NCBI RefSeq assembly: GCF_004323735.1
Contig: NZ_CP036455.1
Coordinates: forward strand, 124,001 to 188,000
Direction of reading: 5' to 3'
Origin: Streptomonospora litoralis
GTDB lineage: Bacteria > Actinomycetota > Actinomycetes > Streptosporangiales > Streptosporangiaceae
DNA: 64,000 nucleotides
The position numbers and the translations under genes were made by a program. Under the pieces are notes generated by a model that had not been told where the DNA came from, searched no databases, and saw nothing but the letters and a program-made list of their open reading frames with translations. Position 1 is the stretch's first letter. Each line of letters starts with the position of its first letter. Shown here piece after piece: positions 1 to 64,000 of this stretch.

Positions 1-537
1 CGGCTCGCCGCCCAGCCCGGCCAGCGGGTTGTCGGAGTCCTCCTCCTGCTGGTTCCGCTTGTCCTCCGCCTCGGCCTTGCGCAGTGTCCAGGTCATCAGA
101 ACCTCTTCCCGCATGGCCGGCTGGACCTCGAAGACGAACCCGTCGGGTTGGCGGGCGTAGGTCAGACTCAGCTGGGCGGGGTCGATCCTGCCGGACGGGA
201 AGTCGATCTCGATCGTCCGGTTCAGTTCGCTGACCTGGAAGGGCTTGGTGTGGTTGGAGACGAGGTCGGCGCTGATCCGCAGTGCCGTGAGGCCGTCGGA
301 GCCGGTCGTGAACTCCGCCTTATGGGGGGTCAGTGTGTACATCTTCGTGCGTACCTCGGTGCCCGGCTCCTGCTCCGGTGTGGGGTCGGCCCGCGCCAGC
401 CCTCCGGTCGCCCACAGCGCCAGCGTCGCCACCGCGAACACCGCGGCCGCGACCAGCATGGCGACGGCGCGCCAGAGCGTGCTCTTGGGCAGGACGCCGC
501 CCGGTCCTTTCGGGGAGTCTGGAGCGTGGTGTGCCAC
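1..537 (-). CDS. membrane-anchored hypothetical protein, C-terminus outside window
   Basis: This open frame enters from the left edge and begins at a GTG whose first base is 537, giving at least 179 residues. I do not recognise the family. The N-terminus is short and polar, followed by one hydrophobic segment at about residues 22-45 rich in Ala, Val and Leu, then an extracellular-type region with beta-strand-like alternation, and an acidic, Gln-rich stretch near the window edge. One membrane anchor with an outside domain is the simplest topology. No strong Shine-Dalgarno sequence lies close to the GTG, so the start could be slightly different. It is transcribed away from the small acidic protein genes to its right. 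Confidence 0.65.
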   Translation of the reverse strand, partial: MAHHAPDSPKGPGGVLPKSTLWRAVAMLVAAAVFAVATLALWATGGLARADPTPEQEPGTEVRTKMYTLTPHKAEFTTGSDGLTALRISADLVSNHTKPFQVSELNRTIEIDFPSGRIDPAQLSLTYARQPDGFVFEVQPAMREEVLMTWTLRKAEAEDKRNQQEEDSDNPLAGLGGEP

Positions 538-933
538 GGGCAGGAAGTGTAGAGGTGAACCGCCCCCTTCGTACCGCCGGCGGCCTGATGAGGACAGAAA
601 CCCCATGTGTCGGGGACCGGGCGGAGGGGCAGGTGAGCCTGCCGCGCTGAGACCGGCCGATCGCGGCGGATCGGGTGAAAGTGAACTGAAAGCGGCCCGC
701 AAGGCCCCGTCTCTAGTGTGGAAACACGTTCAGCCGGACCGGCACCCGCGGGAGGACGGCCCGCGGGCGCCGGCCGGGCTGCGGCGAATGGGACAGGCCG
801 AGACGAGGCGTGCACGCTGCGGACGCTCTCGCCCGGCCTGTGCGCCCAAAGCCGCGGCCGAGCGTGCAGACACGCCGCGCGGGGAGCAGGCCCCGCCGGT
901 CCGCAGCGCACACGTCCTTTTCGGGAGGCCCCC
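538..933. other. intergenic region, probable divergent promoters
   Basis: About 400 bases separate the leftward membrane protein gene from the rightward small-protein genes. Frames open here are GC-rich shadows without convincing start sites. A TAGTGT-like -10 element lies at about 713-720, which would leave a long leader before the gene starting at 934. No tRNA, terminator or repeat was seen. Confidence 0.4.
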
Positions 934-1119
934 ATGAACCAGGCGACGCTCCAGGACACCATGCTTGTGGATGACGAGTTCGCGCTGATCGTCGCGGGTA
1001 TCGAGGCCGATGTCACGGCCCGGACCGACCCGTTCTCGGTGCCCGACTTCGAACCGCTTGAAGAAGACGACGGCGACGAGCCCGCTGACAACGAAGACGA
1101 GGGCGTCGACTGGCCCTAG
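934..1119 (+). CDS. small acidic protein 1, paralogue of the next gene
   Basis: This encodes a 61-residue, very acidic protein of unknown function. The ATG is preceded by GGGAGG at 923-928, a good ribosome binding site, so this internal start is preferred over longer upstream frames. Residues 10-40 form a likely amphipathic helix followed by the motif T-A-R-T-D-P-F-S, and the tail is almost entirely Asp and Glu. The next gene has the same arrangement (helix, T-A-R-x-D-P-F-S, acidic tail), so the two look like an ancient tandem duplication. There is no signal peptide, cysteine or membrane segment. Position just upstream of a SARP regulator recalls small partner proteins such as AfsS near AfsR, but no sequence match to AfsS is claimed. 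Confidence 0.75.
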   Translation: MNQATLQDTMLVDDEFALIVAGIEADVTARTDPFSVPDFEPLEEDDGDEPADNEDEGVDWP

Positions 1120-1159
1120 TCGGCCTGCGCGCCGCCCGTAGCAGGTGGTAGGGAGAATC

Positions 1160-1363
1160 ATGAAATCAGCTCCGGTGGCGGATGGGCGTCCAGTGGACGA
1201 GTGGTTCGCGCAGCTCGTCGCGGAAATCCGGGCGGCGGAGACCGCGAGGATGGACCCGTTCTCGGACCCGTTGCACGAGCGGGAGGCGGAGAGCCCCGAG
1301 GTGGTACCCGCCGAGAAGGAGACCGAGGCTCCCGCGGAGAAACCGGAGGAACAGGAGCGCTGA
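1160..1363 (+). CDS. small acidic protein 2, paralogue of the previous gene
   Basis: This encodes a 67-residue protein of unknown function. The ATG at 1160 follows GGGAG at 1151-1155; a GTG at 1145 is in frame but lacks a ribosome binding site. It shares with the preceding protein a predicted helix and the motif T-A-R-M-D-P-F-S (about residues 29-36), then a Glu/Pro-rich tail with repeated E-x-P-A-E-K-like units. The gene is 40 bases downstream of its paralogue, so the pair is probably cotranscribed, and it ends 111 bases before the SARP start. No export signal or cysteine is present. It could be a regulatory adaptor or the precursor of something processed; the sequence does not decide. Confidence 0.75.
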   Translation: MKSAPVADGRPVDEWFAQLVAEIRAAETARMDPFSDPLHEREAESPEVVPAEKETEAPAEKPEEQER

Positions 1364-1440
1364 ACCGGCGAATCCGGCACCGGCGGTGAACACGCCGCCG
1401 CAGGGGATCCAGGGGGGAGTCCTGCGGCGGCGATCCCTCC

Positions 1441-1477
1441 TTGCGCGCGAACAGCCATTGCTAGAGTGCTGTTCGTG
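1441..1477 (+). promoter_or_regulatory. candidate promoter for a leaderless SARP transcript
   Basis: TTGCGC at 1441-1446 and TAGAGT at 1462-1467 resemble -35 and -10 boxes with a short 15-base spacer. The predicted transcription start falls at about 1474-1476, on the GTG at 1475 that best fits SARP N-termini. No Shine-Dalgarno sequence precedes that GTG, which is consistent with a leaderless mRNA. This is inference from spacing only. Confidence 0.35.
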
Positions 1478-4400
1478 AATTTTGGCGTGCTCGGCCCCAT
1501 ATCGGCGTGGTCGAACGGCGGCGAGTCGGTTCCCGTCGGTGGTCCGCGCCAGCGGTGCGTGCTGGGTGCGCTCCTTGTCGAGCTGGGCAAAGAAGTCACG
1601 GTCGAGCGGCTGATCGAGTATCTGTGGGACGACGACCCGCCGCGCACCGCCCGGTCCGTCATCCAGGTGCAGATCTCCCATCTGCGCCGTTCCTTCCCCG
1701 ACGTCATCCAGACGACCGCCGGGGGCTACCTGGCCGCGGTCGGGCCCGAAATGGTGGACCTGCACCGGTTCCGCGACCTCGTCGCCCGCGCCGGGGAGGC
1801 TGACGATGCCGCGGAGGAGGCCGTCCTCTGGGACGAGGCGCTCGCCTGCTGGCGGGGCCGGCCGTTTTCCGGAACCGGCTCGGAACACCTCTACAACTCC
1901 GTCGCCCGCCCGCTGCTGGAAGAGCGCTGGACCGCCTGGACCTCCTGGGTCGAGTGCGCCTTCTCGCTGCACCGCTACACCGAAATCGTCACCCGTGTCA
2001 CACCGCTCGTCCGCGATGACCCGCTGCGGGAGCGGCTGCAGTACTACCTGATCGCCGCGCTGTTCCGCAGCGGCCAGCGGGCCTCGGCGCTCGCCGCGTT
2101 CCAGGAGTGCCGCGAGTACCTGGCCGAGGAGCTGGGGGTCGACCCCAGCCCCGAGGTCATGGAACTGCACACGGAGATCCTGCGCGAGACCGAATCGAGC
2201 GCGGGTCAGCTCGCCGCCGCGGCGGGCAGCACAGACCGGGCCCAGGCGGTACGGCCGGAGTCCCCCCGGAGCGACAAACCCGAGCAGCGGCCGCCGGCCG
2301 AATTCGTCGCACGCAACGACCTGCCGCGCGACATCCCCGACTTCACCGGACGCGAGCAGGACCTCCAGCGCCTCCTGGACCTCGGCGGGAGCGACGAGGC
2401 GCGGGCCGAGGTCGCCGTCATCACCGGCCCCGGCGGCGCCGGGAAGACGACACTGGCCGTACACGGAGCCCATCGCCTGGCGACGCGGTTCCCCGACGGG
2501 CTGCTGTTCATCGACCTTTACGGCTACACGGTCGAGCAGGAGCCGGTCCCCCCGGCATCGGCGCTGGGCAGCCTGCTCCGGGCTGTCGGCGTCCAGCCGG
2601 ACGCTATCCCGGAGCCCGTCGAGGAGCGGGCGGCCTTATGGCGGGCGAGCCTGTCCGGGCGGCGCGTGCTGGTCGTCCTGGACAACGTGGCGAACTTCGC
2701 GCAGATCAGCCCGCTGCTGGCGGCCGCGCCGGGTTCCCTCACGCTGGTCACCTCCCGCCAGGATCTGCCCGGACTCAGCGGCGCGCAGTACATCTCCCTG
2801 GGCATGCTCGGTCCACAGGCGTCGCTGCGCCTCTTCGCCACCGTCCTCGGCTCGTCGCGGGTGGACCAGGAGCCCGACACCGCCCGCGAGGTCGTCCGGA
2901 TGTGCGGCGGGCTCCCGCTCGCGCTGCGCATCGTGGCCGGGCGCATGCTCAGTCGGCCCCGCTGGACCTTCGAGCACGTCAGGCAGCGCCTCAGCGAACA
3001 CCACCGGATGTTCCGCGAACTGCGCATCGAGGGGCACAGCGTCGAGGCGGTTTTCGAGCTGTCCTACCAGAGCCTCAACGACGAGCAGCGCCGCGCCTTC
3101 CTCATCCTCGGCGTGATGATCGGAAGCACCGTCGACCTGCACGGGGCGGCCGCGCTGCTCGACTGCGACCCGCCCGACGCCGACGACCTGCTGCAGGAGC
3201 TCGTCAGCGTCTGCCTGTTCGACGAGCCGAGCGTGGACCTGTACCGCTTCCACGACCTCATCGGCTCCTACGCCAAGGAGAAAGCCGGCACCGACCTCCC
3301 AGCCGAGGAGGCCGACGCGGCCCGCCGCCGACTCGCCGACCACTACCTGGACATGGCCAACCGCGCCGCCGACATGATGGGACCGCGCAGCCACCACTAC
3401 GAGATCGACAGCGGGCGGTCGTCGCGCTACCACAACGAACTTGCCGACCGTGCCGAGGCCACGGCCTGGTTCGAGCGGCACCAGGACAACCTCGCTGCCG
3501 CAGTGGATTTCTACGCCGCCGCCGGTCTCGACGAACCGGCCTGGCAGCTGGCCGACTCCCTGTGGCGCCACTACGCCAACCACGGCGAGACCGAACTCCT
3601 GATGTCGACCCAGGAGAAAGCCCTCGCGGCGAGCCGCGCGAAGGGCAACGAGCGCGGGAGCGCAGCGACCCTCATCGGCTTGGGGATCGCGCACTGCTTG
3701 GCGGGGCGGTTCCAGCACTCGCTGGACCTGCTGAACGAGGCGCGCGGCATCCTCTCGACGATCGACGACGAGCGCGGCCAGGCGCGCGTCGACGCCAGCC
3801 TGAGCCTGGTCTACGAGCGTATGGGCCGCTTCCACGAGTCCCTGTCCCACGCCTGGAAGGTCCTCGAGTACGCCCTCTCGGTCGAGGACCGGCAGCTGGA
3901 GTCCCTGCAGCGGGGGAACCTCGCAATCGCCTACCAGGTGCTGGGCGACTACGACCGCGCCGTCGAGTTCGGCGAGGCCGCGTTGCGGATCAAGAAGGAC
4001 GAGGGAGAGTACGACACCGCTGCCGGGGTGCTGTGCACCCTGGGCGAGGTCTACGGGATGCGCGGAGACCCCGACCAGCGGTTCCACTACCTCGGCGAGG
4101 CGTTGAGACTGGCTCAGCTGACGGGGTCGCATCGCGAGGAGATCTACATCCGCAACGGCCTTGCGGTCGCCCGGCGCGCGAGCGGCGACATCGACGGCGC
4201 TCTTGAAGCCCACCGCGCAGCGCTCGACCTGGGGGAGGAGATCGGCCAGCACAGCGCTGACGCGGAGGTGCTCACCCAACTGGGGTGCACTTACGCGGAG
4301 GCGGGCTATGCCGAGGAGGCCCGCAAGGCCCACGAGGAAGCCCTCCGGCTGGCACGGGAGCGGGGCGAGTTGCACATCGAGGGCAAGGCCCTGATGGGAC

Positions 4401-4534
4401 TGGGACTGCTTTCGACCGAGGCCGTCGAGCGCGAGCAGGCCGTCGAACACCTCGCCGGCGCCGCGAAGCTGTTCGCCGACCTGGGCGTCCCCGAGGCCCA
4501 GCAGGCCCAGGCCGAACTGGAGAAGCTGGTCTGA
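1475..4534 (+). CDS. SARP-family regulator with NB-ARC ATPase and TPR domains (AfsR-like)
   Basis: This 1,019-residue cytoplasmic transcription activator has three parts. Residues 1-90 form an OmpR-type winged helix with the typical start F-G-V-L-G-P, and residues 95-240 form the bacterial transcriptional activator (BTAD) domain, together the SARP module. An NB-ARC-type NTPase follows, with Walker A G-P-G-G-A-G-K-T-T at about 315-323, Walker B V-L-V-V-L-D-N at about 397-404 and the G-G-L-P-L-A motif near 480. The remainder to the C-terminus reads as tetratricopeptide repeats. This architecture matches AfsR and relatives, which activate antibiotic or developmental genes when nucleotide-bound. 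No biosynthetic cluster is visible in this window, so its targets are unknown. The GTG at 1475 is chosen because SARPs usually begin right at the winged helix; GTG 1466 is the alternative. Confidence 0.9.
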   Translation: MNFGVLGPISAWSNGGESVPVGGPRQRCVLGALLVELGKEVTVERLIEYLWDDDPPRTARSVIQVQISHLRRSFPDVIQTTAGGYLAAVGPEMVDLHRFRDLVARAGEADDAAEEAVLWDEALACWRGRPFSGTGSEHLYNSVARPLLEERWTAWTSWVECAFSLHRYTEIVTRVTPLVRDDPLRERLQYYLIAALFRSGQRASALAAFQECREYLAEELGVDPSPEVMELHTEILRETESSAGQLAAAAGSTDRAQAVRPESPRSDKPEQRPPAEFVARNDLPRDIPDFTGREQDLQRLLDLGGSDEARAEVAVITGPGGAGKTTLAVHGAHRLATRFPDGLLFIDLYGYTVEQEPVPPASALGSLLRAVGVQPDAIPEPVEERAALWRASLSGRRVLVVLDNVANFAQISPLLAAAPGSLTLVTSRQDLPGLSGAQYISLGMLGPQASLRLFATVLGSSRVDQEPDTAREVVRMCGGLPLALRIVAGRMLSRPRWTFEHVRQRLSEHHRMFRELRIEGHSVEAVFELSYQSLNDEQRRAFLILGVMIGSTVDLHGAAALLDCDPPDADDLLQELVSVCLFDEPSVDLYRFHDLIGSYAKEKAGTDLPAEEADAARRRLADHYLDMANRAADMMGPRSHHYEIDSGRSSRYHNELADRAEATAWFERHQDNLAAAVDFYAAAGLDEPAWQLADSLWRHYANHGETELLMSTQEKALAASRAKGNERGSAATLIGLGIAHCLAGRFQHSLDLLNEARGILSTIDDERGQARVDASLSLVYERMGRFHESLSHAWKVLEYALSVEDRQLESLQRGNLAIAYQVLGDYDRAVEFGEAALRIKKDEGEYDTAAGVLCTLGEVYGMRGDPDQRFHYLGEALRLAQLTGSHREEIYIRNGLAVARRASGDIDGALEAHRAALDLGEEIGQHSADAEVLTQLGCTYAEAGYAEEARKAHEEALRLARERGELHIEGKALMGLGLLSTEAVEREQAVEHLAGAAKLFADLGVPEAQQAQAELEKLV

Positions 4535-4678
4535 CAGCGCCCCCTTGCGCCACGGACGGGCGGTGCCGCACCCGATGGTTTCACGGGAAACCGCAGCTCA
4601 CCCGACCACGCCGCCGACCAATCCCGCCCCGTCAGGTTTCCCACCTGTGGAGCGTGTGCGACCACGCCCTCACGTCCG

Positions 4679-6091
<1,413 letters not shown>

Positions 6092-6119
6092 GCGCTTTTC
6101 CTCTTCCCTATCTCTGCCG

Positions 6120-6317
6120 CTACTGCGAGCGGACCCAGGCGTGGACTTCAGCGGGGACGTAGCGCAGGTACCGCCCGACGCGGTGCGAGGGCGGACCGTC
6201 GCCCTTGTAGCGCCATTCGTAGAGCGTCTTCGCCGGGACGCCGAGGAAGCCGGCGGTTTCCCGCACGGACCAGAGTTGCGCGGGGATGCTGTGGCCTTGC
6301 GTCGCGGCGGTCGTCAT
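6120..6317 (-). CDS. xis: excisionase-like MerR-type HTH protein
   Basis: This 65-residue protein is almost entirely a winged helix-turn-helix (about residues 16-62) with the pattern S-V-R-E-T-A-x-F-L-G-V followed by T-L-Y-E-W-R and a hydrophobic wing ending in V-H-A-W-V. That is the AlpA/Xis/MerR-like fold of AICE excisionases, which bend attachment-site DNA and bias the integrase toward excision. Its ATG overlaps the stop of repSA by four bases (6314-6317), giving translational coupling, and int begins 28 bases after its stop. The repSA-xis-int order is the standard AICE arrangement. Identification rests on fold pattern plus position. Confidence 0.9.
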   Translation of the reverse strand: MTTAATQGHSIPAQLWSVRETAGFLGVPAKTLYEWRYKGDGPPSHRVGRYLRYVPAEVHAWVRSQ

Positions 6318-8008
6318 GCGGCCCTTTCCGGAGTTGCCGAAGAAGCGTCGGATCGCTGTTGCCGAACGGCGTCGAGTTGGGCGCGGCGCTTGAGCGCTTC
6401 GCCGACCGCCCGCAGTAGGCGGTGTTCGCGCGGCGGGACGTCGGGATCGGTGGGGCGTGCCAGCTCCCAGGCGTGATTGCCGGAAGAATCCGCCGAGAAG
6501 ACCGGAGCGGGGCCGCCGTCGCCCTGGCCCTCGTCGGGGTCGGCGTCGGGATCCACGCCCAACGCGTCGAGGACCCAGCGCAGCCGGTCCGCCTTGTGAT
6601 CGGCGACGGTCTTACCGGACCACTTGCGCGAGACCAGGACACGGCGCCCGGCATAGCCGAGGTGTTCGCGCCGATGGGCTTTGGAGCGGCAGAAGCCCGG
6701 AGCCATGCCCGCCTTGGGGTTGTCCGGCTGGATGCCGTAGCGCAGCCAGTTCGCACACTTCGGCGAGCAGGGTTCGAACCGCAGGGCTTCCACGAGCCGG
6801 TCAACGTGGCGCTGTTGGGCGTCGGTGTCGACGGCGTGGCATTCGGCAATGTCCTTGGTCAGGTACTTCGCCAGGTACCGGACGCACCGGTCGGCGTCAT
6901 CGGTGCCGGCCACCACGCCCTTAGCGTCGACCTGCGGCCCGAACCGGACCACGTGCATCGGTTCGGCCGAAGGGTCGGCGTCGCGGGCATCGAGCGCCTG
7001 TTCCCAGGTGGGCAGCACTTCACCGGTCGCCATGTCGACATAGCCGCCGATCGACTCGTCCCAGGCGGGCAGGTTGTCAGCCGTATAGACGGCCTCGTCG
7101 GCGGCAGGCCACCACACTTGGTGATACGTGGCCGCCGCGATCTGGCGCAGCTCGGCACGCGGGATGGTTCCCCTCGTCGCCATGTGCAGGTGTGGCGCCA
7201 GCCGCCTTTGCGGTTCGACGGTGGCGAAGTACTGCACATCGAAGCCCGCCACGCGCCGAAGGTTCTGCACGAACCGGTCGATGAGCTTGGAGAAGTGCAG
7301 CGCGTCCCGAGCCGCCCGCCGGTAGTCGTACGTGGACGGATCCACCGGTGTGCCGTCCGCCTTCACCCGCCCGTAGCTGTCGCACGTCAGTGTCACGAAC
7401 AGCGACGGCCGGAAGATCTTCCCGGTCGCCGGATCCTCGTAGGAGCGCCCCACGGTCGTTTTCGCCATCTGCCGTTTCGGCAGGTCCGGCGCGTCCTGGC
7501 GCCGCTTGGTAGAGCGCACCCGACGAGCACCGCCCGACGAGGACGAGCCCCGCGAAACCGACCCGCGCAGCCCTGACGCGGTGATCTCCGTATCCAGGTC
7601 GGCGATGGCCTGATCGAGCGCGGCCACCTCGTCGGGAGCAGCGCCGCCCGCGTTCACGAGCCGATCCCGCTCGGCGGTCACCAGCGCGCGGCGTTCAACC
7701 CACGCCTGTTGAACCTCGGAAGGCTCCTCCGGTGTGACGGTCGGATCCTCGGCGAGGTGCCAGCCCTCTTCGCACTGGCTGCGCCGGATCGAGCGCTTGC
7801 GCTTGGCACAGGAGGGGCACCGGGATTCCAGCGTGGAGCTGCACGGCACGTCCACGATCTCGGTTCGGCCCGTGGCGATGTCGGTGCGGCGCAGCGATAC
7901 CGGGCGGATGCAGACGCCTTTGTCTGCGGCGATCTGCTCGGCCACCTCACGGGCGAGCGGTTGCGCTTGGCGCTCGGCTCGGGTGGACTTACCGGTCGGG
8001 GTTGGCAT
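6314..8008 (-). CDS. repSA: RepSA-type rolling-circle replication initiator
   Basis: This 564-residue initiator nicks the double-strand origin of the excised element and starts rolling-circle replication. Residues 55-80 carry C-P-S-C and a further Cys, likely a zinc-binding segment. The HUH motif is visible as P-H-L-H-M (near 290), and the downstream Y-L-A-K-Y-L-T-K-D segment (near 395) supplies the catalytic tyrosines typical of this family. A second Cys cluster (C-S-P-K-C) follows at about 430. Length and motif order match pSAM2 RepSA. The gene heads the repSA-xis-int set and overlaps xis by four bases. A strong hairpin near 15.3 kb is a candidate single-strand or transfer origin, but I did not identify the nick site. 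Confidence 0.9.
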   Translation of the reverse strand: MPTPTGKSTRAERQAQPLAREVAEQIAADKGVCIRPVSLRRTDIATGRTEIVDVPCSSTLESRCPSCAKRKRSIRRSQCEEGWHLAEDPTVTPEEPSEVQQAWVERRALVTAERDRLVNAGGAAPDEVAALDQAIADLDTEITASGLRGSVSRGSSSSGGARRVRSTKRRQDAPDLPKRQMAKTTVGRSYEDPATGKIFRPSLFVTLTCDSYGRVKADGTPVDPSTYDYRRAARDALHFSKLIDRFVQNLRRVAGFDVQYFATVEPQRRLAPHLHMATRGTIPRAELRQIAAATYHQVWWPAADEAVYTADNLPAWDESIGGYVDMATGEVLPTWEQALDARDADPSAEPMHVVRFGPQVDAKGVVAGTDDADRCVRYLAKYLTKDIAECHAVDTDAQQRHVDRLVEALRFEPCSPKCANWLRYGIQPDNPKAGMAPGFCRSKAHRREHLGYAGRRVLVSRKWSGKTVADHKADRLRWVLDALGVDPDADPDEGQGDGGPAPVFSADSSGNHAWELARPTDPDVPPREHRLLRAVGEALKRRAQLDAVRQQRSDASSATPERAA

Positions 8009-8042
8009 TCCGGCTCCCTTCCGCTCGGAACGAAGTCACGAG

Positions 8043-8294
8043 GTGACCGCGGTGAAGCGACGCAGGACGCTTTCTGAGGAACGGGCGACCTGGAAATTCA
8101 TGACGGTCATCTGCGCTCCGATGGCCGTCGTGGGGATAGGCAACGTGATCAGGGGGTTCACTGCGGGTTCCCTCGGATGGACCATGCTCGGAGCCGTCGC
8201 TTTCGCTTTGTTCGCAAGCATCGCTGCGGTGTGCGGGGACCGGCTGAGGAGAACCCGGCATCAGACCGAGTCCTCCGCGCGCGAGGCCGCATAG
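8043..8294 (+). CDS. small two-helix membrane protein within the AICE
   Basis: This 83-residue frame is one of few on the + strand of the element. It starts at GTG 8043 (GTG 8052 is also in frame), has a basic N-terminus (K-R-R-R), two hydrophobic segments at about 20-37 and 43-62, then a basic tail. It is divergent from repSA, with starts 34 bases apart, and its 3' end overlaps the end of the translocase gene by 34 bases. Small membrane proteins near tra genes in Streptomyces elements often act in intramycelial spread (Spd proteins), but no sequence similarity is asserted and the orientation is atypical. Codon use is acceptable though not decisive. Confidence 0.5.
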   Translation: MTAVKRRRTLSEERATWKFMTVICAPMAVVGIGNVIRGFTAGSLGWTMLGAVAFALFASIAAVCGDRLRRTRHQTESSAREAA

Positions 8295-9697
8295 CTCTCG
8301 GCCATGTGGTCGATGTCGGCATCGGTGACGAACGCGGCCCGCACCCGCACCGGGGCCGGCGAACCCTCCAGCTTCACGAAGGCGACGCCGGGTAGGTCGG
8401 GGTCGATGAGGTGGGCGTTGCCGCCCCGGTCCCGCGCCCCGTCCCCGAGGACCATGTCGACCTGGCTTGCCTCGTCCAGCCGGAGCGCGATCTTGTCCGG
8501 GAACAGGTTGCGCAGGTTCAGCACCTCCTTGCGCGGATCCTGCAGCGCCGCCAGGACGCAGAACCCGACCGACCGTCCCTGACTGGTCAGGGTGGCGATG
8601 GCGTTCTCCGCACGGCGCCGGATCTCGCGCTCGGGGTGGTAGGCGGTCAGGAACGCGACCTCGTCGAGAACCACCACCACGAACGGATCCCGCGTGTTGG
8701 GCACGTGGACCCGTTTGCGGCCCGCATAGCGCTCGGCGCGTTCCTGCATCGCCCCGACAGCGTCTTCCAGGAGGGACACGGCCTCGTCGGCGGCGTCGGC
8801 GTAGCGGGCGAACAGGTTGCGTCCGTAGGAGAGTTCCATCCGCTTGGGATCGATCGCCCACACCTGCGCCGCCCCCGCATCGATCGCCGGGACCATGGCC
8901 CGGATGGTCGACCACAGCACCGACCCCTTGCCCGCACCCGTCACCCCGACGGTGAGGACGTGGGTGCCGTGCAGCCGCAGGTTCCACGGTTGCCCGTCCT
9001 CGCAGCGCCCCACGGGCAGTGCGCCCAGGTCCACATCCTGGGGATCGTCGGGCACGGGTAGCGCGTCGATCTGCTCGGCGAGCATGTCCCGCCGGGGGAA
9101 CTCCAGCACCAGATCCCGCGGCCCGCGCACCTCGACGCGGCACGACGGGGCGCCGAAGCCGTGCGCCAGCTCGGACACGCGCTGTTCGAACTCGGCGGGG
9201 GCGGTGCCGGCCACCAGCTTGACCCGCACCCGATCGGCCCACGCCGAGCAGGTCACCCCCCGGATCTGCGGCAGGTACTGGCGTTCGAGGTAGGACTCGG
9301 CCAGGCCGGAGACGACGAGGACGGGTTGCCAGTGGCGGCGGTAGATCCAGAACCGGCGCCAGGTCGCCAGCGCCCGCAGCGCCACACGGGCCTTGAAGGA
9401 GTGCGGCCAGCGCCGCCACCACACCAACAGAGCTATGTCGGTGATCGTCCACAGCGCCGCCAGCCCGAGCCATCCGGTCAGCACGTAGACGGTCACTGAG
9501 ACGGCGACCGTGGCGACCGAGACGGGGAACTGGACCGGCAGGAGGACGAGCAGCCGCAGGAAGCGCCACAGCCACCCGGTGAGGATGAAGATCCCCGGCG
9601 TCTCGACCACCGGGGTCGTGAAGCGCACCGCTTGCGCGGGCACGGGAGCGGTGGGCCGCTGGACCTGGGAGGCGCCCGCGCTGGAGTTGCCCAGCAT
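8261..9697 (-). CDS. FtsK/SpoIIIE-type conjugal DNA translocase (TraB-like)
   Basis: This 478-residue protein is the likely single transfer protein of the element. Such hexameric ATPases pump double-stranded DNA between mycelia. Two or three hydrophobic segments at about 35-95 anchor it in the membrane. The motor domain has Walker A G-V-T-G-A-G-K-G (about 225-232) and Walker B V-V-V-V-L-D-E-V-A-F (about 305-314), followed by an FtsK-like R-x-x-G segment (S-Q-G-R-S-V-G-F) and a distal region that may hold the DNA-recognition helix. The ATG at 9697 overlaps the stop of the upstream 83-residue gene. It is shorter than chromosomal FtsK, as expected for TraB/TraSA proteins. Confidence 0.88.
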   Translation of the reverse strand: MLGNSSAGASQVQRPTAPVPAQAVRFTTPVVETPGIFILTGWLWRFLRLLVLLPVQFPVSVATVAVSVTVYVLTGWLGLAALWTITDIALLVWWRRWPHSFKARVALRALATWRRFWIYRRHWQPVLVVSGLAESYLERQYLPQIRGVTCSAWADRVRVKLVAGTAPAEFEQRVSELAHGFGAPSCRVEVRGPRDLVLEFPRRDMLAEQIDALPVPDDPQDVDLGALPVGRCEDGQPWNLRLHGTHVLTVGVTGAGKGSVLWSTIRAMVPAIDAGAAQVWAIDPKRMELSYGRNLFARYADAADEAVSLLEDAVGAMQERAERYAGRKRVHVPNTRDPFVVVVLDEVAFLTAYHPEREIRRRAENAIATLTSQGRSVGFCVLAALQDPRKEVLNLRNLFPDKIALRLDEASQVDMVLGDGARDRGGNAHLIDPDLPGVAFVKLEGSPAPVRVRAAFVTDADIDHMAESYAASRAEDSV

Positions 9698-9948
9698 CAC
9701 CGACCACCCCCGACCCCGGCGTCGGCGCGGACGGCGTCCAGCTCGGCACGCGCCTCGTCGGCGACCGCGTTGGTTTCGGTGTCGTCGGTCTGGGCGGCGA
9801 TCCGATCGAGGATGCTGGACTTCCACGCCAGCAGCGCCGCATCCGGGCGCGGTTCGGAGCCGTTGAAGGCGGCGTTGCGGTGGGCGCGCACGGCGTCCAT
9901 GAACGCGGTGATCTCGCGGATGCTCACCCGCGCAGGCTGTTGGGACAT
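9697..9948 (-). CDS. small AICE hypothetical protein coupled to the translocase
   Basis: This is an 83-residue, charged, helix-rich protein without membrane segments. I do not recognise it. Its TGA overlaps the ATG of the FtsK-like gene in the pattern ATGA, so the two are translationally coupled and probably act together in transfer. The ATG at 9948 lies near the start of this transcription unit. A terminator hairpin at 9999-10034 separates it from the pra-like gene upstream, so it may head its own transcript. Small proteins in this position are common in pSAM2-like elements. Confidence 0.75.
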   Translation of the reverse strand: MSQQPARVSIREITAFMDAVRAHRNAAFNGSEPRPDAALLAWKSSILDRIAAQTDDTETNAVADEARAELDAVRADAGVGGGR

Positions 9949-9998
9949 ACTGGGGACACACCTCTTCCAGGGATTACGTAGGTCTCGCAGGGGTGGAA

Positions 9999-10034
9999 GG
10001 GGCGGCCGGGTGCGCCAACACCACAGGCCGCCCC
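9999..10034. terminator. hairpin after the pra-like gene
   Basis: GGGGCGGCC (9999-10007) pairs perfectly with GGCCGCCCC (10026-10034) around an 18-base loop. It follows the stop of the pra-like gene at 10054 on the minus strand and precedes the translocase unit. There is no T tract, which is common for high-GC actinobacterial terminators. Confidence 0.55.
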
Positions 10035-10053
10035 GCTTGCAGGCGCGGGACGT

Positions 10054-10491
10054 TCAGCCCGCGTCCTTACCGCCGGAGCCACCGGCACCGGATGCCGCAG
10101 CGGCCGGGGCCTTGCGGGAACCACCGCCGCCGGGCGTCTTCACACCGCGCGCCCGCAGCGAGTACGCGACGCGGGGACGCCGGCCCGAGTCGTCGACGTA
10201 GGGCATCACCGACATCTGCTCGAACTCGACGGGCCGGAAGGGCAGGCCGGGGACCTCGTCGGGCAGGGTCGGGCAGTGCTCGGCGGCCACCTTCACCTTC
10301 ACGCTCTTGGCCTTGCCGCGGGCTTCGGGGTCGGCGTCGATCACGTCCACCGCCCACAGCGGCAGCCCGGACACCTTGTCCATCTGCGGACGCTTGGTCT
10401 CGAAGTCGGTGATCGCCTCCACCGACAGCGCGTAAGCGCCGTGCGGGAACACCGTCCCGAACTCCACCGGCAGCGCACCCTGAATCGCCAT
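10054..10491 (-). CDS. pra: Pra-like activator of AICE replication, integration and excision
   Basis: This 145-residue protein resembles the family annotated in streptomycetes as plasmid replication, integration and excision activator, after pSAM2 Pra. Shared features recalled for that family are F-P-H-G-A near residue 16, a central V-D-V-x-D-A-D-P-E-A, F-x-P-V-E-F, and P-Y-V-D-D-S-G-R-R-P-R followed by a low-complexity Gly/Ala tail. In pSAM2 Pra switches the element from maintenance to replication and transfer by activating rep-xis-int. It has no clear DNA-binding motif. Copies of a TCTAG-containing motif lie just upstream at 10512-10616, making this a likely regulated promoter. Assignment is from remembered family sequence, not a search. 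Confidence 0.72.
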   Translation of the reverse strand: MAIQGALPVEFGTVFPHGAYALSVEAITDFETKRPQMDKVSGLPLWAVDVIDADPEARGKAKSVKVKVAAEHCPTLPDEVPGLPFRPVEFEQMSVMPYVDDSGRRPRVAYSLRARGVKTPGGGGSRKAPAAAASGAGGSGGKDAG

Positions 10492-10511
10492 CTCTCCGCC
10501 TCTCTTAACTC

Positions 10512-10616
10512 TGTATGCCCCCCTAGACAGTGTGGATCGTCCACCACAGCGAGTGCTGTCTAGGGGTATGGACAGAAGGTAGCGCGTCGAAGCGGCGATT
10601 GTCTAGGGGGATACTC
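10512..10616. promoter_or_regulatory. three-copy TCTAG operator/promoter cluster upstream of pra
   Basis: Three related sites occur here: TGTATGCCCCCCTAGACAG at 10512-10530, CTGTCTAGGGGTATGGACAG at 10556-10575, and TTGTCTAGGGGGATACTC at 10599-10616. The first is inverted relative to the other two, so CCCCTAGACAG (10520-10530) and CTGTCTAGGGG (10556-10566) form an exact inverted repeat. Read toward pra, the second and third give a shared GTATxCCCCTAGACA-like block that could be both a -10 region and an operator. The third site overlaps the 3' end of the PP2C gene. A fourth related copy is at 12816-12835. Confidence 0.55.
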
Positions 10617-11436
10617 AGGCGGGGGTGTGTCCGTAGACGACCGTCGCGTCATCGTGGTTCTTGGCGCGCGGCCACCGCTGCCCCTGCGGGTCACTGTTCT
10701 CGGCTTCCCGTACCCGTGCGATCAGTGCATCCGGGCCAGCGTCGGCGAGGGTGTCGAGAGTGTCGCGCCAGGTGGCCAGGCCGAAGCGGTCGGCCAGGCG
10801 GGTAGCGCCGTCGCTGAGCAGCGCCACGGCGGCCACCTCGTCGAGCCCGACGCGGCCGGTAATGGCCTCGTCGGCGGCACCCGGATCGGTGTTGGCGACC
10901 CAGAACTCGCCGGGGCGGTTGCGGTGGTCGGCCAGGGCCGCGACGTAGTCGCGCACCGCCTGCTCGTGCTCGGGCGTGCCGGTGGGCAGCGCATCCATGG
11001 GCTTTCGCAGTTCCGCGCCGACCACGGCTTCCCGGTCGTCGGTGACCACCTCGGGGGAGGTGCCAGCGCGGTCGAGGACGAGCGAGGAGTCCGCTAGGAC
11101 CAGGTACTCCAGTTCGCTCGCATCCCACCGCAGCGCCACGACGGTGGATGAGGGCGTGTCGGAGTGCTTGAGGTCGCAGGTGTCGGCGTGCAGCCGGTTC
11201 ACCCGCTCGATGCTGCTAGCCAGCGCACCGGCGAGCGTGTCGCCTGAGCTGAGCGCGCTCAGCAGTAGCCCGCCCAGGGTGTGGGAGTACCAGGCGACCC
11301 CGTGCACGCATCCGGATTCCGTGCCGGGCGGGGTGCCGGCACCGTCGAGCAGCACGGCCGCGTCGGTGCCCACGGCGGCGAAGTCCTCGTTGGGCCGGTC
11401 GGGTTTGGCAGGGGCGGTGGCCAGACGGAAGGGCAC
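10615..11436 (-). CDS. PP2C-family serine/threonine phosphatase
   Basis: This 273-residue protein has the metal-binding pattern of PP2C-type phosphatases: an N-terminal P-N-E-D (Asp18), V-L-L-D-G-A-G (Asp31), a central A-L-L-S-D-G-A-T-R segment, and C-terminal H-D-D-A-T-V-V (Asp262-Asp263). These aspartates coordinate the Mn/Mg pair that hydrolyses phospho-Ser/Thr. No sensor or membrane domain is fused. It is last in a tight operon on the minus strand: ATP-binding protein, HTH protein (overlap of 4 bases), then this gene after a 3-base gap. The gene set recalls partner switching, with kinase/anti-sigma, DNA-binding factor and phosphatase, but no STAS antagonist is encoded in the element. Confidence 0.85.
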   Translation of the reverse strand: MPFRLATAPAKPDRPNEDFAAVGTDAAVLLDGAGTPPGTESGCVHGVAWYSHTLGGLLLSALSSGDTLAGALASSIERVNRLHADTCDLKHSDTPSSTVVALRWDASELEYLVLADSSLVLDRAGTSPEVVTDDREAVVGAELRKPMDALPTGTPEHEQAVRDYVAALADHRNRPGEFWVANTDPGAADEAITGRVGLDEVAAVALLSDGATRLADRFGLATWRDTLDTLADAGPDALIARVREAENSDPQGQRWPRAKNHDDATVVYGHTPA

Positions 11437-11439
11437 GGA

Positions 11440-12408
11440 TCAGTCCTGGTCGTGGCGGTATACGGGCGTGATCAGTTCAGCGCGCTCGGGTTCACCGGTG
11501 TCGGGGTTGTACACCGTGCGCACCAGCGTCGAGAACCGCTCGGCACCGACCTGGCCCCACAGTGAGGCGATCTCGCCGTTGAGCAGGTGAGCGACCCCGC
11601 GCGAACCCTGCGGGTGGATTCCGGCGATGGCCAGGAACGTGCCTTGACCGTCCGGCCGGGCAAGCCGCCCGAGGTAGGCGACGTCCATGGGCTCTTGCGG
11701 ATCCATCTCCTGACCGGAGCGGTAGCTCTCACCCGTGCGCGTGTCATGCAGCAGCCACAGCCCCGGTTCCGCGCGCTCCCACCGGATGACGGGGTCGGTT
11801 TCGTAGGCGTTGCGCATGGGCTCGGACATGGCCGGTCCGCAGACCACGACGAGGTTGGAGCGGTTGAGGTCGATGTGGCCGTCCACGGTGACGTGGTCTG
11901 AGACGGCCTGCATGTCGAAGGAGCGCACCAGCTCCTCTAGCGCTTGGCCCGTGGCCATGTCGTCGAGCGACAGCACGGGCCGGTCCTTGACCTGGTCATA
12001 GCGCAGCGGGGTCGCCACGGTGACCGTGCCCAGGCCGAGGAAGGCCGCTTCCGGCGCAGGGCCGGTGTGGCGGATCTGGTGGATGCGCCCGCGGCTCAGC
12101 CCTGCCTTGTCGGCGATCTGGGCATAGGACATGCCCTGGGCGTGCAGGTCCTGGATCAGGCGCCGCCGCAGGCGGGAGAGTTCGGTGACCTCCTGCTGGG
12201 CTTCGGCCAGGCGCTCTGTGGCAGCGCGCAGCAGCTCGAAGGGGTCTTCGATCTCCGCTATGCGTTCGAACTGGCCCGGCATCAACGCTCCCTCGGTCAC
12301 TCGGACCGAGTCTAGGACCCTAGACAGAGCAGGCGAAACGTCCGCCCCGGTCTCAGCATCGACCACCCGGAAGCGCGTACGCCGCCGAGGCATGCGCGGA
12401 CCGCTCAT
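11440..12408 (-). CDS. sigma-region-4-like HTH regulator with uncharacterised C-terminal domain
   Basis: This 322-residue protein has a predicted coiled helix at about 50-83, then a helix-turn-helix resembling sigma-70 region 4 (about 84-114, with M-S-Y-A-Q-I-A-D-K-A-G-L-S-R-G-R-I). It ends in a globular domain of about 190 residues that I do not recognise; that domain holds V-V-V-C-G-P near its start and G-I-H-P-Q-G-S-R-G later, which could be a ligand- or nucleotide-binding fold. No region 2 is present, so it is not a conventional sigma factor. The ATG at 12408 overlaps the stop of the ATP-binding gene. A perfect palindrome containing TCTAG lies inside its coding sequence (12310-12325). Confidence 0.7.
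   Translation of the reverse strand: MSGPRMPRRRTRFRVVDAETGADVSPALSRVLDSVRVTEGALMPGQFERIAEIEDPFELLRAATERLAEAQQEVTELSRLRRRLIQDLHAQGMSYAQIADKAGLSRGRIHQIRHTGPAPEAAFLGLGTVTVATPLRYDQVKDRPVLSLDDMATGQALEELVRSFDMQAVSDHVTVDGHIDLNRSNLVVVCGPAMSEPMRNAYETDPVIRWERAEPGLWLLHDTRTGESYRSGQEMDPQEPMDVAYLGRLARPDGQGTFLAIAGIHPQGSRGVAHLLNGEIASLWGQVGAERFSTLVRTVYNPDTGEPERAELITPVYRHDQD
12310..12325. promoter_or_regulatory. intragenic palindrome with TCTAG half-sites
   Basis: GTCTAGG-AC-CCTAGAC is a perfect 7-bp inverted repeat inside the 5' coding part of the HTH gene, followed directly by AGAG. It shares the CTAGAC half-site of the sites upstream of pra and of the ATP-binding gene, so it may be an autoregulatory site for this cassette. 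Function is inferred only. Confidence 0.35.
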
Positions 12409-12803
12409 GAAGGCCCGTCGGTGACCAGCTTCGCCCACACCCGCAACCCGAACGGGTCCGGCTCGAAGCCCCAATCTTTGGATAGCGCGGCCACGATGGC
12501 CAGGCCCCGACCGTGGTCGTCGACCGCGCCGAGATCTGCCGGCGGCCGGGCGGTGGGCGTGGAGTCGCCGCCGAGGTCGACCACGGCCACCTGCGCCGAG
12601 GCGGGTTCGGCCTCGACGTGGACGACGAAGGGGCCGCACCATTCGCCGCTCAGGGAGTGTTGGACCGCGTTGGTGGCGAGCTCGCTTATGACGAGCTCGG
12701 CCGGATCGGCTAAGGGATGGCCGTCCATCACGGCGCGGGTGAAGGCGCGGGCTTGGGCGACTTCGGTCGGGAGACCGGGGAACATGCGGGACCAGCTGAC
12801 CAT
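12405..12803 (-). CDS. RsbW-like ATP-binding (HATPase_c) regulatory protein
   Basis: This 132-residue protein is a stand-alone GHKL ATPase of the anti-sigma/serine kinase type. The N box reads E-L-V-I-S-E-L-A-T-N-A-V-Q-H (about 40-53), the G1 region is V-V-D-L-G-G-D, and the G2 region is D-D-H-G-R-G-L-A-I-V. In actinobacteria such proteins often pair with XRE/DUF397 or HTH regulators. It is first in an operon with the HTH and PP2C genes; its stop overlaps the next start. ATG 12803 is chosen because GGTGGTG lies 6 bases upstream; GTG 12815 is the longer alternative. A TCTAG motif sits immediately upstream at 12816-12835. Confidence 0.85.
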   Translation of the reverse strand: MVSWSRMFPGLPTEVAQARAFTRAVMDGHPLADPAELVISELATNAVQHSLSGEWCGPFVVHVEAEPASAQVAVVDLGGDSTPTARPPADLGAVDDHGRGLAIVAALSKDWGFEPDPFGLRVWAKLVTDGPS

Positions 12804-12815
12804 CGTGATCACCAC

Positions 12816-12835
12816 CGTCTAGAGGGCTATACACC
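12816..12835. promoter_or_regulatory. TCTAG operator/promoter upstream of the regulatory cassette
   Basis: CGTCTAGAGGGCTATACACC on the + strand matches the copies near pra. Read toward the cassette it gives GTATAGCCCTCTAGACG, with TATAGC positioned as a possible -10 element some 20-25 bases before the start codon. The shared motif suggests common control of the cassette and pra. Confidence 0.45.
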
Positions 12836-12890
12836 GCAGTGATGTGCAGAGTAGGCCACCGACAGCCGGTGATTCAACGAATTCACTGAA

Positions 12891-13679
12891 TCAGTGTGCA
12901 AGCTCCTCGAAGTCCCGCCGGATGCGCGCCAACAGCTCGGCCGCCTCCTCGCCGGTCACCGCCACCGCTTCGAGCCGGGCATAGGCGTCGACGTAGGTAG
13001 CAACCGCGTCCGGCTCGGTGATGGTCATCTGCGCCGTGAACGTCTCCACCACCACGGCCTCGTCGTCGAACACCGCGAACCCGTGCGGAGGCACCACCGG
13101 CAGCGGCACCGACCACGGCACGACAGCCAGGCGCACGTTCGCCATCTCGCAGGCCCGAGCGACGCGGTCGAGCTGTTCCGGCATCATCGATCCGTCCGCC
13201 GGCCACGTCCGAAGCGCACCCTCAGTGACGACGAACCCGAAGTCACACCGGGCGTCGCCAATCCGGTCGACCAGCGGAGAGGGAGATGCGCCGGCCGCAT
13301 TCGCGTACTCGGAAGACCTCAGCGCACGCGGAACCATCGCCGACTGAAACTCGCGCACCGTGGCAGCGCCCCGCTCCCACCGCCGAGCAGCGTCACCGAG
13401 CAGCGACACTCCGGCATCAATCCGGCGATCTCGGCGATCGGCGTAGGCACCCCGAATCCGGGCGCGCAGTGAGGCAGCCGCATTCGCGTTGACGGGCAGC
13501 GCAGCGACGACCTGCTCGACGGTCATGGGATCATCAATACGACGCCCGTTCTCGATTCGCGAAACCGTCGACTGGACGACGCAGGCTCTCCTTGCTAATT
13601 CGCGCCCGGATAGACCGCATTCTTCACGTATTTCTCGCAGTCGCCGCCCCAGTGAGGGTAGGTCGTCTTCTTCGGTCAT
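12891..13679 (-). CDS. XRE-family HTH regulator with DUF5753 domain
   Basis: This 262-residue protein has an N-terminal Cro/CI-type helix-turn-helix (about 8-62, with L-S-G-R-E-L-A-R-R-A-C-V-V-Q-S-T-V-S-R-I-E-N) and a long C-terminal domain of the DUF5753 type common in streptomycetes, recognisable by the internal E-x-A-L-R-T-W and the late F-A-V-F-D-D-E-A-V-V-V-E segment. Such proteins usually act with a small DUF397 partner and a stand-alone ATP-binding protein. Here the ATP-binding gene lies just downstream on the same strand, but no DUF397 gene is visible. The ATG at 13679 is the first in frame. It may control element maintenance or the cassette below it. Confidence 0.88.
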   Translation of the reverse strand: MTEEDDLPSLGRRLREIREECGLSGRELARRACVVQSTVSRIENGRRIDDPMTVEQVVAALPVNANAAASLRARIRGAYADRRDRRIDAGVSLLGDAARRWERGAATVREFQSAMVPRALRSSEYANAAGASPSPLVDRIGDARCDFGFVVTEGALRTWPADGSMMPEQLDRVARACEMANVRLAVVPWSVPLPVVPPHGFAVFDDEAVVVETFTAQMTITEPDAVATYVDAYARLEAVAVTGEEAAELLARIRRDFEELAH

Positions 13680-13721
13680 GTGGCAGATGCGTCGATTCTA
13701 TAGCCAGCGTTTCTGGTGTTG

Positions 13722-15215
13722 CTAATCGAAGTTCTGTATATGCCCGAGTTCTCGAGCATAGTTTCGGAGTTTGGTGAGAATGTACACAGAAATGTCCGCG
13801 CGATTTTTAGGGGTCAAAAAGTCGCCTTTTCGCCATGCAAATTCTAGGCAGACGGCATCTTGTTCGAGGTAGAATGAAGCATCGGGGAGTAGTGGAGTAA
13901 AGTCCAACTGGGTTTCGGCTTGGAAATTACTACTCTCGATATCTTGGGATCCTAAAAACGTTTCTATTCCCGCGAGGATGGCTCGATTTAGTGGCTTGTC
14001 GCGAGCTGCAGTGAAACCCTTTTCCGATAGCAGCGTAAACGCTGGGAGGGATACGGTTGATGGTGTTCCGCGAGTTTCAAATGTAGGAGTGACTGTGCCG
14101 TTCAAATATTTCCCGATATCGCTTCTGCTGATGGTTCTAGCGATTGAGTAGTTATCAGGAAAGTTGATTCCGAGATCTTCAAGATCCTTTGTGGCTGTGG
14201 AAGAATATTTTCGAAGCAGGGGAATGCTAACAGCGGGGGGAAGACCGAAAGTTCTGGCATCCAGTTGGACGATCATCTGGGTTAAGAGCCCTCGATGATC
14301 TCTCCACCAACGACCCACTTCGCTCGACTTGGTGGCGTCCAGCAAGGCATTGCCGTCGACAAGACCAAACCTGGTGCTGTTGGTTAGCTGTGTCAGCACA
14401 CCGGCGTCGGGGCTCTCCGACACAAATACGACAACAAGGCGTACGGGCTTGCGTGTTTCCTGGAGAATTCTAACCCGACGATTAGTGAAGTCATCGGATA
14501 TGTGACGGAGGTAATCGCCGAGACTTCGGTACTCCTCGGCTGCATAGTCTTCAGGGTTGACGCCGAGCAACTCCAGGGATTCTACACTATTGGACATCTC
14601 CAAGGTGTGAGTGGCAATGGATGGCCAAGACTCTGGAGAAGGACCTTGGATTTCAGATGGTATGGCTACTGGAGATCTCCCAGCAATTTCTATGTAACCT
14701 CGAGCCATTTCAGAAGCTAGGGGTTCTGCTGTTTCTGGCCAAAGAATCAGGACCCTTTTTCCCAGAGTAGGCTCTCGCAAAAACCTCTTGATATTGGCCA
14801 GTTCGGCGTTATCCGCTGGATTGCTTTCTCTGTGGTCGATATTTACTGGAATAACACGATCTTCGTTCGCTGGAAAGTTCTGGGTCGCATGCTGCACCCT
14901 CGTTTTTAGAGCCTCGAAGGTGACGTTCCCTGAATGTTCGACAGTCTCAGTGTAATGTTGGGGGTGGAAGGTTCGTAGGCTATGGGCGAGCGTCGTCTTT
15001 CCGGTTCCAGAGGCGGCGAATACGGGCATAAACAGGCCTTCACCGCGTGCTTTGATGCTTTCCGCTGCGATCTCGAACGTCTTCGAAGTGGACTCGGGGG
15101 GCGCCACGACCAGCTTTGCCAATTCTGATCCGACATATTCAATTAATTGTTCATAGCGGGCCGGGAATACTAGTTGACGAAGTACGTGTTCGGTTGGATT
15201 AGGAGATTCCGACAC
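13722..15215 (-). CDS. AT-rich cargo P-loop NTPase of unknown family
   Basis: This 497-residue protein starts at GTG 15215. A clear Walker A, A-A-S-G-T-G-K-T-T-L, spans residues 68-77 after about 65 residues that may form a helical cap. Hydrophobic strands ending in acidic or polar residues at 154-162 (V-L-I-L-W-P-E) and 259-268 (L-V-V-V-F-V-S-E) are Walker B or sensor candidates. The C-terminus (453-497) has an acidic-aromatic-basic pattern, L-E-F-A-W-R-K, then a helix, which might be a nuclease-like or effector domain, though no canonical E-x-K motif is seen. There is no membrane segment. The DNA is visibly AT-richer than all neighbours, with A/T-ending codons, so the gene is a recent acquisition. 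AICE cargo of this type is often defence-related; that is inference from position. Confidence 0.8.
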   Translation of the reverse strand: MSESPNPTEHVLRQLVFPARYEQLIEYVGSELAKLVVAPPESTSKTFEIAAESIKARGEGLFMPVFAASGTGKTTLAHSLRTFHPQHYTETVEHSGNVTFEALKTRVQHATQNFPANEDRVIPVNIDHRESNPADNAELANIKRFLREPTLGKRVLILWPETAEPLASEMARGYIEIAGRSPVAIPSEIQGPSPESWPSIATHTLEMSNSVESLELLGVNPEDYAAEEYRSLGDYLRHISDDFTNRRVRILQETRKPVRLVVVFVSESPDAGVLTQLTNSTRFGLVDGNALLDATKSSEVGRWWRDHRGLLTQMIVQLDARTFGLPPAVSIPLLRKYSSTATKDLEDLGINFPDNYSIARTISRSDIGKYLNGTVTPTFETRGTPSTVSLPAFTLLSEKGFTAARDKPLNRAILAGIETFLGSQDIESSNFQAETQLDFTPLLPDASFYLEQDAVCLEFAWRKGDFLTPKNRADISVYILTKLRNYARELGHIQNFD

Positions 15216-15810
15216 TATCCATTCCAAACTAGTTGGGCGGGCTAATATTGGTTGCCGAATTGGGCTGTATGGAATCAAGGCGGCGGCACTGCGCCGCCGC
15301 TGCGGTTTGCTGGGGGTGTGCTCGGGCTGCGGGCTGGCGCCCGGTCCCGAGCACACCCCCAGCCGCCGCCGGGTCTTCGTAGACGCATCGCATGATTGCC
15401 CTCCAAGCCCTCCGGGCGTCCATGACTATGGTGACGTTTCGCGCAGACAAACCGTTGCCTGTTGCTGAACTCGGGTTGATGACGTTCTGGGTCCCGAGGC
15501 ACTCGGTCGCGCGACTCTGTCTGTCTCGGGTGGCCGGCACCAGCGCGACCGAGCACCTCGGACCGGGGCCGTGGATGCCGAGCGCCTTGGGTTGCCGGAA
15601 GCGCGGAGTACCGTGGACGGGCCAGCGCGCCGATGAGGACAGGACACCACACCGTCGGGGCGCGCCTGCTCTGGTTCGCGTCAGCCGATGCACATTTGAT
15701 GCACACGGCGCCAGGACACCCCCGGTACCGCCGGGAAGCGGTAGGCATCAACGGGTGCTCTGACCAGCGGTGTATCCGCCCCGCCGCTGGCCCTACCTAC
15801 CCCCGATCAC
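15216..15810. other. AICE right-end non-coding region with hairpins and possible integrase arm sites
   Basis: This stretch of 595 bases between the cargo gene and the right att core holds no convincing gene. Near its left end are strong dyads (GGCGGC-N7-GCCGCC near 15283 and the 18-bp hairpin listed separately). Toward the core there are a direct repeat of GATGCAC at about 15685-15702 and a GGTACC dyad, plausible arm-type sites for integrase or Xis. The 18 bases 15793-15810 encode the alternative integrase C-terminus used after excision. Confidence 0.5.
15309..15363. repeat. 18-bp perfect inverted repeat (strong hairpin)
   Basis: GCTGGGGGTGTGCTCGGG (15309-15326) is the exact reverse complement of CCCGAGCACACCCCCAGC (15346-15363), with a 19-base spacer. 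Smaller GC dyads flank it. It lies upstream of the cargo gene start in the largest non-coding block of the element. Candidates are a single-strand replication origin, the clt transfer locus, or a terminator; the lack of a T tract and of a nearby convergent gene end makes a plain terminator less likely. Confidence 0.75.
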
Positions 15811-16206
15811 ACGAAGAGGTCGTGGGTTCAAATCCCGCCACCCCGACGGAAAAACGGGTGTCCACGCAGGTGGGCACCCGTTTTCGTGTGTGCGGGGGTT
15901 GTGGGCGCTCAGGGGCCGGTGCAGACTCAGGCGCACATGCTCCGGGGCGGTTGGCCGTGCTGGGGCCGCGTTGGCGCGAGCGGCGGCGGCCTTCATCCGC
16001 CCGGCGTCCATGGCGTCGGCGACCTCGTCCAGGCGGTCCGGGAAGAGATGGCCGTAGGTGTCGAGCGTCATGGTCGCGGTCGCGTGGCCGAGCATCTGCT
16101 GAACCACCTTCACGTCCGCGCCGGCTGCGATGGCGAGTGACGCGGCGGTGTGCCGCAGCTTGTGCGGAGTCAGGCCGAGTCCATCGAGGCCCGCGTCCTT
16201 GCGCAA
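15793..16206 (-). pseudogene. 3' remnant of a second, related integrase
   Basis: The minus-strand frame here matches roughly the last 125 residues of the element's integrase, from R-K-D-A-G-L-D-G-L through H-K-L-R-H and the catalytic D-T-Y-G-H to the C-terminus, with a diverged linker (A-N-A-A-P-A in place of S-K) and scattered silent changes. Similarity stops abruptly at 16206, where unrelated repeat DNA begins, and everything upstream in the gene is missing. It is therefore the fossil of another AICE that once sat in tandem at the same tRNA in the same orientation. The frame ends at the stop at 15793, reading V-I-G-G-R after the core. Confidence 0.9.
15811..15956. repeat. right attachment repeat (attR), 146 bp
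   Basis: This is the second copy of the 146-bp repeat at 4739-4884, identical by eye. It contains the tRNA-Pro 3' half (15811-15846), the terminator hairpin (15854-15881) and the 3' end of a second integrase gene. No 5' half of the tRNA precedes it, confirming that it is the distal junction. Confidence 0.9.
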
Positions 16207-16590
16207 AAGTCGGCCCCTTCGAGGGTACGCGCGGCCCCCTGCCCGCGCGGACCCGGCCGGAACACTGCGGCGCCGCCTCCCAGGCCCCGCGCCCGCCACG
16301 TCCGACGTTCGGGAGTCGGCCGCGGCGATCGTGGCGAAAATTCCAATGAACGCCGCTGGATTTCGTCATACGGCCACGATCGCCGCGCCGCCCTGCGACA
16401 TAACGGGCACGCGAGCGCCTCCCGGCTCCCCGGCCTCCTCGCCGCCCCGTCGGCTGCGCCACCGGCGGGCATCCGGCCCGATGGGCGCGGGCCCGGCCCC
16501 GCTGCCGCTTTCCAGCCGAGTCCGCCCGACACCCCGGAGACCAAAAGGCCCACAACAAGGCCACAGCAGACCGGCGTTCGTGAACACGGC
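16207..16590. repeat. dispersed repeat, copy 1 (truncates the integrase remnant)
   Basis: Positions about 16225-16436 match 63800-64000 on the same strand. The match includes the hairpin GGCGATCGTGGC (16324-16335)/GCCACGATCGCC (16373-16384) around a conserved GAACGCCGCTGGAT segment. The right part, about 16440-16590, is a reversed copy of the module that begins copy 3 at 62832. The outer end reads, on the minus strand, CTAA then GCCGTGTTC, against CTAG then GCCGTGTTT in copy 3, i.e. inverted ends next to a CTAR tetranucleotide. No transposase frame was found. The left edge cuts directly into the integrase remnant. Confidence 0.75.
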
Positions 16591-16660
16591 TTAGTCGACG
16601 TTGGGCCGGCGCGGCCCGTCCGGGCGGCCGCCGGTGGACCGCAGCCGCGGCGTGGGTGGG

Positions 16661-17872
16661 TCAGGTCTGCGGGAGGCGGCGTTCGGTCTCCTCGGGCTCG
16701 GGGACTGGGGATACGGGGGCAGTCGTCTCGTGGCGCGGGCGCAGGTGGCGAACTTCGGGGAGCAGGGTGGCGAGGCCGATGAGGGCCAGGACCACCCCGA
16801 ACCAGAGCGGGCCGCGCAGGTCGGTTGCCGCGAGGGCGAGGCCGCCTCCTGAGGAGCCGATGATCACGCCCAGGGTGATGAACGACGCGTGCACCGTGTT
16901 GACCAGGGGTCCTGCGTTGGCGGCCCGCTGGACGCGGGTGATCATGGCGGGATTCATCGTGACGCCCACCAGCCCGATGCCCATCATCGCCGCGACCGCC
17001 CACACCTGGCTCTGCGCCAGCAATGCGAAGCCGGTGAGGAAAACCGCGTTCAGCATCAGCCCCGCGCTCAGCGTCGTAATGGTGTGGCGGTCGGCCAGGC
17101 GGCCGACCGCGTAGTTGCCCACCAGGGTCGCCGCGCCGTAGGCCACCAGGAGGAGGGGGACCGAGTCCACGCTGAATCCGCTGAGCCGGGTGAGGATCGG
17201 GTTGAAGTAGCTGAATGCCGCGAATGTGGCGCCGATGATCAGCGTGGAGGTCGACAGCGCGAGCCAGAGCCGGCGGTTGGCGAAAGCGGTCAGCTCGCCG
17301 CGGAGGCCTCCGCTGTGTTCGGCGCGCTCCAGGCTCGGGACTCCGGCCGCGGTCACCGCGACGGCGCCGAGGGTGAGTAGCGCGACTCCCCAGAATGCCG
17401 CCCGCCAGCCCCACAGCCCGCCGACCCAGGTGGCCAGAGGCAGGCCGAGCAACGTCCCCGTCATGAGGCCGGTCATCACCACGGCCGCGGCGCGAGCCCG
17501 CTGCTCGGGGCCGGTGAGACGCGCGGCGAGCGACAGGGAGGTTCCGATGAAGGCCTGGGCTGCGGCTCCGGTGACGATGCGGGCCGCCAGCATCACGCCG
17601 TAGCCGGGACTGAGCGCGGCCATGAGGTTGCCGGCGAGGAAGACGCCGAAGAGGATCATCAGTGCCCGTTTCGGGGGAATCCGCAGTAGCGCAACAGTGA
17701 GCACGGGACCGCCGACGGCCATCGCCGCGGCGAAGGCGGTGATGAGGTAGCCGATCTGGGGGATGGTCACCCCGAGTCCGGCGGCCAGTTGCGGCATCAG
17801 GCCGGCGACGAGGAACTCGCTGGTGACCATCGCGAAAACGCCGAGCGCCATGATGGCGACGGATCTAGGCAC
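16661..17872 (-). CDS. MFS transporter, drug-efflux type (12 TM)
   Basis: This 403-residue inner-membrane protein has about twelve hydrophobic segments and belongs to the major facilitator superfamily, DHA1-like. The first loop carries the family pattern around residues 60-75 and a G-x-L-x-G-x-x-x-x-x-W motif (T-G-T-L-L-G-L-P-L-A-T-W) appears near helix 5, typical of proton-coupled drug exporters. GTG 17872 is chosen because AGGAAA precedes it and the first helix starts directly after; longer frames add an implausible Pro-rich leader. The gene lies 106 bases downstream of a codirectional TetR gene, and both have a matching operator-like palindrome upstream, so efflux controlled by that TetR protein is likely. 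Substrate unknown. Confidence 0.88.
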   Translation of the reverse strand: MPRSVAIMALGVFAMVTSEFLVAGLMPQLAAGLGVTIPQIGYLITAFAAAMAVGGPVLTVALLRIPPKRALMILFGVFLAGNLMAALSPGYGVMLAARIVTGAAAQAFIGTSLSLAARLTGPEQRARAAAVVMTGLMTGTLLGLPLATWVGGLWGWRAAFWGVALLTLGAVAVTAAGVPSLERAEHSGGLRGELTAFANRRLWLALSTSTLIIGATFAAFSYFNPILTRLSGFSVDSVPLLLVAYGAATLVGNYAVGRLADRHTITTLSAGLMLNAVFLTGFALLAQSQVWAVAAMMGIGLVGVTMNPAMITRVQRAANAGPLVNTVHASFITLGVIIGSSGGGLALAATDLRGPLWFGVVLALIGLATLLPEVRHLRPRHETTAPVSPVPEPEETERRLPQT

Positions 17873-17892
17873 GGGTTTCCTGCTTTCTGGTT

Positions 17893-17910
17893 TTGGACTG
17901 ATCGGTTCAA
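17893..17910. promoter_or_regulatory. TetR operator-like palindrome upstream of the MFS gene
   Basis: TTGGACTGATCGGTTCAA is a near-palindrome 20 bases upstream of the MFS start codon. It matches the site at 18593-18610 upstream of tetR at most positions (TTGGAxxGATxxGTTCAA), supporting a shared regulator. Confidence 0.6.
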
Positions 17911-17978
17911 AATGCGAGCATGGCGGCGGCGAAGGCACACATGTGTCCTCGCTTCGGTCGACCGGCCGACCTCTCGGC

Positions 17979-18575
17979 TCAGGCGGTCAGGGCGTCCAAA
18001 GCCGTCGCGGCTATGGACTCCAGGACGGCGTGATCCGTCCCTGCGCGGCCGGAGACCCGGATGCCGCCGATAACGGAGCTGACGAAGTGGGCGAGCGCCT
18101 CGGCGTCGCGCGACGCGGTAACGGAGCCCTCCGCCTGACCGAGAGCGATCACCGTGCGCAGCGAATCCACGCGGCGCTGCAGGTCGGCTTCGAGTACGGC
18201 TGTGGCATCCCGGTTGCGGCCGGCCAGCTCCAGTGTGGAGTTGACCACTAGGCAGCCGATGCCGCGCCCGTCGCGCCGGTATGCGGCCTCGTCTTCGAGG
18301 ATCAGTCCGAACAGCTGCCGCAGTCGCTCCAGGGGCGGCAGGGACTCGTCCTCCAGGGCGGATCGCTGGGTGGCCGTCTTCGACTCGGCATAGCGTGTCA
18401 GCGCGCGGATGAACAGGTCGTGCTTGCTGGTGAAGGTGTTGTAGATGGTGCTGCGGCCCAAGCCGGTGGCTTCGCACAGATCCTGGGTCGAGGTGGCCTC
18501 GTAGCCGTTGACCCAGAATGTGTGCATCGCCGCGTCGAGGGCCTGCTCCTCTTCGAATGTCCGCGGTCGCGCCAT
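17979..18575 (-). CDS. TetR/AcrR-family repressor
   Basis: This 198-residue regulator has an N-terminal TetR helix-turn-helix (about 8-54; T-S-T-Q-D-L-C-E-A-T-G-L-G-R-S-T-I-Y-N-T-F) with the usual Y-N-x-F-x-S-K end, and an all-helical ligand-binding domain. A Cys (G-C-L-V-V-N) sits in the middle of the effector domain, as in the DUF1956/TetR_C_16-like groups. It is immediately upstream of the MFS efflux gene on the same strand, and a palindrome is found both 18 bases upstream of its own start and upstream of the MFS gene, predicting autorepression and repression of efflux. Confidence 0.9.
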   Translation of the reverse strand: MARPRTFEEEQALDAAMHTFWVNGYEATSTQDLCEATGLGRSTIYNTFTSKHDLFIRALTRYAESKTATQRSALEDESLPPLERLRQLFGLILEDEAAYRRDGRGIGCLVVNSTLELAGRNRDATAVLEADLQRRVDSLRTVIALGQAEGSVTASRDAEALAHFVSSVIGGIRVSGRAGTDHAVLESIAATALDALTA

Positions 18576-18592
18576 GCCTGCACCCTAGTGTT

Positions 18593-18610
18593 TTGGAACG
18601 ATTAGTTCAA
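18593..18610. promoter_or_regulatory. TetR operator-like palindrome upstream of tetR
   Basis: TTGGAACGATTAGTTCAA has imperfect dyad symmetry (TTG-AAC/GTT-CAA) and shares its frame with the site at 17893-17910. It lies where a -10/-35 region of tetR would be expected. Confidence 0.6.
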
Positions 18611-18700
18611 TACTTGGGAGTGCGGCGCGCGGTCGCGCGTCCGGGCAGCGGCGAAGGGCCCGCTGCGACGGCTCGGCGCGCGGGGGCGCGGACGCGCCCG

Positions 18701-19297
18701 CTAGACCAGCACGTGCCCGTAGCGCTCCTGGAAGGGGCGCAGGTCGGGCTCGCCGTACCGGTCGAGCAGCGTCTTGAACAGCAGTTCCTTCTCTTCGCCG
18801 AAGCGGCGCAGGCGGTCGGCGGCCGTGGGGGCAGAGACCAGGCGTGACGGTTCGGACTTGGAGTGGAACTTGTCGGCGAACATCACCAGCTGCTCCTCCT
18901 CCGATTCCGCCAGATAGTCGGCTTCGGGGATGGGCAGGTCCTGGGTGCGGACGTCCTCCCGGGTGATGCCCACACCGGTGTGGCAGGAGCAGAACCGGCA
19001 CAGGGCCTCGGGCAGCCCTTCCTCGGTGAGGACCTCGCGTCCCAGTACGCCGTGGCGGATGTAGTGCGCGTGGTCGAGCGTGCCCGCGGCGTTGTAGAGC
19101 CGGTAGACGCCGATGTCGTGCAGCAGGCTTCCGGCCCGTACCAGGGCGGGGTCGGCGGCGGAGTTGCTGTCGGCGAGCAGGCGGCCCGCTATGTCGGCCA
19201 CGATCACGCAGTGGGTGTAAACCCGGTCGAACGCCTCCGGAGTCGGGGCGTGCTTGGCGTGCAAGGCGCGGATCTCGTCGTCGGAGGGAACCTGCAT
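18701..19297 (-). CDS. HD-domain phosphohydrolase
   Basis: This 198-residue soluble protein has an HD-superfamily metal-binding core: a first histidine near residue 29, the H-D pair at residues 60-61 (S-L-L-H-D-I-G) and further histidines in H-A-H-Y-I-R-H and C-S-C-H-T-G-V-G. Such proteins hydrolyse phosphate esters of nucleotides; the exact substrate cannot be read from sequence. The ATG at 19297 begins a compact domain; the longer upstream frame is Arg-rich and unlikely. Neighbouring genes are unrelated, so it seems to be a single-gene unit. Confidence 0.85.
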   Translation of the reverse strand: MQVPSDDEIRALHAKHAPTPEAFDRVYTHCVIVADIAGRLLADSNSAADPALVRAGSLLHDIGVYRLYNAAGTLDHAHYIRHGVLGREVLTEEGLPEALCRFCSCHTGVGITREDVRTQDLPIPEADYLAESEEEQLVMFADKFHSKSEPSRLVSAPTAADRLRRFGEEKELLFKTLLDRYGEPDLRPFQERYGHVLV

Positions 19298-19396
19298 GCC
19301 CCCGACCCTAGCGGTCTTCGCCGAGCGGTCTCCGCGGCCGCGCGTCACCGAGCCGGCGGAGTGGAGCCACCGGTTCTCCTGAACCCCAGGGCAGCA

Positions 19397-19413
19397 GATA
19401 TACCGTGTATATC
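19397..19413. promoter_or_regulatory. palindromic operator upstream of abrB-like gene
   Basis: GATATAC-CGT-GTATATC is a perfect 7-bp inverted repeat 32 bases upstream of the start codon. It is strikingly AT-rich for its surroundings. It is a likely operator, perhaps for the downstream AbrB-like protein itself. Confidence 0.55.
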
Positions 19414-19445
19414 GTGCACGTTGTGGATGCGGAGTAGGTGGCTCG

Positions 19446-19742
19446 ATGGCTTCTGGCGAGGGCGAACCCTTCTACGGCCCCGGAGGCCGGGGTTTCTACG
19501 GCGCCGTCACGGTGAGCGAGCGCGGCCAGATCGTGATCCCGGCCAAGGCCCGGCGCGATCTCGGCATCGGGGCCGGCGACAAGCTGCTGGTGCTCGGCGA
19601 TCCGCAGCAGGGGCTCGCTCTGATGACGCTCAACGACCTGATGCGAAATCTGCAGGGCTCCTCTGCGCTGCTGGAGCAGATCCAGCGGCACGCGGACGGC
19701 GGTGAGGACGAGACGTCGGACGGCGGCGAGGAGGGCGGGTAG
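19446..19742 (+). CDS. AbrB/SpoVT swapped-hairpin DNA-binding protein
   Basis: This 98-residue protein contains a swapped-hairpin AbrB domain at about 15-62 (G-A-V-T-V-S-E-R-G-Q-I-V-I-P-A-K-A-R, then a basic-acidic turn and G-D-K-L-L-V-L). Such proteins dimerise and bind DNA as transition-state regulators or antitoxins. No toxin gene is adjacent, favouring a plain regulator role. An N-terminal Gly/Tyr-rich extension of 14 residues and an acidic C-terminal tail flank the domain. GGAG precedes the ATG at a suitable distance, and a perfect AT-rich palindrome just upstream suggests autoregulation. Confidence 0.88.
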   Translation: MASGEGEPFYGPGGRGFYGAVTVSERGQIVIPAKARRDLGIGAGDKLLVLGDPQQGLALMTLNDLMRNLQGSSALLEQIQRHADGGEDETSDGGEEGG

Positions 19743-19937
19743 TGGTCGGCGGGCCGACTCCCGTCCCGTCGCGCGCCTGCCGCCCGCCGGCCTCTCGCCG
19801 CCCTCGGTGAGTGCGATGCCGTGACACGGGTGACCGGGCCGCGCGCATCGCGGCGGCCCGGTACCAACCCACACCTGCCCGTCCGGCCCGTCCGGCCCGC
19901 CCGACTTCGCCGCCGTGCGGATCGGCCGGTCGGCCGG

Positions 19938-20732
19938 TCAGGCGGTCTTCACCTGGCCGCCGTCGATCCGGTAGTCGGCGCCGGTGATGGCGGCGGCGCG
20001 CTCCGATGCCAGGAAGAGGGCCAGGTCGGCGACCTGGTGCGCCTCGGCGACCCGCCCCAGCGAGATCCCCATGGCCTCCGGCAGCCAGCGGTCCATCACG
20101 TCCTCGACGGTGGTGTTCATCTGCGAGGCGAAGAAGTTCGCGAAACCGTCCCCTTCGGCCGTCCACAGCGGCGTACGCACCGGCCCCGGCGAGACCGTGT
20201 TGACGCGGATGCCGCTGGGCGCGAGTTCCTCGGCCAGGGAGCGGCCCATGTTCGTCAGGGCCGCCTTGGCCGCGCTGTAGTGCACGATCATCGGTGCGGG
20301 GATGCGGGCGTTGACGCTGCTGATATTGACGATCGCGGCGCTCTCGCGGTCGGTCATGGCGGGGATCGCGGCGCGCGTGGTGCGCATGACCGAGAACAGG
20401 TTGAGGTCGAAGATCCGCTGCCAGGCGTCGTCGGTGGTGTCGACGAAGCGGGTCGCCGGTTCGCTCCCGCCCACGTTGTTGATCAGGATGTCGACGCCGC
20501 CGTGCAGGTCGACCGCCGACTCGACGAGCCGGTCGGGCCCCTCGGCGCCGGTGAGATCGGTGTTGACGACCGCCGCGCCCGACTCCCGCAACTCGGCCAG
20601 CTCCGGGGTGGTGGTCCGGCTGCCGGCGACCACGCGGGCCCCGTACCGGGTCAGCTCCTGGACGACGGCGAGGCCGATGCCCTTGCTCGCTCCGCTGACG
20701 ACGGCGACCTTGTCTTTCAGGTTGAGTTCCAT
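19938..20732 (-). CDS. short-chain dehydrogenase/reductase (SDR)
   Basis: This 264-residue oxidoreductase is a classical SDR. The nucleotide-binding motif is S-G-A-S-K-G-I-G (about 13-20), the strand-4 motif is N-N-V-G (near 88), and the catalytic residues are the Ser of I-S-S-V-N and the Y-S-A-A-K (Tyr-x-x-x-Lys) pair. The C-terminal Y-R-I-D-G-G is typical of FabG-like members. An NADP or NAD preference and the substrate cannot be fixed. The ATG at 20732 has GAAGG just upstream. It stands alone; the DoxX gene is divergent. Confidence 0.9.
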   Translation of the reverse strand: MELNLKDKVAVVSGASKGIGLAVVQELTRYGARVVAGSRTTTPELAELRESGAAVVNTDLTGAEGPDRLVESAVDLHGGVDILINNVGGSEPATRFVDTTDDAWQRIFDLNLFSVMRTTRAAIPAMTDRESAAIVNISSVNARIPAPMIVHYSAAKAALTNMGRSLAEELAPSGIRVNTVSPGPVRTPLWTAEGDGFANFFASQMNTTVEDVMDRWLPEAMGISLGRVAEAHQVADLALFLASERAAAITGADYRIDGGQVKTA

Positions 20733-20937
20733 GCCTTCGATCCTCGCCGTGCGGCCCCGGCCGGTGCTGGCGGAAATCCGACGACGAGTTCGGCCCGCGA
20801 CCGGCGCACCGGCGCACCGGCGACCGCGGCCCCCGCGCGGCCTGCCGAGAGCGCGAAGTACCGGCAAATCGGCAAAATGTCGGCGCGCCGCCGGGATTCT
20901 TAGGGTGCTCGGGGTGCTCCCGGGTATACGGGACAGC

Positions 20938-21450
20938 ATGGGAGTCCTACGCAAACAGCTTCAACGCCTGCTCGCAGCCCCGTTCATCGTCGACTCGGTG
21001 GAGACCCTGCGCGATCCGCACCCGCGGGCCGAGGCGCTCGCGCCCATGGTGAGCCGAATCCACGCCTACTACCCGTGGATCCCGGACAACCCGGTGCTGC
21101 TTGTGCGGGCCCAGGCCGTCGCGGGCGCCGGTGCGGGGACCATGCTGCTGCTCGGCAAGGGCACCCGCGTGGCCAGCGCGGTTATGGCGGCCCAGGCGGT
21201 GCCGTCGCTGCTCGCCGCGTCGCAGGGCAAGATCGCGGACTCGGCCGGGCGCGACTCCGCGGTCAAGGACATCGGTCTGCTCGGCGCGCTGGTGCTGACG
21301 GCCACGGAACCGCGGAGGCGTCCGCCCAAGGTGGTCCACGACGCCCGCCACGCGGTCCACGACGCCCGCAAGTCGGCGTCGCGCGCCGGCAAGTCCGCGA
21401 ACCGCAAGGCGCGCGGCGCCACGGCGCGGCTGTCACCGGGCGGGCGCTGA
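20938..21450 (+). CDS. DoxX-family membrane protein
   Basis: This 170-residue membrane protein fits the DoxX family: a short amphipathic N-terminus, hydrophobic helices at about 54-72, 76-94 and 105-122, and a long basic tail rich in Lys, Arg, Ala and Ser. DoxX-like proteins take part in redox or thiosulfate-linked membrane complexes, but many actinobacterial members are uncharacterised. The basic tail is unusual in length and might bind nucleic acid or acidic lipids. It is divergent from the SDR gene with about 200 bases between the two starts. Confidence 0.8.
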   Translation: MGVLRKQLQRLLAAPFIVDSVETLRDPHPRAEALAPMVSRIHAYYPWIPDNPVLLVRAQAVAGAGAGTMLLLGKGTRVASAVMAAQAVPSLLAASQGKIADSAGRDSAVKDIGLLGALVLTATEPRRRPPKVVHDARHAVHDARKSASRAGKSANRKARGATARLSPGGR

Positions 21451-21618
21451 CCCTCCGTCGTCCGCACGAGTCAGGCCCCGTGCGGTCGGAAGGTGCATCC
21501 CCAGCGGGCTCTCGGCCCGCAGCGACGGGGATTCGCCCTCCGGCTGCGCGGGGCCGTTTCCGCGTCAGGAGCCGACCGCGGTTACTCGAGCGGGCTTGAC
21601 GGCGCCGAACTGCGCCTC

Positions 21619-21656
21619 CATTATGATCACGTGTTCATGAACGCAAGTTCATAATG
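21619..21656. promoter_or_regulatory. 38-bp concentric dyad operator
   Basis: CATTATGA (21619-21626) and TCATAATG (21649-21656) form a perfect inverted repeat whose centre coincides with the centre of the inner palindrome TTCATGAA (21634-21641). It is AT-rich and located 26 bases upstream of the methyltransferase ATG. The symmetry strongly suggests a dimeric repressor site overlapping the promoter. Confidence 0.65.
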
Positions 21657-21681
21657 GCGTCGAGTGATTCGGGAGCACACC

Positions 21682-22521
21682 ATGCACGGCATCGCCAACA
21701 CCTCCCAGGCCGAAGCCTGGAACGGCTACGAAGGCGACCACTGGGCCGACAACCACCCCCGCTACGACGCGGTCAACAGCGGGTTCAACGAGCACCTGTT
21801 CTCCGCGGCCGCCATCGGTCCCCGCGACAGGGTGCTCGACATCGGCTGCGGCAACGGCCAGGTCACGCGTTCGGCCGCACGCCGCGCCGGCCAGGGCAGC
21901 GCGCTCGGCGTGGACCTGTCCGCGCCCATGCTCGCCCGCGCGCGGGCCGCGGCCGCCGAGGAGGGCATCGCCAACGTCTCCTTCGAGCCGGGCGACGCGC
22001 AGGTGCACCCCTTCCCCGGCGCGAATTTCGACGCCGCGCTCAGCCGCTTCGGGGTGATGTTCTTCGCCGACCCCGAGGCGGCCTTCGCCAACATCGCCAG
22101 CGCCCTGCGCCCCGGCGGCCGCCTGGCGTTTCTGACCCTGCGCGGCATGAGCAGCAACGACCTCGGCGACGTCTTCGCCGCGATGGCGGCCCACCTGCCC
22201 TCGGAAGCCGCTCGGGCGCCCGTCGCCGGTGCCGTCTCGCTCGCCGAACCCGACCGGCTCCGCGAGCTGCTGGACTCCGCCGGGTTCACCGACACCGCGG
22301 TCACACCGGTCGAGGCGGAGCAGGTGTGGGGCGCCGACCCCGCTGACGCGGCCGCGTTCCTCTGCGACTGGGCACCCGTGCGCCATCTGCTCGACGGCGC
22401 CGACCCGGCCGCCGCCGGACGCGCCCGAGAGGCCGCCGTGGAGGCCATGCGCCCCTTCGCCCGCCCCGGCGCGGTCGCCCTGCGCGGGGCCGCCTGGCTG
22501 GCGACCGCCGTGCGCCCGTGA
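21682..22521 (+). CDS. class I SAM-dependent methyltransferase
   Basis: This 279-residue cytoplasmic protein has the Rossmann-type methyltransferase signature: motif I V-L-D-I-G-C-G-N-G (about 52-60), the acidic end of strand 2 (G-V-D-L-S), the D-A-Q motif, and a motif-IV-like F-D-A-A-L-S-R-F-G-V-M-F-F. It resembles UbiE/Methyltransf_11 small-molecule methyltransferases. The ATG at 21682 follows CGGGAG. A concentric operator upstream and a codirectional TetR gene about 150 bases downstream suggest regulated expression, though the dyad could equally belong to another regulator. Substrate not predictable. Confidence 0.9.
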   Translation: MHGIANTSQAEAWNGYEGDHWADNHPRYDAVNSGFNEHLFSAAAIGPRDRVLDIGCGNGQVTRSAARRAGQGSALGVDLSAPMLARARAAAAEEGIANVSFEPGDAQVHPFPGANFDAALSRFGVMFFADPEAAFANIASALRPGGRLAFLTLRGMSSNDLGDVFAAMAAHLPSEAARAPVAGAVSLAEPDRLRELLDSAGFTDTAVTPVEAEQVWGADPADAAAFLCDWAPVRHLLDGADPAAAGRAREAAVEAMRPFARPGAVALRGAAWLATAVRP

Positions 22522-22666
22522 CTGTCCGGCGAAGCGAAAGGAGCTGGTACGCGTCCGCGTGCATCCGGGTGGGCGGCGTCGGCTGTGGCGCCGTGGCGGA
22601 GCAGGGGTTCGAGCTCCGGCTCCCGCCGCGGCGCGGCGGCGGGCGGGCCCGTTACGATACGCAGTG

Positions 22667-23305
22667 ATGTCACCCAGAAGAGCCGCCGCCCTGCGCGATG
22701 AGGAGAGCGACCGCACCCTGCGCGAGCACCTGGTGGCCGCCGCCGAGCGGTTGCTGTCCGAGCACGGCGCGGCGGCGGTCACGGTGCGTGACATTGCGCG
22801 CGAGGCCCGTGTCGCCGCGGGCGTGCTCTACAACCACTTCGCCGACAAGGAGGAGCTGCTCGCCGAGGCGCTGCACGCCCACGTGCGTAACGCTGCGCGC
22901 GCCGCAGGGTCGATGCCCCCCGCCGGCACGGCGTCGGTCGAGGAGAACCTGCGCGAGATCCTGCGCTACGGCATCAGCGTGCACACCGCCATCCTGCCCG
23001 CCTTCGCCGGAGTGGCCTCCCGGCCCAAGGTGCTGGAGCGCTTCAGTACCCTGCCCAACCCGATGGAGGGCGGCGCGGGTCTGCGCGCCGCCCTCGCCGA
23101 CTACCTGCGCAGCGAGCAGCGGCTGGGCCGGGTCGCGGCCGGGGCTCGCCCCGACGCCGTCGCGACCATGCTGGTGGGCACCTGCCACGAACTCGTGCTG
23201 CCGCCGCTGCCCTCGCTCCCGGCCGACGCCCGGCCCGCCGAGGTGCCGCCCGCGCTGGTCGACGACCTCGTGGCCACCGTGATGGACGGTGTCCGCCCGC
23301 GCTGA
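22667..23305 (+). CDS. TetR-family transcriptional regulator
   Basis: This 212-residue protein has a TetR DNA-binding domain at about 17-65 (V-T-V-R-D-I-A-R-E-A-R-V-A-A-G-V-L-Y-N-H-F, then D-K-E-E-L) and a helical effector domain. A GTG three bases upstream is an alternative start. It is codirectional with the methyltransferase. No operator-like dyad is obvious in the 145 bases upstream of it, so its target may be the concentric palindrome at 21619-21656 or lie elsewhere. Confidence 0.88.
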   Translation: MSPRRAAALRDEESDRTLREHLVAAAERLLSEHGAAAVTVRDIAREARVAAGVLYNHFADKEELLAEALHAHVRNAARAAGSMPPAGTASVEENLREILRYGISVHTAILPAFAGVASRPKVLERFSTLPNPMEGGAGLRAALADYLRSEQRLGRVAAGARPDAVATMLVGTCHELVLPPLPSLPADARPAEVPPALVDDLVATVMDGVRPR

Positions 23306-23383
23306 GCCGGGACCCGTCAAGCGCGCCGCTCACGTCCGAAACGTTCAAGACCGGGCGCCCGCCTGAGTTCTAGCCTCGGTCGC

Positions 23384-23776
23384 ATGACAGCAGCAGCATT
23401 CAGCGCGGTCGGAATCGTCGCGGCAGACATGGGCGAGTCGCTGGCGTTCTACCGCCGCCTCGGTCTGGACATCCCGGCTGAATCCGACACACTCGCGCAC
23501 GTCGAGGTCGAGGTCTCCGGCGGCCTGCGGATCATGTGGGACACCGTCGAGACCGTGCGGTCCTTCGCCCCCGAATGGGAGCCGGCACCCGGTAGCGGTG
23601 TCACGCTCGCCTTCGCCTGCGACGGCCCCGACGGCGTCGACCGCCTCTACGCCGATCTGCTCGCGGCCGGATACACCGGTCGGCACGAGCCCTGGAACGC
23701 CGTGTGGGGCCAGCGCTACGCGATCGTGCTCGATCCCGACGGCAACTGGGTCGACCTGTTCGCGTCGCCGGCGTGA
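23384..23776 (+). CDS. VOC-superfamily (glyoxalase-like) protein
   Basis: This 130-residue protein is a vicinal-oxygen-chelate fold protein with two beta-alpha-beta-beta-beta modules: S-L-A-F-Y-R-R-L-G at about 17-25 and the final D-P-D-G-N-W-V-D-L-F. Members include glyoxalases, dioxygenases and antibiotic-binding proteins; here the metal ligands are not fully clear, so an enzymatic role is uncertain. Its 3' end overlaps the 3' end of the AraC-type gene on the other strand by 61 bases. Confidence 0.88.
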   Translation: MTAAAFSAVGIVAADMGESLAFYRRLGLDIPAESDTLAHVEVEVSGGLRIMWDTVETVRSFAPEWEPAPGSGVTLAFACDGPDGVDRLYADLLAAGYTGRHEPWNAVWGQRYAIVLDPDGNWVDLFASPA

Positions 23777-24462
23777 GCGGTGAGCACGCTCAACGGGGCG
23801 CCGGCCAGCTGCTTCGCCTCGCGGGAGAGGTGGGCCTGGTCGGCGTACCCGGCGAGGGCGGCGACCTCGGCGAAGGGCGTGCCCTCCCGCGCGGCCGCCA
23901 GCGCCCGGTCCAGGCGCAGGATGCGCCCGAGCGTCTTGGGCCCGTAGCCGAAGGCCGCCAGGCTCCTGCGGTGCAGGCCGCGCTCACCCAGGCCGGTCTC
24001 CCGCGCGACCTGCGACACCGCGGTGTTTCGGTCCAGCAGGACGGCGACCCGCGCCATCAGCGGGTCGGCGCCGGGACCGTCCTGGAGTCGGCGGCCCGCC
24101 GCACGCTCCAGCGGCGCCCCCGCGTCGGGCGCCGCCGCGGCCTGCGCAGCCAGTCGGCGCGCCTCTGCGGCGGGCCACACGTCCTCCAGCGGCACCCGCA
24201 GATCGCGCAAAGCGCGGGCCGGGGCGCCCGCCACCGCCGGTCCGACCCCCACAGGCAGCCGTACCCCCGCGAACACGCGCCCCGGCGCCCAGTCGGCGAA
24301 GTGCGCCCGGGTGTCGGGGCCCGCGAGCAGCACGCGCTCCCCGTCCCAGATCAGGTCCATGCACCCGTCCGGGACGACCCGGTGGCACTCCCCGGCGGCT
24401 GCGGTGGCCGCGGCGGCCGACCATACGACCCCGCCGCAGGCGGCACTGCGCTCCGCGTACAT
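23716..24462 (-). CDS. AraC-family regulator with DUF6597-like N-terminus
   Basis: This 248-residue regulator has an N-terminal domain with the D-G-C-M-D-L-I-W-D-G and A-G-P-D-T-R patterns seen in DUF6597-type AraC proteins, and a C-terminal AraC DNA-binding domain (about 140-230) with two helix-turn-helices (V-S-Q-V-A-R-E-T-G-L-G-E-R-G-L-H-R and F-A-E-V-A-A-L-A-G-Y-A-D-Q-A-H-L-S-R). It is convergent with the VOC gene and the reading frames overlap by 61 bases. Target genes are not apparent. Confidence 0.88.
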   Translation of the reverse strand: MYAERSAACGGVVWSAAAATAAAGECHRVVPDGCMDLIWDGERVLLAGPDTRAHFADWAPGRVFAGVRLPVGVGPAVAGAPARALRDLRVPLEDVWPAAEARRLAAQAAAAPDAGAPLERAAGRRLQDGPGADPLMARVAVLLDRNTAVSQVARETGLGERGLHRRSLAAFGYGPKTLGRILRLDRALAAAREGTPFAEVAALAGYADQAHLSREAKQLAGAPLSVLTAHAGDANRSTQLPSGSSTIA

Positions 24463-24514
24463 GCCTCTATGATCGCCCACCCGAGCCCTTGGCTGCGGCG
24501 GGGGCGGCCGGGGG

Positions 24515-25432
24515 TCAGTCCTGTGCCACGAGATCCAGCAGGGTGGCCTCCGGTCGGCAGCAGAAGCGGGCCGGCGCCGTGGGCGAGGTGCCCAGACCTC
24601 CGGAGACGTGCAGCCAGGTGCCGGCATAGCGGTGCAGGCCCCAGGCCCGCCGGCGGTCGATGCCGCAGTTGGTGACCACGGTTCCGTAGAAGGGCAGGCA
24701 GAGCTGTCCGCCGTGGGTGTGGCCGGCCAGCAGCAGTTGGTAGCCGTCGGCGGCGAAGCGGTTGAGGTTGGCGGGCTCGGGGGAGTGCAGGACGCCGACC
24801 CGCAGATCGGTGCCTGTGTCGGCGGTCCCTTCCACGGCGTCGTAGCGGTCCAGGCCGATGTGGGAGTCACTGACACCCGCCACTGCGATGTCGCGCCGGT
24901 CCGCCTTCAGGCGGCCCTTGCGGTTGTTCAAGTCCAACCACCCGCGGGCACTCATCGCGGCGCCCAGTTCACGCCAGGGCAGATCGGGGACCTTGCGCTT
25001 GGCGTAGTCTTCGCCGCTGCTGCGCCACAGGTAGCGGGCCGGGTTCTTGATCTGCGGCGAGTACAGGTCGTTGGATCCGTAGACGAACGCGCCGGGGCGG
25101 TCGAGCAGCGGCCCCAGGGCCGAGACGAGCGGCTCGACGGCGTCGGGGTGGGCGATGGAGTCGCCGGTGTTCACCACGAAGTCGGGGTCGTACGCGTCGA
25201 GCCCGCGCAGCCAATCCAGCAGCATGCGCCGGCGCGGCGTCAGGTGGGTGTCGGAGATGTGCAGCACCCGTAGCCGAGGGCTCCCCGGGTCGAGCAGCGG
25301 GAGTTCGTAACGGCGCAGCCGAAACCAGTTGCGCTCGACGATCGACGCGTAGGCGATCCCCGCCAGCCCGACGGCCCCCGTGATCGCGGCAGCCCGGCCT
25401 GCCGTCCGCAGCGTCTTCGGCAATGTCGTCAC
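24515..25432 (-). CDS. membrane-anchored metallophosphoesterase
   Basis: This 305-residue calcineurin-like phosphoesterase shows the family metal motifs: H-I-S-D-T-H-L (D-x-H, about 63-69), N-T-G-D-S (G-D), G-S-N-D (G-N-D/H variant), and L-A-G-H-T-H-G-G-Q (G-H-x-H). An N-terminal hydrophobic segment at about 14-33 should anchor it to the membrane, and a C-terminal G-G-L-G-T-S is typical of YkuE/YaeI-type lipid phosphoesterases. GTG 25432 follows GGGAGGT at ten bases and is the preferred start. In M. tuberculosis the homologous gene is next to ponA2, and here only yqeY separates the two, consistent with local synteny. Confidence 0.88.
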   Translation of the reverse strand: MTTLPKTLRTAGRAAAITGAVGLAGIAYASIVERNWFRLRRYELPLLDPGSPRLRVLHISDTHLTPRRRMLLDWLRGLDAYDPDFVVNTGDSIAHPDAVEPLVSALGPLLDRPGAFVYGSNDLYSPQIKNPARYLWRSSGEDYAKRKVPDLPWRELGAAMSARGWLDLNNRKGRLKADRRDIAVAGVSDSHIGLDRYDAVEGTADTGTDLRVGVLHSPEPANLNRFAADGYQLLLAGHTHGGQLCLPFYGTVVTNCGIDRRRAWGLHRYAGTWLHVSGGLGTSPTAPARFCCRPEATLLDLVAQD

Positions 25433-25600
25433 CGTAACCGCACCTCCCGATTCCGATGGTGTCAGACATCCGGACCTGATGCGCCCGCACAGCGGATGAC
25501 CGAAAAATCGGGCCACGGTCAGGGGCCGGGCCATCCGCCTCGGCAGCGCGGCGGGTAATGCGCTCGCGGCGCGCGAGCGCGCCGCCGTATGATCGCTGCC

Positions 25601-26056
25601 ATGGCCGAACTCAAGGACCGCCTGCAAACCGACCTCACCACCGCGATGAAGGCGCGCGACGACGTCCGCACGCGGACGCTGCGCAGCGTGCTGACCGCCA
25701 TCTCCAACGAGGAGGTCTCGGGCGAGGCGGCGCGCGAACTCCGCGACGAGGACGTGGTCCGGCTGATCACGCGCGAGGCCAAGAAGCGCCGCGAGGCCGC
25801 CGAGGCGTTCGAGGGCAACGGGCGCGCCGAGCAGGCCGCCGCCGAGCGTGCCGAGGGCGACGTGCTCGCCGACTACCTGCCCGCGCCGCTGAGCGACGAC
25901 GAACTGCGCGACCTCGTGGCCGCCGTCATCGACGAGACCGGCGCCGAGGGCCCCAAGGCCATGGGCCAGGTGATGAAGCAGGTCACTCCCCGCGCGGGCG
26001 GCCGCGCCGACGGCAGTCGCATCGCAGCCGAGGTGAAGCGCCAGCTCACGGCATAG
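25601..26056 (+). CDS. GatB/YqeY-domain protein
   Basis: This 151-residue helical protein is a stand-alone YqeY domain of the tRNA amidotransferase GatB tail type, recognised by the N-terminal L-x-x-D-L-T-T-A-M-K-A-R-D, central L-A-D-Y-L-P-x-P-L-S and C-terminal M-G-Q-V-M-K. Its cellular role is unproven; a tRNA-binding function is inferred from GatB. The ATG at 25601 is within a few bases of the predicted upstream limit, and the gene is divergent from the phosphoesterase. It ends before a strong bidirectional terminator shared with the PBP gene. Confidence 0.92.
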   Translation: MAELKDRLQTDLTTAMKARDDVRTRTLRSVLTAISNEEVSGEAARELRDEDVVRLITREAKKRREAAEAFEGNGRAEQAAAERAEGDVLADYLPAPLSDDELRDLVAAVIDETGAEGPKAMGQVMKQVTPRAGGRADGSRIAAEVKRQLTA

Positions 26057-26110
26057 GCGCGGCCGCCCGGCCGCACCGATGGCCGTGGGACGCGGGCCGA
26101 CGCCGACACG

Positions 26111-26149
26111 CGAGGGGCGGCGGGCGATTCGATCGCCCGCCGCCCCTCG
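26111..26149. terminator. bidirectional terminator between yqeY and the PBP gene
   Basis: CGAGGGGCGGCGGGCGAT (26111-26128) and ATCGCCCGCCGCCCCTCG (26132-26149) are 18-bp perfect arms with a TCG loop, lying between two convergent gene ends. Confidence 0.9.
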
Positions 26150-26180
26150 CGGCGTTCACCGCTGCACAGCCTCGCGGCCG

Positions 26181-28604
26181 TCAGTCGTCCTCGGAGCGGC
26201 CCGGGGAGCCCAGATCCCATTCGGGCCAGTCGCCGAAACCGCCGCCGTTCCCTTGGTCGCCGGTGCCGCCGTCTCCCCCGTTCCCGCCTTCGCCGTTGCC
26301 GCCTCCGGCGCCGCCGTTGCTGAGGAACACGTTGACGGTGGCCCCCTCGGGCAGGCCGGTGCCGGGCTGCGGGTTCACCGCGCCGACGGTGTCGGTCGGC
26401 TGTTCGGAGCGCACCTGAGTGGAGGAGACGTTGGGCTGGAAACCGGCCGCCTCCAGTTGGCTGATGGCCTGGTCGCGCGACATCCCGAGGACGTCGGGTA
26501 CGCCGGCCTCGCCGGTGGCGGCCGCCTCCTCGGCGTTCTGCTCCTCGGCGGGCGGCGGCCCGGAGGTGCTGCCGAACTGCGAAGGCGCCGACGGGAAGTC
26601 CTCGGAGTCGAGCTCCTCGGTCGCCTCCATCATGGTCTGCTGCCAGATGGGACCTGGGATCGTGGCGCCGTAGACGTAGGAGTAGTACTCGCCGCCGATG
26701 GTGACGTTGCGCAGCGGGTGGTTCTGCGGGCCGCGCGGGTCCCCGACGAACACCGTGCCCGCGAGGTTGGGCGTGTAGCCGGCGAACCACGCGCTCGCCG
26801 AGTTGTCGGTGGTGCCGGTCTTGGCCGCCGCCGGCCGCCCGATCTCCAGCCCGTCCGTCGTGCCGTCGTCGAAGGTCTGCTGCAGCAGGTGGCTCACCCC
26901 GTCGGCGACGTCCTTGCTGATGACGCGCTCGCACTCGGGCTTGATGTCGATGGTCTCGCCCGCGTGCTCATCCACGATCTTGGTGATCGCCTGCGGCTGG
27001 CAGTGCTTGCCGCGGGAGGCGAACGTGGCGTAGGCGCCCGCCAGGTTGAGCGGCGAGACCTCCTCACTGCCCAGGGTGAAGGAGTTGTTGGCCTGGGTCC
27101 GCTCGTTGAAGAACGAGGTGCCGTCGGCACGGTGCATGCCCAGCGTGTCGGCCATCTCGATGACGTTGCACAGCCCCACGTCGGCCTGCAGGCTCGCGAA
27201 GTAGGTGTTCACCGAGCCCTTGGTGCCGCTGACCATGTTGTTGGTGCTGCCGCCCTCGGTGTCGCCGGCGTTGCTGACGGTCCAGTCGGCCAGCCGCTCG
27301 CCGTCGCAGTTGCGCTGTCCGGTGATGGTGGTGGTGTTGCCGGTGCTGTAGGAGGTGCTGAACTCCTTGCCCTGCTTCAGCGCCGCGGCGAGGGTGAAGG
27401 GCTTGAACGTCGACCCCGACTGGAAGCCGGTGCTCCCGCCGTCGCCGACGTCGACGGCGAAGTTGATCGAGGTCATGCCGAGCTGGGACTCGTCCGGGCC
27501 GTAGTTGCGGCTCTGCGCCATCGCCCGGATGCGGCCGGTGCCCGGCTGCACCAGCACCTCGGCGGCGACCTTCTTGGACTTGTTCTTGCGCGGCACCCAC
27601 TCGTCGACAGCCTTCTGCGCGGCCTGCTGCATGTCGAGGTCGAGCGTGGTGTGGATCTGCAGGCCGGCCGTGCGCAGCCAGCGGGCGCGCTCGGTTTCGG
27701 TCTCGCCGTAGCGCTTGTTCTGCTCGATCTGCTGGACCACGTAGTCGCAGAAGAACGGCTGGTCGCTGGGCATGCAGCCGTTGCTCGGGTTGCTCACGTC
27801 CAGGTTGAGCTCAGTGGCCTTGGCCTCTTTCGCCTCCGCCTTGGTGATCTTGCCGGTGGCGGCCATGCGGTCCAGCACCACGTCGCGCCGGTTCTTGGCT
27901 GCCTCGGGGTTGAGGCGGGGGTTGTAGAGGTGGGGGTAGCGCACCGTGCCGGCGAGCATGGCGGCCTGCTGCAGGTTCAGCTCTTCGGCGCTGATGCCGA
28001 AGTAGTGCTGCGCCGCGGATTCGGTCCCGTAGGCGCCGTCGCCGAAGTAGGCGATGTTCAGGTAGCCCTCCAGGATCTCCTTCTTGGACATCCGCTGCTC
28101 AAGGGCGACCGCGTAGCGCAGTTCGCGGACCTTGCGGCCGAGGGTGGTCTCGCGGGCCTCCTCCTGCTCGGCCTGGCTGTCCGCGCTCTCGACGAGGACG
28201 TTCTTCACGTACTGCTGGGTGATGGAGGAGCCGCCCTCGACGTTGCCGCTGATCGTGCGGATGGCGGCGCGGAAGGTGCCGGCGATGTCGATGCCGCCGT
28301 GCTGATAGAAGGCGGAGTCCTCGATGGCGATGATGGCTTCGCGCATCACCGGCGCCATCTTGTCCAGCGCCACGACCTCGCGGTTCTGGTCGTAGATCTC
28401 GGCGATGACCTCGCCGTCGCGGCTGTAGATGACCGAGCGTTCAGGGGGAGGCGGGGTCTCCAGCTCGCTGGGCATGTTCAGAAACCCGGTGGCGACGTTG
28501 CGCGCGGTGATCCCGAGCCCTCCGACGGCAGGCAGCGCGAGCGCCGCCACGAGCACACCGGCGACGATACCGACCCCGAGCAGTTGACCGATTTTCTGCA
28601 GCAT
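26181..28604 (-). CDS. bifunctional class A penicillin-binding protein with PASTA domain (PonA2-like)
   Basis: This 807-residue peptidoglycan synthase has one N-terminal membrane helix (about 10-30), a GT51 glycosyltransferase domain with catalytic E-D-S-A-F-Y-Q-H (Glu95) and G-G-S-S-I-T-Q-Q-Y-V-K, and a transpeptidase domain with S-T-F-K (near 395), S-V-N and K-T-G-T-T-D (near 597). One PASTA domain (about 680-750) and a Gly/Asn-rich low-complexity tail follow. It polymerises glycan and cross-links peptides outside the membrane. Synteny with whiB4/wblA and arsA-like genes makes it the counterpart of mycobacterial PonA2. An in-frame GTG at 28619 is an alternative start. Confidence 0.93.
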   Translation of the reverse strand: MLQKIGQLLGVGIVAGVLVAALALPAVGGLGITARNVATGFLNMPSELETPPPPERSVIYSRDGEVIAEIYDQNREVVALDKMAPVMREAIIAIEDSAFYQHGGIDIAGTFRAAIRTISGNVEGGSSITQQYVKNVLVESADSQAEQEEARETTLGRKVRELRYAVALEQRMSKKEILEGYLNIAYFGDGAYGTESAAQHYFGISAEELNLQQAAMLAGTVRYPHLYNPRLNPEAAKNRRDVVLDRMAATGKITKAEAKEAKATELNLDVSNPSNGCMPSDQPFFCDYVVQQIEQNKRYGETETERARWLRTAGLQIHTTLDLDMQQAAQKAVDEWVPRKNKSKKVAAEVLVQPGTGRIRAMAQSRNYGPDESQLGMTSINFAVDVGDGGSTGFQSGSTFKPFTLAAALKQGKEFSTSYSTGNTTTITGQRNCDGERLADWTVSNAGDTEGGSTNNMVSGTKGSVNTYFASLQADVGLCNVIEMADTLGMHRADGTSFFNERTQANNSFTLGSEEVSPLNLAGAYATFASRGKHCQPQAITKIVDEHAGETIDIKPECERVISKDVADGVSHLLQQTFDDGTTDGLEIGRPAAAKTGTTDNSASAWFAGYTPNLAGTVFVGDPRGPQNHPLRNVTIGGEYYSYVYGATIPGPIWQQTMMEATEELDSEDFPSAPSQFGSTSGPPPAEEQNAEEAAATGEAGVPDVLGMSRDQAISQLEAAGFQPNVSSTQVRSEQPTDTVGAVNPQPGTGLPEGATVNVFLSNGGAGGGNGEGGNGGDGGTGDQGNGGGFGDWPEWDLGSPGRSEDD

Positions 28605-29047
28605 TGTCCCCTGACCCACCCCCTAAGACTACGTGCGAACCGCGGTCAGAGCCGCCGCGGGCGCCCGGAGATTCGGACGATCCGCACACCCGCGACATCA
28701 TGACCGTTCTCCATTGTGGAGGCAATGACGAGCTCTCGGAACCTGAGACGGGGCTGTCCGGAATGGCGAATCCGAAGGAAGCCCGCCGCGCGCAATGGCT
28801 CGCCCGGACTAGATCCGAGATGGGCCGCACGGGGCCTGGTGGCCTGCGCGCACGAACCGTAGGTTGTCTCCAGCGATCGCGAGGACACGCAGGGCTCCGA
28901 GTCCGATGCGCTCCGCGACCGGGTCGCCCCCACCCCCCGCGGCCGTTGCGCATCCTTCCGCGCACTCCGCCTCCGTTGCATCCGAGCCGGCGACCGCGCC
29001 CGCCGGCTCCCCGACGAGAACACATGCTGAACTTGGGAGTGGGACAC
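28605..29047. other. intergenic region upstream of wblA and the PBP gene
   Basis: These 443 bases separate the divergent PBP and WhiB-family genes. A long leader for the WhiB gene is plausible, since other wblA genes also have long untranslated regions. Frames here are GC-rich shadows. A somewhat AT-richer stretch at 28700-28830 could hold the promoters; no clear palindrome was found. Confidence 0.4.
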
Positions 29048-29374
29048 ATGTGGATGCCGGGCTGGGCCGCGCACGGCCTATGCCGCGAGACCGACCCCGA
29101 CGCGCTCTTCGTGCAGGGAGCCGCCCAGAACCGGGCGAAGCTCATCTGCCGGGGCTGCCCGGTGCGCACCGAGTGCTTGGCCGACGCGCTGGACAACCGC
29201 ATCGAGTTCGGGGTCTGGGGAGGGATGACCGAACGCGAGCGCCGCTCCCTGCTGCGTCGCAGGCCCGATGTCACCTCGTGGGCCGAGCTGCTCGACAACG
29301 CCCGCCGGGAGTACGGCGAGCAGTCCGCCCACCGGCAAACCGAGGCGTCCGACCGCCCGGTGCGGGCCGGGTAG
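29048..29374 (+). CDS. wblA: WhiB-family iron-sulfur regulator (WblA/WhiB4 type)
   Basis: This 108-residue protein has the four WhiB cysteines at positions 12, 34, 37 and 43, which bind a [4Fe-4S] cluster, then the G-V-W-G-G turn (55-59) and a basic DNA-binding stretch (R-E-R-R-S-L-L-R-R-R). The start at 29048 has GGGAG 8 bases upstream; an in-frame ATG at 29024 would add eight residues. Gene order (class A PBP divergent, two ArsA-like ATPases next to it) equals that of whiB4 in M. tuberculosis and wblA in S. coelicolor. By orthology it should respond to oxidants or nitric oxide and repress sporulation and secondary metabolism genes. Confidence 0.92.
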   Translation: MWMPGWAAHGLCRETDPDALFVQGAAQNRAKLICRGCPVRTECLADALDNRIEFGVWGGMTERERRSLLRRRPDVTSWAELLDNARREYGEQSAHRQTEASDRPVRAG

Positions 29375-29463
29375 GCGGCTCGGCGGGCGGGATAGCGGCG
29401 GTCGCGTGTTTCCGGCAACGGAGAGTCGCCCCCTTCGCACACCGACCCGTCGGCACGGCTCCT

Positions 29464-29487
29464 GCGCCGACCCACACCGGTCGGCGC
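29464..29487. terminator. hairpin between convergent wblA and ArsA-like gene
   Basis: GCGCCGACC (29464-29472) and GGTCGGCGC (29479-29487) pair perfectly around CACACC. It lies between the stop of wblA and the stop of the convergent ArsA-like gene. Confidence 0.75.
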
Positions 29488-29567
29488 GCGGTTCGTGGGA
29501 TACCGCCGTACGGCGCGGACCCGCAACCGCACGGCGGCAAAGTCCCGCTGCCCGGTCCGGGGGGCGG

Positions 29568-30728
29568 CTAATCCCCGAGTGCGCGTCCGATCTCGGCGAG
29601 ACCGGCCAGATCGTGCACGTCGTCGGGCCGGGCCGGAACCTCTGTCGCAGGTACGCCGGGATGCGCCGCCGCCAGCCGCTCCATCAGCCGCTGCTCGCGC
29701 TCCTGCACGCGCGCCGCCTCGGCGTGCAGGCGCAGGGCCGCCGCGGCGAGTCCGTGGTCGCCGAGCCGGTCCAGCTCCGCGGCGGCGGCAGCGGCCGCAG
29801 GTCCCGACAGGTCTCGCGCCGCGGTGCGGTGCACCCGGTTTAGCACGATGCCGGCGAGGGGCATGCGGTCCTTGCGCAGCCGCTCGACGAAGTACGCCGC
29901 CTCGCGCAGGGCGTCGTCCTCCGGTGCGGCCACCACCACGAAACCGGTGCCGCGCGCCTGCAGCAGCCGGTAGGTGCGCTCCGCGCGCTCCTGGAATCCG
30001 CCGAAGACCGCGTCGAACGCCGAGACGAAGCTCTGCACGTCCTTGAGTACCTGGGCGCCGACGACCTTGGCGATGATGCCGGTGACCATGCTGAATCCGG
30101 CACCCAGCATCTTGAACGCGCCGGTGGCGGGGGGTGCGCCCAGGATCCGGATGAGCCTGCTGTCGAGGAAGCGGCCCAGACGCTCGGGCGCGTCCAGGAA
30201 ATCCAGCGCCGACCGGCTCGGCGGGGTGTCGACGATGATCAGGTCCCAGTCGCCGGACTCGCGCAGCTGCCCCAGCTTCTCCATCGCCATGTACTCCTGC
30301 GTGCCGGAGAAGCTGGAGGACAGCGACTGGTAGAAGGGGTTGGCCAGGATCTGCCGCGCGCGCTCGGGATCGGCATGGGCTTCTACGATCTCGTCGAAGG
30401 TGCGCTTCATGTCCAGCATCATCGCGTGCAGGGTGCCCGGGAACACCGCGTCGCCGATTCCGGTCAGCTCCACCGGACGCGGGGTATTGTCCAGTTCCCG
30501 CAGCCCCATCGACTGCGCGAGCCGGCGCGCGGGGTCGACGGTGATCACCACGGAGTCGCGGCCGTGCTCGGCGGCACGCACCCCCAGCGCCGCGGCGGTG
30601 GTCGTCTTGCCGACGCCGCCGGAGCCGCAGCACACGATGATGCGCGTGTCGCGGTCGGCGAGCAGCGCGTCGACGTCGAAGCCCGGCGCGGCCGCGGTCG
30701 CGGCTCCGCCGCCCGTGCCCGCGCTCAT
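29568..30728 (-). CDS. ArsA/GET3-family ATPase, second of pair
   Basis: This 386-residue deviant P-loop ATPase has C-G-S-G-G-V-G-K-T-T (about 34-43, deviant Walker A), the A-like loop T-V-D-P-A-R-R-L-A, and D-T-P-P-S-R-S-A-L (switch II) near 187-195. It belongs to the anion-transporting ATPase family. Actinobacteria encode it next to a shorter paralogue, as here, and the two probably form a heteromeric complex; the mycobacterial pair (Rv3679-Rv3680) has been linked to redox and envelope stress. There is no arsenic operon here, so an arsenite pump is not implied. Its ATG overlaps the stop of the upstream paralogue by four bases. Confidence 0.9.
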   Translation of the reverse strand: MSAGTGGGAATAAAPGFDVDALLADRDTRIIVCCGSGGVGKTTTAAALGVRAAEHGRDSVVITVDPARRLAQSMGLRELDNTPRPVELTGIGDAVFPGTLHAMMLDMKRTFDEIVEAHADPERARQILANPFYQSLSSSFSGTQEYMAMEKLGQLRESGDWDLIIVDTPPSRSALDFLDAPERLGRFLDSRLIRILGAPPATGAFKMLGAGFSMVTGIIAKVVGAQVLKDVQSFVSAFDAVFGGFQERAERTYRLLQARGTGFVVVAAPEDDALREAAYFVERLRKDRMPLAGIVLNRVHRTAARDLSGPAAAAAAAELDRLGDHGLAAAALRLHAEAARVQEREQRLMERLAAAHPGVPATEVPARPDDVHDLAGLAEIGRALGD

Positions 30729-31744
30729 AGGCCCTGCTCCCGCAGCCGGGCGGCCAGGTCGTGCAATTGGCCGGGGCCCACACCCGCGCCCAGCAGCGGC
30801 AGCTCCAGGTGCGGCCGGTCGACGCCGGCCAGGCGCTCGCGGATCTCGGACTCGCCCGCCACCCGAAGCGCGTGGTCGCCGACTTCGGCGGCCAGCCCGC
30901 GCGCGGTGTCCTCGGCGTCCTCCAGGCCGGCGGCCTTGAGCCCGCGGACCAGCGCCCCGGTGTCGAAGGAGCCCTCGGCCACGGCCTGCAGCACCGGCTC
31001 GGCGAAGAACGGGGGTCGCACCATGTTCACGATCAGCGAGCCGACGTTCAGCCCGGCCGACCGGATCTCCGCGATGCCGTCGAGGGTCTCCTGGGCCGGC
31101 ATCTCCTCCAGGACGGTCACGAAGTGCACCGCCGTCTGCGCCGAGCGGATGGTGTCCATGACCTTGTCGGCGTGGTTGCGGATCGGCCCGACCCGCGCCA
31201 GCCCCGCCACCTCGGCGTTGACGTTGAGGAACTGCGCGATCCGGCCCGTGGGCGGGGCGTCCATCACCACCGCGTCGTAGACGTAGCGACCGCCACCCGC
31301 CTCGCGGCCGCCGCGCCGCCGGTCGCCGCTGCGGCGCCGCACGGCCTCGGTGGCCTTGCCCGTCAGCAGCACGTCGCGCATGCCCGGCGCGATCGTCGTG
31401 GCGAAGTCGACCGCTCCGAAGCGCGTGAGCACCTGGCCCGCCCGGCGCATCCCGTAGAACATCTCCAGGTACTCCAGCAGCGCCGCCTCGGCGTCGGCCG
31501 CCAGCGCGCAGACCCGCCCTCCTTCGGCCGCCTCGGCGATCGGACGCTCCGCGTAGGGCAGTGGGCGGGAGCCGAAGACCTGGGCGACGCCCTGGCGCCC
31601 CTCGACCTCGACCAGCAGTACGGTGCGCCCGCCGGCGGCCAGGGCCAGCGCGAGAGAGGAGGCCACGGTGGTCTTGCCGGTGCCTCCCTTGCCGGTGACG
31701 ACATGGAGCCGGACGGCGTCTCCGTCGCGATCGCGTGCACTCAC
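30725..31744 (-). CDS. ArsA/GET3-family ATPase, first of pair
   Basis: This 339-residue paralogue starts with G-K-G-G-T-G-K-T-T (about 17-25), the deviant Walker A with a signature lysine, continues with V-E-V-E-G-R-Q-G-V, and has D-A-P-P-T-G-R-I-A-Q-F-L as switch II. A low-complexity Arg/Gly insertion (about 130-150) precedes that motif. GTG 31744 is chosen; a GAGGA lies directly before it, so spacing is poor and a different start is possible. The stop overlaps the start of the second ArsA-like gene, showing coupling. The pair is divergent from DUF4177. Confidence 0.9.
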   Translation of the reverse strand: MSARDRDGDAVRLHVVTGKGGTGKTTVASSLALALAAGGRTVLLVEVEGRQGVAQVFGSRPLPYAERPIAEAAEGGRVCALAADAEAALLEYLEMFYGMRRAGQVLTRFGAVDFATTIAPGMRDVLLTGKATEAVRRRSGDRRRGGREAGGGRYVYDAVVMDAPPTGRIAQFLNVNAEVAGLARVGPIRNHADKVMDTIRSAQTAVHFVTVLEEMPAQETLDGIAEIRSAGLNVGSLIVNMVRPPFFAEPVLQAVAEGSFDTGALVRGLKAAGLEDAEDTARGLAAEVGDHALRVAGESEIRERLAGVDRPHLELPLLGAGVGPGQLHDLAARLREQGL

Positions 31745-31869
31745 TCCTCGGAGTTTATGTTCCCCCTGGCCGCGGCGGGCGCCGTGCACAGCCCCGCCTG
31801 CTGCGGCGCGTCGCGGCGGCCCCCGGGCGCCGACCTGCGCGGCGGGCTGCGGTGAGTAAGGTGACGGCT

Positions 31870-32043
31870 ATGACGAAGTGGGAGTACGCGACAGTGCCGC
31901 TGTTGTCGCACGCGACGAAGCAGATCCTGGACAACTGGGGAGAGGACGGCTGGGACCTCGTCTCGGTCATCCCCGGCCCGTCGGTCGACGGGGATCCGCG
32001 CAACCAGCAGATGGTCGCCTATATGAAACGGGAGAAGGAGTGA
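31870..32043 (+). CDS. DUF4177 small protein
   Basis: This 57-residue protein has the compact DUF4177 pattern: W-E-Y-A-T-V-P-L at the N-terminus, L-D-N-W-G-E-D-G-W-D-L-V-S-V in the middle and a short basic end. Its function is unknown. It is followed immediately by a ridA-like gene with TGATG stop-start overlap, as in M. tuberculosis where Rv3678A and Rv3678c adjoin. AAGGTG precedes the ATG by 7 bases; a GTG 18 bases upstream is an alternative. Confidence 0.88.
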   Translation: MTKWEYATVPLLSHATKQILDNWGEDGWDLVSVIPGPSVDGDPRNQQMVAYMKREKE

Positions 32044-32504
32044 TGGCCACCCCCGAGGAGCGGCTGGCCCAGATGGGGCTGACGCTGCCCGAGGTGGTGC
32101 CCCCGGTGGCCGCTTACCAGCCCGCGGTGCGCACGGGCGACTACGTCTACGTCTCCGGCCAGGTGCCGATGGTGGGCGGCAAGCCCGCCGGCACCGGCAA
32201 GGTCGGCGCCGGCGTCAGCGAGGAGCAGGCCAAGGAGTTGGCGGCGGTGTGCGCACTGAACGCCGTAGCCGCGGTCAAGGCCGAATTGGGTGAGCTCTCC
32301 CGGGTGCGCCGCGTGGTCAAGGTCGTCGGGTTCGTGGCGAGCGATCCCTCGTTCACCGCGCAGCCGCAGGTGGTCAACGGCGCCAGCGAACTGCTCGGCG
32401 AGGTCTTCGGCGAGGCCGGTACGCACGCCCGCAGCGCCGTCGGCGTGTCGGCGCTGCCGCTGGACGTCCCCGTCGAGGTGGAGATGATCGTCGAGGCCGA
32501 CTGA
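32043..32504 (+). CDS. RidA/YjgF-family protein
   Basis: This 153-residue protein belongs to the RidA superfamily of imine/enamine deaminases and relatives. Visible features are Y-V-Y-V-S-G-Q-V-P near 36-44 and the V-V-K-V-V-G-F-V-A-S-D-P segment. The arginine that binds carboxylate in true RidA proteins is not clearly present near the end (S-A-V-G-V-S-A-L-P-L-D-V-P), so it may be a Rid-like subgroup with a different substrate. It overlaps DUF4177 by its first base and is codirectional with the downstream NUDIX and metallo-hydrolase genes. Confidence 0.9.
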   Translation: MATPEERLAQMGLTLPEVVPPVAAYQPAVRTGDYVYVSGQVPMVGGKPAGTGKVGAGVSEEQAKELAAVCALNAVAAVKAELGELSRVRRVVKVVGFVASDPSFTAQPQVVNGASELLGEVFGEAGTHARSAVGVSALPLDVPVEVEMIVEAD

Positions 32505-32563
32505 CGATCCGGTAGCGGGTGCGACGGCGCTCGTTCACCACGGCCGACGGGAGGACGACGGGC

Positions 32564-33385
32564 ATGACAGGGGAGCGGCCGCGCGACGCGGGCGCCGACG
32601 GCGCCGACCGTGGCGGCGGGGCGCGCCCCGCCGCCACGGTCATGCTGCTGGCCGAGGACGGCAGCGGCGGCGGGCTGCAGGTCTACCTGCTGCGGCGCAC
32701 GCCCTCCATGCGGTTCGCCCCGGGCATGCACGTCTTCCCCGGCGGCGGGGTGGACGAGCGCGACACCGACCGCGACATCGGGTGGGTCGGCCCGCCTCCC
32801 GCCGAGTGGGCCGACCGCCTGGCGGTGGCGGAGCCGCTCGCGCGGGGCCTCGTCTGCGCCGCGGTGCGCGAGACGTTCGAGGAGTCGGGCGTGCTGCTGG
32901 CCGGACCGCCCGCCGGAGGCGTGGTCGCCGACACCCGCGGCGCCGACTGGGAGGCCGACCGCGAAGCGCTCGTCGCCCACACGCTGTCGTTCACCGAGTT
33001 CCTGCGCAAGCGCGACCTCGTGCTGCGCACCGACCTGCTGCGCGCGTGGGCGCGTTGGATCACCCCGCGCGGCGAATGGCGCCGCTTCGACACCCGCTTC
33101 TTCGCCGCCGCGCTGCCCGAGGGGCAGCAGACCCGCGACGTCGGCGGCGAGGCCGACCGCGTCGCCTGGATGCGCCCCGCCGATGCCGTGGCCGCGTGGC
33201 GGCGCGGCCGTCTGGAGATGCTGCCGCCGACCGTTGCGACGTGCGCGGAACTGGCCGAGTGCGGGTCGCTGCAGGCGGCCTTGGCCGCCGCGCGCGAGAT
33301 CATCCCCATCGAGCCCGCGATCCGCGAGGTCGACGGCGAGATCCGCATCGTCGTCCCCGACGGAGTCCCCTACCCGCCGCGCTGA
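32564..33385 (+). CDS. NUDIX hydrolase, RPP/NUDT19-like
   Basis: This 273-residue protein contains a NUDIX domain. The box begins F-P-G-G-G-V-D and ends A-A-V-R-E-T-F-E-E-S-G-V-L-L, but with an insertion of about 35 residues between the Gly and Glu parts, as in NUDT19/RP2p-like members that act on CoA derivatives. Substrate is therefore tentatively an acyl-CoA or CoA. It lies in the conserved block between ridA and the metallo-beta-lactamase fold gene. The ATG at 32564 is favoured over an upstream GTG. Confidence 0.85.
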   Translation: MTGERPRDAGADGADRGGGARPAATVMLLAEDGSGGGLQVYLLRRTPSMRFAPGMHVFPGGGVDERDTDRDIGWVGPPPAEWADRLAVAEPLARGLVCAAVRETFEESGVLLAGPPAGGVVADTRGADWEADREALVAHTLSFTEFLRKRDLVLRTDLLRAWARWITPRGEWRRFDTRFFAAALPEGQQTRDVGGEADRVAWMRPADAVAAWRRGRLEMLPPTVATCAELAECGSLQAALAAAREIIPIEPAIREVDGEIRIVVPDGVPYPPR

Positions 33386-33462
33386 ATCCCAGGCCAGTCC
33401 CGCTGCGAACCCCAACCCCACCCCTACCCCCCGCCGCCGCGCGGTGAAGAGAACGAGGTGCG

Positions 33463-34269
33463 ATGAGGATCGACGGTTCCGGAACGCTGCGCGCCAACTG
33501 CGTCCTGTGCCCCAACCCGGGGCCCATGACGTTGGACGGCACCAACACCTGGGTGCTGCGGGAACCGGGGGCACGCGACGTCGTCGTGATCGACCCCGGG
33601 CCGCACGACGAGCGCCACCTCGAACGGGTCGCCCGCACCGTGCAGGAGCAGGGGTCCCAGGTCGTGGCCGCGCTGCTGAGCCATCACCATCCCGACCACA
33701 GCGAGGGCGCGCGCTACTTCGCCGAGCTGACGGGCGCGCCGGTGCGCGCGGTCGAGCCCGGCCTGCGCATCGGCGGCGACGGGCTCGCCGACGGCGACGT
33801 GGTCGAGGCCGGCGGATTGGAGTTGCGCGTAGTGGCCACCCCCGGCCACACCGCCGACTCCGTGAGCTTTTACCTGCCCGCCGACGACGTCGTCCTCACC
33901 GGCGACACCGTCCTCGGCAGCGGCACGACCATGATCGCCGACGACGGGCTCTCGGCCTACATGGACTCGCTTTACCGACTTCGCGACCTGGTGGCCGCCG
34001 CCGACGTGCGGGCGCTGCTGCCCGGCCACGGGCCCATCTGCACCGAGCCGGGGGCCAAGCTCACCGAGTACATCGAGCACCGCGAATCGCGCCTGGCCCA
34101 GGTCACCGCGGCCGTCGAGGCGGGCGACCGCACGGCGGATGCCATCGTCGCGCGCGTCTACGCCGGTATCGAGGAGGCGGTGGTCCCCGCCGCGCGCTCG
34201 TCGGTGCGGGCGCAGCTGCGCTACCTCGCCAAGCGCGGTGACATCCCCGCCGAGCTCGGCGAGGACTGA
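33463..34269 (+). CDS. metallo-beta-lactamase fold hydrolase (LACTB2-like)
   Basis: This 268-residue protein has the MBL metal motifs: [11 protein letters not shown] (H-x-H-x-D-H, about 68-75), P-G-H-T-A-D-S (third His), and L-T-G-D-T-V-L-G (bridging Asp), plus a late P-G-H-G. The C-terminal helix bundle is of the LACTB2 type, which includes nucleases acting on single-stranded RNA. It corresponds in position to Rv3677c. A 77-base gap separates it from the NUDIX gene; a strong hairpin lies after its stop. Confidence 0.9.
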
Positions 34270-34317
34270 GACCGCAGCGGAGCGCGCATCCCGCGGCCGA
34301 GCGGTCCGCGGCTGCCC

Positions 34318-34362
34318 GCCCGTCGGGGCCTCAACCGGCGGCGACCCGGACAGCCGACGGGC
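34318..34362. terminator. hairpin between metallo-hydrolase and crp genes
   Basis: GCCCGTCGG (34318-34326) pairs with CCGACGGGC (34354-34362). A second dyad, GGGCCCG/CGGGCCC, follows directly. Both stand between convergent gene ends, so termination in either direction is likely. Confidence 0.65.
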
Positions 34363-34423
34363 CCGGCACGCGGCCGGGCCCGGTTGGTCGTGGCGGAGGT
34401 CGCCGGTCGCGGCGTCCGCAGTG

Positions 34424-35107
34424 TCAGCGTGCGCGGCGGCGCATCCGCTCGACGTCGAGCAGCACGACGGCTTTGGCCTCGATCCGCAGCCAGCCCCGCA
34501 GCGCGAACTCGGCCAGCGCTTTGTTCACGGTCTCGCGCGAGGCGCCCACCAGCTGGGCCAGCTCCTCCTGAGTGAGGTCGTGGTGCACGTGCAGGCCGTC
34601 CTCGCCCTCCTTGCCGAACCGGTCGGCGAGGTCGAGCAGCTGGCCGGCCACCCGGCCGGGCACGTCGGTGAAGACCAGGTCGCTCATCACGTCGTTGGTG
34701 CGGCGCAGGCGGCTCGCCAGGGCCTTGAGCAGCTGAAGGCTGACCTGGGGCTGTTGGGCGATGAAGGGGCGCAGGTCGTCGTGGCCAAGTCCGGCCATCA
34801 CCGCGTCGGTGACGGCGATGGCGCTGGCGGTGCGCGGACGCGGGTCGAACAGCGACAGCTCGCCGAACATCTCGCTTGGGCCGAGCACACTGAGCAGGTT
34901 CTCGCGGCCGTCGACAGCGGCGCGGGTCAGCTTCACCTTGCCACTGAGGATCACGTACAGGCGGTCGCCCTCGTCGCCCTCGGAGAACAGCGTCTGGCCG
35001 CGGCCGAGCCGGACCTCGCTCACCGAGGCGCGCAGCGCGGCGGCGCCCTCCTCGTCGAGTGCCTCGAAAAGAGGGGCCTTGCGCAGCACCTCGTTGGTCT
35101 CGTCCAC
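34424..35107 (-). CDS. crp: CRP/FNR-family transcription factor
   Basis: This 227-residue regulator has an N-terminal cyclic-nucleotide-binding domain with the phosphate-binding cassette [16 protein letters not shown] (81-96; Glu83, Arg92, Thr93) and a C-terminal winged HTH (about 150-215; [19 protein letters not shown]). It fits the actinobacterial Crp group (Rv3676, SCO3571), which in streptomycetes acts in germination and antibiotic production. AAGGAGG is spaced correctly for GTG 35107. The gene is divergent from nth. Confidence 0.92.
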
Positions 35108-35389
35108 CACTTCCTCCTTGCAAGCCTGACCGTCAACAGTGTGACGTATATCGCACCCCGGTGGGAAACCAGGTCGTTGCCTCGGCTTGTCGCCAGGGTG
35201 ACGTGCGAGTGCCACGGCCGACGTCAGCACCTTCTCGATCCTATTGGTTGTCCGGCTCCCGAGGGGGTCCGGCCCGCCGAACTCCCGACATTGCCGACAT
35301 CGGGTGACGCAGTATCGGTTTATCGGCCGACGCTCGTGCGCACGGCCGTCCGGGTCCGGGCGGCACCGCGGGTACGTAGTCTTTGGGGC

Positions 35390-36166
35390 GTGCTCGGAGA
35401 TACTGCCACGCCTGATCAGACCACCCCGCCCGGCGCCGAGCCGAACGGCGGCGCGGCGCAGACGCCCACGGGTGAGTCGCGTCTCGCCCTGGTGAGACGC
35501 GCCCGACGGATAAACCGGGAATTGGCCCGGTTGTATCCCGATGCGCACTGTGAGCTTGATTTCACCTCGCCGCTGGAGTTGCTGGTGGCGACCATCCTCT
35601 CGGCGCAGTGCACCGACAAGCGCGTGAACCAGGTGACCCCGAAGCTCTTCGCCCGCTACCCCTCGGCGGCCGATTACGCCTCCGCCGACCGCGAGGAGCT
35701 GGAGGGCCTGATCCGCTCGACCGGCTTCTACCGCTCCAAGGCCAACAGCATCCTCGGCCTGGGGCGCAAGCTGTGCGACGAGTACGGCGGCGAGGTGCCC
35801 GGCGACCTCGACGCGCTGGTCAAGCTGCCCGGGGTCGGGCGCAAGACCGCCAACGTGGTGCTCGGGAACGCCTTCGGCGTCCCCGGGATCACCGTCGACA
35901 CCCATTTCGGTCGGCTGGTGCGCCGCTTCGGCTGGACCCTGGAGAGTGACCCGGTCAAGGTGGAGCATGCCATCGGCGATCTGTTCCCGCCCAAAGACTG
36001 GACGCTGCTGTCGCACCGGCTGATCTGGCACGGCCGCCGGATCTGCCATTCGCGGCGCCCCGCGTGCGGCGCCTGCGAACTGGCGCGCTGGTGCCCGTCG
36101 TTCGGCGAGGGGCCCACCGACGAGGCCGACGCCGCGGCGCTCGTGCGGAATGGCCCGTTCTCCTAG
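35390..36166 (+). CDS. nth: endonuclease III
   Basis: This 258-residue DNA glycosylase/AP lyase removes oxidised pyrimidines. The helix-hairpin-helix [12 protein letters not shown] (146-157) holds the catalytic Lys152, the general acid/base is Asp170 (I-T-V-D-T-H), and the [4Fe-4S] ligands are Cys219, Cys226, Cys229 and Cys235 with the normal 6-2-5 spacing. An N-terminal extension of about 30 residues, Thr/Pro/Gly-rich, precedes the core. GTG 35390 is the start; the next gene follows 59 bases later. Its position beside crp is conserved in actinobacteria. Confidence 0.93.
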
Positions 36167-36225
36167 GCGGTTCGCACCAGGCGAAGGCGAGGGCCGGTAC
36201 CCGGCCGGGAGGGGACGGGCAGAGC

Positions 36226-37014
36226 ATGACCGCGGTGGAGAGCAGCGAGGGCGACCCGAGTCGTCCCGGGCCGAAGAGCGGGCGGCAGCCCAGCGGGTGG
36301 CGCCGGGAGCGCCCCGACGGCGAGCCGGACATCAGCACGCCCGAGTGGCTGGCCTCGCTCGCCGGCGCGGGTGGCCGCATGGCCGTGCCCGCGGCGATGC
36401 GGCCTCCGGCGTCCGGTGGGCGCGAGTCCGCGGTGCTCATCCTGTTCGGCGAGGGCGAGACCGGCCCCGACGTGCTGCTCATCCAGCGCAGCAACGGCCT
36501 GCGCAGGCACTCGGGCCAGCCCGCCTTCCCCGGCGGCTCCTTCGAACCCCACGACGAGGGCCCCGAGGACTGCGCCGTACGCGAGGCCGTCGAGGAGACC
36601 GGCGTGGACCCGCTCGGGATCGAACTGCTGGGGCGGCTGCCCGAACTGTTCATCCGGCACAGCGGCTTCCGCGTGGTCCCGGTGCTGGCCTGGTGGCGCG
36701 AGCCCTCCGAGGTGCACGCGGCCGACTCCGGCGAGGTCGCCGGCGTGGTGCGGGTGCCCGTGAGCGAACTCGCCGACCCCGCCAACCGCATCCGGGTGCG
36801 CCACCCCAACGGATCGGTGGGCCCCGCGTTCCGCGTCCGCGGCATGCTGGTGTGGGGGTTCACGGCGGCGATTCTGCACCGGCTGCTCGTTCTGGGAGGC
36901 TGGGAGCGGCCGTGGCTGGACGGGAAGCAGGCGGAACCGGTCCCGCTGCCGGGTTCGGTATCCGACGACGAGCGGCAGGCGGCGGAGCCGTCGCGCCACC
37001 GGCCCGGAACCTGA
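36226..37014 (+). CDS. NUDIX hydrolase, coenzyme A pyrophosphatase-like
   Basis: This 262-residue protein has the CoA-pyrophosphatase subfamily marks: L-I-Q-R-S-x-x-L-R-R-H-S-G-Q-P-A-F-P-G-G (about 80-100) and a standard NUDIX box running into C-A-V-R-E-A-V-E-E-T-G-V. The N-terminal 40 residues are Pro/Arg/Gly-rich and the C-terminus ends in a polar tail. It probably cleaves CoA or related dinucleotide-like metabolites and corresponds to Rv3672c. ATG 36226 follows a purine-rich GGGAGGGGA stretch. It is just upstream of the MarP gene (18-base gap), an association also conserved in M. tuberculosis. Confidence 0.9.
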   Translation: MTAVESSEGDPSRPGPKSGRQPSGWRRERPDGEPDISTPEWLASLAGAGGRMAVPAAMRPPASGGRESAVLILFGEGETGPDVLLIQRSNGLRRHSGQPAFPGGSFEPHDEGPEDCAVREAVEETGVDPLGIELLGRLPELFIRHSGFRVVPVLAWWREPSEVHAADSGEVAGVVRVPVSELADPANRIRVRHPNGSVGPAFRVRGMLVWGFTAAILHRLLVLGGWERPWLDGKQAEPVPLPGSVSDDERQAAEPSRHRPGT

Positions 37015-37032
37015 GGCGAGCGTGAGGTGGTG

Positions 37033-38223
37033 ATGGACGGCATCGTGCTCGACGCGGTCCTGGTCGTGCTGGTGCTGCTTTTCGCGGTGTCGGGATACCG
37101 CCAGGGCTTCATCGTCGGGATCATGAGCTTCGCCGGATTCATCGGCGGCGGAGTGCTGGCCGCTCTCGGCGCGCCGCCCCTCATCCAAGAGCTGGTGACC
37201 GATCCCGGTCGGCAGGCGCTGCTGGCGGTGGCGGTCGTCTTCCTGGCCGCGGCGATGGGCCAGTTCGGCGCCTCCTATGTGGGCGCCGTCGTACGCAACC
37301 GCGTCACCTGGGACTCCGCGCGCGTCCTGGACGCGATGGGCGGGGCGGTGGTCAGCGCGCTGTCGGTGCTGCTGGTGGCCTGGCTGGTGGGCAGCGCCGT
37401 CGCCAACTCCGCTATCCCCGTGCTCAACTCCCAGGTGCAGCAGTCCCGGGTGCTCCACGCGGTCGACCGGGCCATGCCGGAGGTCGCCCAGACGTGGTTC
37501 TCCACTTTCCGGCAGATCGTCGACCAGAGCGCCTTCCCGCAGGTCTTCAGCGGCCTGGGCAGCGGCGATCCGGCCGAGGTGCAGCCGCCCGACCCCGATG
37601 TGCTCGACACGGCGGGCCTGCGCGAGGCCGGTCAGAGCGTGGTGAAGGTGCTGGGCACCGCGCCCGAATGCCAGCGGCGCGTCGAAGGGACCGGGTTCGT
37701 CTACTCCCAGGGCCGGGTGATGACCAACGCGCACGTGGTCGCCGGTGTCACCCAGGACCTGCGCGTCGTGACGCGGTCCGGGCAGCCGCTGCCCGCCACG
37801 GTCGTGCTTTACGACCCGCAGCAGGACATCGCCGTTCTCGACGTCGACGGCCTCCGACAGGACCCGCTGCAGTTCACCACCGACGCCGAGAAGGGCGACG
37901 GCGCGGTGGTCGCGGGGTACCCGCGCAACAACGGCTTCACCGCCGTGCCCGCCCGCATCCGGGCCGAGCAGACCGCCCAGGGCCCGGACTTCTACCACTC
38001 GCAGCAGGTGAGCCGGGAGATCTACCAGATCCGGGCCGAGGTGCGGCCGGGCAACTCCGGCGGGCCGCTGCTCTCACCCGAGGGCAACGTCTACGGTGTC
38101 GTGTTCGCCGCGGCCACCAACGAGGACGAGACCGGCTACGTGCTCACCGCCGAGGAGGTCGCCGCCAACGCCGAGCGCGGCGCCGATGCGACCGGGGCGG
38201 TGTCCACCCAGGAGTGCGACTGA
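37033..38223 (+). CDS. marP: MarP-type membrane serine protease
   Basis: This 396-residue protein has four N-terminal membrane helices (about 1-125) resembling CvpA/colicin V production proteins, a linker, then a trypsin-like periplasmic protease domain with catalytic His234 (T-N-A-H-V-V), Asp265 (Q-Q-D-I-A-V-L-D) and Ser342 (P-G-N-S-G-G-P-L). Cys213 and the penultimate Cys395 can form a disulfide; M. tuberculosis MarP has a stabilising pair at nearly the same numbers. MarP is needed for acid and oxidant resistance there. ATG 37033 is taken; GTG 37027 is in frame. The gene ends the conserved block. Confidence 0.92.
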   Translation: MDGIVLDAVLVVLVLLFAVSGYRQGFIVGIMSFAGFIGGGVLAALGAPPLIQELVTDPGRQALLAVAVVFLAAAMGQFGASYVGAVVRNRVTWDSARVLDAMGGAVVSALSVLLVAWLVGSAVANSAIPVLNSQVQQSRVLHAVDRAMPEVAQTWFSTFRQIVDQSAFPQVFSGLGSGDPAEVQPPDPDVLDTAGLREAGQSVVKVLGTAPECQRRVEGTGFVYSQGRVMTNAHVVAGVTQDLRVVTRSGQPLPATVVLYDPQQDIAVLDVDGLRQDPLQFTTDAEKGDGAVVAGYPRNNGFTAVPARIRAEQTAQGPDFYHSQQVSREIYQIRAEVRPGNSGGPLLSPEGNVYGVVFAAATNEDETGYVLTAEEVAANAERGADATGAVSTQECD

Positions 38224-38276
38224 GTCCGGGCGTGCGGCGGTCCAGCGGGAGGCGCCGTGGCGCGGGAGCGGTGAGA

Positions 38277-38309
38277 GTCCGCCTCGCTGCGCACCGCAGC
38301 GCGGCGGAC
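38277..38309. terminator. hairpin downstream of marP
   Basis: GTCCGCC-t-CGCTGCG (38277-38291) pairs with CGCAGCG-c-GGCGGAC (38295-38309) around CAC, with one internal mismatch, 54 bases after the marP stop. Confidence 0.75.
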
Positions 38310-38430
38310 GAAGCCGCCGCCCCGGAAACAGGCGCTTGCCCTTGCTGCGCCTTGGCCATGGGCCGACCGCGACGGCCGGGCCCTCCCGCGCGGTGCTCGT
38401 CCGCGCGGGCGGGGCCGTGCCCGCTGGGCT

Positions 38431-38458
38431 GACGCCCCTTTCGGCAGGGGCGGGCGTC
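38431..38458. terminator. hairpin after the anti-sigma gene
   Basis: GACGCCC (38431-38437) and GGGCGTC (38452-38458), with inner CCCC/GGGG pairing possible, form a hairpin just beyond the minus-strand stop at 38477. Confidence 0.65.
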
Positions 38459-38476
38459 GCGGGCGGGTCTGTGATC

Positions 38477-39028
38477 TCAGCCGACGAGTTCGGCGTCGGA
38501 TTCGGGATCGGCCTTGCCGAGGGGCCAGCTCATCCGGACGACGGTGCCGTCCTCATGGGGCTCGATGCTGACCTCGTCGGCGAGCCCGACGATCACGGCG
38601 AGGCCGACATCGGGCGACAGGCCCGAGACACCGCCGGGAGGCGTGTTCTCCCCGAAGTCGAACTCGGCGTCGGCTATGTGGTCGCCTGATTTCGCCGCCG
38701 GCTCCTTGGCCGGGGCGCGGTCGAACACCACGACCTCGAAGCGCTGAGCGGGATGGCCGTTGTGCGGCGCGCGCTCGGGGGTTTCGGCGTTGTTCGCCGC
38801 CGAGCCGCGGGGTACCGCACTGTCGATCAGGTCGAGCTGGATCGGGCGGCTGGGGCAGTGCACCCGGTGCGCCTCTACGGCGCGGGAGCATGCCTCGCCG
38901 ACCGCCAGCCGAACCTCGTCGAGGGCGGTTTCGGCGATGCCCGCCCGCCGGGCGACGGCCGTGGCCATGAGCCGGGCCGTGCGCACATGGGCGGGCAGCG
39001 CGCTGATCGTGAGCTGGACGAGTGCCAT
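38477..39028 (-). CDS. BldG-associated anti-sigma factor, GHKL ATPase
   Basis: This 183-residue RsbW-like protein has an N box at about 38-53 (D-E-V-R-L-A-V-G-E-A-C-S-R-A-V-E) and a late G-box-like D-V-G-L-A-V-I-V-G-L-A-D, separated by an unusually long middle (about 65-125) rich in Ala, Pro and charged residues. It follows bldG by 18 bases on the same strand. In S. coelicolor the gene next to bldG (SCO3548) encodes an anti-sigma factor that BldG antagonises. The degenerate N box and long insertion leave kinase activity uncertain. Confidence 0.88.
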   Translation of the reverse strand: MALVQLTISALPAHVRTARLMATAVARRAGIAETALDEVRLAVGEACSRAVEAHRVHCPSRPIQLDLIDSAVPRGSAANNAETPERAPHNGHPAQRFEVVVFDRAPAKEPAAKSGDHIADAEFDFGENTPPGGVSGLSPDVGLAVIVGLADEVSIEPHEDGTVVRMSWPLGKADPESDAELVG

Positions 39029-39046
39029 GGTTCGCTCGAAACGCAG

Positions 39047-39394
39047 CTACTTCGACTTGCGTTTGTCGATGGCTTCCTGCACGGAGTCGTGGATACCGAA
39101 GACCTTGGTCAGCCCGGTGATCCGGAAGATCTTCAGGATGCGCTCCTGGGTGCAGACCAGATCGAGCGTGCCGTCGTGGGCACGCACGCGCTTCAGGCCG
39201 CCCACGAGCACACCGAGCCCGGTCGAGTCGAGGAACTCCACCTTCTCCATGTTCACCACGAGATGGAAGTTGCCCTTGTTGACCAGGTCGATCAGGAGCT
39301 CACGCAGCCGGGGCGCGGTATAGACGTCGATCTCACCCTCGACGACCACGATCTCTGTGTCGTCCTGTGTGTGGTGATCAAGCTTCAAGTCCAC
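39047..39394 (-). CDS. bldG: anti-sigma factor antagonist BldG (STAS)
   Basis: This 115-residue STAS-domain protein is very close to recalled BldG: E-I-D-V-Y-T-A-P near 21-28, the phospho-acceptor context [10 protein letters not shown] with Ser57 at the position known in BldG, then K-R-V-R-A-H and [14 protein letters not shown]. Phosphorylation of Ser57 by an anti-sigma kinase is expected to switch binding and control development and antibiotic synthesis. The start is a GTG at 39394. It is divergent from the helicase gene, as in streptomycetes and mycobacteria. Confidence 0.95.
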
Positions 39395-39602
39395 TAGTCC
39401 TCCAGCGCCGAACTGCGAAAAGCCGCAAGTGATCTCTGCCGGGCGTTACCCCACAGTGCGGCATTCAACCACGCTTGCCCTTCGCATCTGCTTGTTATGC
39501 ACAAGAAACCACGACAGCGCGGATGCCTTCCCCCGGATGCCACACTGAAACGGGGGTCGATCAGTGTCATCGCATGTGCCGCCTGCCGAGGAGGGTGACG
39601 GG

Positions 39603-42164
39603 GTGTCCGGATCCGCTCCCCGCACACGCGGGGACGCCGTTCAGCAAGAGTCCGCGCTTCGCCGGTTGTGGCGAGACCATACCCGGAATCCGCAGGTGAC
39701 ACATGTGGAGCACCTGCCGCGTGGCGACGGGGTAAGTGAACACTGGCCAGACTGGACACCGTCCTCGGTACGTGAGCGGCTTGCTGAGCAGGGGATCACG
39801 GCACCCTGGACCCACCAGGCCGCTGCCGCGGATCTCGCGCGCTCCGGTAGCAATGTGATCATAGCCACGGGTACCGCTTCGGGGAAATCGCTCGCGTTCC
39901 TGCTGCCCTGCGCCGAAGCGGTCGAACAGGGCGGCACCGTGCTTTACGTCTCCCCCGCCAAGGCGCTGGCCGCCGACCAGCGGCGTGCGCTGGCCGACCT
40001 CGGCCTGGCGGAACTGCGGCCGGCCACCTACGACGGCGACACCCCGCGCGAGGAGCGCGCCTGGATCCGCGCGCACGCCAACTACGTGCTGACCAACCCC
40101 GACATGCTGCACCATGCCCTCCTGGGCAACCACGCCGCCTGGTCGGGTTTCCTGCGGCGGCTGCGCTACGTCGTGATCGACGAGGCGCACCGCTACCGCG
40201 GCGTATTCGGCTCCCACGTCGCCCAGATCGTGCGGCGCCTGCGCCGCATCTGCGCCCGCTACCGAAGCGAGCCCGTTTTCATCCTGGCCTCGGCCACCAC
40301 GGGGACGCCCGAGGAGAGCGCGTGCCGACTGATCGGCGCGCCGGTGCGGGCGGTGACCGGGGACGCCTCGCCGCGGCCCGCGCTCAGCTTCGCGCTGATC
40401 GAGCCGGAGCTGACCGCGCAGACCGGCGAGAACGGCGCGCCGGTGCGGCGCACCGCCACCGCCGAGGCCGCGCACGTACTGGCCGACCTCGCGGAGAAGG
40501 GTGTGCGCACCCTCGCCTTCGTGCGCTCGCGGCAGGCGTCGGAGGTCGTGGCGCTGACCGCGCAGCGCATCCTGCGTGAGCGCGAGGCCCGCGCCGCCTC
40601 CCGCGGGCGCGGCTCGGGGCACCGGGACCCGTGGGAACTCGGCCCGTCGGACGGCGGGTGGGCGGACCGAGTCGAAGCGTCTGGGTCCGAGGAGCCGTAC
40701 GAAGCACCGCCCGCGCCGGCGCAGAGCCCTGAGGCGGAACGAACCGGCGGCAGTGCGGTTCCGGAGCCGTCCGCCGACGCCCCCGCTCCCCCCGCGGCGG
40801 AGTCCGGAACGGCCCCCGGCGGACTCGACCGGCTATCCGAGCGGGTGGCCGCCTACCGCGCCGGCTACCTGGCCACCGACCGGCGGGGCCTGGAGGACGC
40901 GCTGCGCAACGGCGAACTACTGGGCCTGGCCACGACCAACGCGCTGGAACTGGGAGTCGACATCACCGGCCTGGACGCCGTGGTCGTCACCGGGTGGCCG
41001 GGAACCCTCGCCTCGCTGTGGCAGCAGGCCGGCCGGGCGGGCCGCTCGGGGCGCGACGCCCTGGCCGTCTTCATCGCCCGCGACGACCCGTTGGACACCT
41101 ACCTGGTGCACCATCCCGAGGCGGTCTTCGGGCGGCCGGTCGAGGCGACCGTGCTCGATCCGGACAACCCTTATGTGCTGGGGCCGCACCTGTGCGCCGC
41201 CGCGTCCGAAATCCCACTGACCGAGGACGACCTGGCCCTGTTCGGCCCGGGGGCCGCGGACGTGCTCGACGACCTGGTCGAGCGCGGGCTGCTGCGGCGG
41301 CGGCCGCGGGGATGGTTCTGGACCCGGCGCGACCGCGCGTCGGCACTGGCCGACCTGCGCGGCTCCGGCGGTCCGCCGGTGCAGATCGTGGACGCCGCCA
41401 GCGGGCAGCTGATGGGCACGGTCGACGAGGCCGCGGCGCACGGGACCGTCCACGACGGAGCGGTCTACCTGCATCAGGGACTCACCTACGTGGTCGACGA
41501 GCTGGACCTGGAGGAGTCGGTGGCGCTGGTGCACGCCGAGGCGCCCGACTACAGCACGTGGGCGCGTGACACCACCGAGGTCGAGGTCCTGCGGACGCTG
41601 CGCGGGGAGCAGTGGGGGGTGGAGGCGGCGGTGTGCTTCGGCGAGGTCGAGGTCACCCGGCAGGTGGTGTCCTACCTGAAGCGCGACGTGCGCACCGGCT
41701 CGGTTCTCGGCGAACAGGCGCTCGACCTGCCCGAGCGTCGGCTGAACTCGCGCGCCGTGTGGTGGACGCTCTCGCCCGAGGCGACCGACCGGCTGCGCAA
41801 GGCCGACGTCGAGGTACGCGGCGCCGCCCATGCCGCCGAGCACGCCGCGATCGGCTTGCTGCCGCTGTTCGCCACCTGCGACCGGTGGGACATCGGCGGC
41901 GTCTCGACGGCGCTGCACGCCGACACCGGGTGCCTCACGGTGTTCGTCTACGACGGTCACGAGGGCGGAGCGGGATTCGCCGAGCGCGGCTACGCGGCTG
42001 CCCGCGAGTGGCTGGCCGCCACCCGCCACGCCATCGCCGACTGCGAATGCACGGACGGCTGCCCCTCGTGCATCCAGTCGCCCAAGTGCGGCAACGGCAA
42101 CGATCCGCTGAGCAAGCCGGGTGCGCTGCGGCTGATCGATGCGATCCTCGCCGGCGATGCCTAG
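39603..42164 (+). CDS. DEAD/DEAH-box helicase with DUF1998/MZB domain (MrfA/Hrq1-like)
   Basis: This 853-residue superfamily 2 helicase has motif I T-G-T-A-S-G-K-S, motif II V-I-D-E-A-H, motif III S-A-T-T, and motif VI Q-A-G-R-A-G-R-S-G-R. The C-terminal zinc-binding region shows C-E-C-T-D-G-C-P-S-C-I-Q-S-P-K-C-G-N. That architecture matches MrfA/Hrq1-type repair helicases. Between motifs III and IV is a low-complexity insertion of about 85 residues rich in Pro, Glu and Ala, longer than usual. GTG 39603 has GAGGAGGG 7-8 bases upstream and is preferred over GTG 39564. Confidence 0.92.
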   Translation: MSGSAPRTRGDAVQQESALRRLWRDHTRNPQVTHVEHLPRGDGVSEHWPDWTPSSVRERLAEQGITAPWTHQAAAADLARSGSNVIIATGTASGKSLAFLLPCAEAVEQGGTVLYVSPAKALAADQRRALADLGLAELRPATYDGDTPREERAWIRAHANYVLTNPDMLHHALLGNHAAWSGFLRRLRYVVIDEAHRYRGVFGSHVAQIVRRLRRICARYRSEPVFILASATTGTPEESACRLIGAPVRAVTGDASPRPALSFALIEPELTAQTGENGAPVRRTATAEAAHVLADLAEKGVRTLAFVRSRQASEVVALTAQRILREREARAASRGRGSGHRDPWELGPSDGGWADRVEASGSEEPYEAPPAPAQSPEAERTGGSAVPEPSADAPAPPAAESGTAPGGLDRLSERVAAYRAGYLATDRRGLEDALRNGELLGLATTNALELGVDITGLDAVVVTGWPGTLASLWQQAGRAGRSGRDALAVFIARDDPLDTYLVHHPEAVFGRPVEATVLDPDNPYVLGPHLCAAASEIPLTEDDLALFGPGAADVLDDLVERGLLRRRPRGWFWTRRDRASALADLRGSGGPPVQIVDAASGQLMGTVDEAAAHGTVHDGAVYLHQGLTYVVDELDLEESVALVHAEAPDYSTWARDTTEVEVLRTLRGEQWGVEAAVCFGEVEVTRQVVSYLKRDVRTGSVLGEQALDLPERRLNSRAVWWTLSPEATDRLRKADVEVRGAAHAAEHAAIGLLPLFATCDRWDIGGVSTALHADTGCLTVFVYDGHEGGAGFAERGYAAAREWLAATRHAIADCECTDGCPSCIQSPKCGNGNDPLSKPGALRLIDAILAGDA

Positions 42165-42205
42165 CCTGGACACCGGGAAACCGGCCGGGCGGGGCCGGCC
42201 GTGGT

Positions 42206-42898
42206 CTAGCGCTCCGCGGGCTCCTCGCCGGTCTCGATGACGTGCGAGGCCAGGTCGCGCACCTTGGTGTTGGTGTCCTGCGAAACCTTGGAGAGCATTT
42301 CGAACGCCTGCGTAGCGGACACCTTGTGGCGCTCCATCAGGATGCCCATGGCGATTCCGATGTGCTCCCGGGCGTCGATCGCGGCGCGCAGCGACTCCTC
42401 CATCCGGCCGGCAGCGAGCAGCATGCCCGCCTGCGCAGTGAAGAGCAGCGCGACCTCCCGCTCGTAGGGGCCGAAGGCTCCCGGGGATTCGGAGTACAGG
42501 TTGAGCGCGCCCAACGTCCCCCGGGGGCTGCTCAGCTGGCAGGAAAGCACACTGCGCACGCCCAGGGCCTCGGCCTTCTCGGCGAAGCTCGGCCAGCGGC
42601 CGTCTCGGCCGATGTCGTCGATCTGCAACCATGGGGAGTGGCTGCGAGCGGTGTCCACGCACGGCCCCTCGTCGAGTTCGTACTGGGCGCCATCGGCCAG
42701 CAGCGTCGAGGCGTCGCTGTAGGCGGGAGTGCGCAACTCTCTTCCTCGCCGGATCACGGTGACACCGGCATAGTCGCAGCCGGGGACGGCATCGGCCGCC
42801 AGGGCGACCGCATCGTTCAGTCTGGTCGTCAAGTCGCCGGGCTCCGAGAGCCGATGGGTCACCTCGACGAACTTGCGCGTGAGGGCGAGATCGGTCAT
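42206..42898 (-). CDS. GAF-ANTAR RNA-binding antiterminator
   Basis: This 230-residue protein has a GAF sensor domain (about 20-160, with G-C-D-Y-A-G-V-T-V and G-A-L-N-L-Y-S) and a C-terminal three-helix ANTAR domain (about 168-225, with A-I-D-A-R-E-H-I-G-I-A-M-G-I-L-M and A-T-Q-A-F-E-M-L) that binds paired hexanucleotide hairpins in nascent RNA. GGAGG precedes the ATG at 42898 by 7 bases. No ANTAR target hairpins were recognised nearby. It resembles many actinobacterial GAF-ANTAR proteins of unknown ligand. Confidence 0.92.
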   Translation of the reverse strand: MTDLALTRKFVEVTHRLSEPGDLTTRLNDAVALAADAVPGCDYAGVTVIRRGRELRTPAYSDASTLLADGAQYELDEGPCVDTARSHSPWLQIDDIGRDGRWPSFAEKAEALGVRSVLSCQLSSPRGTLGALNLYSESPGAFGPYEREVALLFTAQAGMLLAAGRMEESLRAAIDAREHIGIAMGILMERHKVSATQAFEMLSKVSQDTNTKVRDLASHVIETGEEPAER

Positions 42899-43495
42899 AG
42901 CTGCGCCTCCGCTGTCCAATGCGGCATAGCTGCGGCCGGTACCGGACGCGTGCCCATGCGGGTGCGGCATCTCCAAGGCACGGATGTGGCGTGACCCGGG
43001 CTCCAGTACGGCCACCACCGCGAGGTGCCGCATCGAGCCGTTCGCGGTGGTTCGGCAGTCGGTCACGGATGAGTCGTACAGCGGCCGTCTCTACTGCAGT
43101 CGCTATGTCGAGCCTAAGCGCCGCGCAGTCGATGTGTCTGCAGTGACCGACGCCGGATTGCGACCGGTTTTCCGGGAACGGCTGCCGCGGTCGGCGCGGG
43201 CTGGGACGATACTCCCGAACAGCCGGTCGCGCCGGGCCGGTGTCCGGGGAGGGGACTGCGGGCGCCCGGCGCCGACCCCGCGTTAACGGCGGTACGGGAA
43301 CGTTTAGGACAATTCGTCCGGGAAAGTCAGCGTCTTCGGCGCCGCTCCGACCATGTCGGCGTGCGCGCCGTCGCCGATATGCCCCCGACGACGCGGGCAG
43401 GCGGGAGATCCGCACGCGGAGGCGCCACAAGCGCCGGAGCGCCTTTGCGGACAGGAGAAGACGCCCCGGCCCGAACACCCGATCCTGGAGATCTC
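42899..43495. other. intergenic region without recognisable gene
   Basis: About 600 bases. Frames on both strands are shadows without convincing starts. A candidate sigma site occurs near 43298 (GGAAC followed about 14 bases later by GTCC, which also forms the dyad GGACaattcGTCC); if real it would serve the gene at 43496 with a leader of some 170 bases. Confidence 0.35.
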
Positions 43496-43999
43496 ATGCT
43501 CGACCCGATCCCCCAGCACCCCTACCCGTCCGGTCTGGCGGTGCACGATGCGGCCGAGACGTCGGCTGAGGCGCGTACGCACGGCAGCGCCCGCGTCGTC
43601 ACGCATCAGCCCCACTCGGACGGCACCTTCACCTACACGGTGGAGCGCCTGGGCGAGGGAACGCGCTCGGAGTGGGCGTCCTACTTCACGATCCCGGCGG
43701 GGATGTGGGCCATGGCCGGCGAAGACCGCGCCCACGACGGCGGTGGCCGGCCCGACGCGGACAGCGGCGGTGACGGCGGCGACCCGGCCGCCCGATCCGC
43801 CGGTGCCGGCTCCGCCGATTCGGAACGGGGGGCCGCCGCCGGGTGGGGGCTGGCTCCGGAGCCGCAGCCCACGTCGGAGTGGGCGTCCCCGGACCGCGCC
43901 CGACCCGGGTGGACGCCCGCGGAGCAAGGCGAGTGGACGCCCGCGGATCGAGTACCGTCCGACTGGTCCGCACAGAACGACGAAGCGTCGGCCCGCTGA
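43496..43999 (+). CDS. hypothetical protein with Trp/Pro-rich tail
   Basis: This 167-residue protein is of unknown function. The ATG has GGAG 6 bases upstream. The first 70 residues are predicted globular (H-P-Y-P-S-G-L-A-V-H, T-F-T-Y-T-V-E-R-L). The remainder is low-complexity Gly/Asp/Ala followed by three spaced units of W-x-P-A or W-S (G-W-T-P, E-W-T-P, S-D-W-S). There is no signal peptide or membrane helix. It stands between the GAF-ANTAR gene and the flp gene, with long gaps on both sides. Confidence 0.65.
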   Translation: MLDPIPQHPYPSGLAVHDAAETSAEARTHGSARVVTHQPHSDGTFTYTVERLGEGTRSEWASYFTIPAGMWAMAGEDRAHDGGGRPDADSGGDGGDPAARSAGAGSADSERGAAAGWGLAPEPQPTSEWASPDRARPGWTPAEQGEWTPADRVPSDWSAQNDEASAR

Positions 44000-44610
44000 C
44001 GCTCCCGGTGGGCTGCGGCCCTACCGGCGGATGCGAGAAGTCCCGGCCGGCGGCGCCGAAGCGCTCCGTCGGCGGGACGGGCGCCGCGGCGGGCGGAAGC
44101 CCGGCGCGGTACGGATATGAGGATGCCCACCGGGCGGCGATTGCGAGACCACGGAAGGGGCCGTCGGCCCATCCCGTGATCCCTACCCCTCTGTTGGCGG
44201 CCGCGCCCGCCGGCGCCGGATGAGTTCGACGCCCGGCTCCGCCCGGGGCGCCCTCGCCGCAGCAGCTTGCGGCAATGTGGCCGTGTGTGCTTCGTAGCCC
44301 GGCCCCATTGCCGCCTCCGCGGTGTCCCGCCCTGAGGGTGTTCCCCCACAGATCGCGGTCGGTGCGGAAACCCCCGTCGACGATCGGGCGCGTCAGCGTT
44401 CCGGGTGAAGCCGCGTGGCCCCCTCCGCCCCGCTCGCCGTCCGCGGCGACCGGGCGCCGGCCACGATTCCCGACAGCCGGGATTTATTCCCGCTTCGACT
44501 TGTCCACAGGCTGGGCATCCGACTTTCCCCGGCTGATGTGCTCCGACGAGTCTGGATACCAGCCGTGATGTTCTGCTGACTCACGGGTGTCCAGCCGATC
44601 GGAGGCATAG
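44000..44610. other. intergenic region upstream of flp
   Basis: About 610 bases with no supportable gene. A moderately AT-richer stretch at 44470-44590 just before flp may hold its promoter. The rest is GC-rich and without clear repeats. Confidence 0.35.
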
Positions 44611-44952
44611 GTGTCCGTTCTCCCTTCTCCCCTCCCCCGACCGCGTCCGCTCGCTCGGCGTGTGCGCGGCGTCTTCCACTGCGGTGGGGCGCGGATGGCC
44701 GCGGTCTGTGTGTTCCGCGAAGTCGTGCGGCGGATGGTGGCGCGCCTGTGCAGGTTGTACGGCCTGCCCGAACCGCGGCTGCGCGGCCGCCCCGCCGCGC
44801 TCGGCGACCGCGGCATGTCCACTGCGGAGTACGCGCTGGGCACGGTCACCGCCTGCGCCTTCGCAGCGGTACTGTTCGCGATCCTCACCTCCGCCGAGGT
44901 GCGCGACGCCCTGACCGGGATCGTCACCGATGCGCTGCAGATCGACGCCTGA
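44611..44952 (+). CDS. Flp-like pilin precursor (DUF4244)
   Basis: This 113-residue protein ends in a conserved pilin-like segment: G-M-S-T-A-E-Y-A-L-G-T followed by a hydrophobic helix and a short polar end. DUF4244 proteins replace Flp in actinobacterial Tad loci, and prepilin processing is expected before the S-T-A-E-Y segment. The N-terminus is unusually long and basic (about 65 residues). The GTG start follows GGAGG by 5 bases. The gene overlaps tadE by 23 bases. It is on the strand opposite tadABC, unlike the usual arrangement. Confidence 0.85.
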   Translation: MSVLPSPLPRPRPLARRVRGVFHCGGARMAAVCVFREVVRRMVARLCRLYGLPEPRLRGRPAALGDRGMSTAEYALGTVTACAFAAVLFAILTSAEVRDALTGIVTDALQIDA

Positions 44953-45349
44953 CCGCGGCGGTGTCACAGCCGAGACGGCCGCCGCGCTGCCCAGCCTGGT
45001 CCTCGTGCTCGGAGTCGCCCTGGCCGTCATCCAGGCTGGGGCGGCGCAGGTGGCCTGTGCCGACGCGGCGCGTATCGGAGCGCGGGCAATGGCCCGCGGC
45101 GAGCCCGAGCACGCGGTCCGCGCCGCCGTGGCACAGACGGCTCCCGAGGCCGCGGAAGTGCGGTTGGCCGAAGACGGCGGTCTCGCGCGGGTCACCGTGG
45201 CGGCTCCGGTGCGGCTGGGCCCGCTGGCGCACCTGCCGATCGAAGTCGAGGGGCACGCCGCCACGCCGGTGGAGAGCCGGAGATTCCCGGCCGGCCGTAC
45301 CCACGCGGCGGCACACCGGTGGAGTGGCCGTTCCGCAGCGGCCGGGTGA
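44930..45349 (+). CDS. TadE-like minor pilin
   Basis: This 139-residue protein has the TadE signature at its N-terminus, G-V-T-A-E-T-A-A-A-L-P, followed by a single transmembrane helix and A-D-A-A-R-I-G-A-R-A, the usual end of that helix. The rest is an extracytoplasmic domain. ATG 44930 is the only reasonable start and lies inside flp, giving a 23-base overlap and probable translational coupling. It should assemble with the Flp-like pilin. Confidence 0.85.
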   Translation: MRCRSTPDRGGVTAETAAALPSLVLVLGVALAVIQAGAAQVACADAARIGARAMARGEPEHAVRAAVAQTAPEAAEVRLAEDGGLARVTVAAPVRLGPLAHLPIEVEGHAATPVESRRFPAGRTHAAAHRWSGRSAAAG

Positions 45350-45368
45350 GCCGTCGGAGTGCGGGCGG

Positions 45369-45875
45369 ATGCGCCGCGGTGGTGATACGGGTTCGGCGAC
45401 CGTGTGGATGCTGACGCTGTGCGCCGTCGTACTGTTCACCGCGTCGGCGGTCGTGCTGGTGACCGCCGTGCGCGTGGACCGGCACCGCGCGGCGACGGCG
45501 GCCGACCTCGCAGCCCTCGCCGGCGCCGCACGCGTCGGCGAGGGAGCGAGTTCGGCCTGCGCCCAGGCCCGCCGGATCGCTGTGGCCAACGAAGCCACGC
45601 TGATCCGGTGCCGTCTGGCTAACGACCTCTCTCTGCACGTCACCGTGCACATCCGAACTCGGGCATGGCCCGGTTCCGTAGCTGCTCACGCCCGTGCGGG
45701 TCCTCGCCGTTCGTCCTGGTCGGTCGGAGGTCCGGGGTCGGTCGAGGGTCCGGGCCCGCCGATCGCCGGTGCTTCGCGGTCCCGAGAAAGCTGGATGAAC
45801 GGCAGCAGCCACCGGCCCGACTCCGTTGAAGGCACCGGCCGCCATCGCGAACCCGGTAGTACTTCGCCGCCTTGA
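45369..45875 (+). CDS. Rv3654c/TadG-like protein, 3' end probably altered
   Basis: The first 110 residues match the TadE-like proteins that end actinobacterial Tad operons: G-S-A-T-V-W-M-L near residue 8, one transmembrane helix, R-A-A-T-A-A-D-L-A-A-L-A-G-A-A and a short periplasmic part ending near A-R-A-G-P. The frame then runs on for about 55 residues of Gly/Ser/Pro/Arg-rich sequence with no family character, to a stop at 45875. Homologues usually stop soon after the A-R-A-G-P region, so the original stop was probably lost at a rearrangement breakpoint close to 45,700. The gene faces tadC across repeat DNA. Confidence 0.75.
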   Translation: MRRGGDTGSATVWMLTLCAVVLFTASAVVLVTAVRVDRHRAATAADLAALAGAARVGEGASSACAQARRIAVANEATLIRCRLANDLSLHVTVHIRTRAWPGSVAAHARAGPRRSSWSVGGPGSVEGPGPPIAGASRSRESWMNGSSHRPDSVEGTGRHREPGSTSPP

Positions 45876-46159
45876 ACCGGGAGCGTGCTGCGGTGGCACC
45901 CTGGGACGAGCCGGGTATCGGCTGAAGTTCAGGCCCCCCGGTCGAGGCGACCGGATAGGGCCGGTATCCACGGTGGCAACGCCGTCCGGTGGGAGTGGGC
46001 CCGCGCCGATCGCACCGGGTGCTCGCCGGTGGCGCGCCCGACGGCGCGCCTTGGCCCGTCTGTCGTGAAGTTATGGTCGCAGGTAAGCGTATTCCGCGGC
46101 CATAAGTTCGCGATACATCGCCGGATGGGCCGGCATAGGGGACATACCCGCGCCGGTGG

Positions 46160-46925
46160 GCCGGCTGGGTGTCGCCGTGTTGCGGCCGGGACCGCGCGGG
46201 CCGGAGGCCGCGCGGTGGGGCGCGGGCGCGGGTGCCCGCACGGCCCTGTGGTGCCGCCGGATCGGGGGTCGGGGGGCGACGACACGTCGCTCGTGGCGCC
46301 CGGATGTCGCCGCCGGTGGCTCCACGGCCCGATGGGGTGGACTTTTGGTGGCCCATGCCCGTTTTGCGGGCGGTCTCGGCGGGCGCGGCGGCCACGAGGT
46401 GCACGAAAAGTTGATGTCGGGGGCGTTTTCGCGCCATTCGGTGTGCCTCGTGGACCACCGCCGCCGCAGCGCGGCTGCACGACCATCGGGAATTCGGGTA
46501 TTGGCGGACAAAACATCCCCTGCTGTTTCGTATCGCGGAATGGCGGTGCGGGGGTGGCGCCTTGGGGCGACGCCGAGGCGGGTGCCGTCGCACGTGTGTG
46601 CGTCTCGTGGCCCCGATCCGGCCGCATGGCGGCGCCCGGGGCTCGACCACCCGCGGGCCAGGGGCGGTGACCGCCGCCCCGACCACCGCGGCCCGGCCCC
46701 GCCGCCGCCGGCGTTGTCGCCGCCTCGTTGGCCGCCGCCACCGGCGAGCACCCGGCTCGTTGGGCGCAGGCGCCACCCCGCGGTGCCCTCGCCGCCCCGT
46801 CCGGCGGGCCACCGGCGAGCACCCGACCTGATGGGCGCGGGCTCTGCCATCCGCGCCGCCGTCGCCGCTTTTCCTAAGGCCTCCTGCCTCCCCGCAGACC
46901 ACAAGACCGCACAGCACACCCGATC
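46160..46925. repeat. dispersed repeat, copy 2 (between the Tad half-loci)
   Basis: The reverse complement of this segment matches 63173-63880 over most of its length, with blocks near identical for tens of bases, e.g. 46315-46455 against 63540-63680. It holds the conserved inverted repeat CCACGAGG (46392-46399)/CCTCGTGG (46446-46453). Frames are shifted between copies and no protein pattern is preserved, so it is probably non-coding. The outer ends seen in copies 1 and 3 are missing here. A short related fragment lies at about 45995-46050 in the opposite orientation. Confidence 0.75.
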
Positions 46926-46957
46926 CGTTTCGGGTCCCCGACGCCACGGCGCCTTCG

Positions 46958-47713
46958 TTACAGCAGCGCCAAGTCGGAGATGAGTCCGGCCGCGAGGGGT
47001 ACCACCCCGATGAGGACGAAAGCCGGGAGGAAGCACAGGCCCAGCGGGGCCGCGCTGAGGACGCCGAGCCGCTGCGTCCGGCTCAGGACGCGGGCCCGCG
47101 CGGCGTCGCGGAGTTCGGCGGCGTGGCGTTGCAGGATCGTGGCGACCGGGGTGCCGCTGTCGCTCGCGCGGGCCAGAGCGCGCCCGACCGCCTCGAACTC
47201 CTCGGGCCCCTGGGCCGACCGCCAGGCGGTGCGCGGATCGGCGCCGAGGCGCAGCTGCTCGGCGACGCCGCCGAGCGCGCGCCCCAGTGTCCCGCCGACC
47301 GCCTTTGCGACGGAGGCCACGACATCCTCCATAGCTCCTCCTGCGCGCAGTCCCGCGACGATGAGATCGACCGCGACGGGCAGGCCGGCCGACATGCGGG
47401 CGCGTTCGGTCCGCGGAGCGGCGGGCCCGTCGCCGCGGGTGAGCCGCCATCGCAGCGCCGCTCCGATCGGCACTCCGATCAGTACGGCCGCCGCCGGTCC
47501 GAAGACGGCGAGCAGCGTGAGTGCGGGCGCGGATGGCGCGCCCCACAGCAGCAGTGCGCGGCGCAGTCGGGCGCGCACCGGTCTCGGTGGAGGAGCGGTG
47601 GGAGAACGCAGCCGCTCCAGGCGGCGCAGCGTGCGTCCGCGCGCGGGACCGCGGGGGAGAAGCAGAGCGGCGGTGGTGCCCAGGGCCACCACGCACAGTT
47701 CGAGTGGAGACAC
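46958..47713 (-). CDS. TadC-like membrane protein (T2SSF)
   Basis: This 251-residue inner-membrane protein has a type II secretion F domain (about 105-215, with V-D-L-I-V-A-G-L-R-A-G and A-L-A-R-A-S-D-S-G-T-P) flanked by hydrophobic segments, including the C-terminal F-V-L-I-G-V-V-P-L-A-A-G-L. It serves with TadB as platform for pilus assembly. It follows tadB by 6 bases. The GTG start at 47713 is the first in frame. Downstream, where flp would usually lie on the same strand, repeat DNA begins. Confidence 0.9.
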   Translation of the reverse strand: MSPLELCVVALGTTAALLLPRGPARGRTLRRLERLRSPTAPPPRPVRARLRRALLLWGAPSAPALTLLAVFGPAAAVLIGVPIGAALRWRLTRGDGPAAPRTERARMSAGLPVAVDLIVAGLRAGGAMEDVVASVAKAVGGTLGRALGGVAEQLRLGADPRTAWRSAQGPEEFEAVGRALARASDSGTPVATILQRHAAELRDAARARVLSRTQRLGVLSAAPLGLCFLPAFVLIGVVPLAAGLISDLALL

Positions 47714-47719
47714 GGCCGC

Positions 47720-48562
47720 TCACTCCGTTTCGGAATCGGGCAGAACCCGCTTGACCATCTGGTACGTCCAGAAAAGGCCGAGTGCATCGAGCGCAAGTCC
47801 GGCGACCAGGCACAGCAGCCCGATCGGGGTCACGAATAGGAAAGCCAGCGGTGATCCACCCAGAGCACCGGCCATCGCCAGGCCCAGCACCGGCAGCACG
47901 CTGAGCATCACCGCCGTGGCACGGGGCCCCGCCAGCTGGGCGCCGAGTTCGCGCCGCTGCGACTCCTCGGCCGCCAGGGACGCGGCCAGCCGGTCGACGA
48001 CGTCCGCCGGCGGCGCGCCCGTGGTCGCGGCCACCTGCCAGCAGGCGGCGAGGTGCCCCAGTCCGCCGGCGCCGCGGACCGCGGCAAGCGCGCGCAGCGG
48101 GGGTACGACGTCCTGGGCGCTACCCGCGGCCGCCCGGAGCGGCGCGAATTCGTTAACGGACTCGGGGTCGAGCTCGGCGACCGCCGTCTCCACAGCTGCT
48201 CCCGGATCTCGTCCCGCCCGTAACTCGGTGGCCAGCACTCGGCACAGTTCGACGACCGCACGGCGCCGCCGCGCCTGCACGCGTCCCGTCACCGTGCCGA
48301 GCCGCTCCCGCAGACGCCGTGCGAGCACCTCCCGCCACCGTGGCTCGTCGAGCCCGACGTCGGTCGCCGGTTGTGCGCCTCTCAACTCGGCGAGGCGCAC
48401 TATCGCGGGCCGGGGCACGAGGGTGGCCGCGATCCCGCCGACGGCTCCGAATCCGAGGAGCCAGCCCGCCTGACCTGTGAGCCAGTGCAGCGGCACGAGC
48501 AGGGAGCCGAGCCCGAAAACGTGCAATAGGGCGGTCGTAGCGGTCGGTGCGGGTGTCGGCAT
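47720..48562 (-). CDS. TadB-like membrane protein (T2SSF)
   Basis: This 280-residue protein has N-terminal hydrophobic segments, a T2SSF domain (about 95-215, with C-R-V-L-A-T-E-L-R-A-G and L-A-A-C-W-Q-V-A-A-T-T-G-A-P) and a C-terminal hydrophobic pair. It is the partner of TadC at the base of the Flp pilus machine. GGAG precedes the ATG at 48562. It is followed directly by tadC but is separated from tadA by an unusual 470-base gap. Confidence 0.9.
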   Translation of the reverse strand: MPTPAPTATTALLHVFGLGSLLVPLHWLTGQAGWLLGFGAVGGIAATLVPRPAIVRLAELRGAQPATDVGLDEPRWREVLARRLRERLGTVTGRVQARRRRAVVELCRVLATELRAGRDPGAAVETAVAELDPESVNEFAPLRAAAGSAQDVVPPLRALAAVRGAGGLGHLAACWQVAATTGAPPADVVDRLAASLAAEESQRRELGAQLAGPRATAVMLSVLPVLGLAMAGALGGSPLAFLFVTPIGLLCLVAGLALDALGLFWTYQMVKRVLPDSETE

Positions 48563-49032
48563 GTCACTCCGTTCGCTGATCGTTGGTGCGGGTGCGCCGC
48601 GAACCCGCGGTGCGGTGGGGGAAGGGCGCCACGCCCTGACCCGCCGCGCCGGACAGCGCGGCCCCCTAATCGGGGAAAGAATCCGGCGCTTGGGGCGAGA
48701 GCGCGGTGCGGTGAACCGGATGAGTGCTTTCCGGGCCGGTGACGAGCGCCCCGACCTCTTGCGGACGTGGACATGGTCCGCCGGGCGCAGGTCCGCGGTT
48801 GGACGGGTGGGCCCTGGGAGCGAGAGGGCCGGTGCGGATGTCGGCGTGCCGCTCCGCTTAGATGCGCCTCGTCGGGCCGGCGCAGATGAGCGCTGTACCG
48901 CCGCACAGGCGCCGTGGCGGAGAACGCTGCACCGTTCGCCCCCGCTGGAAGGCGGTGCTCGCGCGGTCGGAGCATTGGTTCGCCGCCGACTGCGTGGCTC
49001 GGTCCGAAGCGGCGACCCTTTCGTGCCGTGTC
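48563..49032. other. 470-bp gap inside the tad operon
   Basis: tadA and tadB are normally adjacent or overlapping. Here 470 bases separate them. Translations in all frames give only Arg/Pro/Gly-rich shadow sequence; I see no terminator, tRNA or clear repeat. It might be a decayed insertion. Confidence 0.5.
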
Positions 49033-50247
49033 TCAAGTCGGGTCGGCGGGTGGGTCGCGCCAGTGGGGGCCGGTCAGGGTGACCAGTTCGGGCAGTGCGG
49101 CGTGTTCGGTGCGGGTGCCGTCAGAAGCGAAGGCCACCGCCGGGAGGGCGTGCACGGTGCCGGTAGCGTCGCGGCGCAGAACGCATACCTCCGCGACGCG
49201 GCGGACGCCTCCGGGGCCGCGGGCGAGGTGTACGACGAGTGCCCGGGTGGCCGCGAGTTGGCTGTGGACGGCCTCGCGACCGAGCCCCGCGGCGCAGGCC
49301 AGAGCTTCGACGCGGGCGGGGACATCGGTCGCGGCATTGGCGTGCAGGGTGCCGCACCCGCCGTCGTGGCCGGTGTTCAATGCGTTGAGGAGAGTCACAG
49401 CCTCCGGACCGCGCACCTCGCCGACGACCAGCCGGTCGGGACGCATGCGCAGCGCCTGGCGTACCAGGTCGTGCAGGCCGACCTCGCCGGTGCCCTCGAT
49501 GTTGGGCGGACGGGCCTGCAGCCGAACCACGTGCGGGTGGTCCGGGCGCAGTTCGGCGGAGTCCTCGACCAGGACCATCCGCTCGGCGGAAGCGGCGAGG
49601 GACAGCAGCGCCGAGAGCAGCGTGGTCTTGCCGCTCCCCGTTCCGCCCGAGATGAGGAACGCCGTGCGCGAGGTGACGATGGCGCGCAGCAGCCGTGCGC
49701 CCGCCGGCGGGACCGTGCCCGCGGAGACGAGCTCGGCCAGGGTGAAGACCGTGGTGCGCGGAAGCCGCAGCGACAGGCACGCGCCTTCGGGTGCCACCGG
49801 CGGCAGCACGGCGTGGAAGCGCGCCCCGCCGGGCAGCCGGGCGTCGACCCACGGTGCTGCGTTGTCGAGCCGTCGCCCGGCCTGCGCGGCGAGCCGTTGG
49901 GCGAGTCGGCGCACCGAGGCGTGGTCGGCGAACCGGATTCCCGGCGCGGGCCGCAGGCCGGCACCGTCGTCGATCCACACCCGGTCGGGGCCGTTGACCA
50001 GGATGTCGGTGATCCGGGGGTCGCTGAGCAGCGGATCGAGCGGGCCCGCGCCGGCGAGGTCGGCCCGCAGCAGCCGGACGAGCGACAGCACCTCCGTATC
50101 GCCCAGCGCCGCGCCCTCCGCGCGCACGGCCGCGGCCACGCGGGCGGGCGAGGGGTCGCCGCCCTCGCGTGCCAGTCTCGTGCGGACGGCCGCGGGCAGG
50201 TCCGCAGCCGCACTCGATGGTGAAGAGGGCGCTGTGGAGCCGTTCAT
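49033..50247 (-). CDS. TadA/CpaF-type secretion ATPase
   Basis: This 404-residue hexameric ATPase powers Flp pilus assembly. The N-terminal domain contains D-P-R-I-T-D-I-L-V-N-G near 76-86; the C-terminal domain has Walker A S-G-G-T-G-S-G-K-T-T (200-209), the Asp box V-L-V-E-D-S-A-E-L, and Walker B R-M-R-P-D-R-L-V-V-G-E-V-R-G. The His box reads T-G-H-D-G-G-C-G-T-L-H-A-N-A. ATG 50247 overlaps the stop of the ssd-like gene by four bases. Confidence 0.93.
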   Translation of the reverse strand: MNGSTAPSSPSSAAADLPAAVRTRLAREGGDPSPARVAAAVRAEGAALGDTEVLSLVRLLRADLAGAGPLDPLLSDPRITDILVNGPDRVWIDDGAGLRPAPGIRFADHASVRRLAQRLAAQAGRRLDNAAPWVDARLPGGARFHAVLPPVAPEGACLSLRLPRTTVFTLAELVSAGTVPPAGARLLRAIVTSRTAFLISGGTGSGKTTLLSALLSLAASAERMVLVEDSAELRPDHPHVVRLQARPPNIEGTGEVGLHDLVRQALRMRPDRLVVGEVRGPEAVTLLNALNTGHDGGCGTLHANAATDVPARVEALACAAGLGREAVHSQLAATRALVVHLARGPGGVRRVAEVCVLRRDATGTVHALPAVAFASDGTRTEHAALPELVTLTGPHWRDPPADPT

Positions 50248-51341
50248 GCCGGGGTCCTTCCTGGCGTCGGTGCATTCGCGGGCACCAGGCCGCCGAGGAG
50301 GCGGTCGGCGCAGTCGGTCAAGGGCGAAGAGCGCGTTCCGGCGGCGGCCGTGCCCCGGCGCGCGTCGCGCAGGAGTGCGCGGTCGGTGCCCAACCGCGCG
50401 CCCACCGGCAGGTCGAGCGTGCGGGCCACGTCGTCGGCACCGAGTCCGGTGCCGTTCTCGCGTACGACCAGCCGGAGGTCGCGGGCAGCGCGGCGCAACC
50501 GCGGCACCAGTCGCGCGGCGGCGAACACGGCGGGCAACTCCGACGGCACGACCAGGAGCACCACCGAGCTGCGGCGCAGCGCTTCGTCGGACGCCGGTTC
50601 CGAAGCGCGCGGAAGGTCGGCGACGACGAGGTCGGCGCCGCGGGCGGCACAGGCGAGCACCGCGCGCATGGCGGCGGGCGGCACGGCCGCGGTCGTGCCC
50701 TGCGCCCACGTGACGAGAGCGGCTCCGCGCACGTCCGGCAGACGTGCGCGCAGCGCAGGCCAGTTGAGTCGGCCCTGGCGGCCGACGAGGTCGCCCCAGC
50801 GGTCACCTGCCACATCCTCGCTGCCCAGTAGGGTGTCGAGGCCGCTGCCGAGGGGGTCGGCGTCGACGAGTGCGGCGTGCAGGCCGCGGCGCTGGGCGGC
50901 CATGGCCAGGGCGAGGGCCAGCAGGCTGGCTCCCGCTCCGCCGCGGCCCCCCACGACCGATACGACGGGTGAGAGTTCGGCGCGCCCGTGCGCCGACTCG
51001 GTGAGCAGGCCCGCGAGCCGGGACTCGTCGGCGGGCAGCGACAGCACCGCCTCGGCGCCCACCCGCAGCGCCGCCTCCCACACCGGCCCTTCGCGCGCAT
51101 CGGCGCCGCGCCCGGCCACGACCACGTGCCGCCGGGGGTCGGGATCGAGTGCCGCGGCTGCGGACAGGAGGTCGGCCCCCACGACGATCAGCGGTGCGCG
51201 TGCCCACTCGGGCACCGCCTGGGCCGCGTGGTGGGCGACGGTCGGCTCGACTCCGGCGGCGGCCGCCAGCCGGAGGAGGTCGTCAAGCAGCTCGGTGTCG
51301 TGGGTGACGAGCAGGGGACGCGCAGGGGCGGATGGGTCCAT
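50244..51341 (-). CDS. Ssd/CpaE-like MinD-family protein
   Basis: This 365-residue protein has a receiver-like N-terminal region (about 8-115) and a MinD/ParA-like domain with a deviant Walker A, V-G-G-R-G-G-A-G-A-S, in which the P-loop lysine is absent, followed by L-V-D-A-D-P-L-G-S-G-L-D. This matches septum-site-determining Ssd (Rv3660c) and CpaE-like proteins that localise Tad machinery or affect septation. It heads the tadA-B-C operon. The ATG at 51341 is the first in frame with the domain. Confidence 0.9.
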   Translation of the reverse strand: MDPSAPARPLLVTHDTELLDDLLRLAAAAGVEPTVAHHAAQAVPEWARAPLIVVGADLLSAAAALDPDPRRHVVVAGRGADAREGPVWEAALRVGAEAVLSLPADESRLAGLLTESAHGRAELSPVVSVVGGRGGAGASLLALALAMAAQRRGLHAALVDADPLGSGLDTLLGSEDVAGDRWGDLVGRQGRLNWPALRARLPDVRGAALVTWAQGTTAAVPPAAMRAVLACAARGADLVVADLPRASEPASDEALRRSSVVLLVVPSELPAVFAAARLVPRLRRAARDLRLVVRENGTGLGADDVARTLDLPVGARLGTDRALLRDARRGTAAAGTRSSPLTDCADRLLGGLVPANAPTPGRTPA

Positions 51342-51563
51342 GTGGCCTCCCGGTGCGAAGTCGGCTCCTTCTACGCTCGCTCCGCGCCGGTGCCCGTTCC
51401 AAGCCGGATTCCCAGCCTGTGGACAATGGCGTTCGGCCTGCCCTGAAGCCCGCGGCTGTGCTGCATCCGGCGGACACCCCGGGACGGGGTGGTGCGGGCA
51501 CCACCCCCGTTCGGTGCCCGTGCGCCAGTGACCCGGAGGGCGTCGAGCAGGAGGATTTCCGGT

Positions 51564-52262
51564 ATGCGAACGATCCTGCTGCGACTCGCCGCCGACACCC
51601 GCTACACGCTGCTGTCCCTGCCCATGGCCGTCGTCGGCTTCGTCCTGGTGGTGACCGGGCTCGCGCTCGGCGCCGGGCTGCTGCCGATCGTGGTCGGGCT
51701 TCCGGTCGCCGCCACCACCCTGCGCGTCGCGCGGGGCATCGCGATCGCCGACCGCGCTTGGCTGACGCAGGTGCTCGCGACGCCGCCGGCACCGCCTGTA
51801 TACCGGTCCCCTCCCGCCGGCTCCGGTACCTGGGCCCGGTTGCTCACGCCGCTGCGCTGCCCGCAGAGCTGGTTCGACGCGCTGGGGGCGGTGCTGCGCC
51901 TGCCGGTGGCCGTCGCCGCCTTCGCCGTCACACTCGCCTGGTGGGCCGTGGCCCTGGGCGGCGTGCTGTACCCGCTCTACGGCCCCATCACGTCGCGCAT
52001 CCCGGGGAACACGACTCTGGCCGAGCTGCTCGGCTTCGGCTCCGGCCTCGGCCCCGCCGTCGCCCTGAACGCCGCTATCGGAGTAGCGGCCGCCCTGGCG
52101 CTCCCGGCGGTGGTGCGCGGAGCCGCCCTGCTCGTGGCGGGCGTAGGGCAGGGGCCCGTCGCGGTCGGCACGTTGCCTACCTCCTACGGGGCGAGCACGG
52201 CCGCCGACCGGGGCGGCGGGCGGCCGACCTCCGATTTCGCCGCAGCGGCGTCCGCCCGCTGA
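51564..52262 (+). CDS. stand-alone sensor-domain membrane protein
   Basis: This 232-residue membrane protein matches the putative sensor domain usually fused to actinobacterial histidine kinases: two N-terminal helices (about 14-60), a loop with W-L-T-Q-V and W-A-R-L-L-T-P-L-R-C-P-Q-S-W, two further helices and a small periplasmic segment. No kinase domain or two-component gene is fused or adjacent, so it may sense or transport by itself or pair with a distant partner. GGAGG precedes the ATG at 51564. It is divergent from ssd. Confidence 0.8.
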   Translation: MRTILLRLAADTRYTLLSLPMAVVGFVLVVTGLALGAGLLPIVVGLPVAATTLRVARGIAIADRAWLTQVLATPPAPPVYRSPPAGSGTWARLLTPLRCPQSWFDALGAVLRLPVAVAAFAVTLAWWAVALGGVLYPLYGPITSRIPGNTTLAELLGFGSGLGPAVALNAAIGVAAALALPAVVRGAALLVAGVGQGPVAVGTLPTSYGASTAADRGGGRPTSDFAAAASAR

Positions 52263-52375
52263 GCGCCGCGCCCAGCCGCTGTCACCGGGGCCCGCGCCCG
52301 CCGGGTCCACCGGTGCAAGACGCCGATACCGCTGTGCCGGCCGCGCACCGGCGCCCCGTCGGAAGCGGAGATGAC

Positions 52376-52409
52376 GACGGCCCCCGCCGGGGGGATAGCG
52401 GGGGCCGTC
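52376..52409. terminator. terminator of the sensor-domain gene
   Basis: GACGGCCCCCGC (52376-52387) pairs perfectly with GCGGGGGCCGTC (52398-52409) around a 10-base loop. It is 114 bases after the stop codon. Confidence 0.85.
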
Positions 52410-53223
52410 GGACGGTCCCGGCTCTGGGGGGGTAGAGCCGGTACCGCTTCCGGATAAGTCTCGCGTCTCGGGCGCAGAGCCCGACAGGTCGTAGCGCGGT
52501 CGAGGATCCGAGCCTCGTCCACATCGTCACATAAGCGGGTAAATTGCACCAGATCCGAATAAGGCGGACTGCGTCGGCCGGGGCGCGCCGGGGAGTAAGC
52601 CGAGGGGTGCTTGCGTCCTCACCTGAGTAATAGGTATAGCACGAGACGCTACCACGCCGAATTGGCGTACCGCCGGGATGTTTTGACCTCGCAGGGGCTT
52701 TTCAGTGTCCGCCGGCAGGCGTACAAAGGAAGGACAAGGTGGATCGGCGATCCACCGAACACGGGCACCGGGTACCCACGCGTCACCAAGCCGCGGGAGG
52801 CTCGTCCAGATCGGGGAGCAATCGCTGGTCGGACTATGAGTAAGCACGCATGATAGCCCGGGTGTCCGTGTTTGCGGCGGCGCCCCGACCAGCGGTCCGG
52901 GACCGGGCGGGGTGCCGTCTTTATGTGCGCAAGAGTCCCAAACCGGTCATATCGGCTGTTCTTGCCGGGGAAAAGTAATCGGATCGAGATTGCGTGTTCG
53001 GTGGGGCTTCCCGCGCCCGCCCGATCCCGCTAGTCCGCTCGGAGTTTCCCCGCGGTCCGCAGCTTCGCGAAGGGCGAAGGGTCGAGCGAGGGGCGAAACA
53101 CTCTTCCGCCCCTCGGTCTTGTGTCCTCGGAATCGCGCCTGCGCCGCGACGGCACCTTCGGCACGGCCTCGACCCAGCGGGCCCGCGGCTGAGCCGGCAG
53201 GCTACGCGGGCGCCGAACCGCCC
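52410..53223. other. long intergenic region, AT-richer, unassigned
   Basis: About 800 bases without a supportable gene. The segment 52600-52860 is less GC-rich than its surroundings and contains a perfect GGTGGATC/GATCCACC hairpin near 52738-52756 and other short dyads, so a leader RNA or small RNA is possible. A basic 80-residue frame at 52611-52853 has poor codon use and no ribosome binding site. Neither flanking gene is positioned to be controlled by it from the + strand. Confidence 0.4.
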
Positions 53224-54024
53224 TCACCCGCGCTGCAGCGCCTCGCAGGTGGCCAGCGAGTCCCGGGCTCCGGCGGCCACGGCTCGGCAGCAGTAGGCGA
53301 CCCAGCCGCCGACCCCGTCGGGCGTACCGGTCTGGTACCCGCGCAGCGCCAAGGCGTACTCGTCGCCGAGTTCGAGGTATCCGAGTTCGGTGGGCACCAG
53401 GGACTTGGGGTCCAGCCCCCGCGCGATCAGCGTCAGGCGCTCGGCCGCGCGGGCGACCATGCCGTCCCCCCAGCCGAAGGGGCGCAACGCGGCCAGTTCG
53501 CCGTGCACGACGGCGCCGACGACCAGGGCGGGGACCTTCGCGGGTGTGGCAAGCAGGGCGTCCAGTGCGTCGATCCGGGCCGCCACCTCGGCCGCTCGCG
53601 GTGGTCGACCCAGGTCCAGCGGGTCGCGCACGTCCTCGCCGTCGTGGCGCGGCCGCCCCAGCGACTCGTCGGCGATGCCGTCGGCGGCGGCGAGCGAGTG
53701 CAGGCGGGCGAGCACCTGGCGGGGCGCCTTGGTCCAGGTCTCGGCGAGCAGCCCGAGCTCGCCGGACACCCGCAGCGCGCCCTTGATGCGCGGGTCGTCA
53801 CTGCGGCCGGCGCGGACCTCCTCCAATTCGGCCCGTGCTCCGTCGAGGACCGCTGATGCGCGGGCGCCGCGCAGCGCCGACTCCATGGAGACGTCGCTGC
53901 TGCGCCGCCGAAGGATGCGGTGGCCGAGGAGGCGGTCGACGACGGTGCGGGTCTCGTCGACGGCCGCTCCGACACCGGGCAGGTCGGCGACTCGCTGCAA
54001 GGGCTCGTCGGGTGCTGCGTTCAC
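53224..54024 (-). CDS. Fic-like protein with degenerate active-site motif
   Basis: This 266-residue, mostly helical protein contains a segment aligning with the Fic motif H-P-F-x-[DE]-G-N-G-R-x-x-R: here R-P-F-G-W-G-D-G-M-V-A-R at residues 181-192. The catalytic His is Arg181, the acidic metal ligand is Trp185, Asn is Asp187, and Arg is Met189. AMP-transfer activity is therefore unlikely, and the fold may serve another purpose. The gene is divergent from acs with a 187-base gap, an arrangement seen in other actinobacteria. GTG 54024 is the start. Confidence 0.75.
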   Translation of the reverse strand: MNAAPDEPLQRVADLPGVGAAVDETRTVVDRLLGHRILRRRSSDVSMESALRGARASAVLDGARAELEEVRAGRSDDPRIKGALRVSGELGLLAETWTKAPRQVLARLHSLAAADGIADESLGRPRHDGEDVRDPLDLGRPPRAAEVAARIDALDALLATPAKVPALVVGAVVHGELAALRPFGWGDGMVARAAERLTLIARGLDPKSLVPTELGYLELGDEYALALRGYQTGTPDGVGGWVAYCCRAVAAGARDSLATCEALQRG

Positions 54025-54211
54025 GCCATCAACCCTACTCAACGGTAACCGATGTCCGTCCACAGCCCGGGAGCAACCGCCTGTCTCCGGGGGAGACCGT
54101 CCGTCCACAGGCCGGGCACGGGAGTCTTGTATGTTGCCGTCGCCACTTGATGAAGTGGGTTCCACCACACGATATGTTCTGTGGGAACGTAATAAGTAAG
54201 GAGACTTAACA

Positions 54212-56191
54212 GTGGCTGAGACTCCCCAGGGGCAGGGTCAGGAGACACTGTCCAACCTTCTTCAGGAGTCCCGGAGCTTCCCGCCCCCCGCGGATCTCGC
54301 CGCAGACGCGAACGTGCAGGCCGACGCGTACGACGCCGCCTCCGCCGACCGGCTGCGGTTCTGGGAGGAACAGGCGCGCAGGCTGCAGTGGGAGCAGCCG
54401 TGGAGCAACGTCCTGGAGTGGAACCCGCCATTCGCCAAGTGGTTCACCGGCGGCAAGCTCAACGCCGCGGTGAACTGCGTCGACCGGCACGTCGACGCGG
54501 GCCGCGGCGACCGGGTCGCCTTCTACTGGGAGGGTGAGCCCGGCGACACCCGCGCCATCACCTACGCCGACCTCAAGGACATGGTCTGCCAGGCGGCCAA
54601 CGCGCTCACCGAACTCGGCGTGAACAAGGGCGACCGCGTCGCCGTCTACATGCCGATGATCCCCGAGACCGTGGTCGCCATGCTCGCCTGTGCGCGCATC
54701 GGCGCGGTGCACATGGTGGTCTTCGGCGGATTCTCCGTCGACGCCCTCGGCACCCGGCTCGACGACAGCGAGGCCAAGCTCGTCATCACCGCCGACGGCG
54801 GATACCGCCGCGGCAAGCCCAGCTCCCTCAAGCCGGCCGTCGACGACGCCGTGCGCGACCGCCCCGCTGTCGAGAACGTGCTCGTGGTGCGCCGCACCGG
54901 CCAGGAAGTCGAGTGGAACGAGGGCCGCGACGTCTGGTGGCACGACATCGTCGATCGCCAGCCGACTGAGCACGATGCCGAGGCCCACGACGCCGAGCAC
55001 CCGCTGTACATCATGTACACCAGCGGCACCACGGCCAAGCCCAAGGGCATCCTGCACACCACCGGCGGCTACCTCACCCAGGTCGCCTACACGCACTGGG
55101 CGGTCTTCGACCTCAAGCCCGAGTCCGACGTCTTCTGGACCGCCGCCGACATCGGCTGGGTCACGGGCCACTCCTACATCGTCTACGGTCCGCTCGCCAA
55201 CGGGGCCACCTCGGTGATGTACGAGGGCACACCCGACACCCCGCACAAGGCCCGCTTCTGGGAGATCGTGCAGAAGTACGGCGTCACCCTCGCCTACATG
55301 GCCCCCACGGCCATCCGCACCTTCATGAAGTGGGGCGAGGAGTACCCCGCCCAGTACGACCTCTCCAGCCTGCGGGTGCTCGGCTCGGTCGGCGAGCCCA
55401 TCAACCCCGAGGCCTACATGTGGTACCGCACGCACATCGGCGGCAACCGCACGCCCATCGTGGACACCTGGTGGCAGACCGAGACCGGCGCGATCATGGT
55501 CACGCCCATGCCCGGCATCACGCACGGCAAGCCCGGCGCCGCGATGCACCCCATCCCGGGCGTGGTAGTCGACGTCGTCGACGAGTCCGGCGAGTCGGTG
55601 CCCAACGGCCACGGCGGCCTCATCGTCGTCCGCGAGCCCTGGCCCGCGATGCTCCGCGGCATCTGGGGCGACCCCGAGCGCTACAAGAAGACCTACTGGT
55701 CGCGTTTCGAGGGGCTGTACTTCCCCGGCGACGGAGCCAAGCGCGACGAAGACGGCGACCTCTGGCTACTGGGCCGCGTCGACGACGTCATGCTCGTCTC
55801 CGGCCACAACATCTCCACCACCGAGGTCGAGTCGGCCCTGGTCGCGCACAACAAGGTCGCCGAGGCGGCGGTCACCGGCGCCAGCGACCCCGTAACCGGC
55901 CAGGCGATCGTCGCCTTCGTCATCCTGCGCAGCGAGGCCGGTGACGGCGGCGCCGACATGATCAAGGAGCTGCGCGACCACGTCGGCGCGCACCTGGGCC
56001 CGATCGCCAAGCCGCGCCAGATCCTGGTCGTCCCGGAGCTGCCCAAGACCCGCTCCGGAAAGATCATGCGCCGCCTGCTCAAGGACGTGGCCGAGAACCG
56101 CGAGCTCGGTGACGTCTCCACGCTGACCGACGCCCAGTCCATCGAGACGCTGAAGGAGGCGTTCCAGGAGAGCGGCAAGAGCGACGAGTAG
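54212..56191 (+). CDS. acs: acetyl-CoA synthetase
   Basis: This 659-residue AMP-forming ligase converts acetate, ATP and CoA to acetyl-CoA. Motifs include [11 protein letters not shown] (A3, near 268-278), the W-W-Q-T-E-T-G (A5) segment, Y-F-P-G-D-G-A (A7), and the C-terminal T-R-S-G-K-I-M-R-R with the lysine that is acetylated in Acs proteins. Length is standard. GGAG lies 8-9 bases upstream of GTG 54212. It precedes the holin-like and EphE-like genes, as in M. tuberculosis Rv3667-Rv3670. Confidence 0.95.
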
Positions 56192-56443
56192 CGGGCACCG
56201 CTGCGGGCAGTCTCACGGGCACGGTGTCCGCGCAGCCCGCTGCGGCGGCTCGCCTCCGCCCTGCTGTCGAGGGCCGGTGCATGTTCGGAGTGAGACCGGA
56301 CGCGCGCCGGCCCTCGAACGCGTCTCGCGCCGCTCGGACGGCGGGTCGGCCGGGGGCCGGCGCCGAGCGGCGTGTGGGAACGCGTGTGACACCGGATGTG
56401 CGAGGATGCTGAAGACGTCTGCCGAATGAAGGGAGCAGTCTCC

Positions 56444-56881
56444 ATGCCCGCGACGCGATCGGGTGGCCAGGAGCCTGAGGAGTTCGACGTTGCCGAACAC
56501 TCCCTGGGCGAACTCGTCGACGAGGCGAAAGGCAGTGTCTCCCGGCTGATAAGGCTGGAGCTGCAACTCGCCAAGCTGGAGCTGGCCCGCGACGTCCAGA
56601 AGATCGGCATGGGCACCGCGCTCTTCGCCGTCGCCGCGGTACTGGGGCACATGTTCCTCATTCTGGTCGCGATCACGGTCGGCCTGGGCATCATGGCGGC
56701 GGGCCTGGCGCCCTGGCTCTCCTTCCTCATCGTCACCGTCGCCTTCCTGCTGATCGCCGGGCTCGCCGCCTTCCTCGGCCTGCGCCAGTTCCGCAAGCGC
56801 CAGGGCTTCCCGCGCACCAGCGCGGCGATCGCGAGCACGAAGACGATGCTCAGCCGCCACCGCCAGTCCTCCGGCAGCTGA
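56444..56881 (+). CDS. phage-holin-family (DUF1469) membrane protein
   Basis: This 145-residue protein has an N-terminal amphipathic stretch (L-G-E-L-V-D-E-A-K-G-S-V-S-R-L-I-R-L-E-L), two long hydrophobic helices (about 58-80 and 87-112) and a basic tail, the pattern of DUF1469/holin superfamily III proteins. These are not lytic holins in most actinobacteria; function unknown. ATG 56444 follows GGGAG at nine bases. Its location after acs and before the EphE-like gene is conserved. Confidence 0.88.
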   Translation: MPATRSGGQEPEEFDVAEHSLGELVDEAKGSVSRLIRLELQLAKLELARDVQKIGMGTALFAVAAVLGHMFLILVAITVGLGIMAAGLAPWLSFLIVTVAFLLIAGLAAFLGLRQFRKRQGFPRTSAAIASTKTMLSRHRQSSGS

Positions 56882-56901
56882 CCGCCGCGGGCCGGTGAGC
56901 C

Positions 56902-57822
56902 GTGACCGAAGAGTCGGCCGTCCTGATCGACGGCCCCTGGACGCACCGGACCGTGAGCGCGGCCGGAACACGGTTCCACATCGCCGAGGCCGGAGAAGGC
57001 CCGCTGGTGCTGCTACTACACGGCTTCCCGCAGTTCTGGTGGTCCTGGCACGGCCAGCTGACGGCGCTCGCCGAGGCCGGCTACCGCGCTGTCGCCGTCG
57101 ACCTGCGCGGCTACGGCGCCAGCGACAAACCTCCGCGCGGCTACGACCTGATCACACTCGCCTCCGACGCCGCGGGCCTGATCCGCGCGCTCGGTGAGGC
57201 GGAGGCCGCCGTCGTAGGGCATGCCGCGGGCGGCATGCTCGGCTGGACCATGGCGGTCTACTTCCCCAGGACCGTGCGCCGCCTCGCCGTGCTCTCCACG
57301 CCGCACCCCCGGCGCCTGCGCGCCGCCATGGCCACCCGCGATCAGGGATGGGCCGGGCGCCACCTGTTCGGTTTCCAGCTACCGGTGTTGCCCGAGCGCA
57401 GACTCGTCGCCGACGACGCGCAGCAGGTCGCCGACATGCTCCGCGCCTGGTCGCGGCCGGGCTGGCCTGATCCCGAGACAGAGCGCCGCTGCCGCGACGC
57501 CTTCCGCATCCCCGGTGTAGCGCACTGCGCCCTGGAGTACCACCGCTGGCTGTTCCGGTCGCAGGCACGCCCCGACGGCCGCCGCTACATGCGCCGCATG
57601 CGCCGACCCGTGGCGGTGCCGACGCTGCACATCCACGGCTCCCTCGACCCCGTCGCGCTTCCCGAGACGGCCCGGGGCTCGGGGCGCTACGTCGAGGCGC
57701 CCTACCGATGGCGCATGATCGAGGGCGCCGGGCACTTCCCGCACCAGGAGCGGCCGGAGGTGTTCGACCCCGCCTTGATCGGGTGGCTGGCAGACTCCGA
57801 ACCCGACAGCTGCACCGGATGA
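56902..57822 (+). CDS. alpha/beta-hydrolase, EphE-like, lacking the usual nucleophile
   Basis: This 306-residue protein has the epoxide-hydrolase-type arrangement: H-G-F-P (40-43) for the oxyanion hole, G-Y-G-A-S-D-K-P (71-78), the nucleophile elbow, D-P at about 253-254 and G-H-F-P-H-Q-E (about 276-282) with the catalytic His. At the elbow the sequence is G-H-A-A-G-G, so the residue that should be Asp or Ser is Ala108. It corresponds to Rv3670 (EphE) by position. GTG 56902 is 20 bases after the stop of the holin-like gene. Confidence 0.85.
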   Translation: MTEESAVLIDGPWTHRTVSAAGTRFHIAEAGEGPLVLLLHGFPQFWWSWHGQLTALAEAGYRAVAVDLRGYGASDKPPRGYDLITLASDAAGLIRALGEAEAAVVGHAAGGMLGWTMAVYFPRTVRRLAVLSTPHPRRLRAAMATRDQGWAGRHLFGFQLPVLPERRLVADDAQQVADMLRAWSRPGWPDPETERRCRDAFRIPGVAHCALEYHRWLFRSQARPDGRRYMRRMRRPVAVPTLHIHGSLDPVALPETARGSGRYVEAPYRWRMIEGAGHFPHQERPEVFDPALIGWLADSEPDSCTG

Positions 57823-57933
57823 GCCGAGCGCCGGGCCGACCGCGTCCCCCTCGCCGGGCCGCGGGTGTGCACAATGGGCACAGCGGTTAGAAGGTACCGG
57901 GCACTCGGCACGGCAGATGAGGAGACGGCGAGG

Positions 57934-58605
57934 ATGAGCGACTCCGCGCAGACCGGACGCGACCGCAACCCGGAGGGCAGGGCACAGAACCAGCGTCCGC
58001 GCGACCGCTTCGGCCGCCCTATGCCCCACGGTTCCGATGGGGTACCGCGCGTACCCGACGACGCGGAGTACAGCCCCGAAGAAGGGTTGACCGAGGCGCA
58101 GCGGCTGCTCGACGAGGGCTATGCCTTCCACGCCCACGAGGTACTCGAAGCCGTGTGGAAAGCCGCCGACGAGCCCGACCGCGAACTGTGGCGGGGGCTG
58201 GCCCAGATCGCCGTCGGCCTGACTCACGCCCAGCGCGGCAACCGCATCGGCGCGGCGCGGCTACTGCGCCGCGGCGCCGAACGCGTGGTCGCCTACGGCC
58301 CCCAGGCCCCCGACGGCGTCGACGCCGTCGGGGCCGCGGCCTTCGCCCGGTCCGTGGCCGACCGGCTGGAGGACTTGGACCAGATGGAAGGCGAGGACCG
58401 GGTCGACACGCCGGAGAACCCCAACGAGCCCGAGTCCGGCGCCGGATCGGTCGGTCCGGCCGGTCCGGGCGGCCCCGGCGGCCGGGAAACCGCGCAGAGC
58501 AGCGCAAGCCCGGAAAGCCCGGTCGGCCCGGACATCGCCCGCGACACCCTCACTGTCGACACCAGCGGACTGAGACTCCGCCGCGGAGACGCGCGCCGCT
58601 CCTGA
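57934..58605 (+). CDS. DUF309 protein
   Basis: This 223-residue protein has a central DUF309 domain (about 45-110): L-D-E-G-Y-A-F-H-A-H-E-V-L-E-A-V-W-K and L-W-R-G-L-A-Q-I-A-V-G-L-T-H-A-Q-R-G-N. The fold is a small helical bundle with conserved His/Glu that might bind metal; function unknown. The C-terminal 70 residues are Gly/Pro/Ser-rich and disordered. ATG 57934 has GGAG upstream; longer frames lack a ribosome binding site. Confidence 0.85.
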   Translation: MSDSAQTGRDRNPEGRAQNQRPRDRFGRPMPHGSDGVPRVPDDAEYSPEEGLTEAQRLLDEGYAFHAHEVLEAVWKAADEPDRELWRGLAQIAVGLTHAQRGNRIGAARLLRRGAERVVAYGPQAPDGVDAVGAAAFARSVADRLEDLDQMEGEDRVDTPENPNEPESGAGSVGPAGPGGPGGRETAQSSASPESPVGPDIARDTLTVDTSGLRLRRGDARRS

Positions 58606-58635
58606 GTGGGCGGCGCTATCCGGCGGGGCGGATCG

Positions 58636-58770
58636 GGTCTGCTGTGCGGTCCTGCCGGCCTGCCGAGTGACAGGCGGTCTTACGGAGAAGCGGCGACGAC
58701 GGCGCCAGCGGGGTCGGGCCTGGGGTTGCCGGATCGGGTGTCCGCCGGTTGGGCGCGCGACGGAGGGTGC
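58636..58770. repeat. partial copy of the 137-bp repeat module
   Basis: This segment resembles the module repeated at 62850-63262: it begins GGTCTGCTGTGCGG-TCCTG, continues with CTGCCG and GGAGAAGCGGCGACG, and ends with GGGTGTCCGCCGGTTG. Only part of the module is present, and it differs at many positions. It lies directly after the DUF309 stop. Confidence 0.5.
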
Positions 58771-58992
58771 GGGCACCGGTGCTGTTCGCGAGCGGTCGAG
58801 CGTGCGACGGCCGCCCGGCGTTGACACGTCCGATTTGCCGGTTCAAACGCTTTCCGTGACCGGAAGTGCAAGATCGTCCTGAAGCGCCGAATCCGCCCCG
58901 GCCCACGGAGCCCCGCCGGGCGCCCGACCGGCGCGCTCTCGCCGGTGTGGAGGCCGCGCAGGGGACGCACGGCGCGCCCCTCCGGGGTGCCC

Positions 58993-59031
58993 TGAGCCAC
59001 ATCGGAGCCGAATCGGTGGCGATGTGGCTCA
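58993..59031. repeat. 12-bp perfect inverted repeat
   Basis: TGAGCCACATCG (58993-59004) and CGATGTGGCTCA (59020-59031) form exact arms with a 15-base spacer. It lies in the non-coding region between the DUF309 and hppA genes and could be an operator or an attenuator-like hairpin. Confidence 0.7.
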
Positions 59032-59194
59032 GCGTGCGGTTGGCTGGGGACGCGGCGTCAGCGCGGCCCTTGGCCCCCACGCCGTGGTGCGCCGTTCGGC
59101 TCGCTGCGTGATCCCAGCCGCGTCGCCGCTCCCGGATCCGGATGCCCCACCGTCGCGCTCGGGCGTCGATCCGAGCGTAGGTCTGGGCGATTGA

Positions 59195-59350
59195 TCCCTT
59201 ATGCGCGGTTTGCCACTAATTATCCTAATCAAAATCCCTATGGGTTAAATGTGGCAATTGCGATTATTGGCAATAATTATCCCTATTCGCAGATCACCGT
59301 GCGATTACATATCCCGCCTGCACAGCCGAACTTCGTGACCCGCACTCACG
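59195..59350. promoter_or_regulatory. AT-rich island upstream of hppA
   Basis: This is about 155 bases of sharply lower GC. It contains the direct repeat TAATTATCC at 59217-59225 and 59274-59282 and the inverted repeat TTGCCAC (59210-59216)/GTGGCAA (59251-59257). A regulatory role for hppA, or a short foreign insertion, would both fit. A short frame runs through it without a ribosome binding site. Confidence 0.5.
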
Positions 59351-59536
59351 TTTTGCGATACCGGTGCGTAGAATCCCCGGACACCGTTCTCGCTCGACGC
59401 AGCGGAAACGGCGAACGAACCGTGTTGGTGGCACCCGCATGACCCTGCCGGGCGCGCCGTCGGGCCTGGTCGGGCATGCCGGGCGGCGGCCGCACGACGC
59501 GCGGGGCCAAAACGTGCCCGTCTCTAGGAGGACGGA

Positions 59537-61999
59537 TTGTCTGGGCTCACCCACGCCGCCGATGGCGGCCCGGCCCTGGCCTTGGACGGCATGAATTTCA
59601 CCCTGGTCGTCGTGGTGTTGGCGGTCGCGCTCCTCGCGCTCGCCGTCGCCGGATGGCTGGTACGTGAAGTTCTCGCCGCGGGCCAGGGCACCGAGCGGAT
59701 GCAGAACATCGCGCGCGCGGTCCAGGAAGGAGCGGCGGCATACCTCAAGCGCCAGTTCCGCACCCTGGTCGTCTTCGTCATCGTCATCCCGCTGCTGCTG
59801 TTGCTGCTGCCCGCCGACGACCTCGCGGTGCGGATCGGACGATCGGTGTTCTTCGCGCTCGGCGCCGGCTTCTCGGCCCTGACCGGGTTCATCGGCATGT
59901 GGCTCGCGGTGCGCGGCAACGTCCGCGTCGCCGCCGCCGCGCGCGAAGGCGGGGAAGGCGGCGAGCACGCCGCCATGCGGATCGCCTTCCGTACCGGCGG
60001 TGTCGCCGGAATGTTCACCGTCGGCCTGGGCCTGCTCGGCGCCGCCATCGTCGTCCTCGTCTACCGCGGCGACGCTCCCAACGTGCTGGAGGGCTTCGGC
60101 TTCGGCGCGGCCCTGCTTGCCATGTTCATGCGTGTGGGCGGCGGCATCTTCACCAAGGCCGCCGACGTCGGCGCCGACCTGGTCGGCAAGGTCGAGCAGG
60201 GCATCCCCGAGGACGACCCCCGCAACGCCGCCACCATCGCCGACAACGTGGGCGACAACGTCGGTGACTGCGCCGGCATGGCGGCCGACCTCTTCGAGTC
60301 CTACGCCGTCGTGCTCGTCGCCTCGCTCATCCTCGGCCGCGTCGCGTTCGGCGTCGAAGGCCTCGTCTTCCCCCTGCTCGTGCCCATGATCGGCGTCATC
60401 ACCGCCATCATCGGCATCTTCATCGTCGCGCCGCGCTCCCGCGACAAGACCGCGATGTCGGCCATCAACCGCGGCTTCTTCATCTCCGCGGTCATCTCCG
60501 CCGTCCTGGTCACCGCGACCGCCTTCGCCTACCTGCCCGGCAGCTTCGCCCAGCTCGAAACGGCCGGCGAAGAGATCCAGGGACTCCCCGGCGACCCGCG
60601 GCTGGTCGCCGTCGGCGCCGTACTCATCGGCCTGGTGCTCGCGGCCGCCATTCAGCTGCTGACCGGGTACTTCACCGAAACCAACCGGCGCCCCGTCAAG
60701 GACATCGGGGAAAGCTCCGAGACCGGTGCGGCCACCGTCATCCTCTCCGGGATCTCGGTGGGGCTGGAGTCGGCCGTGTACTCCGCGGTCCTCATCGCCG
60801 GCGCGGTCTACGCCGCCTTCCTCGTCGGCAGCGCCTCGGTCACCCTCAGCCTCTTCGCGGTCGCCCTGGCGGGCACCGGGCTGCTGACCACCGTCGGCGT
60901 CATCGTGGCGATGGACACCTTCGGTCCGGTGGCCGACAACGCTCAGGGCATCGCCGAGATGTCCGGCGACGTCGAAGGCACGGGTGCCGACGTGCTGACG
61001 AGCCTCGACGCGGTCGGCAACACGACCAAGGCCATCACCAAGGGCATCGCCATCGCGACGGCGGTTCTCGCGGCCACTGCGCTGTTCGGCGCATTCCGTA
61101 CCGCGGTAGAGGAGGCGCTCAGCGCGGTCGGGCAGCAGGCGTCCACGTTCAGCCTCTCCATCGACGAACCCAACGTGTTGGTCGGCGTCATCATCGGCGC
61201 CTCCGTCGTCTTCCTGTTCTCCGGCCTGGCCGTGATGGCCGTCGGCCGCGCCGCCGGCCGCGTCGTGAACGAGGTGCGCGACCAGTTCCGCAACAAACCA
61301 GGCATCATGGACGGCACCGAGAAGCCCGAGTACGCGCGCGTGGTGGACATCTGCACCCGGGATTCGCTGCGGGAGCTCATCACCCCCGGCCTGCTCGCGG
61401 TCCTCACGCCCATCCTCGTCGGCTTCGCCCTCGGCTACGCTCCGCTGGGCGCCTTCCTCGGCGGTGCGATCGCCGCCGGCGCCCTGATGGCGGTCTTCCT
61501 GGCCAACTCCGGCGGCGCCTGGGACAACGCGAAGAAGCTGGTCGAGGACGGCTACCACGGCGGCAAGGGCTCCGAGGCGCACGAGGCCACCGTCATCGGG
61601 GACACGGTCGGCGACCCCTTCAAGGACACCGCCGGTCCGGCCATCAACCCGCTGCTCAAGGTGATGAACCTGGTCGCGCTGATCATCGCGCCGAGCGTCG
61701 TGATGTACGCGGAGAACTTCTTCCTCCGCACCGCTGTCACCGTGATCGCAGGCGCGGCGATCGTCGGTGCGATCGTGTGGTCCAAGCGCCGCAGCGGTGA
61801 GGCTTCGTCCTCCGACCGGCCTGTCGAGGAGGGCAGCAGCGGTCCCGAACTCGGCACGGCCGGCGAGGCTTCCGCCCCGAGCGCCAACGGCTCCTCCTCC
61901 GCCGCCGGCGGCGACTCCGCCGAGGACGCGGCCGGCGGTTCCGGGGAGACCGAGCGCAAGGAGGAGGCACGCGCCGCCGACGGCGGCCGGGAGGAGTGA
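59537..61999 (+). CDS. hppA: K+-independent H+-translocating inorganic pyrophosphatase
   Basis: This 820-residue integral membrane pump couples pyrophosphate hydrolysis to proton export. About sixteen hydrophobic segments are visible. The substrate motifs D-x-x-x-D-N-V-G-D-N-V-G-D (near 235-250) and the late G-D-T-V-G-D-P-F-K-D-T are intact. Lys498 in G-N-T-T-K-A is the marker of the K+-independent class; K+-dependent enzymes have Ala there. The start is TTG 59537 with AGGAGG well placed upstream. A Ser/Gly/Glu-rich tail of about 65 residues extends past the usual end. Confidence 0.95.
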   Translation: MSGLTHAADGGPALALDGMNFTLVVVVLAVALLALAVAGWLVREVLAAGQGTERMQNIARAVQEGAAAYLKRQFRTLVVFVIVIPLLLLLLPADDLAVRIGRSVFFALGAGFSALTGFIGMWLAVRGNVRVAAAAREGGEGGEHAAMRIAFRTGGVAGMFTVGLGLLGAAIVVLVYRGDAPNVLEGFGFGAALLAMFMRVGGGIFTKAADVGADLVGKVEQGIPEDDPRNAATIADNVGDNVGDCAGMAADLFESYAVVLVASLILGRVAFGVEGLVFPLLVPMIGVITAIIGIFIVAPRSRDKTAMSAINRGFFISAVISAVLVTATAFAYLPGSFAQLETAGEEIQGLPGDPRLVAVGAVLIGLVLAAAIQLLTGYFTETNRRPVKDIGESSETGAATVILSGISVGLESAVYSAVLIAGAVYAAFLVGSASVTLSLFAVALAGTGLLTTVGVIVAMDTFGPVADNAQGIAEMSGDVEGTGADVLTSLDAVGNTTKAITKGIAIATAVLAATALFGAFRTAVEEALSAVGQQASTFSLSIDEPNVLVGVIIGASVVFLFSGLAVMAVGRAAGRVVNEVRDQFRNKPGIMDGTEKPEYARVVDICTRDSLRELITPGLLAVLTPILVGFALGYAPLGAFLGGAIAAGALMAVFLANSGGAWDNAKKLVEDGYHGGKGSEAHEATVIGDTVGDPFKDTAGPAINPLLKVMNLVALIIAPSVVMYAENFFLRTAVTVIAGAAIVGAIVWSKRRSGEASSSDRPVEEGSSGPELGTAGEASAPSANGSSSAAGGDSAEDAAGGSGETERKEEARAADGGREE

Positions 62000-62204
62000 C
62001 GTCCCTTAACCGGCTGAACGAAGGGCGCGGGTGCCCGGCTCGAAGGGGTCGGGCGCCCGCGCCCTCGCTGTGCGGGGGAGCCGCTGTCGCGTCCACCGCC
62101 ACCGGGCGCGGATCCGCCCCGGCCCTTCCGGCAGAAGGCGGATACGCGCAGTGCGGCCGACCCTCTAGGCTGAGCGGGGAGCCGCGCAGGAGGGAAGTCA
62201 CCTG

Positions 62205-62297
62205 TTGTCCGGAATGAAAGGGCTGGCCGTGATCGTCGGCGCCATGCTGGGTTTCATGGCGCTGATCGCGATCGTGGCCACGGTGCTGTCGCCATGA
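62205..62297 (+). CDS. 30-residue single-helix membrane peptide coupled to sixA
   Basis: A short frame starts at TTG 62205 (or ATG 62214), with AGGAGGG at 62188-62194, and ends TGA 62297 overlapping the ATG of the SixA gene in ATGA. It encodes a basic residue or two followed by a single hydrophobic helix rich in Ala, Val, Ile and Met, then L-S-P. The strong ribosome binding site and stop-start overlap support real translation, if only to couple the next gene. Confidence 0.6.
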   Translation: MSGMKGLAVIVGAMLGFMALIAIVATVLSP

Positions 62298-62767
62298 CCA
62301 AACGTCTGATCGTGCTCAGGCACGCACAGGCCGAGCCGCTCGTCGACGGCTCCGACCACGAGCGTCCGCTCAGCGAAGAGGGCCGCGAGCAGGCGCGCGC
62401 AGCCGGGGAGTATCTGGCCGCGGGCGCGCTGTTCCCCGATCACGTCATCTGCTCCACGGCGCTGCGCACTCGCCAGACCTTGGAGCTGGTCACCGAGGCG
62501 CTGCCGCACGCCCCCTCCGCCGACTACGAGCGGGACGCCTACGCAGCCGACGTTCCCGCGATTCTGGAGCTGGTCTCCCGCACCGACCCCGAGGTGGAGA
62601 ACCTGCTCGTGGTGGGGCACAACCCCACAATGGCCCAGTTGGTCGCGGCCTTCATGGCGGATGAACCGCTGATCTCCTTCCCGACCGCGGGCCTCGCGGT
62701 CGTCGACCTGGAGGTCGAGTGGCTCTACGCCGCCCCCGGCACCGGTGCCGCACGCCTGCTGACCTGA
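62294..62767 (+). CDS. SixA-type phosphohistidine phosphatase
   Basis: This 157-residue histidine phosphatase has the R-H-G-like signature as L-R-H-A-Q-A-E (8-14), the second arginine in C-S-T-A-L-R-T-R-Q-T, and the later catalytic V-V-G-H-N-P-T-M (109-116). It fits the SixA branch, which removes phosphate from histidines in phosphotransfer proteins. It starts within the stop of the 30-residue peptide and is followed by repeat DNA. Confidence 0.9.
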   Translation: MTKRLIVLRHAQAEPLVDGSDHERPLSEEGREQARAAGEYLAAGALFPDHVICSTALRTRQTLELVTEALPHAPSADYERDAYAADVPAILELVSRTDPEVENLLVVGHNPTMAQLVAAFMADEPLISFPTAGLAVVDLEVEWLYAAPGTGAARLLT

Positions 62768-62831
62768 TCGGCGCGGCCCGGACAGCGGCGCGGTCGCGGC
62801 ACGCGCCAAGGGGTGGCGCGGGTGGTGCTAG

Positions 62832-64000
62832 GCCGTGTTTAAGACCGCCGGTCTGCTGTGCGGCCTTGTTGGTCTGCCGGGTGTCGGGCGGACTCGACGG
62901 GAAGGCGGCAGCGAGCACGGCGGAGGGCTGGGCCTGCGGTCACCGGGTCGAGTGCTTTCCGGTGGCGGCGGTCGGCGAAGCGGCCCCGGTCTGCTGGGTG
63001 GCCTTGTCGGACTGCCGGGCGACGGGTGGACTTGACGGGAAGGCCGCAGCGAGCACGGCGGGTGGTCGGGCCTGCGGTCATCGGGCCGGGTGATGCCGGT
63101 GACGGCCGCCGGCGAAGCGGCCCCGGTCTGCTGGGCGGCCTTGTCGGTCTGCCGGGCGACGGGTGGACTTGACTGAAAAGCGGCGGCGACGGTGGCGGAG
63201 GGCTGGGCCCGCGGACATCGGTTCCGGTGCTCGCCGGTGGTCCGCCCGACGAGGCGGCGACGCCGACGGGGCCGGGCCTCGCGGTAGTCGGGGCGGCGGT
63301 CACCGGCCGCGGATGATCGAGCCCCGAGGGCGCCGCCCGGTCGTCGGCGGGGCCTGATGCGGGGCGGTCGGCGGCAGCCATGCAGCCGGATCGGGACCAC
63401 GAGATGCACGTAGGTGCGGGGGCACCCGCCTCGACGCCGCCCCGAGGTGCCGTCCTCGCGCTTTCATTCCGCTATACGGAACAACGCGGGGTGTTTTGTT
63501 CACTAATGACCGATTTCCCAGTGGGTCCGCCCCCGTGCTGCGGCTGCGGTGGCGCACGAGGCGCACCGAATGGCGCGAAAACAGCCCCCGGCGTCAACTT
63601 TTCGTGCGTCTCGTGACCACGGCGCCCGCCGAGGCCGCCCGCAAAACGGGCATAGGCCCCCAAAAGTCCACCCCATCGGGCGGTGGAGCTCCCGGCGGCG
63701 ACGCCCGGGCACCACGAGCGACGTGTCGTCGCCCCCGGCCCCCGAGTCGGCGCACCACCGGGCCGTGCGGGCACCCGCAACCGCGCCACACCGCGCGGCC
63801 TGCGGCCGGTGCGGGCCCGGCCGGAACACGGCGGCGGTGCCTGTCCACCCGCGCCCGCTATGTCCGACGTGCCGGAGCCGGCCGCGGAGGTCGTGGCGAT
63901 CGTGGCCGAATTCCCAAGAAACGCCGCTGGATCTCGTCATACGGGCACGATCGCCGCGCCGCCCTGCGCCATCACGGGCCCGCGAGCGCCTCCCGGCTCC
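62832..64000. repeat. dispersed repeat, copy 3, continues beyond the window
   Basis: The left end, CTAG then GCCGTGTTT, is matched in inverted orientation by the outer end of copy 1 (CTAA then GCCGTGTTC). Going right there are three tandem modules, a segment matching copy 2 (about 63173-63880), the conserved inverted repeat CACGAG (63555-63560)/CTCGTG (63610-63615), and the hairpin region 63895-63955 matching copy 1. No transposase-like frame or conserved protein appears. The organisation suggests a large non-autonomous mobile element whose right end is outside the window. Confidence 0.7.
62850..63262. repeat. three tandem copies of a 137-138 bp module
   Basis: Units start at 62850, 62988 and 63125, each with GGTCTGCTG followed by GGCCTTG and CTGCCGGG. 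The first two units end in GGCGAAGCGGCCCC. The third grades into the shared core. The reversed single module at the end of copy 1 and a partial one at 58636 show that the module also occurs alone. Confidence 0.8.

Follow-up and report, generated by a model that had tools for sequence, protein, structure and literature searches.

The 64,000-nucleotide stretch analysed here (hereafter the window) contains copies of a large dispersed repeat which consists of a conserved non-coding core placed between two arrays of tandem units, all of which point toward the core. We consider it reasonably probable that these sequences are mosaic repeats of a foldback-like, non-autonomous kind, some of which were perhaps moved by an IS5-type transposase acting in trans. 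A non-autonomous mobile repeat is preferred because of the layout, the absence of genes, the dispersal of the copies and the match of some outer ends to an IS5-type element.

Copy number and layout

The genome (5.81 Mb) consists of two contigs, C1 (5.72 Mb) and C2 (90 kb). A DNA search of this genome with window positions 62832–64000 returned at least 95 matches among the best 40 candidates scored. Searching the genome and its relatives, as the original prediction had proposed, revealed 67 places with a core, as well as elements of the same layout elsewhere. The 67 places come from a model that uses sequence alone and covers 139 core positions, derived from 10 copies (150 candidates scored; all 67 loci fetched). 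All are located on C1 (63 at 96 bits or more, four lower), and the core model gave no match on the 90-kb contig C2. Borders could be defined by all-against-all comparison, and the 67 copies are 655–2008 bp long (median 1264 bp); at this median length the core copies alone occupy approximately 85 kb of one genome.

The core, about 462 bp, shows a median pairwise identity of 84% (range 78–100%, 40 copies). On both sides it is bordered by arms composed of tandem units of about 137 bp. All 278 unit matches in the 67 loci face the core, including 160 on the left (in core orientation) and 118 on the right (inverted). Both arms are present in 59 of the 67 loci, with 1–10 unit matches per locus. A conserved core bordered on each side by such inward arrays is the defining layout of the family and goes beyond what had been predicted; it allows a single strand to pair with itself. 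Elements with the same inward layout and no core were also detected (L080, as well as L238 and L239, which are outside the 67-place core-model list).

The numbers of left and right units per element are weakly correlated (0.13; 202 units, matches of at least 85 model positions). Units within one arm have a likeness of 0.823, versus 0.785 between elements, and units from opposite arms of one element (0.785) are no closer than those between elements. Because same-arm units are the most alike and opposite-arm units are not, we conclude that the arms probably grow through unit duplication inside each arm.

Three segments of the window had been predicted to share sequence, and this was borne out: segment 62832–64000 matches 46173–46638 and 46778–46854 (inverted) at 78–89% identity, and 16228–16554 in three blocks at 81–88%. 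The third copy (62825–64000, +), whose similarity to other copies spans positions 526–2182 of its fetched locus (L021), is cut by the window end, and its right arm runs on for about 0.48 kb to about C1:188481. It starts with an IS5-type left end, CTAG followed by GCCGTGTTTAAGACCGCCGG (62828–62851, +; one mismatch to the family end). Three left-arm units come next, at 62851–62968, 62989–63104 and 63126–63240 (all +; model R2, 67.3, 63.3 and 85.3 bits), and then the conserved non-coding core of about 462 bp at 63370–63831 (+; model R1 part 63551–63688, 131 bits). The second copy (L133; 45971–46942, −; borders from the all-against-all comparison), in which no IS5-type end was found, has its core at 46185–46628 (−; model R1 part 46320–46456, 119.9 bits) and arm units at 46735–46914 (−), of which 46808–46914 is nearly full and 46735–46798 partial. 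The first copy (16205–16594, −; start approximate) is a fragment without a core-model match, in which one unit (16457–16570, −; unit model, 36.1 bits) is followed by a left-type IS5 end (GCCGTGTTCACGAACGCCGG; 16571–16590, −; two mismatches) and then TTAG. Thus, copies 1 and 3 both show the left-type end, not the opposite outer ends that had been described for them. In addition, a lone arm unit without a core (L240) is present at 58637–58750 (+; unit model, 57.7 bits).

The shared sequence of the first copy begins at most about 25 bp from 16204, where a direct repeat covering a portion of an integrase-like ORF ends. The region 4679–16204 resembles an AICE-like integrated element beside a tRNA (4701–4774). 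It contains an integrase-like ORF (4679–6091) and an FtsK-like ORF (8261–9961), both named from reading their translations; a portion of the former is repeated directly and almost identically (4739–5120 and 15811–16204, in two blocks). Elsewhere in the window, a 6C RNA (RF01066, 56 bits) is located at 52372–52447 (−).

Coding potential, evolution and genomic position

The prediction of a large, protein-free repeat whose reading frames are not conserved between copies was well supported. Our GC-frame caller detected a codon-biased ORF in 0 of 67 elements. Substitution rates in the core by codon position (0.100, 0.102 and 0.103) reveal no period of three, gaps are mostly of one nucleotide, and all six frames are interrupted, each in 52–78% of 40 copies. 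A Pfam search of six open stretches and an NCBIfam search of five gave no match. Membership of the segments in a known IS or in a family of degraded coding genes had been named in advance among the findings that would speak against the prediction. The IS5-type ends on some core copies point toward decay of an IS or gene family; however, with no period-three signal, no codon-biased ORF and no protein-family match, such an origin appears extremely improbable.

It might also be considered that the repeat carries a structured non-coding RNA in its core, some invariant stretches of which are complementary to each other (for example GGCCACGAG/CTCGTGGCC). However, the covariation term calculated by RNAalifold is just −1.57 of −74.57 kcal/mol, and double changes of any kind occur in 7 of 83 pairs. 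When 189 variable columns were scanned for linkage, the members of the 12 top pairs lay only 1–4 columns apart. Rfam yielded no gathering-level match in the element within the window and three sub-threshold matches in five loci. We therefore regard a structured RNA as very unlikely.

Linkage between core columns decays rapidly, with r2 of 0.15 at 1–3 bp, 0.04 at 9–30 bp and 0.03 beyond, which is the shuffled level (37 copies, after three near-duplicates were dropped from 40; 119 informative columns). Pairwise distances calculated from the two halves of the core have a correlation of 0.035, versus 0.29 for odd and even columns. Since the core-half distances are uncorrelated, we read the copies as probably recombining frequently with each other. 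Local haplotypes are nevertheless shared, for example a two-base variant in 13 copies, and L021 and L022 have 239 identical bases in a pair that is 91% alike overall. Shared runs of at least 60 bases occur in 12 of 780 pairs, against a permuted-column mean of 4.3 and maximum of 13; this count is not conclusive on its own, and the case for recombination rests on the linkage result. Near-identical tracts between L035 and L045 lie within the elements, which is compatible with conversion without transposition. The best evidence for mobility, albeit indirect, comes from the unit-ended copies: almost the entire L143 element has a 97% match of 1019 bp within L141, which lies about 40 kb from it, and the match stops at the unit ends, the flanks of L143 being unlike L141. 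Gene conversion could also give such a match.

In 37 copies, 110 of 459 core columns are invariant, whereas about 10 would be expected under equal rates (Poisson). Changes found in one copy only (mean 0.60, variance 0.45) are lowest in some conserved blocks (0.15–0.40 per column), and their smoothed correlation with shared variation is 0.14. A master sequence under constraint is likely; there is no clear sign that each single copy is under purifying selection, the one-copy changes showing no excess variance over all columns.

With regard to neighboring genes, 19 copies in this genome lie between convergent, 6 between divergent and 23 between tandem genes (48 in total; 19 of 67 uncalled), and the corresponding numbers for copies in other genera are 11, 1 and 5 of 17 (17 of 34 uncalled). 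Genome-wide, convergent and divergent pairs are expected to be about equally frequent, and the window contains 7 convergent and 8 divergent pairs among 35. Because the pooled 30 convergent versus 7 divergent pairs depart from this parity (P = 0.0002), the elements, which sit between genes, show a preference for 3' ends.

The convergent-gene preference, the excess of invariant columns with the fewest one-copy changes in some of the most conserved blocks, the high scores of the core matches (63 of 67 reach at least 96 bits) and the presence of the same layout in several genera would all suit sites that serve the host, such as bidirectional terminators or nucleoid/chromosome-organisation sites, selected after an ancient spread. 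We find this doubtful, considering that the one-copy changes are not overdispersed over all columns and that coreless copies exist. Moreover, a core motif appeared in GTDB, with the own genome left out, in only 17 scattered stretches from unrelated taxa, which were taken as chance and left unaligned.

Outer ends, flanks and a possible IS5-family partner

Two types of outer end were observed: the IS5-type end, and the unit itself (GGCGGSTCGGGTCTGCTG, read by eye). The 20-mer of the IS5-type left end (GCCGTGTTTAAGAACGCCGG) has 49 matches at up to three mismatches and the right end (GCCGTGTTTAAGAAGTGCTGGATC) has 18, versus 0 for the reversed control in the former case and 0 for the control in the latter. 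The IS5-type end (GCCGTGTT) is present on 24 of the 67 core copies, on both sides in nine. The remaining 43 lack it within six substitutions, in a scan that allowed substitutions only and thus missed the right end seen in L031. The original prediction had regarded this motif as the defining end of an element of about 1.2 kb or longer with inverted ends and no transposase. The element is indeed large and protein-free, but such ends were found only in some copies, and a defining role for them is not supported.

The flanks of IS5-type ends are typically mirrored (CTAA...TTAG), and the flanking 4-mers are identical in just one of nine two-ended core copies; direct duplication of the proposed 4-bp CTAR target is therefore not supported. 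The mirrored flanks are compatible with a CTAG target within which TA is duplicated. No direct repeats were detected around copies in this genome (27 tested, P = 0.46–0.88) or around elements in other genera (34 tested, P = 0.29–0.62). One coreless element, whose end motif lies at C1:1968620–1968643, appears to have an IS630 copy of this genome (L122, C1:1968743–1969630) inserted at its TTAG end.

Among 150 family genomes, the motif of the IS5-type end was detected in four: this genome, G004, G023 and G045. G023, which belongs to another genus, has five matches, and the three fetched are ends of one 1.04-kb IS. The copies of this IS (L112, L116 and L119) are 99.5–100% alike, with an open 302-aa frame and CTAG on both sides. 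The 302-aa protein matches NF033580 (8.2e-73), and also Pfam DUF4096 and DDE_Tnp_1. An IS with the same ends, of the kind that the prediction had suggested looking for, was found in G023 only, as an IS5-family IS. In this genome, no IS with GCCGTGTT ends was found, and nothing matched the G023 transposase at E ≤ 0.001; its three DDE_Tnp_1 ISs and its three IS630 copies were rejected as partners because their ends differ. In G004, about 390 bp lie between similar ends at one locus (L121, read by eye).

According to the preferred reading, GCCGTGTT-ended copies would be spread by an IS5-type transposase in trans, with insertion at CTAG and TA duplication, and unit-ended copies may also be spread in trans by some transposase. 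The arms would then lengthen by tandem duplication, and gene conversion would homogenise the copies.

We also compared flanks in 34 elements of other genera (G042, 22; G012, 8; G096, 4), using other copies of the same genome as the comparison set. The 25 bases on the left are complementary to the element's own right 25 bases more than to those of other copies (15.1 vs. 11.7, P = 0.0001), and the same comparison for direct repeats in these 34 elements gave P = 0.30. The complementarity persisted without the three strongest copies (P = 0.0024) and when four G012 copies sharing an extended end were also removed (P = 0.043), and was seen in each genome (G042, P = 0.017; G012, P = 0.0004; G096, P = 0.041). 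Flanking palindromes extend up to 25–40 bases in some elements (L215, L217 and L190), with little in many of the 34. In the own genome, copy-specific inverted-repeat flanks were absent.

A tentative alternative, which we judge possible, is that mobile elements of this bacterial family target palindromes already present behind genes and insert at their apex, which would make nested palindromes grow there; each genus would have its own centre, with the same unit-type ends and no target duplications. The flank complementarity backs insertion at a palindrome apex only in part, and for this reason apex insertion was kept off the main reading. The inverted-repeat flanks in other genera and the lack of flanking direct repeats, together with the linkage equilibrium and tract sharing described above, could also point to multiplication by ectopic recombination and template switching between palindromes, with no transposase involved. 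Nevertheless, the copies are dispersed over many intergenic sites with definable borders and, in a subset, have ends like those of an actual IS from another genus, which makes this process rather unlikely.

Related elements and comparison with known systems

The same layout was observed in a congener and two other genera, and one pair only in a third genus. All nine loci fetched from G004 agree with the inward layout. Among the nine first-fetched loci of G012, three have both arms and agree, and the other six showed one arm. Adjacent end motifs within 1.5 kb in G042 are inward in 22 of 25 cases, outward in none and tandem in three; for G012, the values are 9 of 14, 0 and 5 among the subset of matches that were retyped (one-match contigs are left out). 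The centres of several G042 elements (L182, L184, L189 and L190) hold long hairpins starting GTTGATCTCGG or GATGATCATGG, common to several elements, as if hairpin modules had been combined. Another locus of this genome (L210, C1:5511300–5512150) is a minimal 77-bp element, almost just two inverted unit ends.

Prokaryotic MITEs are given as 50–500 bp in passages of PMC10969869. The repeats described here resemble MITEs, as characterized in the same passages, in that they are multicopy, intergenic and transposase-free, with inverted ends, some of which are common to an IS family (PMC10969869). On the other hand, they are 0.65–2.0 kb long and have arms made of tandem arrays. In most copies no IS-type end was found, no target duplication was seen, although one of 2 bp (TA) is possible, and a partner IS was found in G023 only, not in this genome. 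On the basis of size, target duplication and resident partner, the MITE assignment was rejected in spite of the shared absence of a transposase. The element may well work as a foldback-type or MITE-like passenger.

BrickBuilt of Porphyromonas gingivalis, as outlined in sections of PMC4596501, is likewise intergenic and multicopy, with tandem repeats within an inverted-ended element, but has a single array of a 23-nt repeat instead of two inward arrays of about 137-bp units around a core. REP/BIME mosaics are also intergenic mosaics of palindromic parts, and ISs that insert into REPs parallel the insertion into palindromes considered possible for the present elements, as far as excerpts of the sources indicate (PMC1525189, PMC3733652, PMC2817692). 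REPs are described in part of PMC3733652 as 20–40 bp; the units here are about 137 bp and all inward, not 20–40 bp and alternating, and on this comparison by description, not sequence, a BIME/REP assignment was rejected.

With the IS5 family (NF033580 type, G023) the repeats share outer ends (TARGCCGTGTTTAAGAA) and the CTAG context. Membership was rejected, as the element encodes no IS5 transposase; in addition, such ends were found on a minority of core copies only.

Eukaryotic foldback (FB-type) transposons have long inverted arms of variable-number tandem subrepeats around a middle domain. By this general definition, the inward orientation of every unit and the presence of both arms in most loci correspond to foldback arms; the differences are the bacterial host, the absence of a visible target duplication and the lack of a known enzyme. 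If our reading is true, these repeats would represent a large equivalent of foldback elements in bacteria, with copies that evolve in concert and an insertion rule (palindrome apex, CTAG) that is open to test, and would offer a natural system for studying the maintenance of long inverted repeats in bacterial genomes and the processes by which dispersed copies remain alike.
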